Source of the DNA: Clostridiales bacterium
GTDB taxonomy: Bacteria; Bacillota; Clostridia; Christensenellales; Pumilibacteraceae
Direction of reading: 5' to 3'
DNA: 58,049 nucleotides
NCBI GenBank assembly: GCA_022508465.1
Contig: JAFLVB010000004.1
Coordinates: 1 to 58,049, forward strand
Under the pieces are notes generated by a model. It was not told the origin of the DNA. It did not search any database and saw only the letters and a program-made list of their open reading frames with translations. The translations under genes were made by a program, and so were the position numbers. Shown here in pieces: positions 1 to 58,049 of this stretch. Position 1 is the stretch's first letter; the number at the start of each line of letters is the position of its first letter.

Positions 1-3000
1 ACGCCGCTCCGTTGCGCGTTACAGTTTTTATATTATCCCTATCATACTCTTCAACATTATACTCCAACTTTGTAGAACTATCCACTAACTTTTTAATTAT
101 TCCGTTTTCATATGTATAAACTTTGTCACTATATTTAGTTGTACCAAGATATTGTGTCTTAGTCGTAGTGTTGCTGTCAGAAGTCTGATAGTAGCTTGTT
201 TTGAAGATATCATCTTGTACGTAATCAAGCTCTCCTTTTATTTTAGACTTAAATTCTACTTTGTAAGTGCGTGTGCTACCACCTATGATATATTCTGTAC
301 TATCATAATAGTCGTTTAAGTCGTAATTAACATTTTTAGTGTAATCATCTCCATTTCCACTTATTTTTTCAGTATATATAGTTTCGGCAGCATTAGTGCT
401 ATATGTCTTTGTGATTCCATTATATTTTACAGTATCTATATTTCCACAATCATATGTAAAGTCATATGATGTATCTTCACTTTTATATGACTTTAACTGT
501 CCATTATATTTGTCGTAATAATAATCAATATTTCGATTATTAGCATATTTTGTAGAATAGATATAAAAGGAATCGGCATCATATTTGTCCGTATACGATA
601 CAACATTAGTTCCGTTTCGATCTATATCGGTTATATTACCGTTTTCCATATAATATTTATAGCTTATGTGGTCATCAGATAGCGGATCTCCATATGTGTA
701 GCCGGTAAATTTATTACCTTGGCGTGTATAGGTAACTATGCCATTTTCGTCCTTTACTTTACTTAGTTTATCTAAGGCATCATATTCATACTCCGTGGTT
801 TGAGTGCCATCCACAGTAGCGGTTTTTAGCAGATAATTTCCGTAATTGGATAATTCGTAAGTGTAATCGTAGGTGTGAACGGTATGATCATCATCGGAAA
901 CTTCATACTTTACAATATTGCCATTGTCGTATTCATATGTTTCGGTCTCAGTCTTTGATGGGTTATCATAAGTTGTTTCTTTTTGCTTGAGCAAATTATA
1001 AGAATCTTCATAATATGTAAATTTCTCAGTTTTTGTTGTTGAAACCGAATTTGAAATTGTCTTAGTTATTATGTTATCAACCAGATGATTTCTATCTCCG
1101 GTATTGTAAGTATAAGATATTGTTGTAGTCTCGTTAGTTTTTTCTGTATATTTTTTACTCTTTATCCAGCCTGTAAATACATTGCTTATTATTCTGGTTG
1201 TGCCTTGCGCAGTTGTCTCAGTATTAATAATATCGCCAATTACGTATGCCCCACTATCCAATGAATGTTTATATATAGTGGATTCGTTTTTTGATACCAT
1301 TTCTCCTACGCATGTAAAATATATTGTGCAATTATCTGAATCCTCATGCGATACTCCTGCTATTTTTGCGCTCTTTTTCATTGGTAAAAGTAAATAAGTA
1401 TCTGTTGTTTTTGCAATCGTCATATATGGGCTGTATGTTGTAGTGCCATTTACAGTATAAAATAATCTCACTTTACAATTGTCCGAGCAACCTTGCAACT
1501 TACATACGTATACGGGATTGCGAAATTTGGATGCTATCGATATACTATTTTGATAAACAAGTTCCCCAATACCACGAAATGAAAGGTGCCCATCCGTTCG
1601 TTTAAATTCTGCTGAAATGGTACTATAAACTGTTGTATTAGAATTGGAGTCATCTTTATACGTCATAGATACGCTATAAGGCAAATTTATAGCGGGTTCA
1701 TATGCTTGGCTTATAAGCTCACCGTCCGAACCATAGCTATATAATGAATACCCCGGTTCCACACTTCCTTCATGCTCATAATATTGAACTTTTGTATAAT
1801 TCATATAATTAAGGCTTTCGGTAAAACTGTTAACCGGATGTGAGTTTTCTGTTATTGTGGACACTTTCTTATTTGAAAAAGTTAATTCATATGATGAATC
1901 GTATCTATTGGAAATTACATTCATTTGCTTTGAGCTAATATCATAGCCACAAGTTACGCGTGTATAAGATGTATCCAAGTCATTTACTTTATACAAATTA
2001 TCTCCATTATATGATATATTTACTTTTTTAAAGTTTGTTCCATTTATATATGCATAAATAAACTTTTTACTTGAATTGCGCCCAAGAATTATAGTTTGCC
2101 CTTGGCCATTATTCAGGTGCCCTGTTATTACTATACAATTATTAATCGTCAAATCATCGGCCACACTATAATAACCATAATCATTATATAATTTTGACAT
2201 CCTACCATCGCTGTCAAACTCCATAACATTCTTTACTGTTGTCCCTAACTTTACAGTCATCAAGCGGGAATTAAAATTATATGTATAACCTAAATCATTA
2301 TTAAAAAACTCTATTGAAGTTTTAGATACCTGCTCAAAAATATGCTCAGTACCATCGGCGTCAATGTATACATAATGTGTAGCATCTTGCTTAATCATAT
2401 ACTGCTCTATATTCAGCTTTATATCTTTGCCGTAATATTGAGTATATGATTTGTAATTCGCCGAATTAAGCAGATTAGCCATATAGGCAGAAAATCCCGG
2501 GTTATAGTAAGCGGTAACAGTCAATGGCATTAATGGCTGGTCGATCGTAAAATACGGAATTTCTACTGTATAGGATAGGCTTTTCGGCTTTACATATATG
2601 GTGTAGTCGCCGTTGTCGTAGGTTATGGGGTTGTATTTGCTCTCTATACCCGTTTCCTCCGTGTAGGTGGTGGATACTGCAAGCATTTGGATATTATTAG
2701 CCTCGTCCGAACTAATGTTAAACACAAATGCAGCATTGTCCTCATAGAACGGAATGTTTATTATCCCATCCTTAGAGATATATGCGGTGTCGCCTCTAAG
2801 TTCCTCGGTAGATTCCCAAGTTAGATACGAGTCAAACTCGGTATCGTCATAAGTATAGCCCTTAATTTCGCTACCCATATTTAACTTTAAGGTGCGTGTA
2901 TGGATCGCTTTGGTTGACGGTGTGTCGCTGTACTTTACCACCAACCTGTTGCCGCCTATGATGTTTTGCGGGATATACCACTCACCGCTTATCTTTTCCT

Positions 3001-4081
3001 CGCTGTTTACTTGGGCTACGCGGAAGTTATCTGTATTGTACGATGTTTCTATCGCGGGATTGATCGACACAGGGAATGCCGCCTCTGCGTTTATCCAATT
3101 CTCATCGGCTACTACGGTTATATTATACTTGTATTCGTCTATAAAGTCAAGCTCGTATCTTACGTTGTCGCTGTAAGCTCCGTTATCGTCGTTCATATAC
3201 GGCGCAGGCATTACATATATTACATCGCCAACACCATTAAACGCCATTATGCTACCGTTATCCCACAGTTCCAAATATAAGTTGTCTACGTCAACATAAA
3301 AGCTATAGCTGTATGTATCTTGTCTGTCGTTTACAATTATACTCTCTTTTACGGATTTTTGCTCCACGGTATATTCAAAGTCGGTATCCGTTTGTATCTG
3401 AGCATACTTTAACTTGCTATTCAGCTTTTCGTTCTTTATACTTTCTTTTAGCTTTTTATCCGCATAGCTTATTTGTACTTCTTCGGCTGTAAACTTATCC
3501 GAACTATTTATTTCAGCTTGAATTTGCTCGGTCTTATCTACAGCAATAGCCTTCTTGTTTCCAATTTGACATTTTTTTTCTTGGTCCAAATACAAATTGA
3601 GCTTGTACTGCTCCTTGGACACGGTTATTAGCGGGCTAACGCTGCTAACATTCTTTGCAAACTCCGCTGTAAAGCTGTTTTTGGCGTTCTTGACCTTCTC
3701 TACGCCATTCTCGACATACTCGACAAGCGTGTTGTCTATGTCTTGGTACTTGCCATCCTCGTCTAAATAATGGATGGGCTGTGCATACGTCTCGGACATA
3801 TACGTGCCGTTTGACATATAAAAATGCTTTTCGTACTCAGTACGCTTATATTCCGCCTCGAACTCGATATATGCGTCCTCTTTTGTTGCCTCTAATTTCG
3901 CATCGATACTAAAGTCCGGTTCGTATACAGACTCTTCTTCCTCTTCTGCGTGTTCGCTTTGCAAACTCTCTGCCGCGACTTCTATAGTCTTAGGCATGCA
4001 CACCACAAGTAATACCACTACTAACATTAGCGATATTATTGCTGACCAATAGTGCCTGAAAAATCGTTTTAATTGTAACAT
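1..4081 (-). CDS. Large secreted YD-repeat/RHS-type protein, 3' end truncated by window edge
   Basis: Not in ORF track because it runs off the left edge. Hand translation from ATG at 4081 gives MLQLKRFFRHYWSAIISLMLVVVLLVVCMPKTIEVAAESLQ... (signal/TM), then PIHYLDEDGKYQDIDNTL, and toward the edge YD-like repeats (YEYDNGNIVKYEV, YEYDALDKLSKVKDENGIVTYTRQGN, VYTYENGIIKKLVDSSTKLEY). Sampled lines are open to base 2. Confidence 0.85.
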   Translation of the reverse strand, partial: MLQLKRFFRHYWSAIISLMLVVVLLVVCMPKTIEVAAESLQSEHAEEEEESVYEPDFSIDAKLEATKEDAYIEFEAEYKRTEYEKHFYMSNGTYMSETYAQPIHYLDEDGKYQDIDNTLVEYVENGVEKVKNAKNSFTAEFAKNVSSVSPLITVSKEQYKLNLYLDQEKKCQIGNKKAIAVDKTEQIQAEINSSDKFTAEEVQISYADKKLKESIKNEKLNSKLKYAQIQTDTDFEYTVEQKSVKESIIVNDRQDTYSYSFYVDVDNLYLELWDNGSIMAFNGVGDVIYVMPAPYMNDDNGAYSDNVRYELDFIDEYKYNITVVADENWINAEAAFPVSINPAIETSYNTDNFRVAQVNSEEKISGEWYIPQNIIGGNRLVVKYSDTPSTKAIHTRTLKLNMGSEIKGYTYDDTEFDSYLTWESTEELRGDTAYISKDGIINIPFYEDNAAFVFNISSDEANNIQMLAVSTTYTEETGIESKYNPITYDNGDYTIYVKPKSLSYTVEIPYFTIDQPLMPLTVTAYYNPGFSAYMANLLNSANYKSYTQYYGKDIKLNIEQYMIKQDATHYVYIDADGTEHIFEQVSKTSIEFFNNDLGYTYNFNSRLMTVKLGTTVKNVMEFDSDGRMSKLYNDYGYYSVADDLTINNCIVITGHLNNGQGQTIILGRNSSKKFIYAYINGTNFKKVNISYNGDNLYKVNDLDTSYTRVTCGYDISSKQMNVISNRYDSSYELTFSNKKVSTITENSHPVNSFTESLNYMNYTKVQYYEHEGSVEPGYSLYSYGSDGELISQAYEPAINLPYSVSMTYKDDSNSNTTVYSTISAEFKRTDGHLSFRGIGELVYQNSISIASKFRNPVYVCKLQGCSDNCKVRLFYTVNGTTTYSPYMTIAKTTDTYLLLPMKKSAKIAGVSHEDSDNCTIYFTCVGEMVSKNESTIYKHSLDSGAYVIGDIINTETTAQGTTRIISNVFTGWIKSKKYTEKTNETTTISYTYNTGDRNHLVDNIITKTISNSVSTTKTEKFTYYEDSYNLLKQKETTYDNPSKTETETYEYDNGNIVKYEVSDDDHTVHTYDYTYELSNYGNYLLKTATVDGTQTTEYEYDALDKLSKVKDENGIVTYTRQGNKFTGYTYGDPLSDDHISYKYYMENGNITDIDRNGTNVVSYTDKYDADSFYIYSTKYANNRNIDYYYDKYNGQLKSYKSEDTSYDFTYDCGNIDTVKYNGITKTYSTNAAETIYTEKISGNGDDYTKNVNYDLNDYYDSTEYIIGGSTRTYKVEFKSKIKGELDYVQDDIFKTSYYQTSDSNTTTKTQYLGTTKYSDKVYTYENGIIKKLVDSSTKLEYNVEEYDRDNIKTVTRNGAA

Positions 4082-4197
4082 GATTTTTGTCCCCCCTATG
4101 ATATATGACGTGTAAAAGCATTTTTCAAAACACTCTTACGAATCATCACGGCTAATTATTCTATTATATAAAAACATATTTGTCAAGCTATTTTTAC

Positions 4198-4236
4198 AGA
4201 AAAAGGAAGGATAATGTACCCTCCCTTTTCTTTCAT
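4198..4236 (-). terminator. Probable intrinsic terminator after the DUF362 gene
   Basis: Minus strand AAAAGGGAGGG..CCTTCCTTTTT. Confidence 0.5.
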
Positions 4237-4312
4237 ATGCTATTATTTTGTTTTTTTGTCCTTATTAAGTAGCTAGTGAGCCCCACAATGAGCGCTTGCA
4301 AGGCAATGCTGC

Positions 4313-5200
4313 TTAATCGATATTTACTAACTCATATTCCTCGCTGCCGAGGCCGAGCTTTTCGGCTGTGTCAACGAGATGAATGGCGTGCTTTTTGAGC
4401 ATTCTGTTTACAAGCGACGCCTTGCCCTTGTCGTCCGAATTCATAATCGTGTCATAGCAGCACTTGTCGAGCGCCACCGGGTCGAGCGAGGCAAATATTC
4501 CTATGTCTGCCATTTCCGGCTCGTGCGGATTAGAGTCGCAGTCACAATCGATGGACAGCCTGTTGGCAACGTTGATGTACGCCATATTCTCCGCCCCGTA
4601 GTACGTTACCACGCTGAGGCACGCTTCCGCCATACTCTCTAAGAACCCGTCCTGATCCTCGGTCATGCCCCACATAGCGTCCGGGTCTTCGGTTCTGCCT
4701 ACCGAGTGAATCCAAGCCTTGCCATTGCGGGACGCCACGCCTATACTCATATTTTTGAGCGCGCCGCCAAAGCCGCCCATCGCGTGTCCCTTAAAGTGCG
4801 AAAGCATAAGCATTGACTTGTAATTGCTTATATGCGTACCAACGAGGTTGTAGCCCTTGAGGTGTTTGCCGCCCGTAACAGGAATTTTGACCTCGCCCTC
4901 CTCGTCCATTATGTCGCATGGGGCAATGTCCGTAAAGCCGTGATCTTTGATCGCCTGCCAATGGTGAGCTGCGTCAAATCTCTTGCCTCTATACGCCGTA
5001 CAGCACTCTACGATCGTGCCGCTAAGTTTGTTCACAAGCCCCTTTATGAGCTTGGGTTGCAAAAAGTTGTGCCCGCCCGGCTCACCTGTCGAAATCTTGA
5101 CTGCTACCTTACTTTGTAAATCGCGTCCCATAGCTTCGTAAATTTTGATAAGACCGTCGCTCGTCAGCTCTTTGGTAAAATAAACTTTTGACTTTGCCAT
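4313..5200 (-). CDS. DUF362 domain-containing protein
   Basis: MAKSKVYFTKELTSDGLIKIYEAMGRDLQSKVAVKISTGEPGGHNFLQP...; start at 5200 preferred over track start 5242 (GGAGGCAATTAATG). Confidence 0.8.
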   Translation of the reverse strand: MAKSKVYFTKELTSDGLIKIYEAMGRDLQSKVAVKISTGEPGGHNFLQPKLIKGLVNKLSGTIVECCTAYRGKRFDAAHHWQAIKDHGFTDIAPCDIMDEEGEVKIPVTGGKHLKGYNLVGTHISNYKSMLMLSHFKGHAMGGFGGALKNMSIGVASRNGKAWIHSVGRTEDPDAMWGMTEDQDGFLESMAEACLSVVTYYGAENMAYINVANRLSIDCDCDSNPHEPEMADIGIFASLDPVALDKCCYDTIMNSDDKGKASLVNRMLKKHAIHLVDTAEKLGLGSEEYELVNID

Positions 5201-5360
5201 TAATTGCCTCCTATATAAGTTTAACTCTTTATATTTTACCATATATTATCAATTTTGCAAGTAAATTCGAGCAAAATAATTAAAATTTCATCTGCAAAGA
5301 TGTTCAGATGTACGATTAAGTAAACATTTCTGACATTTTAAGCAAAATAGGCCTCAGGTA

Positions 5361-5389
5361 TTGACATTATTCCTTATATATGGTACAAT
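5361..5389 (+). promoter_or_regulatory. Sigma-A type promoter
   Basis: TTGACA-17 nt-TACAAT followed by RBS AAGGAGG at about 5408. Confidence 0.65.
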
Positions 5390-5421
5390 TGTTTACGTAT
5401 AAATCATAAGGAGGTTCAGTT

Positions 5422-6441
5422 TTGAATAAATCCGAAAAGGTTCGCCTGTATTACGGAATTGCTCTTTCTGTCTTAACGGCGATAGTCGGCATTTTGTTTA
5501 TTGTGCAGATTGCCAACATGTATTACAGTAACGGCGCTACTCAAGGCGTCTATACTCTCGGGAATATCAAGAAGTATATGTTACTGCCCTTTATCTTTTT
5601 GATTATCTGGATCGCGGCAATTATCGCAGGCTATGTCCTGTCCGTCGTGTTCCCCACCAAAGAAAAGAACCGTAAGTTTGTGGATAACAAAAAGATTTTG
5701 GGGCTGCTTAAATCCAAAGTTCCTACCGAGGGTAAAAGTGACGGCTTTGAAGAAGCCAAAAAGCAAATAAATAGGCAAGAAATCGCCCGTAAATGCGTTT
5801 GGGGCTTTGCCTGCGCAGTGCTGCTTGCCGGTGCGATTGCTATCCTCATCTACTCCTTTACCCCCGCCAACTACCAGGGCGCCAGCTATTGGAGAGCCGA
5901 CATCTTGGCACTCGTGCGCAACACCATATTTTGGATAGCCGCAGGACTTATTTGCACGATTGGCGCAATTGTGTTTGAGGGAATTTCGATTAAGCGCGAA
6001 GTTTCTTATGTCAAAACAGCCATTGCTACCGGCGATAGAAATTCTGTCCCGCAGCAAAAGCCTGTTGCTAAGACTTTTGCCCTTGCCTCCACCATTGTCG
6101 CAGGATTAGTTGTACTCAGCCTTATCGTGCTGTACATAATTGCTCCGTCGGTAATGACCGATCTTATCGCTCCGGTACTAAACGGCGCGGGTGCCAATAC
6201 GGCAAGAATCATTACTGCAGCCGCACTCTTTTTGGCGATAGTGATTGTGGGAATCTCGCTTAGTAAGGTTGTTAAAAAATATGTGCCCGAAAAGGCAGAC
6301 AATATTATGTTGCTCTGCACTCGCGTATCAATAGGCGTTATTGCGATTTCATTTATAATCGTCGGCGCCACAAACGGTGGAGCTGATGACGTGCTTAAAA
6401 AAGCCGTTGCTATATGCACCGAGTGCATAGGATTGGGGTGA
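5422..6441 (+). CDS. Multi-TM membrane protein with C-terminal CD1871A-like CXXC tail
   Basis: TTG start after AAGGAGGTTCAGT; hydrophobic segments; C-terminus VLKKAVAICTECIGLG resembles the CD1871A CXXC family. Confidence 0.65.
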   Translation: MNKSEKVRLYYGIALSVLTAIVGILFIVQIANMYYSNGATQGVYTLGNIKKYMLLPFIFLIIWIAAIIAGYVLSVVFPTKEKNRKFVDNKKILGLLKSKVPTEGKSDGFEEAKKQINRQEIARKCVWGFACAVLLAGAIAILIYSFTPANYQGASYWRADILALVRNTIFWIAAGLICTIGAIVFEGISIKREVSYVKTAIATGDRNSVPQQKPVAKTFALASTIVAGLVVLSLIVLYIIAPSVMTDLIAPVLNGAGANTARIITAAALFLAIVIVGISLSKVVKKYVPEKADNIMLLCTRVSIGVIAISFIIVGATNGGADDVLKKAVAICTECIGLG

Positions 6442-6445
6442 TACT

Positions 6446-8194
6446 ATGAAAGCATTTTTTATTAAAGTCAAAAATTGGTTTGTCAATCATATGCCGACTA
6501 AGCGCAGACTTATACAGCTATACACCTTCCTCTTGTATAACGCCAACTCCAAAGGCTACATAAACGGTACTATCTACCAAGGCGAATCCAAGTATATGTG
6601 TGTTCCCGGTATGAACTGCTATTCTTGCCCCGGCGCTGTCGGAGCATGCCCGCTCGGCTCGCTCCAAAATGCGCTCAACGCATCGGGCAACACCTCGGCG
6701 TATTATGTTTTGGGTATACTCGGACTGTTCGGACTTATTTGCGCGAGAACAATTTGCGGCTTCCTTTGCCCCGTTGGTCTCGGCCAAGAGCTTTTACATA
6801 AGATCAAGACTCCAAAGCTAAGGAAGAGCGCTTATACAAGAATACTGTCGTATCTTAAATATGTGCTTTTGGTAGTGCTTGTTATAGCCGTACCTATTAT
6901 ATATGGCTTACTCGATACGCCAATGCCGGGCTTCTGTAAATATATCTGTCCGGCAGGCACGTTTGAAGGCGGTATCGGACTATTACTTAACCCCGCCAAC
7001 CATACGGGCGATAGAACTATGCTCAAAATGCTCGGGCCCATCTTCACTTGGAAGTTCTGCGTGCTTGTAGTTATAATTGTGGCAAGCGTATTTATGTACC
7101 GCCCCTTCTGCCGCTTCCTCTGCCCGCTCGGCGCTATATACGGATTCTTTAACCGCGTTGCGCTTATCGGCGTTAAGCTCGACCACAACAAGTGCACAGA
7201 CTGCGGTCTTTGCATTCAGCATTGCAAGATGGACATTAAGCACGTCGGCGACCATGAGTGCATCAACTGCGGCGAATGTATCTCGGTGTGCCCCGCTAAG
7301 GCTATCACTTGGAAGGGCTCTAAAATCTTCCTCCGCGGCAACGATATAGAGCAGCCTGCCACAATCGAAGAAAAGCCTTTGGCAGATATAAGAAAGCTCA
7401 GCTTTAACTCGCTTGCTACTGCAGAAGTTGCGACTAACAACACTCTTACTCCCGCTACGGCAGGAGCGACTAACGGCTCATCTAATATAAGCACGTCCAA
7501 CGTTGTATACTCGTCAACCGAGGCATCTTCTGCCCCCGCTCATACCGGCGGAAGCGAAATGAATAGTTCTGGAGACGCAAATGGCAAACAAAGGCAAAAG
7601 CGCGATAGATCTTTCTGGCTGCAAATGTCGGCTTGGATAGCTGCGCTCGTACTGTTGTTTAGCATGCTACTCTACTACAATGTGTTCGCACCCGAACAAT
7701 CTATTGTCGATATTAAAATAGGCGATCCATTACCGACAGTCAACGTACAAATGTATGGCGAGGACGAATCGGGTCGTTATGCATTGCTTGACGAAATGTT
7801 TAACGTCAGCGACCACATAGGCGAAGTAGTGGTTATTAACTTCTGGGGTATTTGGTGTACACCATGCATAGGTGAGCTGCCCTACTTCAACCAAATAGCA
7901 GAAGAATATCCCGAAGTAAAAGTTTTAGCCATCCATGGTCATTTCCTTTCCGGAGGTACCGATGATGTATCTAAATTTATCAATAGAAATTGGCGCAACT
8001 ACAAAGTTCTTTTTGCCCAAGGCGATCTTAACGAAAACGGTAGTTTCTGCCTAACTTACGGTGATCTCGGAGGATCCAGCACTTATCCGTATACCGTGAT
8101 AGTCGATAAACAAGGTAATATTGCATATATACAAAATGGCTCTCTTAACTATGCAACTCTTAAGACCGAAGTCGAAAAGGTTTTAAAGGCATAA
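6446..8194 (+). CDS. NapH-like 4Fe-4S polyferredoxin membrane protein fused to a TlpA-type thioredoxin domain
   Basis: CxxCxxxCP motifs (CTDCGLCIQHCKMD, CINCGECISVCP) and C-terminal VVVINFWGIWCTPCIGELPYFNQIAEEYPEVKVL. Confidence 0.85.
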   Translation: MKAFFIKVKNWFVNHMPTKRRLIQLYTFLLYNANSKGYINGTIYQGESKYMCVPGMNCYSCPGAVGACPLGSLQNALNASGNTSAYYVLGILGLFGLICARTICGFLCPVGLGQELLHKIKTPKLRKSAYTRILSYLKYVLLVVLVIAVPIIYGLLDTPMPGFCKYICPAGTFEGGIGLLLNPANHTGDRTMLKMLGPIFTWKFCVLVVIIVASVFMYRPFCRFLCPLGAIYGFFNRVALIGVKLDHNKCTDCGLCIQHCKMDIKHVGDHECINCGECISVCPAKAITWKGSKIFLRGNDIEQPATIEEKPLADIRKLSFNSLATAEVATNNTLTPATAGATNGSSNISTSNVVYSSTEASSAPAHTGGSEMNSSGDANGKQRQKRDRSFWLQMSAWIAALVLLFSMLLYYNVFAPEQSIVDIKIGDPLPTVNVQMYGEDESGRYALLDEMFNVSDHIGEVVVINFWGIWCTPCIGELPYFNQIAEEYPEVKVLAIHGHFLSGGTDDVSKFINRNWRNYKVLFAQGDLNENGSFCLTYGDLGGSSTYPYTVIVDKQGNIAYIQNGSLNYATLKTEVEKVLKA

Positions 8195-8212
8195 TCAGTA
8201 AAAGACTTACAA

Positions 8213-8240
8213 AGTCCTCCTATTTATATAGGAGGACTTT
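8213..8240 (+). terminator. Intrinsic terminator
   Basis: AGTCCTCC-tatttatat-AGGAGGACT-TTT. Confidence 0.75.
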
Positions 8241-8259
8241 TATGTATAGCGAAAACCCA

Positions 8260-8700
8260 TCCTCAGTCGAACGAAGCGACTATAGTGGAGTAAGGCAACC
8301 CCCACCACTCGCTAACGCGAGAGCCTCCCCCTTGATTGATTTTATCTGCATACGCCCTCAGCCGAGCGAAGCGAACGCCACGAGCCAACGGCGAGTATTA
8401 CTTTTACGACTATCCTTTAAGTGGAGCCTACCCTTTGGATTTAGTATATATAGTAGATTTTGTCTGTCAAGGGGGGCCGCAGAACGAGGAAAACATTAGG
8501 CTTCCGCGAGATACTTGTTACTCGCGGGAAGAGGAGCAACCGACCGACATAGCCGACTTTTTGCGAAGCATAAAAGCGGATCTAAGGGAGTGTTGCGACG
8601 AGGTGGTGGTGATGGCAAAAAGCTGCGTGCGATGGCACTACGCTATCGCGCCGTATGACGTTCGCACTCTTTGAGTGCTCGGTTAAGAGCCTTCCTCCAC
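8260..8700. repeat. Palindrome-rich intergenic repeat region (copy A)
   Basis: Contains GCCTCCCCCTTGA/CTACCCTTTGGA inverted ends, GCCGAGCGAAGCGAACGCCACGA, and GAGGAGCAACCGACC..GGGAGTGTTGCGACGAGG shared with 11721-11842. Confidence 0.7.
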
Positions 8701-8723
8701 AAAGAATGATATTGTGATACAAA

Positions 8724-8757
8724 AAAATACCCTCGCTACAACGAGAGTATTTTTTGT
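8724..8757 (-). terminator. Intrinsic terminator after the 8775 gene
   Basis: AATACCCTCG-ctacaa-CGAGAGTATT with flanking A/T tracts. Confidence 0.65.
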
Positions 8758-8774
8758 TAGTATAAGTCTAAGTT

Positions 8775-9521
8775 TTATGCAACCCAGATATATGCGAGTG
8801 CATCTGTTGCATCACCGTTAAGCGAAACTTCGAGATAAACAACTGTTTCCTCCGCACCGGTGGTAATGTTAAGTGTGCCATTACCGGTAGTTTCGGTAGC
8901 CTCAAAGCCCTCTTCGGTCGAATTAAGCTTAACTATCTTAGCATCAACGGATTGAGTTTTTACGGTATAGCTATCGTTAGCTTTTACGGTTACCGCGAAT
9001 ACAATCTTTTGATCAGCCCCATCAAACTTAAATCCATAGATAAATTGATGATTCTCTTGCTTTGCTCCATCATATTCAGTACCGCTTTTGATTGCGTAAG
9101 GCAAATCCTCTGTACCGTTGCCGGTCTTTGCATCAAGCTCGCTTTCTGTTCTGTATCTAAGCTCGATATTTGCGCTCTCGCCTTTATGAATACGAGTTTC
9201 GTTGAAGGTCAAGTAAGGTAACACACCGATAAGGTGAATCTCAACATGTTGGGATTCAGTCGGAACTTGAGTCATCATATCACTTCCCTCATCGAGAAAA
9301 GCCACACCATTTGCATCAGTTTGAGCTGTTGCACCGTAGCACATTCCCAATTCACCGTTAGCCTCTACCTCACAAGCAGATATCTGACCACTCCAAGCCG
9401 AACCGTCTACATTCTTTACAGTAACGGTATAAGCGTGGTCATAACCGCCATCGCAGGCAACAATAGCCATCATAAGTCCAATAGCCAAAAGCACTGCAAA
9501 CAAACTTCTGAATTTTTTCAT
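8775..9521 (-). CDS. Putative lipoprotein
   Basis: MKKFRSLFAVLLAIGLMMAIVACDGGYDH lipobox; start at 9521 after AAAGGAGCAAATAGTA. Confidence 0.7.
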   Translation of the reverse strand: MKKFRSLFAVLLAIGLMMAIVACDGGYDHAYTVTVKNVDGSAWSGQISACEVEANGELGMCYGATAQTDANGVAFLDEGSDMMTQVPTESQHVEIHLIGVLPYLTFNETRIHKGESANIELRYRTESELDAKTGNGTEDLPYAIKSGTEYDGAKQENHQFIYGFKFDGADQKIVFAVTVKANDSYTVKTQSVDAKIVKLNSTEEGFEATETTGNGTLNITTGAEETVVYLEVSLNGDATDALAYIWVA

Positions 9522-9639
9522 TACTATTTGCTCCTTTAAAATTTCTTGCGGAATTATAGTCAAAATGATAACCTTCCACATATATAGATTAGTATATCAT
9601 CTAAGATTATAATTGTCAAGCCTTTTTATATAGACTATA

Positions 9640-9675
9640 CAAAAGCCCACCGAATAATTCGATGGGCTTTTGATG
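9640..9675 (-). terminator. Intrinsic terminator
   Basis: AAAAGCCCACCGAATAATTCGATGGGCTTTT. Confidence 0.7.
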
Positions 9676-9690
9676 AGTAAGTTTTATTAA

Positions 9691-10632
9691 TTAAACTCCT
9701 AACCAGCTTACAAAGGCACTATAGTCATTGCTTGCACCTACACGGTTCTTAACCAATTTTCCGTTTTGGAACAGCAATTGGAAAGGAATACCGCCGCTTA
9801 CGTTACACTCGTTTACATACTTAGAGAAAATCTCATATTCCGGATAAGGTTTTCTGTTTATGTCGCTTACTTCTATCTTAATAATTTTTAATTTTCCCTC
9901 CGGAACAAACCTATCAATCTGAGGTCCGAGAACTTCCATACAAGGACCGCACCAAAGTGCATAAAAGTCTACAAGAACTTTACCCTCAACATCAATTTGC
10001 TCATAGAAATCATCTTTGGTCGCATGCCAAATTTTTGTCCAATCTTCGTTGAATTTTACGTCCACCTCGGTATCATCGGAAACAGTCAAAGTGTATTTGC
10101 CATCAACAATCTCGTCGGTTAAATCTACACCGTTAATAGCAAAAGATTTTAAAGTACAATTCTCTTTTGCAGCCACGGAAATGGTTATTTCATCACCATC
10201 ATTGTAGCCTTCTTTTTCGTTTAAGATGCTAACATCGCCTTGATAAGACTTAAATCCGTCTAAATCCACATAATATGCATACTCAAGCTCATCCTCATTT
10301 ACAAAGTTAATCCTTACAGTTCTGCCACGAGTTGCCCTAAACTTGTACTCGCCTTTGCCTTTACGCAAAGCGCTTGTTATATTATTGTTGTCAAGATATG
10401 CAGATTGGATAGCATAACCCTCATAAGCCTCTGCCCTTACTATAACCTCTTCACCCGATTCAAATATCGATTTTTTTGGTGAAATCGAAACTGTACCCAT
10501 ATCGGAATTGTAATTTGCGATTTTAATTTCGTAAGTCTTTGTCGCCTCAGGCTTGGTTTGACAGCCGACAAGAGCAAACATCATAAGTCCGATAGCTAAT
10601 AACACTATAAATAGACTTTTGAATTTTTTCAT
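9691..10632 (-). CDS. Thioredoxin-domain lipoprotein
   Basis: Lipobox LVGCQT; VDFYALWCGPCMEVLGPQIDRF; N-terminal repeat-like domains. Confidence 0.8.
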   Translation of the reverse strand: MKKFKSLFIVLLAIGLMMFALVGCQTKPEATKTYEIKIANYNSDMGTVSISPKKSIFESGEEVIVRAEAYEGYAIQSAYLDNNNITSALRKGKGEYKFRATRGRTVRINFVNEDELEYAYYVDLDGFKSYQGDVSILNEKEGYNDGDEITISVAAKENCTLKSFAINGVDLTDEIVDGKYTLTVSDDTEVDVKFNEDWTKIWHATKDDFYEQIDVEGKVLVDFYALWCGPCMEVLGPQIDRFVPEGKLKIIKIEVSDINRKPYPEYEIFSKYVNECNVSGGIPFQLLFQNGKLVKNRVGASNDYSAFVSWLGV

Positions 10633-10832
10633 AACTCTACTCCTTATTTAATTTTTTGTATCTTTATTTGCTATTTTGGTAGCTTTTGCAACAGCAAAAA
10701 CTCACATTTTACAATTTTGATACTATTGTTATTATTATAATACTATATTGAATCCCATTTGTCAAGAGCTTTAAACTAAAAAGTTTTATGAAATTAATAT
10801 GTTGCTTATTTCTTTTAACCTAATATACGCTA

Positions 10833-10868
10833 CATAATAAAAGCGGCTCTATATGCAAGCCGCTTTGA
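10833..10868 (-). terminator. Intrinsic terminator
   Basis: AAAGCGGCTctatatgcAAGCCGCTTT. Confidence 0.65.
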
Positions 10869-10884
10869 TTTGTTTTTTGACTAT

Positions 10885-11391
10885 TTATTCTATAACGATA
10901 TTGTCTATTACTACAGGATCGGAAGGAACATCGTCGTAATACATCCATCTGCCCGTTTTAACCTTGCTGATTGCAATTGCGTTATCCAGCGACTCTTTGT
11001 CCCTCGTCTTACCAAATGCCGCATACTGTCCGTCGAGGAATGTGCAGTCGGCAACACAAATAAAGAACTGACTGGACGCGCTGTCCATAACATTTGTGCG
11101 CGCCATAGAAATTACGCCGGGGTCGTGATGCAAATCGTTTTTGACACCGTTTGCCGCAAACTCACCTTTTATGGACGGAGCCTCGGTAGGAACAAGTCCG
11201 TTTTTGTACTCAAAACCGCCGCCTTGAATCATAAAGTTTTGTATAACTCTATGAAAGCACAGCCCGTTATAAAAGCCCTTGGATGCAAGCTTAACAAAGT
11301 TGTCGACCGTAATGGGCGCAACTTCGGGATAAAGCTCCAAGCGAATAATCTTTCCGTCTTTAAAATTTATTGTTGCATTAATTGTCTTCAT
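10885..11391 (-). CDS. Peptidyl-prolyl cis-trans isomerase (cyclophilin type)
   Basis: VDNFVKLASKGFYNGLCFHRVIQNFMIQGG..., FFICVADCTFLDGQYAAFG; start at 11391 after AAGGAGAACTAAT. Confidence 0.9.
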   Translation of the reverse strand: MKTINATINFKDGKIIRLELYPEVAPITVDNFVKLASKGFYNGLCFHRVIQNFMIQGGGFEYKNGLVPTEAPSIKGEFAANGVKNDLHHDPGVISMARTNVMDSASSQFFICVADCTFLDGQYAAFGKTRDKESLDNAIAISKVKTGRWMYYDDVPSDPVVIDNIVIE

Positions 11392-11502
11392 ATTAGTTCT
11401 CCTTATGACTGCGTCCCACACTAAATGCGGTCCGTATAAATCAAGTGTAGCATTAAATAAAAACATTGTCAAATGCTTAACTTAGCTAATAGTCTTTTTT
11501 AT

Positions 11503-11531
11503 TTGACATCTCAGCGGTTTTACTGTATAAT
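11503..11531 (+). promoter_or_regulatory. Promoter of tRNA-Arg
   Basis: TTGACA-17 nt-TATAAT. Confidence 0.8.
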
Positions 11532-11596
11532 ACAATTGCAAAGTCGCTTTGCGCCTTTAAGCTCTAACGAGATTGATCTTGTTGCAAGCTTTGCAA

Positions 11597-11671
11597 GCGC
11601 CCATAGTTTAATGGATAGAGCATAGGTCTTCGGAACCTATTGTGAGGGTTCGAATCCTTCTGGGCGCGCCA
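11597..11671 (+). tRNA. tRNA-Arg (anticodon TCG)
   Basis: GCGCCCA..TGGGCGC-G-CCA acceptor, anticodon loop CTTCGGA, T-arm GGGTTCGAATCC. Confidence 0.9.
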
Positions 11672-11672
11672 T

Positions 11673-11713
11673 AGCAAAGCACCGCCATTTTATGGGCGGT
11701 GCTTTGCTATATC
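11673..11713 (+). terminator. Hairpin/terminator-like after tRNA-Arg
   Basis: TAGCAAAGCACCGCCattttatGGGCGGTGCTTTGCTA, long perfect stem with little U-tract. Confidence 0.5.
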
Positions 11714-11720
11714 CCCCGTA

Positions 11721-11926
11721 AGGACGAGGACAAAGGACTTCCAAAAATGCTTGCATTTTTGGAAAGAGGAGTAACCGACCAAAAACGGAAAGTCTTTAGC
11801 GTCAGCTATAAGACTTTCCGCAAAGGGAGAGTTACGACGAGGTTCGCGGTCGCCGCAGGTAAAGCGCTCAAATAAACGTATAATGTAGCTCGGCGACCAA
11901 GCGAAGCGCTATCCTTCTGGGCGCGC
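11721..11926. repeat. Palindrome-rich repeat (copy B) ending in a copy of the tRNA-Arg 3' end
   Basis: Homologous blocks with 8481-8604; 11911-11926 ATCCTTCTGGGCGCGC equals tRNA bases 11654-11669. Confidence 0.8.
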
Positions 11927-11964
11927 TTTTACCACTTTCAGAATATATAACCACTCCACACCAT

Positions 11965-12085
11965 CACCACCGCATGCTCGTACTTCGTGGCGTTCGCGCC
12001 AAAGGCGCTCGGCTGAGCACAATATTTCTCGCTTTGCGGAGCCTCCCCCTCGATGCCTTCGGCAGGTGGAGGGTCATATAAGGAT
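11965..12085. repeat. Repeat-family fragment
   Basis: GTACTTCGTGGCGTTCGCGCC..GCGCTCGGCTGAGCA (reverse of GCCGAGCG..GCGAACGCCACGAAGTAC) and GGAGCCTCCCCCTCGATGCCTTCGGCAGG. Confidence 0.6.
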
Positions 12086-12123
12086 ATGAGCGTTCGTTAA
12101 CATTGTTTGCTTGGTTAAAAAGG

Positions 12124-12681
12124 TTAGTTAAAAGTTTTTTGCTTACTTTTTTTCAAAAAAGTAAGCGCTTTAATCAATCTCGGTCTATTATATCGCTGAA
12201 TAATTACAAAAAACAAATCCACAAGTCCAGAGGCAGCGCCCGTTACGGCAAACACGACTATATCCGACACATCGGCGCGCATAATAAACGCAACGATAAG
12301 CGGCAAAAAACCAAGCGGAATAATTATCTCATGTACGATTTCGGCGACACAGGTAGCCTGGATTACGCTTTTTAGTCCCTTACTTAAATCAAAATTATCC
12401 GGCGCATAAGTCGGGAATTTATCCTTCCAGCCATGGACGTGTAAAGCTGAATACACCTTGCTCTCCCACTTCTTTTGCCTGAACCAAAAATTGTTGTAGT
12501 CAATATCCTTTTTTATGGTGCCGTCAACAATTCCGCCAACAACCAGCCTCATGGCAAAATGATAAAATGTAGTCGAGGCAACTATGGCAAGCGTAAAACA
12601 CCACGGTATCGTATAAAAGTAATACATAACCGCCGCGACCAAAAACGAAACACATGTTATAATCAGCATTTTTGTCTTCAT
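12124..12681 (-). CDS. Hypothetical membrane protein
   Basis: Several hydrophobic helices; C-terminus LTFLKKSKQKTFN is encoded by a repeat hairpin (see findings). Confidence 0.65.
   Translation of the reverse strand: MKTKMLIITCVSFLVAAVMYYFYTIPWCFTLAIVASTTFYHFAMRLVVGGIVDGTIKKDIDYNNFWFRQKKWESKVYSALHVHGWKDKFPTYAPDNFDLSKGLKSVIQATCVAEIVHEIIIPLGFLPLIVAFIMRADVSDIVVFAVTGAASGLVDLFFVIIQRYNRPRLIKALTFLKKSKQKTFN
12129..12165 (-). repeat. GCYTACTTTTTTT hairpin family, copy 1
   Basis: CTTACTTTTTTTCAAAAAAGTAAG at 12142-12165. Confidence 0.8.
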
Positions 12682-12768
12682 AGCGCCTCCCGAACAAACA
12701 TATGCTCACATATAGATATATGGCTAAAATAGTTTCCCCTTTTAAACAAGCTTTTACTCTTATTACTA

Positions 12769-12800
12769 TACAAAAACCGCCCTATATAGCGGTTTTAATT
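12769..12800 (-). terminator. Intrinsic terminator
   Basis: AAAACCGCcctatataGCGGTTTT. Confidence 0.6.
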
Positions 12801-12801
12801 T

Positions 12802-14172
12802 TTAATCTGCTTTGAGTAACCGTGTTGTCTTCTTCATAGTCGGGAAGTACAGCGCAAGGAATATTCCCACGGTGAGCACCCAGCTTATGGGATAAACTAT
12901 GTAAAGCATTATTCTTGACGGATTTAAGAGGAAGAAAGTGTGTAACCACAATATTCTAAAGAGGCAGCTGCCCGACAGACTGACTATCATGGCTGTGGTT
13001 GACTTGCCCAGCCCACGCATGGTGTTGCTGAGTACGTCCATCATTCCGCATATACAGTACGTGGTAACAACTATAAGCAATCTTTCTCGCGCGAATCCGA
13101 TAACCTCAGGGTTGTCGTTAAATATACTTGCAAGCGGCCTCGCCAATAGCAGCATTACTCCGCCAAGTACAAGTCCAAGCACAAAGACAACGGCAAGCGT
13201 TTCCTTGACAACAAGCCTGATACGCTCGGGCTTTTTTGCGCCGTAGTTCTGACTGACAAACGCCAATGCGGTAAGCGACACAGAATAGCACGCGTTGTAA
13301 ACAAAGCCCTCTAACTGACTGGCAACCGTGTTGCCTGCCATTACCGTCTTGCCAAATCCGTTGATCGTCGACTGAATCATAACATTAGAGATCGAGAACA
13401 CACAGCCTTGAAGTCCTGCCGGCAAACCTATCTTGATCATGTCGATAAGCTCGCGCTTATAGAAGCGTATGTACTTTACATCGAGGTGGCAATAGCCTTT
13501 GCTCCTAAGCAGCGTGATAATGCACAGTACAGCCGAAATCGCCTGCGAAGTTACGGTCGCAATAGCAACGCCCTCGACGTCCTTTTTGAATACGAGCACA
13601 AACAAGATATTAAGTCCCAAGTTGATAACGCCGCCAATGATAAGGAAGATAAGCGGACGCAAGGTGTCCCCCACCGCCCTCAGTATCGACGCCGAAAAGT
13701 TATACAGCATCATAATGGGCATACCGATAAAGAATATCCTCATATACTTAGCCGCCATATCAATAACTTCTTCGGGGCAGTCCATCCAGTTCAAAAAAGT
13801 TCGCGCGCCAAAATATCCGATAACGAGCAAAACAACGCCCAAAATGACGCTGACAAGCATTGACATACCAACGACCTTTTTGGCAGATTCTTCGTCCGCC
13901 TTGCCCGCGTATCGCGCGATAAGCACGTTAGCACCTACCGACAATCCGACAAACAGACCTATAATAAGATTGATAAGCGCACCGGTAGACCCTACTGCTG
14001 CAACCGCGGCATCCGCCATGCTTTTGTCATGAATAAACTTGCCGAGTACCGCCACGTCGGCAGCGTTAAATAACAGCTGCAAAACGTTGGTCGCAACAAG
14101 AGGCAGCGCGTAAATAATGATTTTTTTGAGCAGAGAGCCCTCGCTCATATTCATTTCAAAACTTTTCGCCAT
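12802..14172 (-). CDS. MATE family efflux transporter
   Basis: 456 aa; GSLLKKIIIYALPLVATNVLQLLFNAADVAVLG..., typical 12-TM composition. Confidence 0.9.
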   Translation of the reverse strand: MAKSFEMNMSEGSLLKKIIIYALPLVATNVLQLLFNAADVAVLGKFIHDKSMADAAVAAVGSTGALINLIIGLFVGLSVGANVLIARYAGKADEESAKKVVGMSMLVSVILGVVLLVIGYFGARTFLNWMDCPEEVIDMAAKYMRIFFIGMPIMMLYNFSASILRAVGDTLRPLIFLIIGGVINLGLNILFVLVFKKDVEGVAIATVTSQAISAVLCIITLLRSKGYCHLDVKYIRFYKRELIDMIKIGLPAGLQGCVFSISNVMIQSTINGFGKTVMAGNTVASQLEGFVYNACYSVSLTALAFVSQNYGAKKPERIRLVVKETLAVVFVLGLVLGGVMLLLARPLASIFNDNPEVIGFARERLLIVVTTYCICGMMDVLSNTMRGLGKSTTAMIVSLSGSCLFRILWLHTFFLLNPSRIMLYIVYPISWVLTVGIFLALYFPTMKKTTRLLKAD

Positions 14173-14287
14173 AATTCAACTTCCGACTGTAGTATAACAC
14201 TATAAAATCCCACTGTCAATCACGCCATAGCAACAAGTATGTGAATTTATAATCACAAAGAGGCAGAGTGACCTCCGCCCCTTTTGT

Positions 14288-14671
14288 CTATCCCAAAGTA
14301 AAATAGTTGGATATGCACTTGCCTCGACAGTCCCAGCTGTCTATAAGCGTGCCGTCAAGCACAACCGTAAGGTGATGTGCGCAGCTTATAACAATAACCT
14401 TGTCGCGGCATAGCTTATCTATCTCGCCGATAAGATACTTTTTTCCGCTCGGCTTTTTGGGCTGCTTGTGCTTGACAAAACCGTGTTTAGCTAAAAACTT
14501 CTCTTCTACCCGCTTGTCGTTTATTATGTAACCTGTAAGTAGCGAAATGTCAAACAGCTCTCTGTAAACGTCGACATAGTCGCGCCCCATCGCAAGCGAG
14601 AGCGCACGCACTACGCAGTCGCCGGTCTTTTTCCCTTTGGGATTAATGTTTTTATTCTCGTAACCTATCAT
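14288..14671 (-). CDS. Small papain/C39-like putative cysteine peptidase
   Basis: GKKTGDCVVRALSLAMGRDYVDVYREL...SCAHHLTVVLDGTLIDSWDCRGK: plausible Cys/His/Asp arrangement. Confidence 0.5.
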   Translation of the reverse strand: MIGYENKNINPKGKKTGDCVVRALSLAMGRDYVDVYRELFDISLLTGYIINDKRVEEKFLAKHGFVKHKQPKKPSGKKYLIGEIDKLCRDKVIVISCAHHLTVVLDGTLIDSWDCRGKCISNYFTLG

Positions 14672-14723
14672 ATTTTATCGTAAGTAATAGTTGCTCACAA
14701 AGATAATGCAGTAGTCAGCCCAT

Positions 14724-14754
14724 AACTAAAAGCTCAGCATAAGCTGAGCCTTAT
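14724..14754 (-). terminator. Intrinsic terminator
   Basis: AAAGCTCAGCataaGCTGAGCCTT. Confidence 0.6.
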
Positions 14755-14756
14755 TG

Positions 14757-15260
14757 TTAGATGTCATCATCCTCATCATCATCTTCGTCGTCTTCATCTT
14801 CCTCTTCGTCGTAATCCTCGAAATCGCTCGGATCGACGTCGTAATTAAAGTCGTCGACTTCCCTATACGCATTCTCGTCGTAGGTGTCGTCCTCTTCTTC
14901 CTCCTCTTCTTCCTCTGCGGTAAGCTCGAGCGAGATCTCCATCTCTTCGGGCGGAAGTTCTTCTTCCTCTTCTACATAAGTCCAATCGTCTTCCGACTCT
15001 GCTTCCTCTGCATGATCTTTTGCGTCCTTTTCTTTTTGACACATAAAGCAGATCTCTTCGTCCTCGCCGATATAGTTAGCGTGACAAATGGGGCAAAGCT
15101 TTCCGCTTTCCGCTTCGAGGTCATCCTCCTGAATAAGAAAGTTCTTCTCGAGTAGTCCCATTTCGACTTTGCAAACGTCGCAATATTCTTCGGTCGACTT
15201 GATATAGTTAAGTTCACATCTCGGGCATAAGGTATAAACAGGTTTCTTCTCGTTGCTCAT
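14757..15260 (-). CDS. Double zinc-ribbon protein with extremely acidic C-terminal tail
   Basis: CPRCELNYIKSTEEYCDVC and CPICHANYIGEDEEICFMC, then a long D/E-rich tail ending DDEDDDEDDDI; start 15260 after GGAGATTTTT. Confidence 0.65.
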   Translation of the reverse strand: MSNEKKPVYTLCPRCELNYIKSTEEYCDVCKVEMGLLEKNFLIQEDDLEAESGKLCPICHANYIGEDEEICFMCQKEKDAKDHAEEAESEDDWTYVEEEEELPPEEMEISLELTAEEEEEEEEDDTYDENAYREVDDFNYDVDPSDFEDYDEEEDEDDEDDDEDDDI

Positions 15261-15454
15261 AAAAATCTCCATGACTAATGGTGTGTCCATATTATATTCA
15301 TTTTATGCCGTCTTGTAAACTGTTTTAACAGCAAAAACAAATATTTTTATCAATTATTTTGCCTTTTTTAATTTGTGATTGCGCAATTTATGTCATACAT
15401 TATTATATTAGATAAAGGGCCAAGTTGCCTCGACCCTTTTACCACTTTTAAAAA

Positions 15455-17410
15455 TTAATCTTCCTTTACCCAAACAGTAGGCTTGCCGTTATCGTAGTAC
15501 CAGTAGTTACCATCATAGTTTCCGTCTGTTCCTACACTCGGCTCACTCTCGGAATAGTAATATCTTGTAGCGTCAATTAAATAAACATTGTCTGCTGATA
15601 TTTCGATATTATCCCACTCCTCGGCAGTACCGGTGTAATACACATATTTTAAATTTTTGCAATTCCCGAATGCTCCTTGTATGCTCGTTATGTTTGCAGG
15701 AATAACCACACTCTCCAAATTTGTACAATCCCAAAATGCACTCACTAATATGTCATTTACACTTTCGGGAAGAATTATGCTCTTTAAACTCGTACATTGA
15801 AAAAACGCTCCGGCCCCAATTTGCGTTACACTTTCGGGTATGGTTACGCTCTCTAAACTTTCGCATTGTAAAAATAAAAGGACAGGAATGCTTGTTAAAT
15901 TGTTGGGAAGAGTTATGTTCTTTAAACTTCTACATTCTCCAAAAGCAACAAATCCCAATTCGGTAACACTATCAAAAATTATTACTTTTTCGAGTTTAGT
16001 ACAATCATAAAACGCATAATTTCCTATGGCAGTTATATTGTCAGGTATAATTATTTGGGTTAAGCTATCACAACCATAAAATGCGTAATCGCTTATAATC
16101 TCTACACTATCATCGGTAGGTATTATACTTGCCTTACACCCCATAACCAAAGTTTTAGTAGCCGTTTCGATTATGCAGTTGCCTGCACTATGATAAACAG
16201 GGTTACCTTCTGCAATCGTCAAACTTCCCAAATTACTACAATAAGTAAATGCATTACGTCCTATATCTGTTACACTATTGGGCAAAACAACGCTTTTTAT
16301 ATTAGAGCACTTCCTAAATGCAGCTTCACCTATATATACAAGACTATCGTGGAATTCTATATCTTCCAAATTCGAGCAACCGTCAAATGCTCTATACTCT
16401 ATGGTCGTTATGGCATTGCCGATTGTTACACTATTTAAATTAGAGCAATTCTCAAAGGCATGCTCACCTATAACAGTTACAGACTTATCTAAATATGTAT
16501 TGGGAATTGTAACTTCGGTTGCCGTATAATCGGTAAAGGCTATAACGGTATATGATTGCCCGTCGTCATTTAATTGGTATTTTAGCCCTTTTTCATAACC
16601 GCATTCGGCACAAATATTACCGTTAAAGGTATGCTCCAAAAATTCTTCAATTGTGCCGGGATGACAGGTCGCCTCGTGCCAATGATATACATCGTCACTC
16701 GTCCACTGATCACTAAAAATATGAACGTGTTCTTTGTCGTAGCCACACTCGGTGCAAATATCTCCGTCAAAGGTATGCTCTGCCTTATCTTCCACTAAGT
16801 CGTAATGTCCACAAGTTGCCGCATGCCAATGGTATGTGTCATTAGTAGACCAGCTTTTGCTAAATGTATGAACATGGCTTTTGTAGCCGCATTCTTTACA
16901 TACATTATTAATAAAGTTGTGCAGCTCTTTGCCCGATATTACATTATGGCCGCAAGTAGCGACGTGCCAATGTGTAAAATTGTCACTCTCCCAGCTTTTG
17001 CTAAATGTATGGGTATGGTCTGGAGTTGGCTCGACCTCAACATCCTGCTCGTAGTCACAATTAACACATCTATTGTGGTAGATATAATGCAATTTTTTAT
17101 CTGCCACTACGTCGGTGTGGCCACACGTCGTGGCGTGCCAATGATATATGTCGTCATAAGTCCACTCCTCGTCAAAGGTATGCGTATGACCGGGATATTT
17201 TTCGTACCCACATGTAGTGCAAACGTCATCGACTAAATCATGTGCGCCGATATTAGTTTTATCACCACACTCGCATTCTTGCCAATGTGCTGTTTCATTT
17301 TGACGCCACTCATAGTCATGAACATGACCATTGTCAGCAAACTGACACGAGATTAGTGCCAGACAAGCAATCATTAGCAGCGCCGATAGAATTGTAATTT
17401 TCTTTTTCAT
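15455..17410 (-). CDS. BspA-like leucine-rich repeat lipoprotein with N-terminal HTF..W..YHWH.ATCGH repeats
   Basis: Lipobox ALISCQF; about six His/Cys repeats; LRR_5 units (NSVTDIGRNAFTYCSNLGSLTI). Start 17410 after AAGGAGAAAGCTA. Confidence 0.85.
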   Translation of the reverse strand: MKKKITILSALLMIACLALISCQFADNGHVHDYEWRQNETAHWQECECGDKTNIGAHDLVDDVCTTCGYEKYPGHTHTFDEEWTYDDIYHWHATTCGHTDVVADKKLHYIYHNRCVNCDYEQDVEVEPTPDHTHTFSKSWESDNFTHWHVATCGHNVISGKELHNFINNVCKECGYKSHVHTFSKSWSTNDTYHWHAATCGHYDLVEDKAEHTFDGDICTECGYDKEHVHIFSDQWTSDDVYHWHEATCHPGTIEEFLEHTFNGNICAECGYEKGLKYQLNDDGQSYTVIAFTDYTATEVTIPNTYLDKSVTVIGEHAFENCSNLNSVTIGNAITTIEYRAFDGCSNLEDIEFHDSLVYIGEAAFRKCSNIKSVVLPNSVTDIGRNAFTYCSNLGSLTIAEGNPVYHSAGNCIIETATKTLVMGCKASIIPTDDSVEIISDYAFYGCDSLTQIIIPDNITAIGNYAFYDCTKLEKVIIFDSVTELGFVAFGECRSLKNITLPNNLTSIPVLLFLQCESLESVTIPESVTQIGAGAFFQCTSLKSIILPESVNDILVSAFWDCTNLESVVIPANITSIQGAFGNCKNLKYVYYTGTAEEWDNIEISADNVYLIDATRYYYSESEPSVGTDGNYDGNYWYYDNGKPTVWVKED

Positions 17411-17802
17411 TAGCTTTCTCCTTATAAAGATATTTTGCTCTATATATAACAAAAATGCCGCCCCTAAGCGGAACGACATTGTAAAAATACTCTATTCCGC
17501 TTTGTTGCGACACATTTACAATAACTATATTTTCACGTTTATGTAATGCGAAAAAGATGCATCCCTACCAAGAGAGTATGCGTGAAAATATAATTATTAT
17601 GTATCGCACTTATATTGTAAAGCATTTCGCATAATTTGTCAAGGGGGTTTAAAAAAATATTTCACCTTTTTATCGCTGCATTTGGGAACCCCCATCACCT
17701 CGTTGCAAAGCACAAACTCGAGGTGATGGGTCACATTAAACAAAAGCCCCTTGCGTTATGCAAAAGGCTTTTTATTTAAGTTATTATTATATAGGTTTAG
17801 TT

Positions 17803-17839
17803 TAAAAGTTTTTTGCCTACTTTTTTTCAAAAAAGTAGG
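17803..17839 (-). repeat. GCYTACTTTTTTT hairpin family, copy 2
   Basis: CCTACTTTTTTTCAAAAAAGTAGG 17816-17839, abutting the stop codon at 17840-17842. Confidence 0.8.
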
Positions 17840-18841
17840 TTATTTTGCAAGGGCTTCCTCTACTGCGACAGCAACGGCAACGGTAGCGCCTACCATCGGG
17901 TTGTTACCCATGCCGATAAGTCCCATCATCTCAACGTGAGCGGGCACAGACGACGAGCCTGCGAACTGAGCGTCCGAATGCATACGTCCCATAGTATCGG
18001 TCATACCGTACGAAGCCGGACCTGCCGCCATATTGTCGGGGTGAAGAGTTCTACCCGTACCGCCGCCCGACGCAACCGAGAAGTATTTTTTGCCGGTGTC
18101 GTAGCAAAGCTTTTTGTAAGTGCCTGCAACGGGGTGCTGGAATCTGGTCGGGTTGGTGGAGTTACCCGTAATGGACACGTCAACCTTTTCCATTTCCATA
18201 ATGGCAACGCCCTCGCGAACATCGTCGGCGCCATAGCAACGCACCTTAGCACGTTCGCCGTCCGAATAAGCGTACTCCTTTACAACGTTAAGCTTGCCTG
18301 TAAAGTAGTCGTACTCGGTCTGAACATAGGTAAAGCCGTTTATTCTGCTTATAATCATAGCAGCGTCCTTACCAAGTCCGTTGAGGATAACCTTTAAGGG
18401 ATTTTTGCGCACCTTGTTAGCTGTACGAGCAATACCTATTGCACCCTCTGCTGCAGCGAAGCTCTCGTGTCCTGCCAAAAAGCAGAAGCACGATGTCTTT
18501 TCGTCGAGAAGCATGGAAGCAAGATTGCCGTGGCCGAGACCAACCTGACGCTGCTCTGCAACAGAGCCGGGAACGCAGAATGCTTGTAAGCCCTCGCCTA
18601 TTGCAACTGCGGCGTCTGCTGCTCTATTGCAATTCTTTTTGATAGCGATAGCGCAACCTACCGTATAAGCCCAGCTTGCATTGTCGAACGCAATGGGCTG
18701 AGTTCCCTTTACAATGCTGTCCACGTTAATGCCGTGGTCCAAGCAAATCTGCCTTGCATCCTCAAGATCCTTTATGCCATTAGCCTTAAGGGCTTTATTT
18801 ATACCGTTTATTCTCTTTTCGTAACCTTCAAAAGTAACCAT
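17840..18841 (-). CDS. GGGtGRT family protein
   Basis: Motif YFSVASGGGTGRTLHPDNMAAG; adjacent to NifU-like scaffold. Confidence 0.85.
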   Translation of the reverse strand: MVTFEGYEKRINGINKALKANGIKDLEDARQICLDHGINVDSIVKGTQPIAFDNASWAYTVGCAIAIKKNCNRAADAAVAIGEGLQAFCVPGSVAEQRQVGLGHGNLASMLLDEKTSCFCFLAGHESFAAAEGAIGIARTANKVRKNPLKVILNGLGKDAAMIISRINGFTYVQTEYDYFTGKLNVVKEYAYSDGERAKVRCYGADDVREGVAIMEMEKVDVSITGNSTNPTRFQHPVAGTYKKLCYDTGKKYFSVASGGGTGRTLHPDNMAAGPASYGMTDTMGRMHSDAQFAGSSSVPAHVEMMGLIGMGNNPMVGATVAVAVAVEEALAK

Positions 18842-18851
18842 AGTTTACCTC

Positions 18852-19544
18852 CTACTGTTTGCGCGGGTCAATATACTTTGCCGCGTTGTCGAATCTGCCG
18901 TAATGACCGGTGGATTCTTTGAGCGCCTGATTAGCGTCCATACCGGCTTTGATCTTATCCATCATTACGCCAAGTCTTACGAACTCGTAACCTACTACCA
19001 AATTGTCCTTGTCAAGAGCGAGCTTGGTTATATAACCCTCTGCAATTTCAAGATATCTAACGCCCTTACTTTCGGTGCTGTAAATTGTGCCCACCTGCGA
19101 GCGGTGTCCCTTGCCGAGGTCTTCGAGTCCGGCACCTATCTCTAAGCCGTCTTCGGAGAACGCCGATTGGCTTCTGCCGTAAACTATCTGCAAAAACAGC
19201 TCGCGCATAGCCGTATTGATGGCGTCGCACACAAGGTCGGTGTTGAGCGCCTCCAAAATCGTCTTGCCGGGCAAAATTTCGCCTGCCATTGCAGCCGAAT
19301 GAGTCATTCCCGAGCAGCCGATTGTTTCAACGAGCGCCTCGCGAATTATTCCTTCTTTTATGTTGAGCGTCATCTTGCACGCGCCCTGCTGAGGTGCGCA
19401 CCAGCCTACGCCGTGAGTGAGTCCGCTTATGTCGCGAATCTCCTTTGCTTTAACCCATTTGCCTTCTTCGGGAATGGGCGCAGGTCCGTGATGAGGACCT
19501 TTGGCAACACATACCATATTTTCCACTTCTTTAGAAAATCGCAT
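18852..19544 (-). CDS. Iron-sulfur cluster assembly scaffold (NifU-like) protein
   Basis: GVGWCAPQQGACKMTLNIKEGIIREALVETIGCSGMTHSAAMAGEIL; start 19544 after GGAGGCTAAT. Confidence 0.8.
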   Translation of the reverse strand: MRFSKEVENMVCVAKGPHHGPAPIPEEGKWVKAKEIRDISGLTHGVGWCAPQQGACKMTLNIKEGIIREALVETIGCSGMTHSAAMAGEILPGKTILEALNTDLVCDAINTAMRELFLQIVYGRSQSAFSEDGLEIGAGLEDLGKGHRSQVGTIYSTESKGVRYLEIAEGYITKLALDKDNLVVGYEFVRLGVMMDKIKAGMDANQALKESTGHYGRFDNAAKYIDPRKQ

Positions 19545-19805
19545 ATTAGCCTCCATTATTCTTAGTGGAAATATTTTACCACTTTTATGACAATTTAACA
19601 ACAATTTTTAACCGAAAAACTAATGAAAAAATCCTTTTTTTGGATTTTAAGCTTTTTGCTTTACTTTTACGGCATTTAGTGCTAAAATTTTATACAGAAA
19701 TGCAATCTTAAAATTGTAAGGCATTTTAAGTTACGACCGGACAAATTGCAAACAACAAAGCAATTTTAAGTTGTTAAACCAATATAAATTTCGGAGGGTT
19801 TACTA

Positions 19806-20201
19806 ATGGAAGTAGGAATTAAAGGCAAAAAGGAACGCGTCGTTCCGTACGAACAGACCGCAGAATATATCTCGAGTGGACTCTTGCCCGTCTTTGCAAC
19901 ACCTTGCATGATTCAGTTTATGGAGGAGACGGCGCGCGTGTCCGTTGAGCCGTTTTTAAATGAAGGTCAAAGCACGGTGGGTACAAGCGTCAACATAAAG
20001 CACCTTGCCTCCACCTTTGTGGGTTGCAAAGTAACATGCGAGAGCGAGCTTATTGAAATCGACCGTCGTCGCCTCGTGTTCAATGTAAAGGTGTATGACG
20101 ACAAAGAGCTCCTCGGCGAAGGAGTGCATGAGCGATTTATTATAGACAACGCTAAGTTTATCGCCCGCCTCGACGTCAAAAAACAAGAAATGGGGCTTTA
20201 A
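19806..20201 (+). CDS. Thioesterase (hotdog fold) family protein
   Basis: VFATPCMIQFMEETARVSVEPFL...GTSVNIKHLASTFVGCKVTCESELIEIDRRRLVFNV; RBS GGAGGG. Confidence 0.8.
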   Translation: MEVGIKGKKERVVPYEQTAEYISSGLLPVFATPCMIQFMEETARVSVEPFLNEGQSTVGTSVNIKHLASTFVGCKVTCESELIEIDRRRLVFNVKVYDDKELLGEGVHERFIIDNAKFIARLDVKKQEMGL

Positions 20202-20256
20202 ACTTTTCGGCTTTGCCGACCACCTCGATGTTGAGAAATGGTATGTATTTACATTT

Positions 20257-20284
20257 AAAAGGACAGATTGCTCTGTCCTTTTTG
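20257..20284 (+). terminator. Intrinsic terminator
   Basis: AAAAGGACAGattgCTCTGTCCTTTTT. Confidence 0.7.
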
Positions 20285-20312
20285 TTTTACTCTGCAAGTG
20301 TTATATTTTGCT

Positions 20313-21878
20313 TTACTCCGTAAAGGTTAGGTTGATCGAGCCGTTGCTCGTGCGAACTTTAAGCGTTTTTGTTCCATCGGTTTTGCTTGCGAGGTTGCAA
20401 ATACCGTTGCTCGTGTGCGCCTCGATTTTGTAATCGCTTTTGCGGCCATATATCGAGCCGCTAACCGAGCCGTTGTTGGTGTAAAGCTCTATCATGTCAC
20501 CCTTTAAGCGCGACACCGATACCGCCCCGTTACTCGTTTGGCCATATATGCTTGTCGCCGAGCAGTCTTCAAACCTTACAACTCCGTTGGAGGTCTCGCC
20601 TCGAAGCGATTCTGCTTTTGCATTTGATATTTTCGTAGCGCCGTTGCTTGTCTTTGTGGTAATGCTATTAGATGCCTCAACATCATCTACTCTTATAGCC
20701 CCGTTTTTGGTTGTCACTACGAGGTCAATCAAAGTGCAATCCTCAATATTAATCGCGCCATTCTTGGTATCCAGCTTAACAGTCCGAGCCGTCACATCGT
20801 CAAGCGCAATTGCGCCGTTTTTGGTGGTAAATGACAGATCGTTAAAGTGCATATCTTCTATTGCCACCGCACCGTTCTTTATATCTATGCTTAAATCAAA
20901 ATCGAAGTCAGCGGGCAAATACAGCGCGCCTTTGTTATACTTGCCGGAATACGACGAAAAGAATACACCGCGCCTTATTATACGTCGCCAGTAACCCAAT
21001 GTGCTATAATCGGAAGTAAGATTTATATTTCCATTATCGTACGAAAAATTCTTTTCCTCCTCGGCAAAGTCATAATATTCTAACTTTATATTGCCATCGT
21101 TGGAATATTTTATCTCTAAGCCAAGATTATCGGACGCAAGCGATAACTCCTCGCTTGGGCTGTCTATCATTTGTGACTTAAGCACCATATCATCGATAGC
21201 GGCAAGTCTTTCGATACTAAAACCCATTGCGGAAAACGAAAACAAGAACAAAAATACTCCTGCCGCAAATGTCGCGCCCCAAGCAATATAAAGCTTCTTA
21301 GTGCCGTAAAATTTAAGCGGCTCGGGCTTTTGTAAACAAAGCAGTTTTATTAAGTAAGCGTACGCTTTACCGAGGAATGGCATCACAGAACAGATGCCTG
21401 CACCCACCGCCATGAGTATGATTGCATATCCCATTTGCGCAAAAGCCACACCTGTGTGCGAAAATAACAGCGCAAACGACAAAATAAATACGACAAAGCC
21501 ATAAGCCAAAAACGAGAATGCAATAATCGCCAAAGTGCCTATTGCTATCGCTCCAGCAAAGGCAAACACTACGCATACAGCCATAAGCAAGATTTTGACT
21601 ATAAGCGGCGTACTATTATTTCCGCCCACATTATTTACTTTTACACTCTGCGTGTTTGTGGTTTTGTTTTCTTTGTGTACTTCTCCGCCAAGCTCACGGA
21701 TATAATTTTGCGCGACAAGCTCGGGCGGCTCAAGGCTCGATATAAACTCTTCGCCGCCGCCGTTCTCCAGCCCGTCCTCGATCATCTCGCGATAATAATC
21801 GACAAGCCTATCCGCGTCACCATCGTCAACACCTTTAAGCGCGTTTCTTAAACGCGATAAATATTCGTGCTTATACAT
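20313..21878 (-). CDS. DUF1700 (HAAS)/DUF4097 membrane protein
   Basis: MYKHEYLSRLRNALKGVDDGDADRLVDYYREMIEDGLE..., TM region, C-terminal beta repeats (TKNGAI, TSNGAV). Start overlaps the PadR stop (TAATG). Confidence 0.85.
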   Translation of the reverse strand: MYKHEYLSRLRNALKGVDDGDADRLVDYYREMIEDGLENGGGEEFISSLEPPELVAQNYIRELGGEVHKENKTTNTQSVKVNNVGGNNSTPLIVKILLMAVCVVFAFAGAIAIGTLAIIAFSFLAYGFVVFILSFALLFSHTGVAFAQMGYAIILMAVGAGICSVMPFLGKAYAYLIKLLCLQKPEPLKFYGTKKLYIAWGATFAAGVFLFLFSFSAMGFSIERLAAIDDMVLKSQMIDSPSEELSLASDNLGLEIKYSNDGNIKLEYYDFAEEEKNFSYDNGNINLTSDYSTLGYWRRIIRRGVFFSSYSGKYNKGALYLPADFDFDLSIDIKNGAVAIEDMHFNDLSFTTKNGAIALDDVTARTVKLDTKNGAINIEDCTLIDLVVTTKNGAIRVDDVEASNSITTKTSNGATKISNAKAESLRGETSNGVVRFEDCSATSIYGQTSNGAVSVSRLKGDMIELYTNNGSVSGSIYGRKSDYKIEAHTSNGICNLASKTDGTKTLKVRTSNGSINLTFTE

Positions 21879-22186
21879 TACCTCTCTCCTCGAACAAATT
21901 CGTTGATTTTCTGCATTTCCTTCCACTCTTCGTCAAACTCACTTAGCCGCTTTTGACCTTCTTTGGTAATACGATAATATCGCCGCAGCCGACCGTTGTG
22001 CTCGCGCGAGTACGTCACAAGCTGCCCTACTGCTTCCAGCCGCTTTAGTATCGGATAGAGCGTTGACTCCGACACCTCGATAACGTCGGACAACTTATTT
22101 ATAAGTTCATAGCCGTATGAGTCCCCGCGATTAAGTAGCGCAAGAACGCAAACGTCTAATAGCCCCTTTTTCATCTGAATGTCCAT
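21878..22186 (-). CDS. PadR family transcriptional regulator
   Basis: KKGLLDVCVLALLNRGDSYGYELINKLSDVIEVSESTLYPILKRLEAVGQL. Confidence 0.9.
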   Translation of the reverse strand: MDIQMKKGLLDVCVLALLNRGDSYGYELINKLSDVIEVSESTLYPILKRLEAVGQLVTYSREHNGRLRRYYRITKEGQKRLSEFDEEWKEMQKINEFVRGER

Positions 22187-22325
22187 CGTTACCTTCCTTA
22201 TGTATAATATTATACATTGCATAGTATTGCTTGTCAAGTATTTTTTGATATTTTATGTTGTTTATTTACAAAAAAGTAAGCTGCAACTATTGTTACAGCT
22301 TATCTTATAAATATTTTATATAATT

Positions 22326-23330
22326 TTACAATGCGGTTTCCTTTTCGCCCTCTTTGACTTGCTTGGTAAAGCCTTGACCGTAAACTTCGCTTGCAGGCAC
22401 CATATATGCAAAGGTATCTGGGTAGCGGCTCAAGATTTTCTTAAACCTTGCCATTTGACGCTTACGAATGATACAAATGAGCAGCTGCTTTTCCCCGCCC
22501 GTATATGCACCTCGTGCCTCAATTATTGTTACGCCTCTATTAAGTTCGGTGGTAAGCTCCTTGCCAAGCTCCTGTCCGTGCAGCGTCACGACTTCGAACT
22601 TGATAGCCGACGAGAATCCACGTATAATCGTCTCTGACGTCTTGGATGCGCAGAACATTTTGCAAAGCGACAAAAGCATGGGAGTAAGAATAGCGAGTTT
22701 TCCTCCGCCGTAGATGCTCGGATCCATAAAGAATGCGGATAAGACAATAACCGACGAGTCAAGGCAGAAAATAAACCAGGAAATATTAGTTGCAGGAAAT
22801 CTCTTTTGGAGCATAGTGCCTATAATTTCGGTACCGCCGTTACAGCCGTCGACCTTAAGCAAGAGGGCAAGCGACGCGCCACACACAATTCCGCCTGCAA
22901 TAGCTGCGATAATAAACGCATAACCGCCTTGAGCGGGATCAACTATAAATTGCGGAAAGTTAATAAGCGGCATAAGCGCAAGCAAGCCGGAATCAAGCAC
23001 AATTGTAACAATTGTCTTGAATATAAAGTCTTTGCGGAACTTGAACATTGCCACAATAATAATGGGAATATTAACAAGAAAGAATACATAACCTGCGTTA
23101 AAGCCTGTCAAATATTCAACAAACGTACCGACACCTAAAAATCCGCCCGGAGAAAAATTGTTTGGCTGAACAAACACATAAACACCTATTGCCTGCAAAA
23201 CGGCAGCAAGTAAAACGATTAAATACTCCTTTATGTATTTAACCGTTACATTTTTTTCGGGCAACTTAAAAGACACACCATTGTGTGTCTCGGCCCCTCT
23301 CTCCACATTATTAACTGACTTGTTCTTCAT
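22326..23330 (-). CDS. YitT family protein (DUF2179)
   Basis: IGVYVFVQPNNFSPGGFLGVGTFVEYLTG..., C-terminal TTELNRGVTIIEARGAYTGGEKQLLICIIRKRQ. Confidence 0.9.
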   Translation of the reverse strand: MKNKSVNNVERGAETHNGVSFKLPEKNVTVKYIKEYLIVLLAAVLQAIGVYVFVQPNNFSPGGFLGVGTFVEYLTGFNAGYVFFLVNIPIIIVAMFKFRKDFIFKTIVTIVLDSGLLALMPLINFPQFIVDPAQGGYAFIIAAIAGGIVCGASLALLLKVDGCNGGTEIIGTMLQKRFPATNISWFIFCLDSSVIVLSAFFMDPSIYGGGKLAILTPMLLSLCKMFCASKTSETIIRGFSSAIKFEVVTLHGQELGKELTTELNRGVTIIEARGAYTGGEKQLLICIIRKRQMARFKKILSRYPDTFAYMVPASEVYGQGFTKQVKEGEKETAL

Positions 23331-23590
23331 ATCTAAAAAAATCCTCGGCTTGAAATTGTATCACTTTGGGCATTACAAGTAAACTGTTTTAAGGCATTAT
23401 AAAGTGAAAGCTAAACGAAATTACTTTTATCATCCCGCAATAATTGAGGGAGTCGGCTTACGCCCCATTGGGATAGGTGCGGTGGCAATATTATCTTTAT
23501 TACAGGCTTATTTCTTTTGCAGCTAATTATATATAAAAATAAGTTGCAATATTGCTATTACAACTTACTTTGTGGTTATTTATTAAGTAT

Positions 23591-23629
23591 AAAAGTTTTT
23601 TTGCTTACTTTTTTTACAAAAAAAGTAAG
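23591..23629 (-). repeat. GCYTACTTTTTTT hairpin family, copy 3
   Basis: CTTACTTTTTTTACAAAAAAAGTAAG 23604-23629, abutting stop at 23630. Confidence 0.8.
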
Positions 23630-25522
23630 TTATTCGAGCTCAAAGGCGCCGGTATAGAGCTGATAGTACGTTCCTTTTTGTTCGATAAGCTGATCGTGTG
23701 TTCCGCGTTCTATGATATTGCCGTGATCAAGCACCATAATTACATCGGAGTTCATAACGGTGGACAGTCTATGCGCTATTACAAACACGGTGCGACCTTC
23801 CATGAGCTTATCCATACCGCGCTGAACAATAGCCTCGGTGTGAGTGTCGATAGACGACGTCGCCTCGTCCAAAATCATAACGGGAGGATCGGCAACCGCC
23901 GCTCTCGCGATAGCTATAAGCTGACGCTGTCCCTGCGACAGATTGGCTCCGTTATTGGATAATTCTGTATCATAGCCATTTGGCAGTCTTGTAATAAAGC
24001 TATCCGCACCTGCGAGCTTAGCCGCCTTTATGCACTCCTCGTCGGTAGCCGTGAGGTTGCCGTAACGGATGTTTTCCATAACCGTGCCTGTAAACAGGTT
24101 GGTGTCCTGCAAAACTATACCGAGCGAGCGGCGCAAGTCCGACTTCTTTATTTCGCTTACGTTGATTCCGTCGTAAGTTATATTTCCGTTAGATATATCG
24201 TAGTAGCGGTTGATAAGGTTGGTAATAGTCGTCTTGCCGGCACCAGTCGCGCCTACAAAGGCAACCTTTTGTCCCGGCTTAGCATAGAGAGTAATGTCGT
24301 GCAACACTTGCTTATTTGGCTCATAACCAAAGTCCACATTAAGGAATCTTACATCGCCTTTAAGCGGAACAAGCTCTGTCTTGCCCGCCTCGGTTTTCTT
24401 CCAAGCCCAGCGACCCGTATGCTCCTTAGTTTCGGTAAGCGCGCCGTTATTATCCGCCACATTGACGAGCGTAACCGTGCCGTTGTCGTCCTCTGGCTGA
24501 GCGTCCATAAGGCTGAATATACGGCCTGCACCCGCCATAGCCATAACAATTGCGTTTATTTGCTGCGACACCTGATTGACGTTACTCGTAAACTGCCTTG
24601 TCATATTAAGGAATGCCGCCACAATGCTTATCTCAAGCGCCATGCCCGAAATGCTAACGTTGTTAACATCAAGGAGCAAGAATAATCCGCCTACAACAGC
24701 CACTATAACAAACAACACATTACCTATATTCATAATGATAGGTCCGAGCATATTTGCATAAGCGTTAGCCTTTGTGCTGCCGTCGCAAAGATCCTCGTTT
24801 ATCTTGTCAAACTCTTCTTGACACTCCTTTTCGTGGCAGAAGACCTTGACAACCTTTTGACCGTTCATCATCTCTTGCATATAGCCTTCGGCAGCAGCCC
24901 ACAGCTTTTGCTGACGGATAAAGTATTTAGCCGCACCGCCGCCAAACTTCTTGGACACAAACATCATTATTACAACGCCGCCTACGATTATAAGGGTAAG
25001 CCAAACGCTGTACCAAAGCATTATGCCTAAGACTGCAAGTACAATTGTTCCCGATCTGATGAGCGCGGGCAACGCTTGCGAAATAAGCTGGCGGAGCGTG
25101 TCTATATCGTTGGTGTAGTAGCTCATTATATCGCCGTGCTTGTGCGTGTCGAAGTATTTGATGGGCAGATTCTGCATTCCGTCAAACATAGCCCTACGCA
25201 TCTTGCACAAGTATCCTTGCGTGATGTACGCCATAAGCTGAGCGTACAATGTCGTTATAATTATCGCTATAACGTACATTACGATCAGGAAGGTCATTTG
25301 CGACCAAACCTGCCCCTCTACCGCACTCCAGGGAGTGCCGTTCTTTAGTGAATCGGCAACTACTTTTGTTATCTGTTGAATAAAAATATCCGGGATTGCC
25401 GCTGCCGCCGCCGAAAACAATATACATAATATCGTAATAGGCACGAGAGCGGGATAAAATTTAAACAACATTTTTATTATACGCCCAAAGGTATGTGCTT
25501 TTTTGGTCTTATTCATTTTCAT
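23630..25522 (-). CDS. ABC transporter permease/ATP-binding protein (exporter half)
   Basis: Walker A GATGAGKTT, LSQGQRQLIAIARA, VMILDEATSSID; overlaps the upstream partner. Confidence 0.93.
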   Translation of the reverse strand: MKMNKTKKAHTFGRIIKMLFKFYPALVPITILCILFSAAAAAIPDIFIQQITKVVADSLKNGTPWSAVEGQVWSQMTFLIVMYVIAIIITTLYAQLMAYITQGYLCKMRRAMFDGMQNLPIKYFDTHKHGDIMSYYTNDIDTLRQLISQALPALIRSGTIVLAVLGIMLWYSVWLTLIIVGGVVIMMFVSKKFGGGAAKYFIRQQKLWAAAEGYMQEMMNGQKVVKVFCHEKECQEEFDKINEDLCDGSTKANAYANMLGPIIMNIGNVLFVIVAVVGGLFLLLDVNNVSISGMALEISIVAAFLNMTRQFTSNVNQVSQQINAIVMAMAGAGRIFSLMDAQPEDDNGTVTLVNVADNNGALTETKEHTGRWAWKKTEAGKTELVPLKGDVRFLNVDFGYEPNKQVLHDITLYAKPGQKVAFVGATGAGKTTITNLINRYYDISNGNITYDGINVSEIKKSDLRRSLGIVLQDTNLFTGTVMENIRYGNLTATDEECIKAAKLAGADSFITRLPNGYDTELSNNGANLSQGQRQLIAIARAAVADPPVMILDEATSSIDTHTEAIVQRGMDKLMEGRTVFVIAHRLSTVMNSDVIMVLDHGNIIERGTHDQLIEQKGTYYQLYTGAFELE

Positions 25523-27293
25523 TACCTCCGCGCGTTTGCTGATTGTAAATTTCGCGATACATAGCGTTTGACTTTATAAGCTCGTCGTGCGTACCCGTTG
25601 CCGCAATCTTTCCGTTTTCCATAACGATTATCATATCGGCGTCCTCAACCGAGGCAACACGTTGCGCTATGATGATCTTAGTCGTTTGAGGGATATACGA
25701 CTTAAAGCCTGCGCGAATAAGCGCATCTGTCTTAGTGTCAACCGCACTTGTAGAGTCGTCGAGTATCAAAATCTTAGGCTTTTTAAGTAGCGCGCGGGCA
25801 ATACAAAGTCTTTGTTTTTGTCCGCCCGAAACGTTAGTACCGCCCTGCTCTATCTTGGTGTCGTATCCGTCGGGGAAAGACCTAACAAATTCGTCTGCCT
25901 GCGCGAGCTTGCACGCCTCTACTATCTCCTCGTCGGTGGCGTTTTCGTTACCCCATCTGAGGTTTTCCTTTATAGTACCCGAAAAGAGTACGTTCTTTTG
26001 CAACACCATTGCGACAGAATCTCTTAGTGTCTGTACCGCGTAGTCCTTTACGTCCACACCGCCCACCTTGACCGTGCCTACCGTTGTGTCGTAAAGCCTC
26101 GGTATTAGCTGAACAAGCGACGATTTACTCGAGCCCGTGCCACCCAAAATACCAACCGTCATTCCTGACTTGATATGCAAATCTATATCTTCGAGCGAAT
26201 ATCTTTCGGCAGCTTCGGAGTACTTAAAGCTAACGCCGTCAAAGTCTATCGAACCGTCTTTTACTTCGGTTACCGGACTATCTGAAATTTTAAGCGCAGG
26301 CTCCTCGTTAAGCACTGCGCAAATACGCTTAGCCGATTCAATGGACATGGTGATCATAACGTAGATCATGGACAGCATCATAAGCGACATAAGTATCTGC
26401 ACGCCGTAAACTATAAGCGATGAAATCTGACCGACGCCCACGCCGCCTAAACCGTTGATTGCCATATACGAGCCGCCGAGCAAAACGACAACCATTACTA
26501 TGTACAAGCTCAAATTCATAAGCGGCTGGTTGAACGCAACTATACGCTCTGCCTTTGTAAAGTCGCCCCTTATATTCTCTGCACGAACTCCGAACTTCTC
26601 CTTCTCGTACTCCTCGCGAGAGAAGCCTTTTACTACGCGCATACCGCGTACGTTTTCCTCAATGGATTCGTTGAGCCTGTCGTACTTTTTAAATACGCGT
26701 CTAAATGCCGGCATTGCCGTTTTACCTATAAGGAGCAGTCCAAATGCCAATATGGGTATAACAATTACGAACGCTACCGCCAAAATTCCGCCCATTACCG
26801 CAGCCATTATCGTAGAGAAGATAAGCATAAGCGGCGCACGGACTGCAACACGAATTAACATCATGTACGACATCTGTACGTTGTTTACGTCGGTGGTCAT
26901 ACGCGTAACGAGCGACGACGATGAGAATTTGTCTATATTGATAAAGCTAAACGTTTGAATTTTAGCAAATATATCGTGTCTTAAATTCTTTGCAAAACCT
27001 GCCGAAGCCTTAGCGCACGTTCTTGCAGCAAATGCTCCGCATGCAAGCGACGCAAATGCCATAACTATAAGAATCGCACCATATATAAGTACCTGCTCTA
27101 TATCTATCTCATGAGCAATTCCGTCTGCGCTTGGGCTTAATAACGTTATAAGCGCAGCCGTTATAAACGGCAATAATGCTTCTATTATCGCCTCTCCTAT
27201 AATTAGGATAAGCGTTATAATAGAGGGTTTTTTATATTCTCTAACACACTTAGCCAATCTTTTAATCATTCCTTTCTCCTTTAACCATGCCAA
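25509..27293 (-). CDS. ABC transporter permease/ATP-binding protein (partner half)
   Basis: GGTGSSKSSLVQL, VSGGQKQRLCIARALLKKPKILILDDSTSAVD. Confidence 0.93.
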   Translation of the reverse strand: MAWLKEKGMIKRLAKCVREYKKPSIITLILIIGEAIIEALLPFITAALITLLSPSADGIAHEIDIEQVLIYGAILIVMAFASLACGAFAARTCAKASAGFAKNLRHDIFAKIQTFSFINIDKFSSSSLVTRMTTDVNNVQMSYMMLIRVAVRAPLMLIFSTIMAAVMGGILAVAFVIVIPILAFGLLLIGKTAMPAFRRVFKKYDRLNESIEENVRGMRVVKGFSREEYEKEKFGVRAENIRGDFTKAERIVAFNQPLMNLSLYIVMVVVLLGGSYMAINGLGGVGVGQISSLIVYGVQILMSLMMLSMIYVMITMSIESAKRICAVLNEEPALKISDSPVTEVKDGSIDFDGVSFKYSEAAERYSLEDIDLHIKSGMTVGILGGTGSSKSSLVQLIPRLYDTTVGTVKVGGVDVKDYAVQTLRDSVAMVLQKNVLFSGTIKENLRWGNENATDEEIVEACKLAQADEFVRSFPDGYDTKIEQGGTNVSGGQKQRLCIARALLKKPKILILDDSTSAVDTKTDALIRAGFKSYIPQTTKIIIAQRVASVEDADMIIVMENGKIAATGTHDELIKSNAMYREIYNQQTRGGNENE

Positions 27294-27620
27294 AACCGTA
27301 TACTATCTATTGTACTGTTTTTCAGTATACACTTTTTTTGTGGCAAAGATAAGTCATAAGAATGAATACTGCGTTAAACGGGCAAAGGGCGGTTATTTAT
27401 GCTTACACTAAAAGCAAACCTCGATATAATCCGGTTACAATTGCTTGAGATATTTACAAATCGGTAATGTGTAACCTATTGACTAAAAAACTTTAAGACG
27501 GTTGGGCAATGTTCCTATATAAAATAAATGAGCACCACAAAGGTGCTCTGTTATATGAATATATTATGAACGAAAAGCCTACTGCACGAGAAGTGTAGTG
27601 GGGACTTTATTCAGGACCCA

Positions 27621-29114
27621 TTAATATATCCTTTTCGCTTTTTTTACTATCTCCAAAAATTCTGCTCTGAACTGGTTGCCGTCTGGCTTGGTGCAGTCAA
27701 GCGCGGAAAGCCGTGTAATTACATTTTCAATATTGGCGCTGCCCTTGTATTGGGACTGCCTTAGCACAAGTCCGTACTCTGCCACACAGGCGATAAACAC
27801 GCTATCCTCGTCAGGCGTTTCGTTGTAGTCATCCGTCATAGCCATATCCAATATCGCAATGTTCTCGTTTGTTTGGGGTGACTTAAACCTAACCTCACAG
27901 ATAGCGACGCTGCCGGATGCGTTCTCCTTTAGCTCAACCTCGTACAGCGCGGTTACGGTGTGTCCGGAACCGATTTCGCCTGCATCATTTTGCTCGTCAT
28001 CAAACTCCTCCTGCGACATCATTTTGCTTTCGTAACCGAGCAATCTGTATTTTTCCACGGTGTCGGCATTAAAGGTGACACCCATTTTAGCGTCCTTAGC
28101 AACCACATTGAACGTGCCACCAAGCTCCTCCACAAGCACCTTGCGCGCCTCTGCCACGCTGTCCAGATATGCATAGTTGCCGTTACCGTTTTCGGCGAGC
28201 GTCTTCATGGTTGTATCGTTGGTGTTATACATGCCCACACCCAAAACCGACAGATATATGCCGCTGTCTCTCTTTTGAGATATCAAGCTTTCAAGCTCTC
28301 GCTTGCTTGACGCGCCCACGTTAAAATCGCCGTCAGTTGCAAGTATTACTCTATTGTTTGCCTCCTCCGAGTAATATCGCTCGGCTAATTCGTACGCCTT
28401 TTGAATGCCGCCTTGGCCGTTTGTGGATCCGTTTGCTACCAAATCCTGCAAGACATTGCAAATTTGTATCTTGTTGCTGCCGATTTCACCGCTTAGCGCA
28501 ACACGGCTATCACCTGCATACGTCACGATAGAAACGGTGTCATCGGCGCTTAAAGATTCGGTCAGCATAGAAAATGATTGCTGTATAAGCCCCAGCCTAT
28601 CGTCGCCGTACATTGAGCCGGACGTATCAATCAAAAACACTATATTGTTGGGCTTTTCGGAAAACGCGACTTCCTCCGCCGCAACGCCTATGCTAAGCAG
28701 CTTATGCGCGTCGTTCCACGGGCAGTCAAACAGCTTGCTCGATATTGCCAAGGCGTCGCCTTCCTCAGGGCGAACATAGTCATACGAAAAATAGTTGATA
28801 TATTCTTCCAGGCGCACCGATCCGGAAGCGACCTTTCTACCTTCGTTGATTATTCTGCGCATGTATGAATACGATGCGGTGTTTCGGTCGAGCGAAAAGT
28901 ATGAATCGGGTGTGATTGCCGGCGACATAAAGTCACGCTCTATAATATCTTCCGTTTGATAGTTCTCAAGCTCGCCTATTTGAGGTATCATATCCCCTAC
29001 TGCACTATTGGGAATGTCGTACATTCCCCCATTCGGTGCTGCGTTACACGCCATAAGCAAGCAGATGCCGAGTGCAAGTGCGCAAATTGCAGAAAGAATT
29101 TTTTTTGCTTTCAT
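27621..29114 (-). CDS. von Willebrand factor type A domain lipoprotein (YfbK-like)
   Basis: Lipobox LLMACNAA; IVFLIDTSGSMYGDDRLGLIQQSFSML; C-terminal DUF3520-like region. Confidence 0.88.
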   Translation of the reverse strand: MKAKKILSAICALALGICLLMACNAAPNGGMYDIPNSAVGDMIPQIGELENYQTEDIIERDFMSPAITPDSYFSLDRNTASYSYMRRIINEGRKVASGSVRLEEYINYFSYDYVRPEEGDALAISSKLFDCPWNDAHKLLSIGVAAEEVAFSEKPNNIVFLIDTSGSMYGDDRLGLIQQSFSMLTESLSADDTVSIVTYAGDSRVALSGEIGSNKIQICNVLQDLVANGSTNGQGGIQKAYELAERYYSEEANNRVILATDGDFNVGASSKRELESLISQKRDSGIYLSVLGVGMYNTNDTTMKTLAENGNGNYAYLDSVAEARKVLVEELGGTFNVVAKDAKMGVTFNADTVEKYRLLGYESKMMSQEEFDDEQNDAGEIGSGHTVTALYEVELKENASGSVAICEVRFKSPQTNENIAILDMAMTDDYNETPDEDSVFIACVAEYGLVLRQSQYKGSANIENVITRLSALDCTKPDGNQFRAEFLEIVKKAKRIY

Positions 29115-29213
29115 AATTTTTCTCCTTTTTACGGAAAGCCATTCGCCTTTCCACTCTTTTACAAATACAACACCATATATCGGCCTTTTGTCTCATTAAT
29201 TTAAAATTTTTTA

Positions 29214-29894
29214 TTAAGTATTTACAAGATATTGGGCAATATCTTGCGCGCCGTAAACGTTGCCCATAGCAGAAACATAATAATTGTACTCGTCGGTTTT
29301 TCGATATGCCATAGTCACATATTCGCCTTGAATGTAATCGGTGTCATATTTGTACCCCGTGCCGAGCATTAAATGTTTATACTCCGCAGCCAACTCCTTG
29401 CCTGCGTAATCAGATTTTTCAGCAACGACAGACATTTGAATGTTGCCACCGTTGTAACTAATGCCAAGCACCGCCTTTAAATATACAAACTCACCCGATT
29501 CCTTAATGTAGCACGCGTAGTAACTCTGGCTGAATATTTTGGCATCTGACGAAATGTTAATGTTTAAATAGTCGGCAGCAAAACTTGCGTCCACTTTTCT
29601 TGCCCTAACCTCGCTTATGCTGTAGTTCGTAATGCTCGGAACGGCCGGGGGATCGGAAGTATTATTTCCGCCAATAACGCCTAAAATGTTTATGCCTATA
29701 AACGCCGTCACAGCAAAAATAGCCACCAAAAAAACACCGCATGCCGCAGCAAGCCTGCCCCAAATATCCGCCCTGCGTTTTTGTTTAGCACGCATCTGCG
29801 CTATTGCCTTGTCTGCAAGGTGCGTATTCGGTTGGAGCGACGACGCGTAGTCGTCGAACAACTGTTCGATTTGTTTGTCTTTTTCGTTCATCAC
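29214..29894 (-). CDS. Putative membrane anti-sigma factor-like protein
   Basis: Short cytosolic N-terminus, one TM, extracytoplasmic domain; directly downstream of sigma factor gene. Confidence 0.6.
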   Translation of the reverse strand: MMNEKDKQIEQLFDDYASSLQPNTHLADKAIAQMRAKQKRRADIWGRLAAACGVFLVAIFAVTAFIGINILGVIGGNNTSDPPAVPSITNYSISEVRARKVDASFAADYLNINISSDAKIFSQSYYACYIKESGEFVYLKAVLGISYNGGNIQMSVVAEKSDYAGKELAAEYKHLMLGTGYKYDTDYIQGEYVTMAYRKTDEYNYYVSAMGNVYGAQDIAQYLVNT

Positions 29895-29908
29895 TTTTTA
29901 TAACCCTT

Positions 29909-30454
29909 TTAATGTTGCTTCTGTCCCGATTCTGATAAAAATAAGCGCATTTTTTCTTCCGCTTTAATAATTTTGCGCGATATAGTTGATTTATCAATGC
30001 CCGTAGCCTTAGCGCTGTCTCGCACGGTGTAGTCCATAAAGTACTTTTGATATATAAGAAGTTTTTCTTGCTTGTCAAGCACACTCATAGCTAGCTCCAC
30101 AGTCAAGCTTGTCGTCGACTTTTCTGCAACATCAATTGTATCGGACATATCGAAAAGCTCGTCTATATTTGTAGTAGGTTTGATTTTTCGCAAAGTGTTT
30201 AGCGCGGTGTTGTGAACTATCTTGCAAATCCAGGCATAACCGTTGCCGCGTTTAAATCGATGCGCCTTGTTTATAATCTTGATAAAGCTTTCCTGCACGA
30301 CATCTTCGGCAAGAGCCCAATCGCGCATAATGGAGCGTGCTACGGAAAGCATGCGCGACGAAATCAGCCGCGCCAGTTCGTTTAGCGCCGCCTCGTCGCC
30401 GTTTGCAATCCGTGCTATAAGCCTGTTTATACTTTGTATCATTTCTTTCGTCAT
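29909..30454 (-). CDS. ECF-type RNA polymerase sigma factor
   Basis: WALAEDVVQESFIKIINKAHRFKRGNGYAWICKIVHNTALNTLRK. Confidence 0.9.
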   Translation of the reverse strand: MTKEMIQSINRLIARIANGDEAALNELARLISSRMLSVARSIMRDWALAEDVVQESFIKIINKAHRFKRGNGYAWICKIVHNTALNTLRKIKPTTNIDELFDMSDTIDVAEKSTTSLTVELAMSVLDKQEKLLIYQKYFMDYTVRDSAKATGIDKSTISRKIIKAEEKMRLFLSESGQKQH

Positions 30455-30652
30455 GCTAAAGGCAGTATATCAGTAAGACAATTTTGTCAATATTTGCATA
30501 AATGTATTTTTTATGCCTTTAATTATAACACATATCACCGCCGTTTTGTCCCACTTAATTTAAAAAAGTTGAAATTCTTCGACGTAAAAAACATTCCTCC
30601 GCAGGAATTTCATTCCGATACAGCGGAGTATAACTTGCAGGTAATTATAACT

Positions 30653-30686
30653 GTGGGGCTTGCGATTCCTTATCGCAAGCCCCACA
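30653..30686 (-). terminator. Strong hairpin, probable terminator of purF
   Basis: GTGGGGCTTGCGAttccttaTCGCAAGCCCCAC. Confidence 0.55.
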
Positions 30687-30801
30687 AGAGTGCTCTTATT
30701 TTTTTAATTAACTTATTATTGTTAGCTTCTCACCCTTTGCGCGGAAAACATGTTTGTCCTTCCGCTATGCTGCGACACAACCATGGATGCACGTCTCGTT
30801 G

Positions 30802-32208
30802 CTATTCCTTACCATTCCAGCAATAGGTGCACAGCTTGCAGGGAGAAATGCCCACAGACTCAACCATATCGTCAAGGCGATGGAAACCCAGCGACGTGAA
30901 TTTGAGTTGCTTGGAAATCTCTTCCACCATTTCCGCGTAGTTGCGGCTGTCCGGATTGGCGTAATCATCCAGAATCTTGCGGCTAACGTTCGGTCCTTCG
31001 CGGTCCTGAATTATGCGGCGTGTGATAAGATCAAGCTCTGAATCGGCGCGGGAGAAGTTAAGATACTTGCAGCCAAACAACAGAGGCGGACATGCAGGTC
31101 GGATATGAACCTCTTTTGCCCCACTCTTGTATAAAAGCTCGGTCGTTTCCCTAAGCTGGGTGCCGCGAACTATTGAATCGTCAATCAGCAATAGCCTCTG
31201 ATCATGAATGATATCCGGTACCGGAACGAGTTTCATGCGGGCTATAAGGTTGCGCTGGCTCTGCTTTGTAGGCATGAACGAGCGCGGCCATGTCGGCGTA
31301 TACTTGATAAACGGACGTGCAAACGGAATACCCGATTCGTTTGCATAACCGACGGCGTGCGCAGTACCCGAGTCGGGAACACCTGCTACAATATCGGTTT
31401 TTACGTTATCGCGACGAGCAAGCGCCGCACCACAGCGGTAGCGCATTGCCTCAACGTTGATGCCCTCGTATGTCGATGTCGGATAGCCGTAATAAACCCA
31501 CAGGAAGGAACAAATCTTCATTTCTTCCTTAGGCTCCAAGACGGTTTCTACACCCTCGGGAGTCATAAAGACGATTTCGGCCGGCTTAAGCTCTCGATAA
31601 TCGCTGTAGCCGAGGTTGAAGTATGCAAAACTTTCAAACGATACGCAATAGGCACCCTTCTTTTGTCCTATAGCGAGCGGCGTACGACCACGGTAATCCC
31701 TTGCGGCATAAATGCCATCGGGAGTCATGACGAGCATGGACATCGAGCCATCAATCATTTCCTGCGCAAAGCGAATACCTTCGACAATGTCGTTTTTCTG
31801 ATTGATAAGCGCTGCAACCAACTCGGTGGCATTGATAGTTCCGCCACTTGTTTCGAGGAAGTGAGTTCTTCCTGCCTTAAACGCTTGATCGGTAAGCTCG
31901 TCTAAATTATTTATTCTGCCTACCGTAGTAATGGCAAAGCTACCGAGGTGTGATCTCACGAGCAAAGGCTGAGGCTCGCTGTCAGAGATACAACCGATGC
32001 CGAGGTTGCCTTTAAGCTCCAAAAAGTCCTTTTCAAACTTGGTGCGGAAGGGCGAATTTTCTATATTGTGAATGGCACGGTCAAAACCCTTTTCTCCGTA
32101 AACCGCCATTCCTCCTCGCCGTGTGCCGAGATGAGAATGATAGTCTGTTCCGAAGAACAAGTCAAATACACAATCCGATTTGGAAACTACTCCAAAGATA
32201 CCACTCAT
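30802..32208 (-). CDS. purF: Amidophosphoribosyltransferase (PurF family)
   Basis: GIFGVVSKSDC N-terminus; PRPP motif RLLLIDDSIVRGTQLRETTELL; C-terminal CKLCTYCWNGKE. Confidence 0.9.
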   Translation of the reverse strand: MSGIFGVVSKSDCVFDLFFGTDYHSHLGTRRGGMAVYGEKGFDRAIHNIENSPFRTKFEKDFLELKGNLGIGCISDSEPQPLLVRSHLGSFAITTVGRINNLDELTDQAFKAGRTHFLETSGGTINATELVAALINQKNDIVEGIRFAQEMIDGSMSMLVMTPDGIYAARDYRGRTPLAIGQKKGAYCVSFESFAYFNLGYSDYRELKPAEIVFMTPEGVETVLEPKEEMKICSFLWVYYGYPTSTYEGINVEAMRYRCGAALARRDNVKTDIVAGVPDSGTAHAVGYANESGIPFARPFIKYTPTWPRSFMPTKQSQRNLIARMKLVPVPDIIHDQRLLLIDDSIVRGTQLRETTELLYKSGAKEVHIRPACPPLLFGCKYLNFSRADSELDLITRRIIQDREGPNVSRKILDDYANPDSRNYAEMVEEISKQLKFTSLGFHRLDDMVESVGISPCKLCTYCWNGKE

Positions 32209-32237
32209 AAATAATTACCTCTTTTGATAAATGTAAA

Positions 32238-32396
32238 TCGCTTTTGCGACGGCAAATATATTATACCATAAGCAAAGATATTTTTGCGCAGCCGTCAAGG
32301 CATTTGCCATTCGCAGGACTTTAAGGTCCGAGAATAAAAAACCGTTAGGTTTTTACGTCGCTTTTGCGACGGCAAATATGACGGCAAATATATTAT
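32238..32396 (-). repeat. Duplicated promoter-proximal sequence upstream of purF
   Basis: CGCTTTTGCGACGGCAAATAT(ATTATA) occurs at about 32240 and 32353, with a further GACGGCAAATATATTATA. Confidence 0.55.
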
Positions 32397-32603
32397 ACTA
32401 CCCTCTCACAAAAAAATCAATAACATAACTAACTTTTTTTGTGAAAAAAATAGTTAATTGCTTTAGTTTTAAGCTGCCCCCTAAGCCTAACCTTTATAAT
32501 TCGTTTTAGGGCTTATTGGCGTAAGGCGGATGTAATTATTCGTAAGATTTTGTAGTTTTTGCCGAGGTCTATACCAAAAAACTAACTATTTTAATAAAAA
32601 GTA

Positions 32604-32632
32604 TTGACAAAATGCCGATTTAGTAGTATAAT
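32604..32632 (+). promoter_or_regulatory. tmRNA promoter
   Basis: TTGACA-17 nt-TATAAT. Confidence 0.8.
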
Positions 32633-32644
32633 TCTTTCACTTAC

Positions 32645-33009
32645 GGGGGTGTATTGGTTTCGACGGGGTTCTGTAAGGCTGAATATAAGCATGTGGTAGT
32701 GCGGCTACCTTAAAACGCAAATCAAAATAAACGCTAATAATCAAAAAACTGCAAGACCCGCTCTTGCGTTAGCTGCTTAATTTATCTTAGCAGTCGTTAC
32801 ACTGTCTTCCCTGCCGAGGGAGCTGTAATGTCAATCAGGCAGGCTACGGCTGATAAGTAGCGGCCCTCACTTATCAGCGGAATCTTAGGCCATGGGACAT
32901 ATGGATTCGTTTGCTAAAAGTATGTCCTAAGACAATAAGCAAACTAAACATGTAGAAGATTCAGTCAGAGGGATTTCGGAAGGGAGTTCGACTCTCCCCA
33001 CCTCCACCA
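32645..33009 (+). ncRNA. ssrA: tmRNA; predicted tag ANNQKTARPALALAA* (32733-32780)
   Basis: 5' GGGGGTGTATTGGTTTCGACGGGG, 3' GGAGTTCGACTCTCCCCACCTCCACCA, tag reading frame GCT..GCGTTAGCTGCTTAA. Confidence 0.95.
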
Positions 33010-33235
33010 GCAGCGTGACGCTGCACCCATTGTCGCATCACAGCGCAGCGGAAGAGCAAGCTTTATTTCCGCGTAGCAGATGCAGACCATAAATATAAAA
33101 GCTACTCAAAGTAAACCTTTATATTTATTAAACAGGGAACATGCGCAAAAAAGCAGTGGGCGACCCAAGGAGCGCAGTGCTCAGCCGAGCCCAAGGCGAA
33201 CGCCACGAAGTACTGTCCGTTCCCCACCTCCACCA
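33010..33235. repeat. Palindrome-rich repeat after tmRNA ending in a copy of the tmRNA 3' end
   Basis: 33221-33235 TCCCCACCTCCACCA equals 32995-33009; includes GCCGAGCCCAAGGCGAACGCCACGAAGTAC. Confidence 0.8.
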
Positions 33236-33529
33236 CTGAAAATTAATACCCAAAGAGGTGTTATCTTTCGTGTTACAGAGTTCAGCGTTCAAATCACTGT
33301 TCGTGCGCGCAAACGTAGTTTGCGGTTTACCAAGGTTTCCCCTTGAAAACAGAATATCATCATTATATTTATCTCATATTGAAATGCACATTAATATTTA
33401 TATTATATGAATATAGAATGAACGAATCATTAAAATAGAAGCAGGCAAAGGAATAATCTTGAAAAGTAGGCACAATTTATCCCGAAATACTTTATTAATG
33501 TATAACAATAAATTGGAGCAAATGACAAA

Positions 33530-34117
33530 ATGGACGAACTCAAATTTAAAGGAACAGAAACGCAAGTCTGCAAAAAATTAGTTAAAGCAGGAATTGGCAA
33601 AGACGAAAATGAAGCCAAGCAATTCCTTAACAATTTAATAAGAAATAAACAAATACTTTCTGATAGTGAATCAGCAAATATGGAGTATTATTTTTCATCC
33701 GGTAGCTATAACCCTGGAGTTCACTATTTTATGACACCTTCTTATAATTATTATATTAGTGTTAAATTCACAACAATTTTTATCATTGCTACCATATTTG
33801 ACATTACTTTAACAAAAGGCTTTGTCTCATCAGCAACCAGCTTCCTTGGAATTCAAAAACAAGGCATAGTTAAGCTGGACGAAAATAATGGAGAAAAATG
33901 TATAGCAAAACAGACCGCTCTAACAAAAAATAAAATCGGAACCCAAGATATTTTATCAGAAAATAACGGTCAATGTTGCAATAAAAATTTCAAATGTCAA
34001 TTTAATATTGAAGGTATATGCCATTGCGATAATTCAAATATTATAACAATTTATGAGAACTTAACTCAGAAGGGCGTATTTAAAAAGCACGAAAATAAGT
34101 ATAAATTTAACTTCTAA
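33530..34117 (+). CDS. Hypothetical protein with one hydrophobic segment and Cys cluster
   Basis: 195 aa; ISVKFTTIFIIATIFDITLTKGF; CCNKNFKCQFNIEGICHCD. No family recognised. Confidence 0.65.
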   Translation: MDELKFKGTETQVCKKLVKAGIGKDENEAKQFLNNLIRNKQILSDSESANMEYYFSSGSYNPGVHYFMTPSYNYYISVKFTTIFIIATIFDITLTKGFVSSATSFLGIQKQGIVKLDENNGEKCIAKQTALTKNKIGTQDILSENNGQCCNKNFKCQFNIEGICHCDNSNIITIYENLTQKGVFKKHENKYKFNF

Positions 34118-34168
34118 TTGCAAACGTAGTTTGCGTACGCCATTCATTAAATTGATAAAAAATCGATT

Positions 34169-34270
34169 TAGATTACACTTCTACAAGCAGCGTGACGCGG
34201 CCCCCCCAAAATCGCATTTTTACTATGCGGAAACCTAAACATTATTTCCGCGTAGCAAATGCAGATTTGC
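34169..34270. repeat. Degenerate copy of tmRNA tail plus its downstream flank
   Basis: CACTTCTACAAGCAGCGTGACGC vs CACCTCCACCAGCAGCGTGACGC; then TCGCAT..GCGGAA..ATTTCCGCGTAGCARATGCAGA in both. Confidence 0.7.
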
Positions 34271-34359
34271 CACCGACAAGTCCAATAATTAAACCTAACC
34301 GAACAAATAGGAATGTCTAGGTTACTTTTTAAAATCTTAAATTATATAAGGATACACTA

Positions 34360-35799
34360 ATGAAAAAAAGAAAAAAATTTGGCATGTCATTTCTCATGTT
34401 TGCAATTTTTCTTTTGATTTTATCAGTTTTAATTATTGTTGCAAACATACTTTTACAAGAAAATACCGATTGGAAAGCAATTTTAACCAAATTGCTTAAC
34501 GATATATTATCGGTAGCAATTGTCGGCGTTATTGCAACATTTTTTACTAAAATAATTTCCGATAATTTCTTTAAAATCAAACAAAATAACGATAAATTAT
34601 TATCATTTGGAGTTGAAAAAATCGGCGAAGGAAAATCCACCTCTGAGGATATTATAAACTTATTCGGTGATAAGAAAACAAACACCTATCCATCGGAAGT
34701 TAAAATAATGTTCATAACAGGAAACGGCTTTTTTACTAAATTTAAAAAAGATATTATAGAATGTTTGCAAAATTCGGACTGCACTTTAAAAATCCTTTTA
34801 ATGTCCGCTAAAGATGATAATAAGAATTATGTTGGAAGGTGTGAGGCACTTTGTCCACAAAATACAACGTATTACGATCAGCTAATAGTTACAACATTAC
34901 CTATATTAAATTGTATTGCGGAGCAGTTTCCAAACAGGGTTGAAATCCGCTATTATAAAGACGAATATAGATACAATTTTCGTATAGCAAAGTACAGAAT
35001 TAAAGACGGCACGTTTGACAATATGGCTTGGTTAAATGTTCAACCTTTTAATAAAGATGCTGTTGATTTATCCATAGGTTTAACCGGCAGCTGGAATAGT
35101 TCCGATAAAAATTTGGAAGAAAATATGTTTTACCAATTAGATAAAGGATTTGATTTCATTTGGGATAAATATAAACCCGAAACATTACATGATCAAATAA
35201 AAAATATTTTAATAGAAGAAAGTATCATAACTGAAAATGACGACTGGCAAAAGTTCAACTCAAATCATAATAAGTTACCGAAAAATGTAACAGTAAGAAT
35301 GAATATCTATAATTGCGCTAATAGCAACTTTTACAAATATATTGAGTATACTGAATGGAATACAGCTAATGATTGTTGGGTTGCAATTGGCTTTAACCCT
35401 GCAACTTATGATGTAAATGAAATGGATAAAACTAACTCAAAAATATTTGAAGCGTTACAATCAAATTGTGGTAGCTATATTCTTTTGAATCTTTATCCCC
35501 AAGTTTCAGAAAGTATAAACACTTTTGACGAGTTGGATAATGTAAATAAAAAATTCACCCCCGCTCTTTTGAAAATTTTTAATTTGCTTGAATCGCAAAA
35601 TATCAAAACCGTTATTTTTTGGGGTAGGACGGTTTCATATGATGAAAGTTTCGATAAAATATTGAAGAAGATGCAGAAAAAAGGAATTTTATTTAAAACT
35701 GCAAATAACCAAGGATTATTTTATCATCCTGCAAGAGTAGCTATTAAAATCAAAAAGGTTGACAAATCGGATTTTATGTCTTCTTTTAAACTAAATTAA
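34360..35799 (+). CDS. Two-TM protein with PLD-like/DUF5919-like middle region and DUF1643-like C-terminus
   Basis: N-terminal hydrophobic pair; SEVKIMFITGNGFFTKFKKDIIECLQNSDCTLKILLMSA; C-terminal WVAIGFNPATYD...YILLNLYPQ...KTVIFWGRTVSYDES...FYHPARV. Confidence 0.6.
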   Translation: MKKRKKFGMSFLMFAIFLLILSVLIIVANILLQENTDWKAILTKLLNDILSVAIVGVIATFFTKIISDNFFKIKQNNDKLLSFGVEKIGEGKSTSEDIINLFGDKKTNTYPSEVKIMFITGNGFFTKFKKDIIECLQNSDCTLKILLMSAKDDNKNYVGRCEALCPQNTTYYDQLIVTTLPILNCIAEQFPNRVEIRYYKDEYRYNFRIAKYRIKDGTFDNMAWLNVQPFNKDAVDLSIGLTGSWNSSDKNLEENMFYQLDKGFDFIWDKYKPETLHDQIKNILIEESIITENDDWQKFNSNHNKLPKNVTVRMNIYNCANSNFYKYIEYTEWNTANDCWVAIGFNPATYDVNEMDKTNSKIFEALQSNCGSYILLNLYPQVSESINTFDELDNVNKKFTPALLKIFNLLESQNIKTVIFWGRTVSYDESFDKILKKMQKKGILFKTANNQGLFYHPARVAIKIKKVDKSDFMSSFKLN

Positions 35800-35868
35800 T
35801 ATTTCATTAATCTAATTTGATTTACGTTTTAATGCCCTTGCGGACAAAAACTCCACCAATTAACAAGA

Positions 35869-35895
35869 GGATACCATTACGGTATCCCCTTTTAT
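35869..35895 (+). terminator. Intrinsic terminator
   Basis: GGATACCattacGGTATCCCCTTTT. Confidence 0.65.
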
Positions 35896-35897
35896 TA

Positions 35898-36200
35898 TCA
35901 TCGTTTGTTCTTATTCATTGTTTGAAGTAGTTTCAGAATTAAATCACATTCCATTTTATCTAATTTATTCAGTTCTTTTATTATATCTTTGTATTCTACG
36001 GGATATGTCATATCTTCGTCGAAAAATTCTCCGAGCGTTATATTGAAATACTCGCAAAAATTTAATAGGTTTTCAAGTGACGGCATATTGTTTCCATTCT
36101 CGATTTGATTAATGTATTCCGAGCTTTGACCGAGTTCAAAGCTCAATTTTCTTGCGGATATTTTGTGCGCATTTCTAATAGAAAATTCGGGAATTTCCAA
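35898..36200 (-). CDS. XRE family helix-turn-helix regulator
   Basis: ARKLSFELGQSSEYINQIENGNNMPSLENLLNFCEYFNITLGEFF. Confidence 0.85.
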   Translation of the reverse strand: MEIPEFSIRNAHKISARKLSFELGQSSEYINQIENGNNMPSLENLLNFCEYFNITLGEFFDEDMTYPVEYKDIIKELNKLDKMECDLILKLLQTMNKNKR

Positions 36201-36204
36201 TTAT

Positions 36205-36522
36205 TCAATCTGCGTCTTCGCTTAGAGTTTCGAGATAGAAACTTACTGGGCGAAAACCGTCGTTACACGATATCATAGCCGACTTTTTATTCTTCATCCA
36301 GCCGTTATAAAAGTCCTCGCCGCCATAGCTAAGCGTCATAACAAACGGGGAAACACTCTCCCAGGCGCTGTCGCAAAAACCGTTTGGCTTAACCCAGCCG
36401 TTTGCAATAAAGACTTGCCCCACACTCATATCGCAGGCGTGCTCGATAGGGTTCTCGAACTTCTCGATAAGGTCGTCGTATCGCGCCATTCGCATAACGG
36501 TGATTTTTACTTTTTTACTCAA
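36205..36522 (-). CDS. TIGR04076 family protein
   Basis: MSKKVKITVMRMARYDDLIEKFENPIEHACDMSVGQVFIANGWVKPNGFCDSAWESVSPFVMTLSYGG. Confidence 0.75.
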   Translation of the reverse strand: MSKKVKITVMRMARYDDLIEKFENPIEHACDMSVGQVFIANGWVKPNGFCDSAWESVSPFVMTLSYGGEDFYNGWMKNKKSAMISCNDGFRPVSFYLETLSEDAD

Positions 36523-36670
36523 ATCAAAACTCCTTCAAAATAAAAAAATGACCTTTACTCCATACATTATAATATATTCAGCGCTAAATCGCAACTATAT
36601 AATTATATGACTTTTTTGTGCTAACGCTTTTGGTAGATTATTCTAGTCCCGTTAGCTGGAGATAAGATAC

Positions 36671-37729
36671 CTACTTAGTATAAAGTATCGACTTAAATAT
36701 TTCAGGCATATATTTCATTAAAACTTGCTTGTTCTTATCCGTTAGCGCAACAAGCATTATTCCTTCTAACTTCATCAGCTCATTAATATTGTTGGAATTA
36801 AAAATAAGATTCTTAAACCACAGACAAAGATACTCTCCATTATGAATCCATTCAAGATGCTTTACTTCCACCTTTTGTAAATTTGACCATTTTTCTTCAA
36901 TGATATTTTCTCTAAACACCGTAGTTGTACCAATTGAATCCGCATCAACTATAATAACTCTTGAAACATATAATAAAACAAGTAAAAAAATTAACATAAA
37001 AACAAACATAAGACTGCCCCCCGCAATAAATAGCGTATCAAATATCTTATTATTATCAATAGATATCATAATAGCTCCTATTATAAAAGCTATCATGCTT
37101 ATACTAAGAGGAATCGCTGTTATTATTATGGCGCCTTTTCCTACCAAATCTCCATACATAAAGAGCTTAGTTTTTTTCTTTGCCGCCTTTCTTTTTTCCC
37201 TATATAAATCTACTTCCTTCTTATCTAAATCATTTATTTTCACATCTAAATTAGCCTTCATATCATCAGGTAGATATTCTCTCAAAATCTTTCTGTTTTT
37301 CTTGGACGGGACTACCATAACTACACCGGTCGTGGAAGTGACATCTTTAAGGGAAAGGGACATACCCTGATTGTTAAAAAATAAGCATATATAAGCCACG
37401 TTACCGCCTCTTCCTCCGTTTACGCGCCTTATTTCTGTTTTTTGTAAATCAGTCCATCGTTCTTGTTTTAAAGTTACATGGAAAAAAAACGATTTAACAA
37501 TTATTGTTTCAGAATCCAAATAAACAGTTGTTTCATTAATCAATGAAATAACTGCAGAAACAACCAATATTAACGCAATCATGCTAATAATCATACCAGA
37601 TATATAAAGACCATCATTCCCATTGGCAAGACTAAGCAAAATAGCCGCCATTACTCCACATACCAACGAAATTAACATAAACGCGATATAAATACTTTCT
37701 CTAAAACTATGTATTTTAACTTTAGGCAT
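36671..37729 (-). CDS. Membrane protein with duplicated 2-TM + PH-like module
   Basis: Two similar halves: ETIIVKSFFFHVTLKQERWTDLQKTEIRRV..YICLFF and DSIGTTTVFRENIIEEKWSNLQKVEVKHL..YLCLWF. Confidence 0.6.
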   Translation of the reverse strand: MPKVKIHSFRESIYIAFMLISLVCGVMAAILLSLANGNDGLYISGMIISMIALILVVSAVISLINETTVYLDSETIIVKSFFFHVTLKQERWTDLQKTEIRRVNGGRGGNVAYICLFFNNQGMSLSLKDVTSTTGVVMVVPSKKNRKILREYLPDDMKANLDVKINDLDKKEVDLYREKRKAAKKKTKLFMYGDLVGKGAIIITAIPLSISMIAFIIGAIMISIDNNKIFDTLFIAGGSLMFVFMLIFLLVLLYVSRVIIVDADSIGTTTVFRENIIEEKWSNLQKVEVKHLEWIHNGEYLCLWFKNLIFNSNNINELMKLEGIMLVALTDKNKQVLMKYMPEIFKSILYTK

Positions 37730-37950
37730 AGCTAATTTCTCTCCTAATCATATATTGGTCACATTATAATTTTATCTCATTTTACTGATTTTGTCAAGGG
37801 CTGCAAATGAATTTGCACTTAGATACTTCTCTATCATTGATAAGCAGCTAACATTTTATAGAGAGTAAAAAGACCCTACTTTGCTCTATTTTACTTGCAA
37901 AATAAGGTCTAACCTAATTGTTTTTATTATTTCCTACTACTCTAACCTGT

Positions 37951-39474
37951 TTATTCCCACTCGATGGTTGCTGGCGGCTTGGAGGTTATATCGTACACTA
38001 CGCGATTAACCTGCTTAACCTCGTTGACAATGCGGTTGCTGATTTTTTCCAACACGTCAAAGGGGATACGCGCCCAGTCGGCGGTCATTCCGTCCACGCT
38101 GGTAACGCCGCGGAGAGCTATGGTGTAGTCGTAAGTACGCTCGTCGCCCATTACGCCAACGCTGCGAAGATTGGTAAGCACAGTAAAGTACTGCCAAATT
38201 TCGGTATGCAGGTTAGCTTTTTTGATTTCATCTCTATAAATATAGTCGGTCTCGCGCAAAAGGTCGAGCTTGTCCTTAGTTATGTCACCTATAATACGTA
38301 TAGCAAGACCGGGACCGGGGAATGGCTGACGCATAACGATCTCCTCGCTAAGTCCGAGCTCAAAGCCGAGCCTGCGCACTTCGTCCTTAAACAAGTCCCT
38401 AAGCGGCTCAACTATCTCCTTAAAGTCGATAACATCTGGAAGCGCGCCAACATTGTGGTGCGATTTGATTGTTGCCGAATTGCCCTTTCCGCTCTCGATA
38501 ACGTCGGGATATATAGTGCCTTGTACAAGGTAGTCAACCGTACCAATCTTTTTAGCCTCAGCCTCGAATACTCTTATAAATTCCTCGCCTATAATCTTGC
38601 GCTTGCGTTCGGGTTCGGTAACGCCTTGTAGCTTAGTTAAAAATCTCTCCGAAGCGTCAACCTTAATAAGATTCATGCCCATGCCGTCCTTAAAGACTTT
38701 GACAACCTCGTCTGCCTCGTACTTACGAAGCAAACCGTGATCTACAAATATGCAGATAAGGTCGGGGCAAGCCTTGTATACGAGTGTTGCAGCAACCGCG
38801 CTGTCTACGCCGCCGCTGAGCGCACAAAGCACCTTTTTGCCTGCGAGCTTGACCTTAAGCGATTCAATTGCCTCGGCAGCAAAGTTGCCCATAGTCCAAT
38901 CACCGTTAGCACCGCACACTTTATAAAGGAAGTTTTTAAGCATAACCATACCCTTTTGAGTATGCATAACCTCGGGGTGGAATTGCACGCCGTACAACTT
39001 GCGCTCCTCGTTTTCCATAGCCGCAACCGGGCAAGTAGAAGTCTTTGCCGATACGGTAAATCCTGTCGGTAGCTTTTCGATATAATATGTATGGCTCATC
39101 CAACAAACCGAACCGCTCTCTATTCCGTCAAATATAACGCCCTTTTCCTCACACAGGTTCTGCTTGCCGTACTCACGCGGGCCTATTGCAACAGCACCGC
39201 CGTTAAGGTGCGCCATAAGCTGACAGCCATAGCAAATGCCCAAAATGGGTATTCCGAGCGAGAAAATCTCCTTGTCTACCATGGGTGCGCCGCTCTCGGT
39301 TACGCTGTTAGGTCCTCCGGTAAAAATAATACCTATAGGATTCTTTTCCTTAATCTTATCTATGCTTGTGCTAAACGGCAAAAGCTCACAGTAAACATTC
39401 AGTTCACGCACTCTGCGCGCGATAAGCTGATTGTACTGACCTCCAAAATCCAAAACCAATACGGTTTGTCGCAT
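37951..39474 (-). CDS. guaA: GMP synthase (glutamine-hydrolyzing)
   Basis: [60 protein letters not shown]-terminal [10 protein letters not shown]. Confidence 0.97.
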
Positions 39475-39569
39475 AATTGCCTCCGAATTCTATTTTTATT
39501 GACATAGTATAGCATTTTGTCAAGTTATATGCAAGTAAATACGAATAATGCAGAAAAATAAATTTTTAC

Positions 39570-39900
39570 CCCCACCACCGCGCCGCTCGTCATTATATTC
39601 CTCGCTCTGCGGAGCCTCCCCCTGCCCCTTTGGGCATAATTAGTACTCTTTAATAAGCGTTCCGTTAGGGGGAGGCCTTTCTTTATTGTTCAATCGCATA
39701 GTAATTACTACCATTACACATCGGTCATAATACGTTGTTCATTGCAAATCTACTGAACTTTAAAAAGAGCCTACCCTTTGGAATTGTTGTTCAGCAGATA
39801 TTGCTTATCAAGGGGGAGGCTGTCCTTAGCCGAGCGAACATCGTGAGCGAACGCCACGAAGTACGAGTGTAGCGTAGTGACTGGTGGGGTAAGTTTGTAA
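39570..39900. repeat. Palindrome-rich intergenic repeat region (copy E)
   Basis: CCCCCACCACCG, GGAGCCTCCCCCT..AGGGGGAGGCC, GAGCCTACCCTTTGGA..TCAAGGGGGAGGCT, GCCGAGCGAACATCGTGAGCGAACGCCACGAAGTAC. Confidence 0.7.
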
Positions 39901-39965
39901 TACAAAAAAATAAAACAAATTTTAAATTTTGATTGTGAAAGAACGATTTAATATGGTTTACTTTA

Positions 39966-39994
39966 TTGATATTTTAAAATAAACGTGCTATAAT
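39966..39994 (+). promoter_or_regulatory. Promoter of candidate ncRNA
   Basis: TTGATA-17 nt-TATAAT. Confidence 0.65.
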
Positions 39995-39999
39995 AATTG

Positions 40000-40214
40000 T
40001 GCGATGTCATAGTGATTTATACCTCTCCCATAATGAGAGGGTGATTTGTTTATTTTCATATGACTTTTTATGCAAACAATCGGAAAGAATACTGGTAGTA
40101 ATACTGATTCCAGCCCGATTGTTTGTAAGATAAGCAACGGTTTACTATGGCATCGCAACCATTAGGAATCGGTATTCTACAGGTGCCGTTCCTTTTGGGA
40201 GCGGCGCCTCTTTT
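40000..40214 (+). ncRNA. Candidate structured RNA (standalone ncRNA or attenuated leader of 40262)
   Basis: Closing helix 40000-40015/40142-40157; hairpin 40022-40040; 11-bp exact stem 40073-40083/40115-40125; terminator 40182-40214. Confidence 0.65.
40182..40214 (+). terminator. Intrinsic terminator
   Basis: GGTGCCGTTCC-tttt-GGGAGCGGCGCC-TCTTTTT. Confidence 0.8.
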
Positions 40215-40261
40215 TATATCAGCAACAGAGAATAAGCCGTGTAAAAATAACAAGGAGAAAT

Positions 40262-40747
40262 ATGTTTTACAAAGATAGTAAATTTTACGGCGAGGACTTT
40301 TCTTTCGCCTTCCCCAACGGGTGTCATATTTGGCTCGATTTTGATGAGCCTGATTTGCAAGTTATTGAGTTTACAAAAAAAGAGCCCAATGTACTTTATC
40401 ATATCGAAGTGGTTTTTGATAAAATATCGAAGGCGACTTCACTTGAAAACAGCCTGCTCGAAAAGATTGATGGTATGGATTGTGAACCGGACAGTCAAAT
40501 CGCACCTATTACACGAGGTCGATCTGGCGTTGCCGCTTACTTTCATAATGCAGTTAGCAATTTTTATGAGGAACGTTATCAAGTCAAAGAGAACAATGAG
40601 GAAATTTTATTAAGCTTTACCATATGGACGTCTCTTTTAGACAATCCCGATTTAAAAGATCAGCTACTCAAGATTAATGACGAAAAATATATTGCCGAGC
40701 ACTTTAAAAAAGTGCCGTGCAAGAGGTACTTGACCTCCCCGAAGTAA
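40262..40747 (+). CDS. Hypothetical protein
   Basis: 161 aa, RBS AAGGAG; no recognised domain. Confidence 0.65.
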   Translation: MFYKDSKFYGEDFSFAFPNGCHIWLDFDEPDLQVIEFTKKEPNVLYHIEVVFDKISKATSLENSLLEKIDGMDCEPDSQIAPITRGRSGVAAYFHNAVSNFYEERYQVKENNEEILLSFTIWTSLLDNPDLKDQLLKINDEKYIAEHFKKVPCKRYLTSPK

Positions 40748-40788
40748 AAGAGTTTTTTAACTCTATAGTTTTAACGAAATCATTATAA

Positions 40789-40827
40789 AAGGCCTCCCCC
40801 TCGTTGCCTTTGGCAGGGGGAGGCCTA
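40789..40827. terminator. Bidirectional hairpin related to the CCTCCCCCT repeats
   Basis: AGGCCTCCCCCTcgttgcctttggcAGGGGGAGGCCT between convergent genes. Confidence 0.6.
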
Positions 40828-40837
40828 TTATAAGGTT

Positions 40838-40873
40838 AAAAGTTTTTTGCCTACTTTTTTACAAAAAAGTAGG
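40838..40873 (-). repeat. GCYTACTTTTTTT hairpin family, copy 4
   Basis: CCTACTTTTTTACAAAAAAGTAGG 40850-40873, 1 nt from stop. Confidence 0.8.
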
Positions 40874-40874
40874 T

Positions 40875-42149
40875 TCATCTCACTTCTGTGCTTAAAAACT
40901 GCTTTACTGTTTGACCGCGCAGTTTTATTATGGCGTAAATAAAGAATATCGCGGCGGTTGCGACAACCGTAAAAATTCCTATCCCAAACATGCCGATGAG
41001 CCTCACAAAAGACACACCCATATTGATATCTCTCATCATTATAAGTATGGCGTTGATGACTTTATATCCTGCAAATGTAAGTGCAAACGATAGCGGTATC
41101 GAGATAAGGCAAATAAGCATAAGCTGTAAGAATAGCAGTCCGTACAACCTACGCCTCGAAAGTCCAAACGTAAGGAATATACCGCTCGTACGCGAAAATA
41201 CTTTTATATACTTACCCACCATAAGGAAGACGGTAAGCACAAGCGCAATTATAAGTGCCGACCCTATAATGTAATACAGGTTGTTGGCAAGTATCTGTAA
41301 TCTATCCAAATCCTCTATCCAATCGACAAGTGCAGCCCCTGCATATGTCATATTGGCTTTTCGTAAAACGGATGCCGTTTCATAGTCAAGCCAATCATTG
41401 GGCAGATACGAGTAACGATACTCCCCATTTTCAAAAAGAGGATGATCTTCATGAAGTATAATTCCGACCACAAGTATGGTTTGATGTCCGACAAGCTCAA
41501 AATATTCATTGCGCAAGATTCCCGACACCCCACCGACATAAAACGGCTCCTCTTCCCCTCTGACGTAAAGCGAAACCTCTTTATCCATTACATCCTCGAT
41601 GCTCAAACCGAATGCATTTAGTAGCGGCTCGGATAAAATAGCCTGTTCGGGATTTTCGGGCATATCACCTATAATCATCGAGTCAAGCCCAAATCGACGA
41701 TTTAGCTCGGTATAATCGCGCGGCGTAAAAAAATTGCCGCCCATAGTTGTAATTTTTACATCATCTGTATCTGCCGTCAGTAGCTCGCCATCCAACCCGA
41801 TTGCAAGATATTGTGACAAAAAGTAACTGGGCTTTACGCCATATAATTTAAAAATACGCCCTGTAAAGCTACAAGTAAAAAAGTCAAGGCGCGGACAGTC
41901 GCCGAGATATGTATCAATTAGCTCCTGTTGCTCCTCATCGGGATTGCCATACACATATACATAGTTAGCAGAAACCGCACTCTCCAAAGCCTCCTTGCGT
42001 CTTGCCGTGAGCGCCTGATTGTATATCGTAAACAGGCACACCAAAAAGGCAAGGCAGGCAAATGCAAAGCAGATCTTAAAATTTATCCATTTGTACGAGA
42101 ATATATTTTTAAAAGCTAATTTCAAGAGGTTGCTTCTTTTTTTATTCAT
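40875..42149 (-). CDS. FtsX-like permease
   Basis: MNKKRSNLLKLAFKNIFSYKWINFKICFAFACLAFLV; C-terminal 3-TM region; start 42149 preferred over track start. Confidence 0.75.
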   Translation of the reverse strand: MNKKRSNLLKLAFKNIFSYKWINFKICFAFACLAFLVCLFTIYNQALTARRKEALESAVSANYVYVYGNPDEEQQELIDTYLGDCPRLDFFTCSFTGRIFKLYGVKPSYFLSQYLAIGLDGELLTADTDDVKITTMGGNFFTPRDYTELNRRFGLDSMIIGDMPENPEQAILSEPLLNAFGLSIEDVMDKEVSLYVRGEEEPFYVGGVSGILRNEYFELVGHQTILVVGIILHEDHPLFENGEYRYSYLPNDWLDYETASVLRKANMTYAGAALVDWIEDLDRLQILANNLYYIIGSALIIALVLTVFLMVGKYIKVFSRTSGIFLTFGLSRRRLYGLLFLQLMLICLISIPLSFALTFAGYKVINAILIMMRDINMGVSFVRLIGMFGIGIFTVVATAAIFFIYAIIKLRGQTVKQFLSTEVR

Positions 42150-43284
42150 GTTTGACCTCCTGTGCGATTTGGGCATTTGCAATCTTATGCTGATATCCAA
42201 GATAAAGCAGAACAATAAACACAATCATTGCCGCAAAAAGCAAAGCCGGTATTCCAAGATAGAAATGCGATGTAAAAGTTCCACCAAAGAGCGACGTACA
42301 AAGATTGGTAAAATACAAATTAAATGCAATAGAGAGCACCGAGCCAATGACAACGGCTAAAACGACAAGCAGTCCAGCCATTAAACAATACAAAGCCGCT
42401 ATCTTTGCATTTGACGCGCCGAGTAGTTTGAGCCTGCAAATCTGCACCTGCCTTTGACGATAGAATGTCGCCATAAGCGAGTACAGTATAAAGAAGACCA
42501 TTATTCCAAGCACGATGGACATTGCCATAAAAAAGGTCTCAGCAAGGTCTATGTTGTTGTAAAATGCAGTAAACGACGTAAACATCTCAAGCGAATAGCC
42601 TTGCTCGGTAAGACTTTCCGCATTCTTGCGCATATTTTGCGAGCCGGCAAAGTCAAAAAACGCCTCGTCAAGAACAGTATTGTCGGCCATTACAAGATAA
42701 AAGCTGACATGGGGCAGCCGCGCACCCTCTTTTATAAGTTCGTAATCGGACGAGTCTACTATACCTGTTACGGTAAAGCTCATTTCTCCCACCATTAGCG
42801 TACTGCCTATAGTTGCATTTGAGTTCTCGTTGCACCATATGCTGATAAGCACTTCGCCCACCTCTGTTGGAAAACGTCCGTCAATAAGGTCTTGCTCTAA
42901 GGTCGAAAAGTCCGACCCTGCCCGCATTATAATTCCGCGTTTTTCGGTCGTAAATGGATGCGTAGATAAAATTTCCGAAGCGACATAGTAAATAGAGTCA
43001 CCCGTTTCGGACGTGACTGTCACGTCTGTCGTAAGGCCCACTATCCCACCGTAGACAAGGTCACTACCAAGCGAAGCCGCCTCCCCGAGAGAAATATCAC
43101 GCATTGTGTACATGACATACTCGTTATTGTCCAACACGTTGTACATTCCCAGCGGAACGTCAATGCATACCGAAATTACCGACAGCAGTGCGCTGGTAAA
43201 TAATGTAAGTATTAAGCCTATAGCAATAATCGACGATTTCAAAAAGCCGATTTCAAGCTTGATTAGTTTGATTATCGACTTCAT
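42142..43284 (-). CDS. FtsX-like permease
   Basis: 380 aa; VVVINFW-free MacB-type layout: N-terminal TM, periplasmic domain, FFILYSLMATFYRQRQVQICRLKLLGASNAKIAALY. Confidence 0.8.
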   Translation of the reverse strand: MKSIIKLIKLEIGFLKSSIIAIGLILTLFTSALLSVISVCIDVPLGMYNVLDNNEYVMYTMRDISLGEAASLGSDLVYGGIVGLTTDVTVTSETGDSIYYVASEILSTHPFTTEKRGIIMRAGSDFSTLEQDLIDGRFPTEVGEVLISIWCNENSNATIGSTLMVGEMSFTVTGIVDSSDYELIKEGARLPHVSFYLVMADNTVLDEAFFDFAGSQNMRKNAESLTEQGYSLEMFTSFTAFYNNIDLAETFFMAMSIVLGIMVFFILYSLMATFYRQRQVQICRLKLLGASNAKIAALYCLMAGLLVVLAVVIGSVLSIAFNLYFTNLCTSLFGGTFTSHFYLGIPALLFAAMIVFIVLLYLGYQHKIANAQIAQEVKHE

Positions 43285-43285
43285 A

Positions 43286-43972
43286 CTACCTCATCGAAAT
43301 TTTGTGGTCGTAGTCTACGATTTTGCCGTCCGACATAACCACTATGCGCTCTGCCTTTTTGGCGTCGCTCTCATCGTGCGTGACCATTAGTATGGTCTTG
43401 CCGCTTGCGTGCAAATCCTTAAGGATTCTCATTATGTTTTCGCTGTTAGCCGTGTCGAGATTGCCACACGGCTCGTCGGCAAATATGTACTTGGGGTCGT
43501 TTATTATTGCCCTTGCAATGGCGACACGCTGTTGCTCGCCGCCCGAAAGCGTGCTTGCGCGATTCTTTATTTTGTGAGACAGTTTGACCATTTCGAGTGC
43601 AGCCTCCACCTTTTCGCGGTTACGTCTGCCCGTTTTGCCCGCAAGTATGAGAGGAAGTTCTACATTGTCGTACACCGAATATCCCGGCTCGAGATAGAAG
43701 CTCTGGAATATAAAGCCTATTTGCAAGTTTCTGAACTCGGCTATCTTCCTTTGCGACAGCGACGAAATTTCCACGCCGTCTATGCTTATACTGCCACCCG
43801 TAGCGGTGTCCAACGTCCCTATAATGTTAAGAAGCGTGCTCTTGCCGCTGCCCGACTTACCGCATATCGCGATAAACTCTCCGTCGGCGATTTCCAAGTC
43901 CACGCCGTTAAGCGCCCAAAATGCCTCTTTGCCTGTAACGAATTGCTTTGTAACACCTTTTATGCTGATCAT
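43286..43972 (-). CDS. ABC transporter ATP-binding protein
   Basis: [43 protein letters not shown]. Confidence 0.95.
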
Positions 43973-44073
43973 TCTTACTCCTCAGTTCGCCGTTAAGGCA
44001 AAACAAAAATAAAGATAATCCCATAATTTTCCCTCTTGCATTACAAACTATCTTTTAATAATAAACAATTTTT

Positions 44074-44133
44074 CTGCCGCGGCAGCTGTTTATTGCTCTG
44101 AAAATAAAAATCCTCAACTGTCATCTGACAGTT
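44074..44133 (-). promoter_or_regulatory. Palindromic operator-like sites upstream of the ABC operon
   Basis: CTGCCGCGGCAG (44074-44085) and AACTGTCA-TC-TGACAGTT (44116-44133). Confidence 0.45.
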
Positions 44134-44235
44134 CGGAAGTCAAATTTAAGTCCAAGCATAGTTTACTACATTCTATCCAAAAAGTCAATACATTAATGGC
44201 AAATATTGTATGATTTATGTTTGTTTTTTAATGGT

Positions 44236-44901
44236 TTAGTTGCTGAGCAAAAACTTAATTATTTCGCCTGCCATTGTGTAGCCGGCTCCTCCCGGTACAA
44301 ACGATACGCTGCCGGGCGTACGCACCCCCGTCTTTACAGGTTCCTCAATAGAGTAAACCACTTTTAGAGAAGTAATGCCGCGCCTCCTTAGCTCTCTGCG
44401 CATGACTTTAGCGAGCGGGCAATACGATGTTTGAAACACGTCCCCCACTCTGAATGCCGTTGGGTCGATTCGATTGCCCGTCCCCATACAGCTGATTATT
44501 CTTTCGCCCATAATCTCGGCAAGCTCGAGCTTTGCCGTTACCGTATCAACGGCGTCGGCAACAAAGTCAAATTTATCAAAATCAAACTCGTTACGGTTTT
44601 CGGGCAAAAAAAATATATCCTTTGCATGAAGAACAAGATCGGGGTTAATGGAGAGCAACCGCTTAGCCATTACGTCCACTTTTCTTTGCCCCATATTGTC
44701 ATTTTGCGCTATTATCTGTCTGTTGATATTTGACGACGATACCACATCGCCGTCTACTATGGTAAGCTCACCTATGCCGCCACGTACAAGCGCTTCGGCA
44801 GCTATGCCGCCTACTCCGCCTAAGCCGAAAACGGCGACATGAGCATGCTTTAATTTGTCAAGATTGCCTAAAACCCTTTGGGTGCGAGATAGATCAAGCA
44901 T
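44236..44901 (-). CDS. tRNA threonylcarbamoyladenosine dehydratase / ThiF-E1 family protein
   Basis: VAVFGLGGVGGIAAEALVRGGIGELTIVDGDVVSSSNINRQIIA; start 44901. Confidence 0.88.
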   Translation of the reverse strand: MLDLSRTQRVLGNLDKLKHAHVAVFGLGGVGGIAAEALVRGGIGELTIVDGDVVSSSNINRQIIAQNDNMGQRKVDVMAKRLLSINPDLVLHAKDIFFLPENRNEFDFDKFDFVADAVDTVTAKLELAEIMGERIISCMGTGNRIDPTAFRVGDVFQTSYCPLAKVMRRELRRRGITSLKVVYSIEEPVKTGVRTPGSVSFVPGGAGYTMAGEIIKFLLSN

Positions 44902-45385
44902 TACTTGCCTCCAGTCCGAACAGACTCGGGAACAGCATTGCAAGTATCATTATAACGACAAACACCGCCGCCGCAATCAATATGCAAATGGCAAGGCGTA
45001 ATGCGTAATTTTTGATATACGGCATAATTTTATAGCAAACAAAAAAGCACGCCACACCAAGCACCGCCCCTATTATATTGCCTATGAGGCTAATTAAAAA
45101 CGGAATAATGCCCGCAACATAATCGTACCAATACAGCTTGGTAAGCAAAACCTTCTCGTCACCTCGGCACAAATACACGCCCGAAAACAACGTGCCGGCT
45201 ACCGCGCACTTTTCGCTGCCCAGCATAAAGGTGTTTTTGCCTTCACCCTCCGGGAGCTCCATACCCTCATAACTCAGATTAGCCTTGCCGCTCCAAAAAT
45301 TTATGTCCGCTGTAAAGCGTCCGTTTAATTCGATTTCGTACTTCACGACATAATTATAATACATTTGACCGGGTATTGCAATCAA
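44894..45385 (-). CDS. Hypothetical membrane protein
   Basis: C-terminal two hydrophobic helices; overlaps 44901 start. Confidence 0.55.
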   Translation of the reverse strand: MIAIPGQMYYNYVVKYEIELNGRFTADINFWSGKANLSYEGMELPEGEGKNTFMLGSEKCAVAGTLFSGVYLCRGDEKVLLTKLYWYDYVAGIIPFLISLIGNIIGAVLGVACFFVCYKIMPYIKNYALRLAICILIAAAVFVVIMILAMLFPSLFGLEASNA

Positions 45386-45452
45386 AATACATTGTTGCCT
45401 ACTAAACTATGCACGCAATTTCAAAAAACATTGGAGTGATGCGCCAAAACAG

Positions 45453-45481
45453 TTGACATTCCCTCTTCATTTTGCTAAACT
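45453..45481 (+). promoter_or_regulatory. tRNA-Ser promoter
   Basis: TTGACA-17 nt-TAAACT. Confidence 0.65.
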
Positions 45482-45497
45482 TATTGAGTTATCTTTT

Positions 45498-45586
45498 GGA
45501 GCGGTATCGAAGTGGTCATAACGGCCCTGACTCGAAATCAGGTAGCCTGAAAGGGCTCGTGGGTTCGAATCCCACCCGCTCCGCCA
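45498..45586 (+). tRNA. tRNA-Ser (anticodon CGA)
   Basis: GGAGCGG..CCGCTCC-G-CCA, long variable arm, anticodon loop CTCGAAA. Confidence 0.93.
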
Positions 45587-45760
45587 AATAAAAAATGACA
45601 CCCTTGTGGTGTCTTTTTTTATTTGCTGTAGTGGTGGGACAAGAATCATTGCTTTAGCAATCGGTTCGCGGTGGCGACGACGAAAATCTTATCCAAGCGT
45701 CTTGACGCTACACTCGCCACCAAGTGAACGAAGCGAACGCCATCCCACCCGCTCCGCCAA
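45587..45760. repeat. Palindrome-rich repeat (copy C) ending in a copy of the tRNA-Ser 3' end
   Basis: 45742-45760 ATCCCACCCGCTCCGCCAA equals 45569-45587; GGTTCGCGGTGGCGA..TCGCCACCAAGTGAACGAAGCGAACGCC. Confidence 0.85.
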
Positions 45761-45952
45761 CAATGATGATTAAAAATCCGAAAAGATTATTCTGATATTA
45801 TTATATAATTCTTTATACGATAAACAGCGGATATAAGAAATGCCGCAAATGCCACTTAAAGTAGCAAAAAAGTGTTTAATGTCATCTATATTTTCTTGAG
45901 ATGTAAAGTATGATATGCTATACTCATCGTATAAAAATAAGGAGAAAGAAAA

Positions 45953-46837
45953 ATGACTTTTGCTAATAAATTGAAAGCACTCCGCAAGCAGTCTAATATG
46001 TCGCAGGAAAAACTTGCGGAGAAACTCTGCGTATCAAGACAGGCAATCACAAAATGGGAAACCGAGGAGGGGATTCCGGATATAGGAAATATTATTGCGA
46101 TTTCTGCTTTGTTTAATGTCTCTATTGACGAGCTTCTATCCGATGAAAAAATTGTAAAGCCAATCGACTATATTTTTGAAAGCGTTACAGAATATGATAT
46201 TGACGCACCAAAGCACTATGATTTGAAATTAGGCGGTGCAAAAAAACTTGTATTATCAGGGTATGATGGTGAAAAAATCCGTGTCCGTTTGGCTTCCAAT
46301 ACATTACAAACTCTCCAAAATGATTTTAAGGTCAAAATCGATGATATAAAAAGGAGAATCGATATAGAGATAATCCGTAAAAATGGGATTACAGAAGCGA
46401 TCGCAAAGGAAGCGATTACAATTTTTGTTCAAATCCCATCACCTTACATTGGGCATATTGAATTAGCTGCTAATGTAGAAACAGTCGAGCTCAACTCTTT
46501 AGAATGCGATAATATCGAACTTGATATAAAAACCTCCAATGTAATATTAGACGGCATACTCGGCAACGTGGAGATCAACTGTAATCTTGATATGAAGATT
46601 GTTTGTCGCACTTTGAACGGCGAAGTTTCAATTAATCAAGTGTCGGCTACTTCAAAAATATTTGTTCCAAAGGGAACAATTTTTACCGCTGTCACAAAAG
46701 GGATTGGCACAAGTATATCTTATGAGAAAGACGAACAACAAGTGAGTGCGTTTTCTACTCAGGCTGTTGAGAACAGAATTGAGCTGAATGGAATTAAGAG
46801 TGAACTTATCATCTGTACTTCTGAAGCGGAAATATAA
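45953..46837 (+). CDS. XRE family regulator with C-terminal DUF4097-like beta domain
   Basis: LRKQSNMSQEKLAEKLCVSRQAITKWETEEGIPDIGNIIAISALFNVSIDELL; beta-rich C-terminal half. Confidence 0.88.
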   Translation: MTFANKLKALRKQSNMSQEKLAEKLCVSRQAITKWETEEGIPDIGNIIAISALFNVSIDELLSDEKIVKPIDYIFESVTEYDIDAPKHYDLKLGGAKKLVLSGYDGEKIRVRLASNTLQTLQNDFKVKIDDIKRRIDIEIIRKNGITEAIAKEAITIFVQIPSPYIGHIELAANVETVELNSLECDNIELDIKTSNVILDGILGNVEINCNLDMKIVCRTLNGEVSINQVSATSKIFVPKGTIFTAVTKGIGTSISYEKDEQQVSAFSTQAVENRIELNGIKSELIICTSEAEI

Positions 46838-46895
46838 CAAACAGATGAAGTCTCTTTAATAATCAAGAAATATAAATCTCAATTCAGCGAAAAAA

Positions 46896-47025
46896 TTCGA
46901 TTTACATTCTTACCACTCCGCCAAATAAAAAGAGGCATTTGTATGCCTCTTTTTTGTTGCGTCGCTTGGTGGGAGCGACCAATTTTGTATAGTAAAAATC
47001 GGTTCACGGTGGCCGTATATGAGGC
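46896..47025. repeat. Third, partial tRNA-Ser tail copy plus downstream module (copy D)
   Basis: 46916-46931 CTCCGCCAAATAAAAA equals tRNA-Ser end plus its flank; then terminator hairpin and TGGTGGGA..TCGGTTCACGGTGGC as in copy C. Confidence 0.7.
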
Positions 47026-47030
47026 AAAAA

Positions 47031-48242
47031 CTATAAATCTTTTAGGCTTAACTTTGCGACCCTTGCCGAAAGGCTTTTTCCGTAATTAAACGGCTCGGTT
47101 ATAAATGAGTTATCCTTGACTTGTATCTTTTTGCCGCTATCCAGCCAAGTGGCATCGACTATCTCGGCATCGACTTTTACAAGCGGCAATGCCCCACTCT
47201 TTGCCACATTAGGGTCTGCACTCATCGGCACATCGCTTATTACAGCATAGTAACAGTCTTCGCATTTTAGCATAATCGCATTTTCTGCCGTAATGTCACA
47301 AGCAGTTGCCTCATATATAAAATTCTTGTTGGTCTTTATCCACTTGCCAAACTCGGATAAAAGTCCTCTATCCGTAAGATTAACCGTCCCGTTACCTCTT
47401 AGTCCGGTATTGAGCAGAAAGTTACAGTTATATCTGCGACAGTCTATAAGATTGCCGATTAGCTCTTTTACCGACTTATAATTGCAATCATTCTTGGCGT
47501 ATCCCCAGTGGTCATTGAGTATCTGACACATCTCGCCTGCGCGATACTTATCCGAGTTATCGACAAAACACGGCTTGCCACGCTCGAAAGTGACGCTGTC
47601 GATTTCGGGGTGACCGACCCTTCCTTGTTCGGAGAGGCCTGTATTGTTTATAATCATTGCGTTAGGCTGATGTTTTCTTATAGTTGCGTACAGCCTATCC
47701 TCTTGCCAATCCTCATTAGGTTTATCCCACATACCGTCAAACCAAAAGCCGCCTATCTCTCCGTAGCTTGTACAAAGCAGCTCTATACTGCTGATAAGAT
47801 AGTCGATATATTTAGGGAAGTCCAGCCTATACTCGGGTTTTTGCCAATCGAGCAAGGTATGATAAAAAAACGGAACTAACCCACCGGCATGGCAAGCATC
47901 TACAAATTCTTTAATTAAATCTCTGCCTGCCGCCGAATGAAGTGCATCATAGTCAGAGAGACCCTTAGTATCGTAAAGCGAAAATCCGTCATGGTGGCGC
48001 GTTGTAAGCGTTATGTATTTTGCTCCCGCACCTTTGGCAGTCTTAACAAGATCGATTGCCCAGTTTTTATTGACTTTGAATTTTTTTGTTAAGGCTTCGT
48101 ACTTATCCGTTTTTACTTCAGAGCCGAGCTTTAAAAACCATTCGCCCTCGCCTACAATGCTGTACAGCCCAAAATGTACAAACAACCCCACGCCAAGCCT
48201 TTCAAACTTTTTGATATAATCTTGCATACTTATCGCTCCCAT
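47031..48242 (-). CDS. Alpha-L-fucosidase (GH29 family)
   Basis: VGLFVHFGLYSIVGEGEWF; TLTTRHHDGFSLYDTK; FWFDGMWDKPNEDW; NCNFLLNTGLRGNGTV. Confidence 0.9.
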   Translation of the reverse strand: MGAISMQDYIKKFERLGVGLFVHFGLYSIVGEGEWFLKLGSEVKTDKYEALTKKFKVNKNWAIDLVKTAKGAGAKYITLTTRHHDGFSLYDTKGLSDYDALHSAAGRDLIKEFVDACHAGGLVPFFYHTLLDWQKPEYRLDFPKYIDYLISSIELLCTSYGEIGGFWFDGMWDKPNEDWQEDRLYATIRKHQPNAMIINNTGLSEQGRVGHPEIDSVTFERGKPCFVDNSDKYRAGEMCQILNDHWGYAKNDCNYKSVKELIGNLIDCRRYNCNFLLNTGLRGNGTVNLTDRGLLSEFGKWIKTNKNFIYEATACDITAENAIMLKCEDCYYAVISDVPMSADPNVAKSGALPLVKVDAEIVDATWLDSGKKIQVKDNSFITEPFNYGKSLSARVAKLSLKDL

Positions 48243-48276
48243 TTAGAACTTTTGTTTTACTACTCTTTGAAGTTTG

Positions 48277-49353
48277 TTATCGCACCTCAATGACGAGCTC
48301 CTCGCTTATAATGTCGTAAAAGAGGGCTCGCGCAACAATATGAATCTTTGCACCGACTGCAAGTTTTTCAGTTGTAATGACCACATATGCATCCTCATCC
48401 TCGGTTATTCCAGTTTCCCATTCAACCGTTTCAATCATTTTAATAACAGCGTATTCCGAAAGGTCACCATCGTAAACGGTACCGTCCCATTGTGTGATTT
48501 TTGTTATTTCAATCACAAAATCGCTTTGATTTGCATTGTCGGGAACGACCTGCACGAAAAGACCCTTTATATCGTTGAGGCCGATTTCCCTTGTTCCGTC
48601 TTCAAGCCACAAATCTATTCTACGTATGGGGATTGCGGGCCTCTCTATCTTTGCCGAGAGTATGAGGTCGCCGTATTGAAGATTCAAATATCCCTCAAAT
48701 GCACCTGTAACAGTACTCAGAGTGATACACAGACTTCCGTCCTCGCAAATTTCCACGGTCATTTCGCCCTTTCTTGCCACAATTACGCCGCTTAATTGCA
48801 CGTCCTCGTAGATAAAACTATCGCCGTCCGTTGTCATAACGAGCAGGCGGGGGAGCTGTATAACAACTTCGTCCTCACTCAAAACAAATGTGCGCAAGCC
48901 CGAAAATTCCTTTTCGGGTGAAAGCTCTTCAAAGCTGTATGATGTTAATTTTTCATAATCAATCCCTTTCTCCGTTTCAAATATGAGCGCGCGCGTAGGA
49001 ATGCGTGGCAGCGTGTACGGGTTGTAGAAATATGCGAAATAGATTGCAAGCACCGCTCCGACCGTAAAAAAGAATGCGAGCAGTATGGAAAGCAGGATAA
49101 TCAGCGTCTTTCTGCGGGAAAGCGCACTGTTCTTTTCTACAATCACAGTCTCTGTTTCAGTATCTGTAAGGAGCTTGTCGGGAGCAATGTGGAAACATTG
49201 CGCAAGCAAGCAGAGTGATTCCTCGTTGGGAAGTCCGAGCCCCGCTTCCCATTTTGCAACGGCGCTACGGCTCACGTACACACGTGCCGCAAGCTCTGAC
49301 TGCGTTAAACCACTTTCAGTGCGCAGTTTTTTGAGTCTTTCATTAAATTGCAT
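48277..49353 (-). CDS. XRE family regulator with TM and extracytoplasmic domain
   Basis: LRTESGLTQSELAARVYVSRSAVAKWEAGLGLPNEESLCLLAQ; TM IILLSILLAFFFTVGAVLAIYFAYF. Confidence 0.88.
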   Translation of the reverse strand: MQFNERLKKLRTESGLTQSELAARVYVSRSAVAKWEAGLGLPNEESLCLLAQCFHIAPDKLLTDTETETVIVEKNSALSRRKTLIILLSILLAFFFTVGAVLAIYFAYFYNPYTLPRIPTRALIFETEKGIDYEKLTSYSFEELSPEKEFSGLRTFVLSEDEVVIQLPRLLVMTTDGDSFIYEDVQLSGVIVARKGEMTVEICEDGSLCITLSTVTGAFEGYLNLQYGDLILSAKIERPAIPIRRIDLWLEDGTREIGLNDIKGLFVQVVPDNANQSDFVIEITKITQWDGTVYDGDLSEYAVIKMIETVEWETGITEDEDAYVVITTEKLAVGAKIHIVARALFYDIISEELVIEVR

Positions 49354-49518
49354 GGTTCACCTCGTCTTTTTGATGCTCCCATTATAACACAACGCCCGTA
49401 GATTACAATACTTGCACGTGTTACTTTCATATAATTGTATGTTACTCTACCACCGCATCTTTTATTGAATGTTATTTAATAAACAAATAGCAAAAACTTA
49501 CAATAAAAAAATTGGGTA

Positions 49519-49547
49519 TTGACATAAACATCATATAGTGTTATAAT
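49519..49547 (+). promoter_or_regulatory. Promoter 1 upstream of the DUF1622-like gene
   Basis: TTGACA-17 nt-TATAAT. Confidence 0.7.
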
Positions 49548-49550
49548 AAA

Positions 49551-49720
49551 ATTGCAAAGCGTTTCACGCTTTAAACCCTATTCGGGTTTTATTGTCCTCG
49601 GATAAATTCTCGGACAATGCAATTGCCTTGACGGCTGCGCAAAATTGCTCTTGCAAGCAAGCATTTTTGCTTATGGTATAATAAATTTGCAAAGCGTTTC
49701 ACGCTTTAAACCCTATCGGG
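49551..49720 (+). repeat. Duplicated transcript-leader sequence
   Basis: WTTGCAAAGCGTTTCACGCTTTAAACCCTAT(T)CGGG at 49551 and 49686, each just after a TATAAT. Confidence 0.75.
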
Positions 49721-49800
49721 CATTTTTCTTATAGCAACATCTTAAAGGAAAATAAATAAAGAGATTATTTTAGACTTATTACAAAAGCATAGGAGGAACT

Positions 49801-50241
49801 ATGGAGAAGGTATATGAGCTTTTAGAACAGTATTTTGATATTTTTATTAAATATATTGTGCTACTGATAGAGTTAATTGGTACAATTGTCCTCATTTACG
49901 CTGTCTTGTCGGCAATTATAGGCTTATTCAAACGCCAAAAGCATGTCAGACTTAAGCTCGCCGAAGGCATAGCGTTAGCGCTGGAATTTAAGATTGGCGG
50001 TGAGCTCTTGCGTACTGTCATCGTGCGAAATTGGGAAGAACTGTTGATACTTGGTGCAGTTATATTACTGCGCGCAGCACTCACCTTCCTTATACAATGG
50101 GAAATCAAAATCGAACGCAAGAGTGGCGTCTTAACAGACGAACAGATCCACGACATCAAAACGCCATTATCGCGGGATTTTAAGCAAGTAAAGTCCTCCC
50201 GCACCAAAAATAAAACCACCGATGAGGGAAATAATACATAA
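49801..50241 (+). CDS. DUF1622 family membrane protein
   Basis: LKLAEGIALALEFKIGGELLRTVIVRNWEELLILGAVILLRAALTFLIQWEI; RBS AGGAGG. Confidence 0.8.
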   Translation: MEKVYELLEQYFDIFIKYIVLLIELIGTIVLIYAVLSAIIGLFKRQKHVRLKLAEGIALALEFKIGGELLRTVIVRNWEELLILGAVILLRAALTFLIQWEIKIERKSGVLTDEQIHDIKTPLSRDFKQVKSSRTKNKTTDEGNNT

Positions 50242-50381
50242 AGAAAATTTGTATTTTGACCCTCACCCGTCTGCTAATTAGACACCATCCGACTTGCAGC
50301 ACAGCTGCTACGTCGCTTGGGCTAACAAAGCAACACTAAGGCTACTACATAAATAAGCAGTAACCTTTTTGCAAAAAAATA

Positions 50382-50413
50382 AGCGCTCCTACTAAAAGGA
50401 ACGCTTGTTGTAT
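50382..50413 (-). terminator. Probable terminator
   Basis: AAGCGCTCCTactaaAAGGAACGCTT. Confidence 0.5.
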
Positions 50414-50415
50414 TT

Positions 50416-50739
<324 letters not shown>

Positions 50740-51024
50740 TTACCTCCTAAATAGTATAGTCGTATTTTATACAATTATGTCTATTTTGTCAAGTATTTGA
50801 TAACATTTATCAATATATTTTAGTGCCAAAAATTTGTTTACCCCCACCACCCGCACACGCTGTTCGTGGGAGCATCCTCCTATTATGATATCTATAAAAA
50901 GCTCATTTGCGTCAATCCCACAAAAAGACATTTAAACAAACAACTTGCGGGTTTAATTGCTTGCAAAAATCATACAATTGTGTTAAAATACGTTATCTAA
51001 GACATCCTAATATAAGGAGACGCA

Positions 51025-52383
51025 ATGAATATTGTTATTGTTGGCGCGGGCAAAGTTGGCGAAACGCTTGTCGCCAATTTTATTCGCGAAAAGCACGACC
51101 TTGTTATCGTCGATTCCGATTACGAAACCATAGACGATGTTGTCAACCGCTACGATGTAAAAGGCATTGTAGGCGGCGGTTTGGAGCGCAACGTGCTCAT
51201 AGATGCCGGCGTTGACAAGGCAGATCTTCTCATTGCCTGCACTTCGCGCGACGAAGTCAATATCCTTTGCTGCGTTCTGGCAAAAAAGATAGGCGTAAGC
51301 CGCACTATTGCGCGCGTTCGCGACCCCGAATACTTTAAGGAAATGGAGAATATGCGCGCAGACTTAGGACTGGATTTTGCGTTTAACCCCGAGCTTACCA
51401 CCGCAGTAGAAATCGCGCAGATTCTCAAATTTCCTTCGGCGACAAGCGTCGAAAATTTTGCGGGCGGCAGAGCAAGAATGGCAGAATTTGTAATAACGGC
51501 AGGCAATCCGCTCATAGGCAAGACACTCAAACAGATTGCCAAAGAGTACGGCAACAAGATACTTATTGGCGTGGTTAGGCGCGGCGACAAGGAAATTATC
51601 CCGCACGGTGATTTCGTACTCGAAAACGAGGACCGTATATACATTATTGCCAGCGAGCACGAGATCGTCTCCTTTTGCAAAAAGCTCAAAATATTTAAAC
51701 CGCGTGCTAAATCAGCCTTTATTATAGGCGGCGGCAAGATAGGATATTACCTCGCTCAGGAGCTTATAAGCTCGGGCGTGAGCGTCAAAATCGTGGAAGC
51801 AAACGAGGAACGTGCTACCGAGCTTAGTACGCTACTCCCCGCCGCAACGATAATTGTGGGCAACGGCACAGAGCAGGAACTACTCGACGAGGAAAACCTC
51901 AAAGGCAACGACGCATGTATAACGCTCACCGGCATGGACGAGGAAAACGTAATGATCTCGCTGTATGCCAAGCAGAGCAAAGTGGACAAAATCATTACCA
52001 AAATAGACCGCCCGTCCATACTCAAAATGGTCAAAATGTTAGGTCTTGACACCGTCGTAACGCCGCGCAACGTCATTGCCAACCACATAGTGCGCTTTGT
52101 ACGCGCCTACTCCTCCGCAACCGGCGAGGGTATCGACACGCTGTACAAGATAGGCAACAAAGCCGAAGCGATGGAGTTCACCGTAGGTGAAGGCTTTAAG
52201 GGTGTGGACACTCCTCTCAAAGAGCTTGGCATCAAAAAGAATTTGCTTATAGGCGGCATAGTGCGCGGCAATGAGTTCATTCTGCCGAGCGGTGACAGCC
52301 AAATCAAAGTCTATGACAGGATAATCGTCGTTTCGGAAGAGAAACAGATTACCAAACTATCGCAAATATTGAGAAAATCATGA
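51025..52383 (+). CDS. trkA: Trk system potassium uptake regulatory protein TrkA
   Basis: Two Rossmann NAD-binding domains (MNIVIVGAGKVGETLVANF; AFIIGGGKIGYYLAQEL) and TrkA_C regions. Confidence 0.93.
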   Translation: MNIVIVGAGKVGETLVANFIREKHDLVIVDSDYETIDDVVNRYDVKGIVGGGLERNVLIDAGVDKADLLIACTSRDEVNILCCVLAKKIGVSRTIARVRDPEYFKEMENMRADLGLDFAFNPELTTAVEIAQILKFPSATSVENFAGGRARMAEFVITAGNPLIGKTLKQIAKEYGNKILIGVVRRGDKEIIPHGDFVLENEDRIYIIASEHEIVSFCKKLKIFKPRAKSAFIIGGGKIGYYLAQELISSGVSVKIVEANEERATELSTLLPAATIIVGNGTEQELLDEENLKGNDACITLTGMDEENVMISLYAKQSKVDKIITKIDRPSILKMVKMLGLDTVVTPRNVIANHIVRFVRAYSSATGEGIDTLYKIGNKAEAMEFTVGEGFKGVDTPLKELGIKKNLLIGGIVRGNEFILPSGDSQIKVYDRIIVVSEEKQITKLSQILRKS

Positions 52384-53822
52384 ACATAAAAATGGTATTC
52401 AGCATTCTGGGCAGAACGCTCCTAATAGAGGCACTCCTTATGTGCTGCCCGCTGCTGGTTGGAATTATATACGGCGAACATTCTTACGCCGACTACCTCA
52501 TACCCATAGGCGCGTTGATAGTAATCGGCTTGCCAATGTCCTTTTTGCGTCCAAAAGACAAGGCGATTTACGCCAAGGAAGGCTTTGTTACCGTCGCCTT
52601 TGTGTGGGTGCTGATGTCGCTCGCGGGCGCCGTCCCCTTCGTACTGTCCGGCGCAATACCTAACTATGCCGACGCTCTGTTTGAGACGGTGTCAGGCTTT
52701 ACCACGACAGGCGCAACGGTGATGGCAGATGTAGAAGGCTTGTCGCACAGCCTTATGTTCTGGCGATTGTTTACGCACTGGATAGGCGGTATGGGAGTAC
52801 TGGTGTTCGTTTTGGCGATATTGCCCGGCTTTAACTCTGGCATTATGCACGTCTTTCGTGCCGAAGCGCCCGGACCGTCTGTCGGCAAGCTGGTGAGCAA
52901 ACTGACGTTTACGGCAAGAATACTGTACGGCATATATATCGTGATGACGATTGTAGAAACAATCTTCCTGCTATGCGGCGGAATGAGCTTTTTTGACAGC
53001 GTACTGCACGCCTTTTCGACGGCAGGTACCGGAGGCTTCGGAATGAAAAACGACAGCATTGCCGGTTATAACAGCGTCTATATCGAAATGGTAATCGCCG
53101 TGTTTATGTTCCTGTTTGGTATCAACTTCAACCTCTTTTATCTGCTGCTTATAGGCAACTTTAAAAAGGCGATAAAGAGCGAGGAGCTGCGTGCTTACTT
53201 TATATTGGTAGTGGGCGCGACGCTCATTATTGCAGTCAATATCTTGTCAATGTGCGCTAACTTCGGTGAGGCTATACGCTACTCCTTCTTCCAAGTGACG
53301 AGTATCAGCTCGACGACTGGATTCTCCACCACCGACTTTAACGAGTGGCCCGCCCTATCCAAGGCTGTGCTTATCGTTCTGATGGTCATAGGCGCTATGG
53401 GCGGCTCAACGGGCGGTGGCGTAAAGGTTGCTCGTGTGATGATACTGTTTAAGTCGGTCGCGGCAGATATAAAAAGGCTTGTCCACCCGCGCGCCGTCGT
53501 GTCCACCAAGTTCGAGGGCGAACTACTCGGTGACGACATCAAGCGCAATGTCAACACGTACTTTATTTTATGGGTGTTTATCGTGGTCGTTTGTACGGTG
53601 CTGCTTTGTATTGACATCAATGACTTTTTGACCAACTTTACCGCGACGCTCGCCTGCATAGGCAACGTCGGACCGGGATTTAACCTCGTCGGACCGCTGT
53701 CCAACTACGGGCTATACTCACCGTATTCCAAGATATTATTGTCCTTTGTAATGCTGGTGGGCAGATTAGAGATCTTCCCCATGATTATTGTTTGCGCACC
53801 CCGCACCTGGAAACGCGGGTAA
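52380..53822 (+). CDS. trkH: Trk/Ktr family potassium transporter membrane subunit
   Basis: FETVSGFTTTGATVM; GTGGFGMKNDS; ISSTTGFSTTDF; 4-nt overlap (ATGA) with trkA. Confidence 0.93.
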   Translation: MNIKMVFSILGRTLLIEALLMCCPLLVGIIYGEHSYADYLIPIGALIVIGLPMSFLRPKDKAIYAKEGFVTVAFVWVLMSLAGAVPFVLSGAIPNYADALFETVSGFTTTGATVMADVEGLSHSLMFWRLFTHWIGGMGVLVFVLAILPGFNSGIMHVFRAEAPGPSVGKLVSKLTFTARILYGIYIVMTIVETIFLLCGGMSFFDSVLHAFSTAGTGGFGMKNDSIAGYNSVYIEMVIAVFMFLFGINFNLFYLLLIGNFKKAIKSEELRAYFILVVGATLIIAVNILSMCANFGEAIRYSFFQVTSISSTTGFSTTDFNEWPALSKAVLIVLMVIGAMGGSTGGGVKVARVMILFKSVAADIKRLVHPRAVVSTKFEGELLGDDIKRNVNTYFILWVFIVVVCTVLLCIDINDFLTNFTATLACIGNVGPGFNLVGPLSNYGLYSPYSKILLSFVMLVGRLEIFPMIIVCAPRTWKRG

Positions 53823-53857
53823 TGGAAAGGAATGTTTTACTGAATCTAATACAAATT

Positions 53858-53887
53858 TAAAAGCGGCTAAAAATAGCCGCTTTTTGC
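53858..53887 (+). terminator. Intrinsic terminator
   Basis: AAAAGCGGCTaaaaatAGCCGCTTTTT. Confidence 0.75.
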
Positions 53888-53949
53888 TTATCATCTACTC
53901 AATAAAACATCAAAGACTCGAGTTCCCTCGGCTCTTTTGTGCTATTAAA

Positions 53950-55827
53950 TTACTCATCTTTAAAATCACCGTCGGTGCAATGGATTGTATGTTTATCTAA
54001 ATAGCCGCCTGCGTTCCTATCCCAATCTCTACCCTTTTCAATAGACTGCCATTGAGCAAATGTCCCGTTATAAATAATTTCATATAAGTGCCTGCACCAT
54101 TCGAACGCACTATCTCCTATACTTGTTACACTATCGGGAATTGTTATGCATACTAAGCTACCGCATTCAGCGAACGCATAGTCTCCTATGCTTGTTACGC
54201 CATTACCAATTGTTACACTCTCTAAGCTATAACAATAACGAAACGCGCAGTCTCCTATGCTTGTTACGCCATTACCGATTGTTACACTCTCTAAGCTATT
54301 GCAATAAGCAAACGCATAATCTCCTATGCTTGTTACACTGTCGGGAATTATTATACTTACTAAGCTACTGCATTTAGCGAACGCCCCCCATTCTATGCTC
54401 GTTATGCTATCGGGGATTGTTATGCTCTCTAAACTGTTGCACCATTCGAACGCACTATTCCCTATACTTGTTACACTGTCGGGGATCGTTATACTCTTTA
54501 AGCTGTTGCAATAAGCAAACGTACCAATTCCTATGCTTGTTACACTATCGGGGATCGTTATGCTCTCTAAACTACTGCATCCATCGAACGCACTATTCCC
54601 TATACTTGTTACACTGTCGGGAATTGTTATACTCTTTAAGCTTTTGCACCATTCGAACGCACTATTCCCTATACTTGTTACACTGTCGGGAATTGTTATA
54701 CTCTTTAAGCTTTTGCACCATTCGAACGCACTATCTCCTATACTTGTTACGCTGTCGGGAATTGTTATACTCTCTAAGCTCTCGCACCAATAGAACGCTC
54801 TATCTCCTATGCTTGTTACACTGTCGGGAATTGTTATACTCTCTAAGCTCTCGCACCATTCGAACGCACTATTCCCTATACTTGTTACACTGTCGGGAAT
54901 TGTTATGCTTACTAAGATACTGCATCCAGAGAACGCATAATCCCCGATACTCGTTACACTATCGGAAATTGTTATGCTCTTTAAGCTACTGCGCTCGAAC
55001 GCTCTATCTCCTATGCTATCTCCACTAGTTATTACTACTGTTTTTAGATTGCTATTTTTTATATATTTTGCAGCTATTGCCGGTATTATCGCATTTTGAA
55101 TCGGACATCCAAGGAACGCACCATATCCTATGCTCGTTACACTGTCGGGGATCGTTATACTCCCTAAGCTACTACATTTCTCGAACGCCCAATCTCCTAT
55201 GCTTGTTACATTGTCGGGGATCGTTATGCTCTCTAAGCTACTGCAGCTAACAAACGCACGACCTCCTATGCTTGTTACGCTATCGGGAATCGTTATACTC
55301 TCTAAGCTACTGCACTTACAGAACGCCCCCCATTCTATTCTCGTTACGCTATCGGGAATCGTTATACTCTCTAAGCTACTGCAGCCATAGAACGCCCAAA
55401 TCCCAATGCTTGTTACACTGTCGGGGATCGTTATGCTCTCTAAGCTACTGCAGCCATAGAACGCATAATCTCCTATGCTTGTTACACTGTCGGGAATTGT
55501 TATGCTTACTAAGCTACTACATCTCCCGAACGCACTATCTCCTATACTTGTTACGCTATCGGGGATCATTATACTCTCTAAGCTACTGCACTCATAGAAC
55601 GCCCCCCCTTCTATGCTCGTTACTTTTACTTTGTCAATTTCTGAGGGAATATCTATGGTTGTAGCTGAATTATCAACCAAACCTACTATAGTGCAACTGC
55701 CATTTTCGATGATATAAGCTAAATTACCATAAGTATGAACTTTTGTGGAATTCGATCCACATGCCATAAGGCAAGCACAGAGTGAAGCAAGTATGCATAT
55801 TAGACAGACTACGGTTAATTTCTTCAT
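53950..55827 (-). CDS. BspA-like leucine-rich repeat (LRR_5) lipoprotein
   Basis: Lipobox CACLMACGS; about 20 near-identical 23-aa units (SLESITIPDSVTSIGDSAFEWCx). Confidence 0.92.
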   Translation of the reverse strand: MKKLTVVCLICILASLCACLMACGSNSTKVHTYGNLAYIIENGSCTIVGLVDNSATTIDIPSEIDKVKVTSIEGGAFYECSSLESIMIPDSVTSIGDSAFGRCSSLVSITIPDSVTSIGDYAFYGCSSLESITIPDSVTSIGIWAFYGCSSLESITIPDSVTRIEWGAFCKCSSLESITIPDSVTSIGGRAFVSCSSLESITIPDNVTSIGDWAFEKCSSLGSITIPDSVTSIGYGAFLGCPIQNAIIPAIAAKYIKNSNLKTVVITSGDSIGDRAFERSSLKSITISDSVTSIGDYAFSGCSILVSITIPDSVTSIGNSAFEWCESLESITIPDSVTSIGDRAFYWCESLESITIPDSVTSIGDSAFEWCKSLKSITIPDSVTSIGNSAFEWCKSLKSITIPDSVTSIGNSAFDGCSSLESITIPDSVTSIGIGTFAYCNSLKSITIPDSVTSIGNSAFEWCNSLESITIPDSITSIEWGAFAKCSSLVSIIIPDSVTSIGDYAFAYCNSLESVTIGNGVTSIGDCAFRYCYSLESVTIGNGVTSIGDYAFAECGSLVCITIPDSVTSIGDSAFEWCRHLYEIIYNGTFAQWQSIEKGRDWDRNAGGYLDKHTIHCTDGDFKDE

Positions 55828-56039
55828 CTTTTTTCTCCTTTGAAATTTATTTTTGCAGAATGTTTCACATATTATTTACTGTACCATAAATAAATTTTAA
55901 CACATTTCATAAAACTTGTCAAGAGATTAGAGAAAATTTATCTGTACCTAGTTAAATAAAAGAAAATAAGTTGCAATAAAGATATTACAACTTATTTTAG
56001 TTATTATCCCCTCAGTCAAATAGACGCTACGCTTTGTGT

Positions 56040-56121
56040 TTTCCTCCCCTTCTAGCCGAGCGAACAACGCGAGTGAACGCCACGAGCCAACGGCGAGTAC
56101 TAAAGGGGCGCCTACATAAGG
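56040..56121. repeat. Intergenic palindromic repeat fragment
   Basis: CTAGCCGAGCGAACAACGCGAGTGAACGCCACGAGCCAACGGCGAGTACTAAAGGGGCGCCTAC. Confidence 0.6.
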
Positions 56122-56161
56122 TTAAAGTTTTTTTGCTTACTTTTTTTACAAAAAAAGTAAG
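56122..56161 (-). repeat. GCYTACTTTTTTT hairpin family, copy 5
   Basis: CTTACTTTTTTTACAAAAAAAGTAAG 56136-56161, abutting stop at 56162. Confidence 0.8.
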
Positions 56162-57388
56162 TTAGATAGCCCAGTCGCCATCTTTGAAGATAACGATTTC
56201 CTCGCCCTTTTCGGTGGTAGCAACAATGCTAAGGTCGGGTGTGCCCACCATAAAGTCAACGTGCTCAAGCGAGTCATTGAGTCCTAACTCTACCTGCTGC
56301 TCTCTTGTAAGCTTGTCGCCACCCTTGATGCAGCCGGGGAACGCTCTACCGATAGCAAAGTGGCAGGATGCGTTTTCGTCAAAGAGCGTGTTATAGAACA
56401 ACGTATTGAGGTTTTGAATGGGCGAATTGTAACCAACCAACGCGATTTCGCCGAGGTAATGCGAGCCTTCGTCCGTCTCAATAATGCCCTTAAGCGTATC
56501 ATAGCCCTTCTCTGCCTTGTAGTCTACAATGCGGCCATCCTTAAATGTAAGCGAGAAGTTTTCCATAATTCCGCCGGCACGAACAAGCGGCTTGGACGCT
56601 ACAAGCGTACCGTTAGCTGTAAGGCGATGAGGCGAGCTGAATACTTCCTCTGTCGGCATATTGGCGGTAAATTCTACTCCTCCGCCACCCTTTTCTACTG
56701 CGCCGGTAAAGATATAACCCTTGGGCATACCGATAGTAAAGTCTGTACCTAAGCTGTTTTTGTAGTGAAGGGACACGATCTTAGCGCGGTTGAGGAATCT
56801 GCTGCGTTTAGCAAGCTTAGCAGCGTGCTTTTGCCAAGCACCGAGGCTGTCCGCCTTGTCAAGACGCATTGTCTTGTGGATATACTTCCACTGCTTTTCG
56901 AGCGCTGCCTTGTCGCTGAGCTCGGGAAACATCTTTTTAGCCCACTCAACATTGGGGTAAGCAACTATAAGCCAGCGTGTCTGATTTGAGCCGGTAGACT
57001 CACGGAAACGCTCCAATGCCTTGCTGCTCGCTCTGCCTGCCGCAACAACCTTTTGCGGCGGAATGTTTTTGAGCAGGTCGGGCTGCTCGGATATGATGTT
57101 TATATAAACCGCTTTGGTGTCAACTATGTAGTTGCGGCTGTCTACCACCCATTGCGGAATATTCTTAAGTTCTTCCTCTGTCTGATAATCGTAGTGGAGT
57201 CTGCTTGTCTGGGGATCGCTCCAAAATACCGTTACCCTGGGCGCGCCTGCTCTGTATGCCTGATTTACCACTTCGCGTACTAAATCTGCGGCAAGAATGG
57301 GCGCTGTGATTGCAACAGGCTCTCCACGTTGAAGGTTTACGCCTTGCTTAATGATAAGCTCTGCGTACTTATCTAACTTTTTGTCCAT
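56162..57388 (-). CDS. Aminopeptidase (M29 family)
   Basis: VNLQRGEPVAITAPILAADLVREVVNQAYRAGAPRVTVFWSD; FTANMPTEEVFSSPHRLTANGTLVASKPL; HLGEIALV; NASCHFAIGRAFP. Confidence 0.92.
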   Translation of the reverse strand: MDKKLDKYAELIIKQGVNLQRGEPVAITAPILAADLVREVVNQAYRAGAPRVTVFWSDPQTSRLHYDYQTEEELKNIPQWVVDSRNYIVDTKAVYINIISEQPDLLKNIPPQKVVAAGRASSKALERFRESTGSNQTRWLIVAYPNVEWAKKMFPELSDKAALEKQWKYIHKTMRLDKADSLGAWQKHAAKLAKRSRFLNRAKIVSLHYKNSLGTDFTIGMPKGYIFTGAVEKGGGGVEFTANMPTEEVFSSPHRLTANGTLVASKPLVRAGGIMENFSLTFKDGRIVDYKAEKGYDTLKGIIETDEGSHYLGEIALVGYNSPIQNLNTLFYNTLFDENASCHFAIGRAFPGCIKGGDKLTREQQVELGLNDSLEHVDFMVGTPDLSIVATTEKGEEIVIFKDGDWAI

Positions 57389-57408
57389 TTGTATTATTCT
57401 CCTTGAAT

Positions 57409-58005
57409 TTATTCTATATAACTACGCACTCTGAACTGTGCGCCAAGTTTCTCTGTTAAAATGCGGCACTTTTCGATGTCCTCTTGCGGGATAACGTCCA
57501 CCACCGTAAGCAACACTTTTATGCCTCCTGCTATGCACTTTTTGGCAAATTCGAGCATTGCGTCAAACGCCTCGGTGCCGTATATGGAACGGCTTACCTC
57601 GTCATATTTGACTGCGTCGGCTTGGTTGAGCGAGATAGACGCAAAATCTATCTTACCTATGAGCTTTGGCACTATGTCGTAGCCGTTTATTAGGCTGCCA
57701 AGGCCATTAGTATCCAGCCTCGTCTGCTTGCCTATGGAGTGCAAATAGTCGGCTATAAACAGCATATCGTCAAGCCTGTATGTGCTTTCTCCATAGCCGC
57801 AAAAGACAGCTTGCTCATAGCTCTTATCCGCCTCGGAGATGAGCTTGACTATCTCCTCCTTGGTGCCCTCCTCACTTAGCCAAAGGCTTTCTTCGCCCAC
57901 GCCGTCCACATTGTTTCTTAGGCAAAAGGTGCAATCGTTGCAGCAGCGATTGGTCAAATTGATATACAATCTGCCCTCAAAGAAGTATATGTATGTGTTT
58001 TTCAT
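57409..58005 (-). CDS. TatD-associated-type radical SAM protein
   Basis: INLTNRCCNDCTFCLRN (CxxxCxxC-like cluster), AVFCGYGESTYRLDDML. Confidence 0.8.
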   Translation of the reverse strand: MKNTYIYFFEGRLYINLTNRCCNDCTFCLRNNVDGVGEESLWLSEEGTKEEIVKLISEADKSYEQAVFCGYGESTYRLDDMLFIADYLHSIGKQTRLDTNGLGSLINGYDIVPKLIGKIDFASISLNQADAVKYDEVSRSIYGTEAFDAMLEFAKKCIAGGIKVLLTVVDVIPQEDIEKCRILTEKLGAQFRVRSYIE

Positions 58006-58049
58006 AATCAACCTCTCTTAATCTTGGTAAAAATATTATATGTGTTTTG

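Follow-up and report, generated by a model that had tools for sequence, protein, structure and literature searches.

The locus behind tRNA-Ser(CGA)

The window analyzed here, i.e., the whole stretch of 58,049 nucleotides, is contig C34 of a 1.55-Mb draft genome, which comprises 88 contigs and is 93.4% complete; all genomes compared with it were also drafts. It carries an intact tRNA-Ser gene, behind which the tRNA 3' end (the 'tail') recurs twice, as laid out below.

45498-45586, + strand: tRNA-Ser, anticodon CGA, intact, 3' end ...CTCCGCCA (ARAGORN; Rfam RF00005)
45587-45624, + strand: terminator hairpin directly 3' of tRNA-Ser (inverted repeat I2, from the sequence)
45625-45741, + strand: hairpin spacer with a partial antitail GGTGGGA, H1 and a GGTGGCGA/TCGCCACC stem
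45742-45759, + strand: tRNA-Ser tail copy 2, 18 nt exact, ATCCCACCCGCTCCGCCA; candidate landing site (attB) of the gene insert
45760-45952, + strand: left end of the insert and upstream region of the XRE gene, without a recognizable left att arm
45953-46837, + strand: ORF of an XRE regulator with a predicted C-terminal beta-helix (DUF4097-like fold), a foreign orphan gene
46896-46904, + strand: right att arm TTCGATTTA, starting 28 nt before the tail-copy end
46916-46923, + strand: tRNA-Ser tail copy 3, CTCCGCCA; proposed crossover center CC at 46918-46919
46924-46956, + strand: displaced flank AATAAAAA and terminator hairpin (inverted repeat I5), the proposed former 3' neighbor of tail copy 2
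46966-47013, + strand: truncated second spacer-type element (TTGGTGGGA...AATCGGTTCACGGTGGC; direct repeat D2)

The 3' end of tRNA-Ser at 45586 reads ...ATCCCACCCGCTCCGCCA; its last 18 nt are repeated exactly at 45742-45759, and its last 8 nt at 46916-46923, where they are followed by AATAAAAA and then by a terminator. The 1164 bp between tail copies 2 and 3 hold a single gene (45953-46837). A previous sequence-only reading had described the same layout, namely tRNA-Ser, spacer, tail copy, XRE gene, and a third copy on a displaced flank, and all of these were indeed found. The second copy, given as 19 nt, is exact over 18, the 19th base being the next A, which may be common by chance or via the flank; the third copy, given as 46916-46931 with the downstream flank included, is a tail copy in 46916-46923, and the downstream flank and terminator hairpin were confirmed. 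Across the locus, Rfam returned nothing beyond the tRNA and sub-threshold matches.

The same reading had taken the spacer and the XRE gene as one cassette. This was rejected, since exact-tail spacers stand alone behind many tRNAs, and the gene insert lies in tail copy 2. In the host genome, gene-free tail copies are located 125-260 nt 3' of many tRNAs that are last in their operons (Glu, Gly with two in tandem, two Arg, three Ser, and Leu); the tmRNA of the window has the same layout, and such spacers also occur in relatives, both within the genus and in further families of the order (at least two families in all). A seven-spacer profile gave ten matches in 374 kb of the genome's own sequence, every one at a tRNA 3' flank, one of which was a tRNA end cut by a contig edge. 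The locus combines two superposed events: a gene-free tail-copy spacer, and a 1164-bp insert in the second tail copy.

The spacers are built of a terminator, often the reverse complement of the tRNA's own tail, hairpins, and an exact tail copy from the T-loop onward, sometimes in tandem (e.g., 45587-45759, 33010-33235 and 11672-11928 of the window, and loci L016, L024, L026, L027, L013, L089, L097, L239 and L250). In about half of 24 spacers, the stretch directly after the terminator is the reverse complement of the same tRNA's tail, and it is possible that the spacers originated by template switching at the terminator hairpins. A second recombinase class is also possible, since the tail copies start at the T-loop, in which the ssrA islands of Dehalococcoides are reported to insert (PMC3146451). 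Two other arrangements were seen: in L116 (474-661) and L093 (552-750) the second tail copies are whole degenerate tRNA-Leu copies with hairpins inserted in the D-loop and T-loop, and in L033 (1600-1830), L098 and L220 (genomes G002 and G005) arrays of small palindromes with a constant separator word, ATGAAG/CTTCAT or GATGATATAC, lie 3' of tRNAs and tmRNA.

The XRE ORF encodes 294 amino acids, in which Pfam recognized only an N-terminal XRE/HTH_3 domain. The C-terminus is predicted to form a beta-helix (mean pLDDT 91), and the best PDB match of the predicted fold is 4qrk, a putative adhesin (E=8e-10); the DUF4097 label that had been given to the protein thus agrees with the fold, although Pfam calls no such domain. 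The gene is absent from the 73 other genomes of the family (E<=1e-20) and hence, at 1 in 74, is not fixed there, in line with its earlier reading as an insertion. A scan of genome contigs for homologs returned 77 loci, mostly in Lachnospiraceae (66-73% identity) and Streptococcus (62-65%), with the identities in these two groups spanning 60-73% overall. Many homologs are preceded by a common upstream sequence, AATGCCACGCAAAGTAGCA, and in many of the loci at least one further gene lies close behind, often encoding a membrane protein that starts MKTNYLKKYIISSYILVWALI. The window gene has kept the upstream sequence, in the form of AAATGCCACTTAAAGTAGCA (45847-45866), and has lost the downstream genes; no tRNA was found near any of 60 homologous loci. 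Judged by these comparisons, the XRE gene is a recent foreign insert, shared with distantly related gut bacteria and orphaned from its usual neighbors.

A right-end motif at fixed spacing

A parallel insert is found behind the tmRNA gene of the window, with the following features.

32645-33009, + strand: tmRNA gene with the parallel insert
33221-33235, + strand: tmRNA tail copy 2, TCCCCACCTCCACCA
33236-34185, + strand: tmRNA insert, 950 bp, with one ORF (33530-34117) that matches no Pfam or NCBIfam family
34163-34170, + strand: right arm of the tmRNA insert, TCGATTTA

The sequence-only reading had suspected that the right ends of the tRNA-Ser and tmRNA inserts share a motif, and this is real: when the 60 nt preceding each third copy were compared, they aligned over 18 nt with 2 mismatches, a score reached by about 0.4% of random AT-rich pairs, and both inserts carry AAAAAAT(T)CGATTTA[C/G]ATT before the third copy. 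Elsewhere in the host genome, and in 7 further genomes of the genus, the pattern AAAA-N0-3-TCGATTTA-N-ATT had no match. Across 396 genomes of the order it gave five additional matches and the reversed control gave four, so that most of the five are background. One of the five is located directly before a tRNA-Ser tail copy in a genome of another family (G420), where an HNH-nuclease fragment that was inserted 3' of tRNA-Ser(GCT) ends, and 17 nt, AAAATTCGATTTACATT, are identical in the window and in this HNH cassette. On the same contig (contig 12 of G420, loci L227/L231), three single-gene inserts follow tRNA-Ser(GCT), namely the HNH fragment, a cytidine deaminase and a NUDIX gene, each closed by a tail copy.

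The spacing of the motif is constant as well. TTCGATTTA starts exactly 28 nt before the tail-copy end in the window, and it has the same position in the HNH cassette of G420 and in the right ends of islands at tRNA-Ser, three of which (G038, G306 and G241) end in TTCGATTTACGTTACTA[AT]CGCTCCGCCA. Among 456 distinct tail-like sites, 8 have it at offset 28 with at most 1 mismatch, against a total of 6 at the 24 other offsets; part of the right-end sample had been retrieved by the motif, and four of the eight came from loci retrieved only by the left-end pattern. Recurrence at other insertions had been proposed as a check of the motif, and it was indeed observed, in another family of the order and in whole islands, but it is not universal: several tail inserts end without it, viz., a tRNA-Arg insert of the host genome, a DUF3885 insert in G002, one of the three G420 cassettes, and a tRNA-Leu insert in G408. 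A scan of IMG/VR for the right end before TCCGCCA gave 10 matches, none of them at a tail copy.

Three further elements were noted in the course of these comparisons. At tRNA-Ser of G306 (L308), a 5.2-kb recombinase-less element with a right end as in the window insert carries a Dam-like methylase, a second methylase-like gene, a possible restriction gene and an ATPase-like gene, which are probably defense cargo. In the host genome, the minus strand of contig C14 (L071, 8857-8884) has a further right end of the motif family, with one mismatch, beside a restriction-modification-like gene pair and about 3 kb from a tRNA-Ser, with no matching left tail on that strand. Contig C78 (L067, 7580-9667) holds a 2.1-kb insert between tRNA-Arg tail copies, whose genes are an apparent retropepsin-type protease and an XRE-like gene, and whose right end is without the motif.

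Left ends and a large serine recombinase

The tRNA-Ser islands with a TTCGATTTA-type right end start with CCA-N7-CCTAAATCGAAC. The reverse complement of the right-end motif, TAAATCGAA, was seen in several genomes at a distance of about 10 nt from the tRNA end, among them a genus relative (G004), whose orthologous tRNA-Ser(CGA) is followed by the left end GTAAGAACCTAAATCGAAC. CCA-N7-CCTAAATCGAAC was found in 131 of the 396 order genomes, as compared to about 30 control matches, and is usually the 5' arm of the tRNA terminator. It was, therefore, rejected as proof of an island, since most of the many tRNAs that bear it have no tail copy within about 12 kb downstream. In many tRNA terminators of the order (e.g., L269, L275, L299, L314 and L319), the 5' arm is CCTAAA[TA]CGAAC and lies about 8 nt behind CCA; the TCGAAC(C) within it is complementary to GGTTCGA of the T-arm.

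Directly behind some of these left ends, at tRNA-Ser and tRNA-Ala, lie genes for a large serine recombinase (LSR), convergent with the tRNA; they are represented by P0001 of G052 and by a broken copy in G241. P0001 contains Resolvase, Recombinase and Zn-ribbon domains, and its nearest NCBIfam model is CcrB (E 2e-36), with 126 bits, far below the cut-off of 900. In loci L336-L340, homologs with 58% identity or more neighbor tRNA-Ser or tRNA-Ala and the left end CCA-N7-CCTAAA[TA]CGAAC, and more distant ones adjoin other tRNA-Ser genes, tRNA-Trp, tRNA-Val and tmRNA; a fragmentary homolog of 59% identity in G015 is next to tRNA-Trp and has a different left end. G241 is the only element in which both ends were recognized with an LSR inside, its LSR frame being broken N-terminally; for the intact LSR of G052, no right end could be located within 11.8 kb.

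The attP of a serine integrase is a symmetric site with a two-base center. When the right and left ends of four elements were joined, they gave TTCGATTTA-N12/13-CC-N13-TAAATCGAA, a palindrome centered on CC of CTCCGCCA, with perfect 9-bp inverted arms that were reached by at most 0.02% of shuffled sequences. In the XRE insert, the left arm TAAATCGA was not recognized 13 nt after the center; 7 of 22 positions are symmetric (shuffle P=0.52), and the best left-arm match is AAATCCGAA, shifted and with 3 mismatches. In the tmRNA insert, a center of CA is predicted at 34184-34185, one base from the resumed host flank GCAGCGTGACGC, and a left att arm was likewise not recognizable. The left and right junctions have about 2 bp in common at tmRNA and 8-9 bp at tRNA-Ser. 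The XRE insert consists of one gene only, and no P0001-like LSR was found in the window or in the draft genome (E 1e-20).

Origin of the insert and relation to known systems

We propose that the XRE gene was probably carried by an element derived from LSR islands that insert at tRNA 3' ends, either a satellite of them or a decayed remnant. The LSR would join a palindromic attP (TTCGATTTA-N13-CC-N13-TAAATCGA in relatives), proposed to be TTCGATTTACGTTACTAACGCTCCGCCAGTAAGAACCTAAATCGAA, to a tRNA tail, for which the proposed attB is GGGTTCGAATCCCACCCGCTCCGCCAAATAAAAA of tRNA-Ser, with tail copy 2 as the alternative. Crossover at CC of CTCCGCCA would leave a restored tail on the left, and the right arm plus a tail remnant on the right. 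Here, it would have occurred in a pre-existing duplicate of the tRNA-Ser tail, at the end of the 173-bp spacer, thus leaving the tRNA gene and its terminator untouched and placing the old AATAAAAA-hairpin flank behind the third copy. The insert would have brought a regulator gene with its own promoter and no recombinase, which implies that it was moved in trans or that the rest of an island was lost; the tmRNA insert would be a second case, with CA as its center. Since the left arms went unrecognized and no P0001-like gene was found in the draft, the XRE insert is not a complete element, and it may have been moved in trans with subsequent decay of its left end, or may be the right-hand remnant of a larger island. 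The offset-28 peak, the AAAATTCGATTTACATT identity, the palindromic joined ends, the adjacency of LSR and tRNA genes, the left end at the orthologous tRNA of G004, the foreign gene with its tRNA-free homologous loci and the tmRNA center were counted in favor of the LSR; the unrecognized left arms, the lack of an LSR in the draft, the presence of CCTAAATCGAAC at many plain tRNAs, the broken LSR of G241, the missing right end at the LSR of G052, the arm-less inserts and the partly motif-retrieved sample were counted against it, and neither a circular form nor an empty orthologous site was seen.

The junctions also admit other origins. A tyrosine-integrase island, the common type at tRNAs, that left a remnant at the tRNA tail and lost its integrase would account for the tail copies as direct repeats; tRNA 3' ends are the usual target of such integrases (PMC4383910), and three genes for tyrosine recombinases are present in the host genome itself, as well as a fragment next to tRNA-Thr. 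The right arm, however, is that of islands that lie beside LSR genes. Tyrosine integrases require a common overlap of about 6-8 bp; the tRNA-Ser junctions have 8-9 bp in common, the tmRNA junctions about 2 bp. We consider this origin quite unlikely. Illegitimate capture, through microhomology or template switching at the hairpin-rich tails, would explain the missing left arm; the spacers do resemble inverted triplications (tail, terminator, antitail, tail), with antitails of the own tail in about half of 24, and the motif could then be a coincidence or a degenerate T-loop (TTCGA), to which TTCGAT is similar. Yet the exact 28-nt offset is repeated across families and tRNA isoacceptors, the TTTACATT/TTTACGTT that follows TTCGA was in no tRNA seen, and whole multi-gene islands carry the same right end, which makes this account, too, unlikely. 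An integron-like system, with gene cassettes arrayed at tRNA tails and recombining via folded single strands, is suggested by the tandem single genes of G420 (HNH, cytidine deaminase, NUDIX), each with its closing tail copy. It was rejected on folding, because the right end of the XRE insert has no fold (z=-0.38) as an attC-type site would; the symmetry of the ends is also of the duplex attP type of LSRs, and we regard such an array as highly improbable.

An LSR origin remains our preferred reading, and the location of both window inserts in tail copy 2, rather than in the RNA gene, suggests that the tail copies may serve as landing pads. This could be extended, though we hold the extension to be rather doubtful, to an order-wide cassette system, in which LSRs acting in trans stack single-gene cassettes on the duplicated tails of tRNA and tmRNA genes, used as safe landing pads in much the way that integrons use attI. 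If the LSR reading is true, the presence of TTCGATTTA 28 nt before a tail copy would be a simple test by which unexplained single-gene inserts beside tRNAs in uncultured gut bacteria could be assigned to a named class of recombinase, even where small size or decay keeps an insert from counting as an island. A group of serine recombinases with a directly testable attP would also be added, whose targets, namely tRNA-Ser, tRNA-Ala and probably further RNA genes, are usually credited to tyrosine integrases. A limited literature search, with subscription journals outside its scope, found no published description of the att motif or of the spacers.

Islands of a CcrB-like recombinase at the tmRNA tail are already known, as are elements that lack their own recombinase; what differs here is the targets, the att sequence and the size. 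The ssrA islands of Dehalococcoides, arranged in tandem at the tmRNA tail, have a CcrB-like serine recombinase (DsiB), are reported to insert in the T-loop with a 20-bp repeat, and include 15 islands without an integration module (PMC3146451). They share with the present elements the RNA-gene 3' end, tandem islands bounded by tail repeats, and recombinase-less members, and perhaps the recombinase type, CcrB being the nearest model of P0001; however, their site is placed in the T-loop, and of ssrA only, whereas here the center lies inside the last 8 nt, several tRNAs and tmRNA are targets, the att sequence is a distinct one, and single-gene inserts are possible. SCCmec and pseudo-SCC elements (Ccr serine recombinases), some of which lack ccr, are related in that CcrB is the nearest curated family of P0001 (126 of 900 bits), but their target is the end of a protein gene, unlike the tRNA tails here. 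Tycheposons and classical tRNA islands also carry cargo at tRNA 3' ends with tail repeats on either side. This arrangement is common to them and the XRE insert, but they employ tyrosine recombinases, whereas the att arms here go with LSRs (for tycheposons, see PMC10872708). The CIMEs (cis-mobilizable elements) of streptococci have no recombinase or transfer genes, keep their att sites and accrete in tandem in them (PMC5704250); the XRE insert similarly lacks such genes, but of its att sequence only the right half is recognizable, and its cargo is one gene. Overall, the XRE insert is probably a stripped-down or decayed passenger of an LSR island family.
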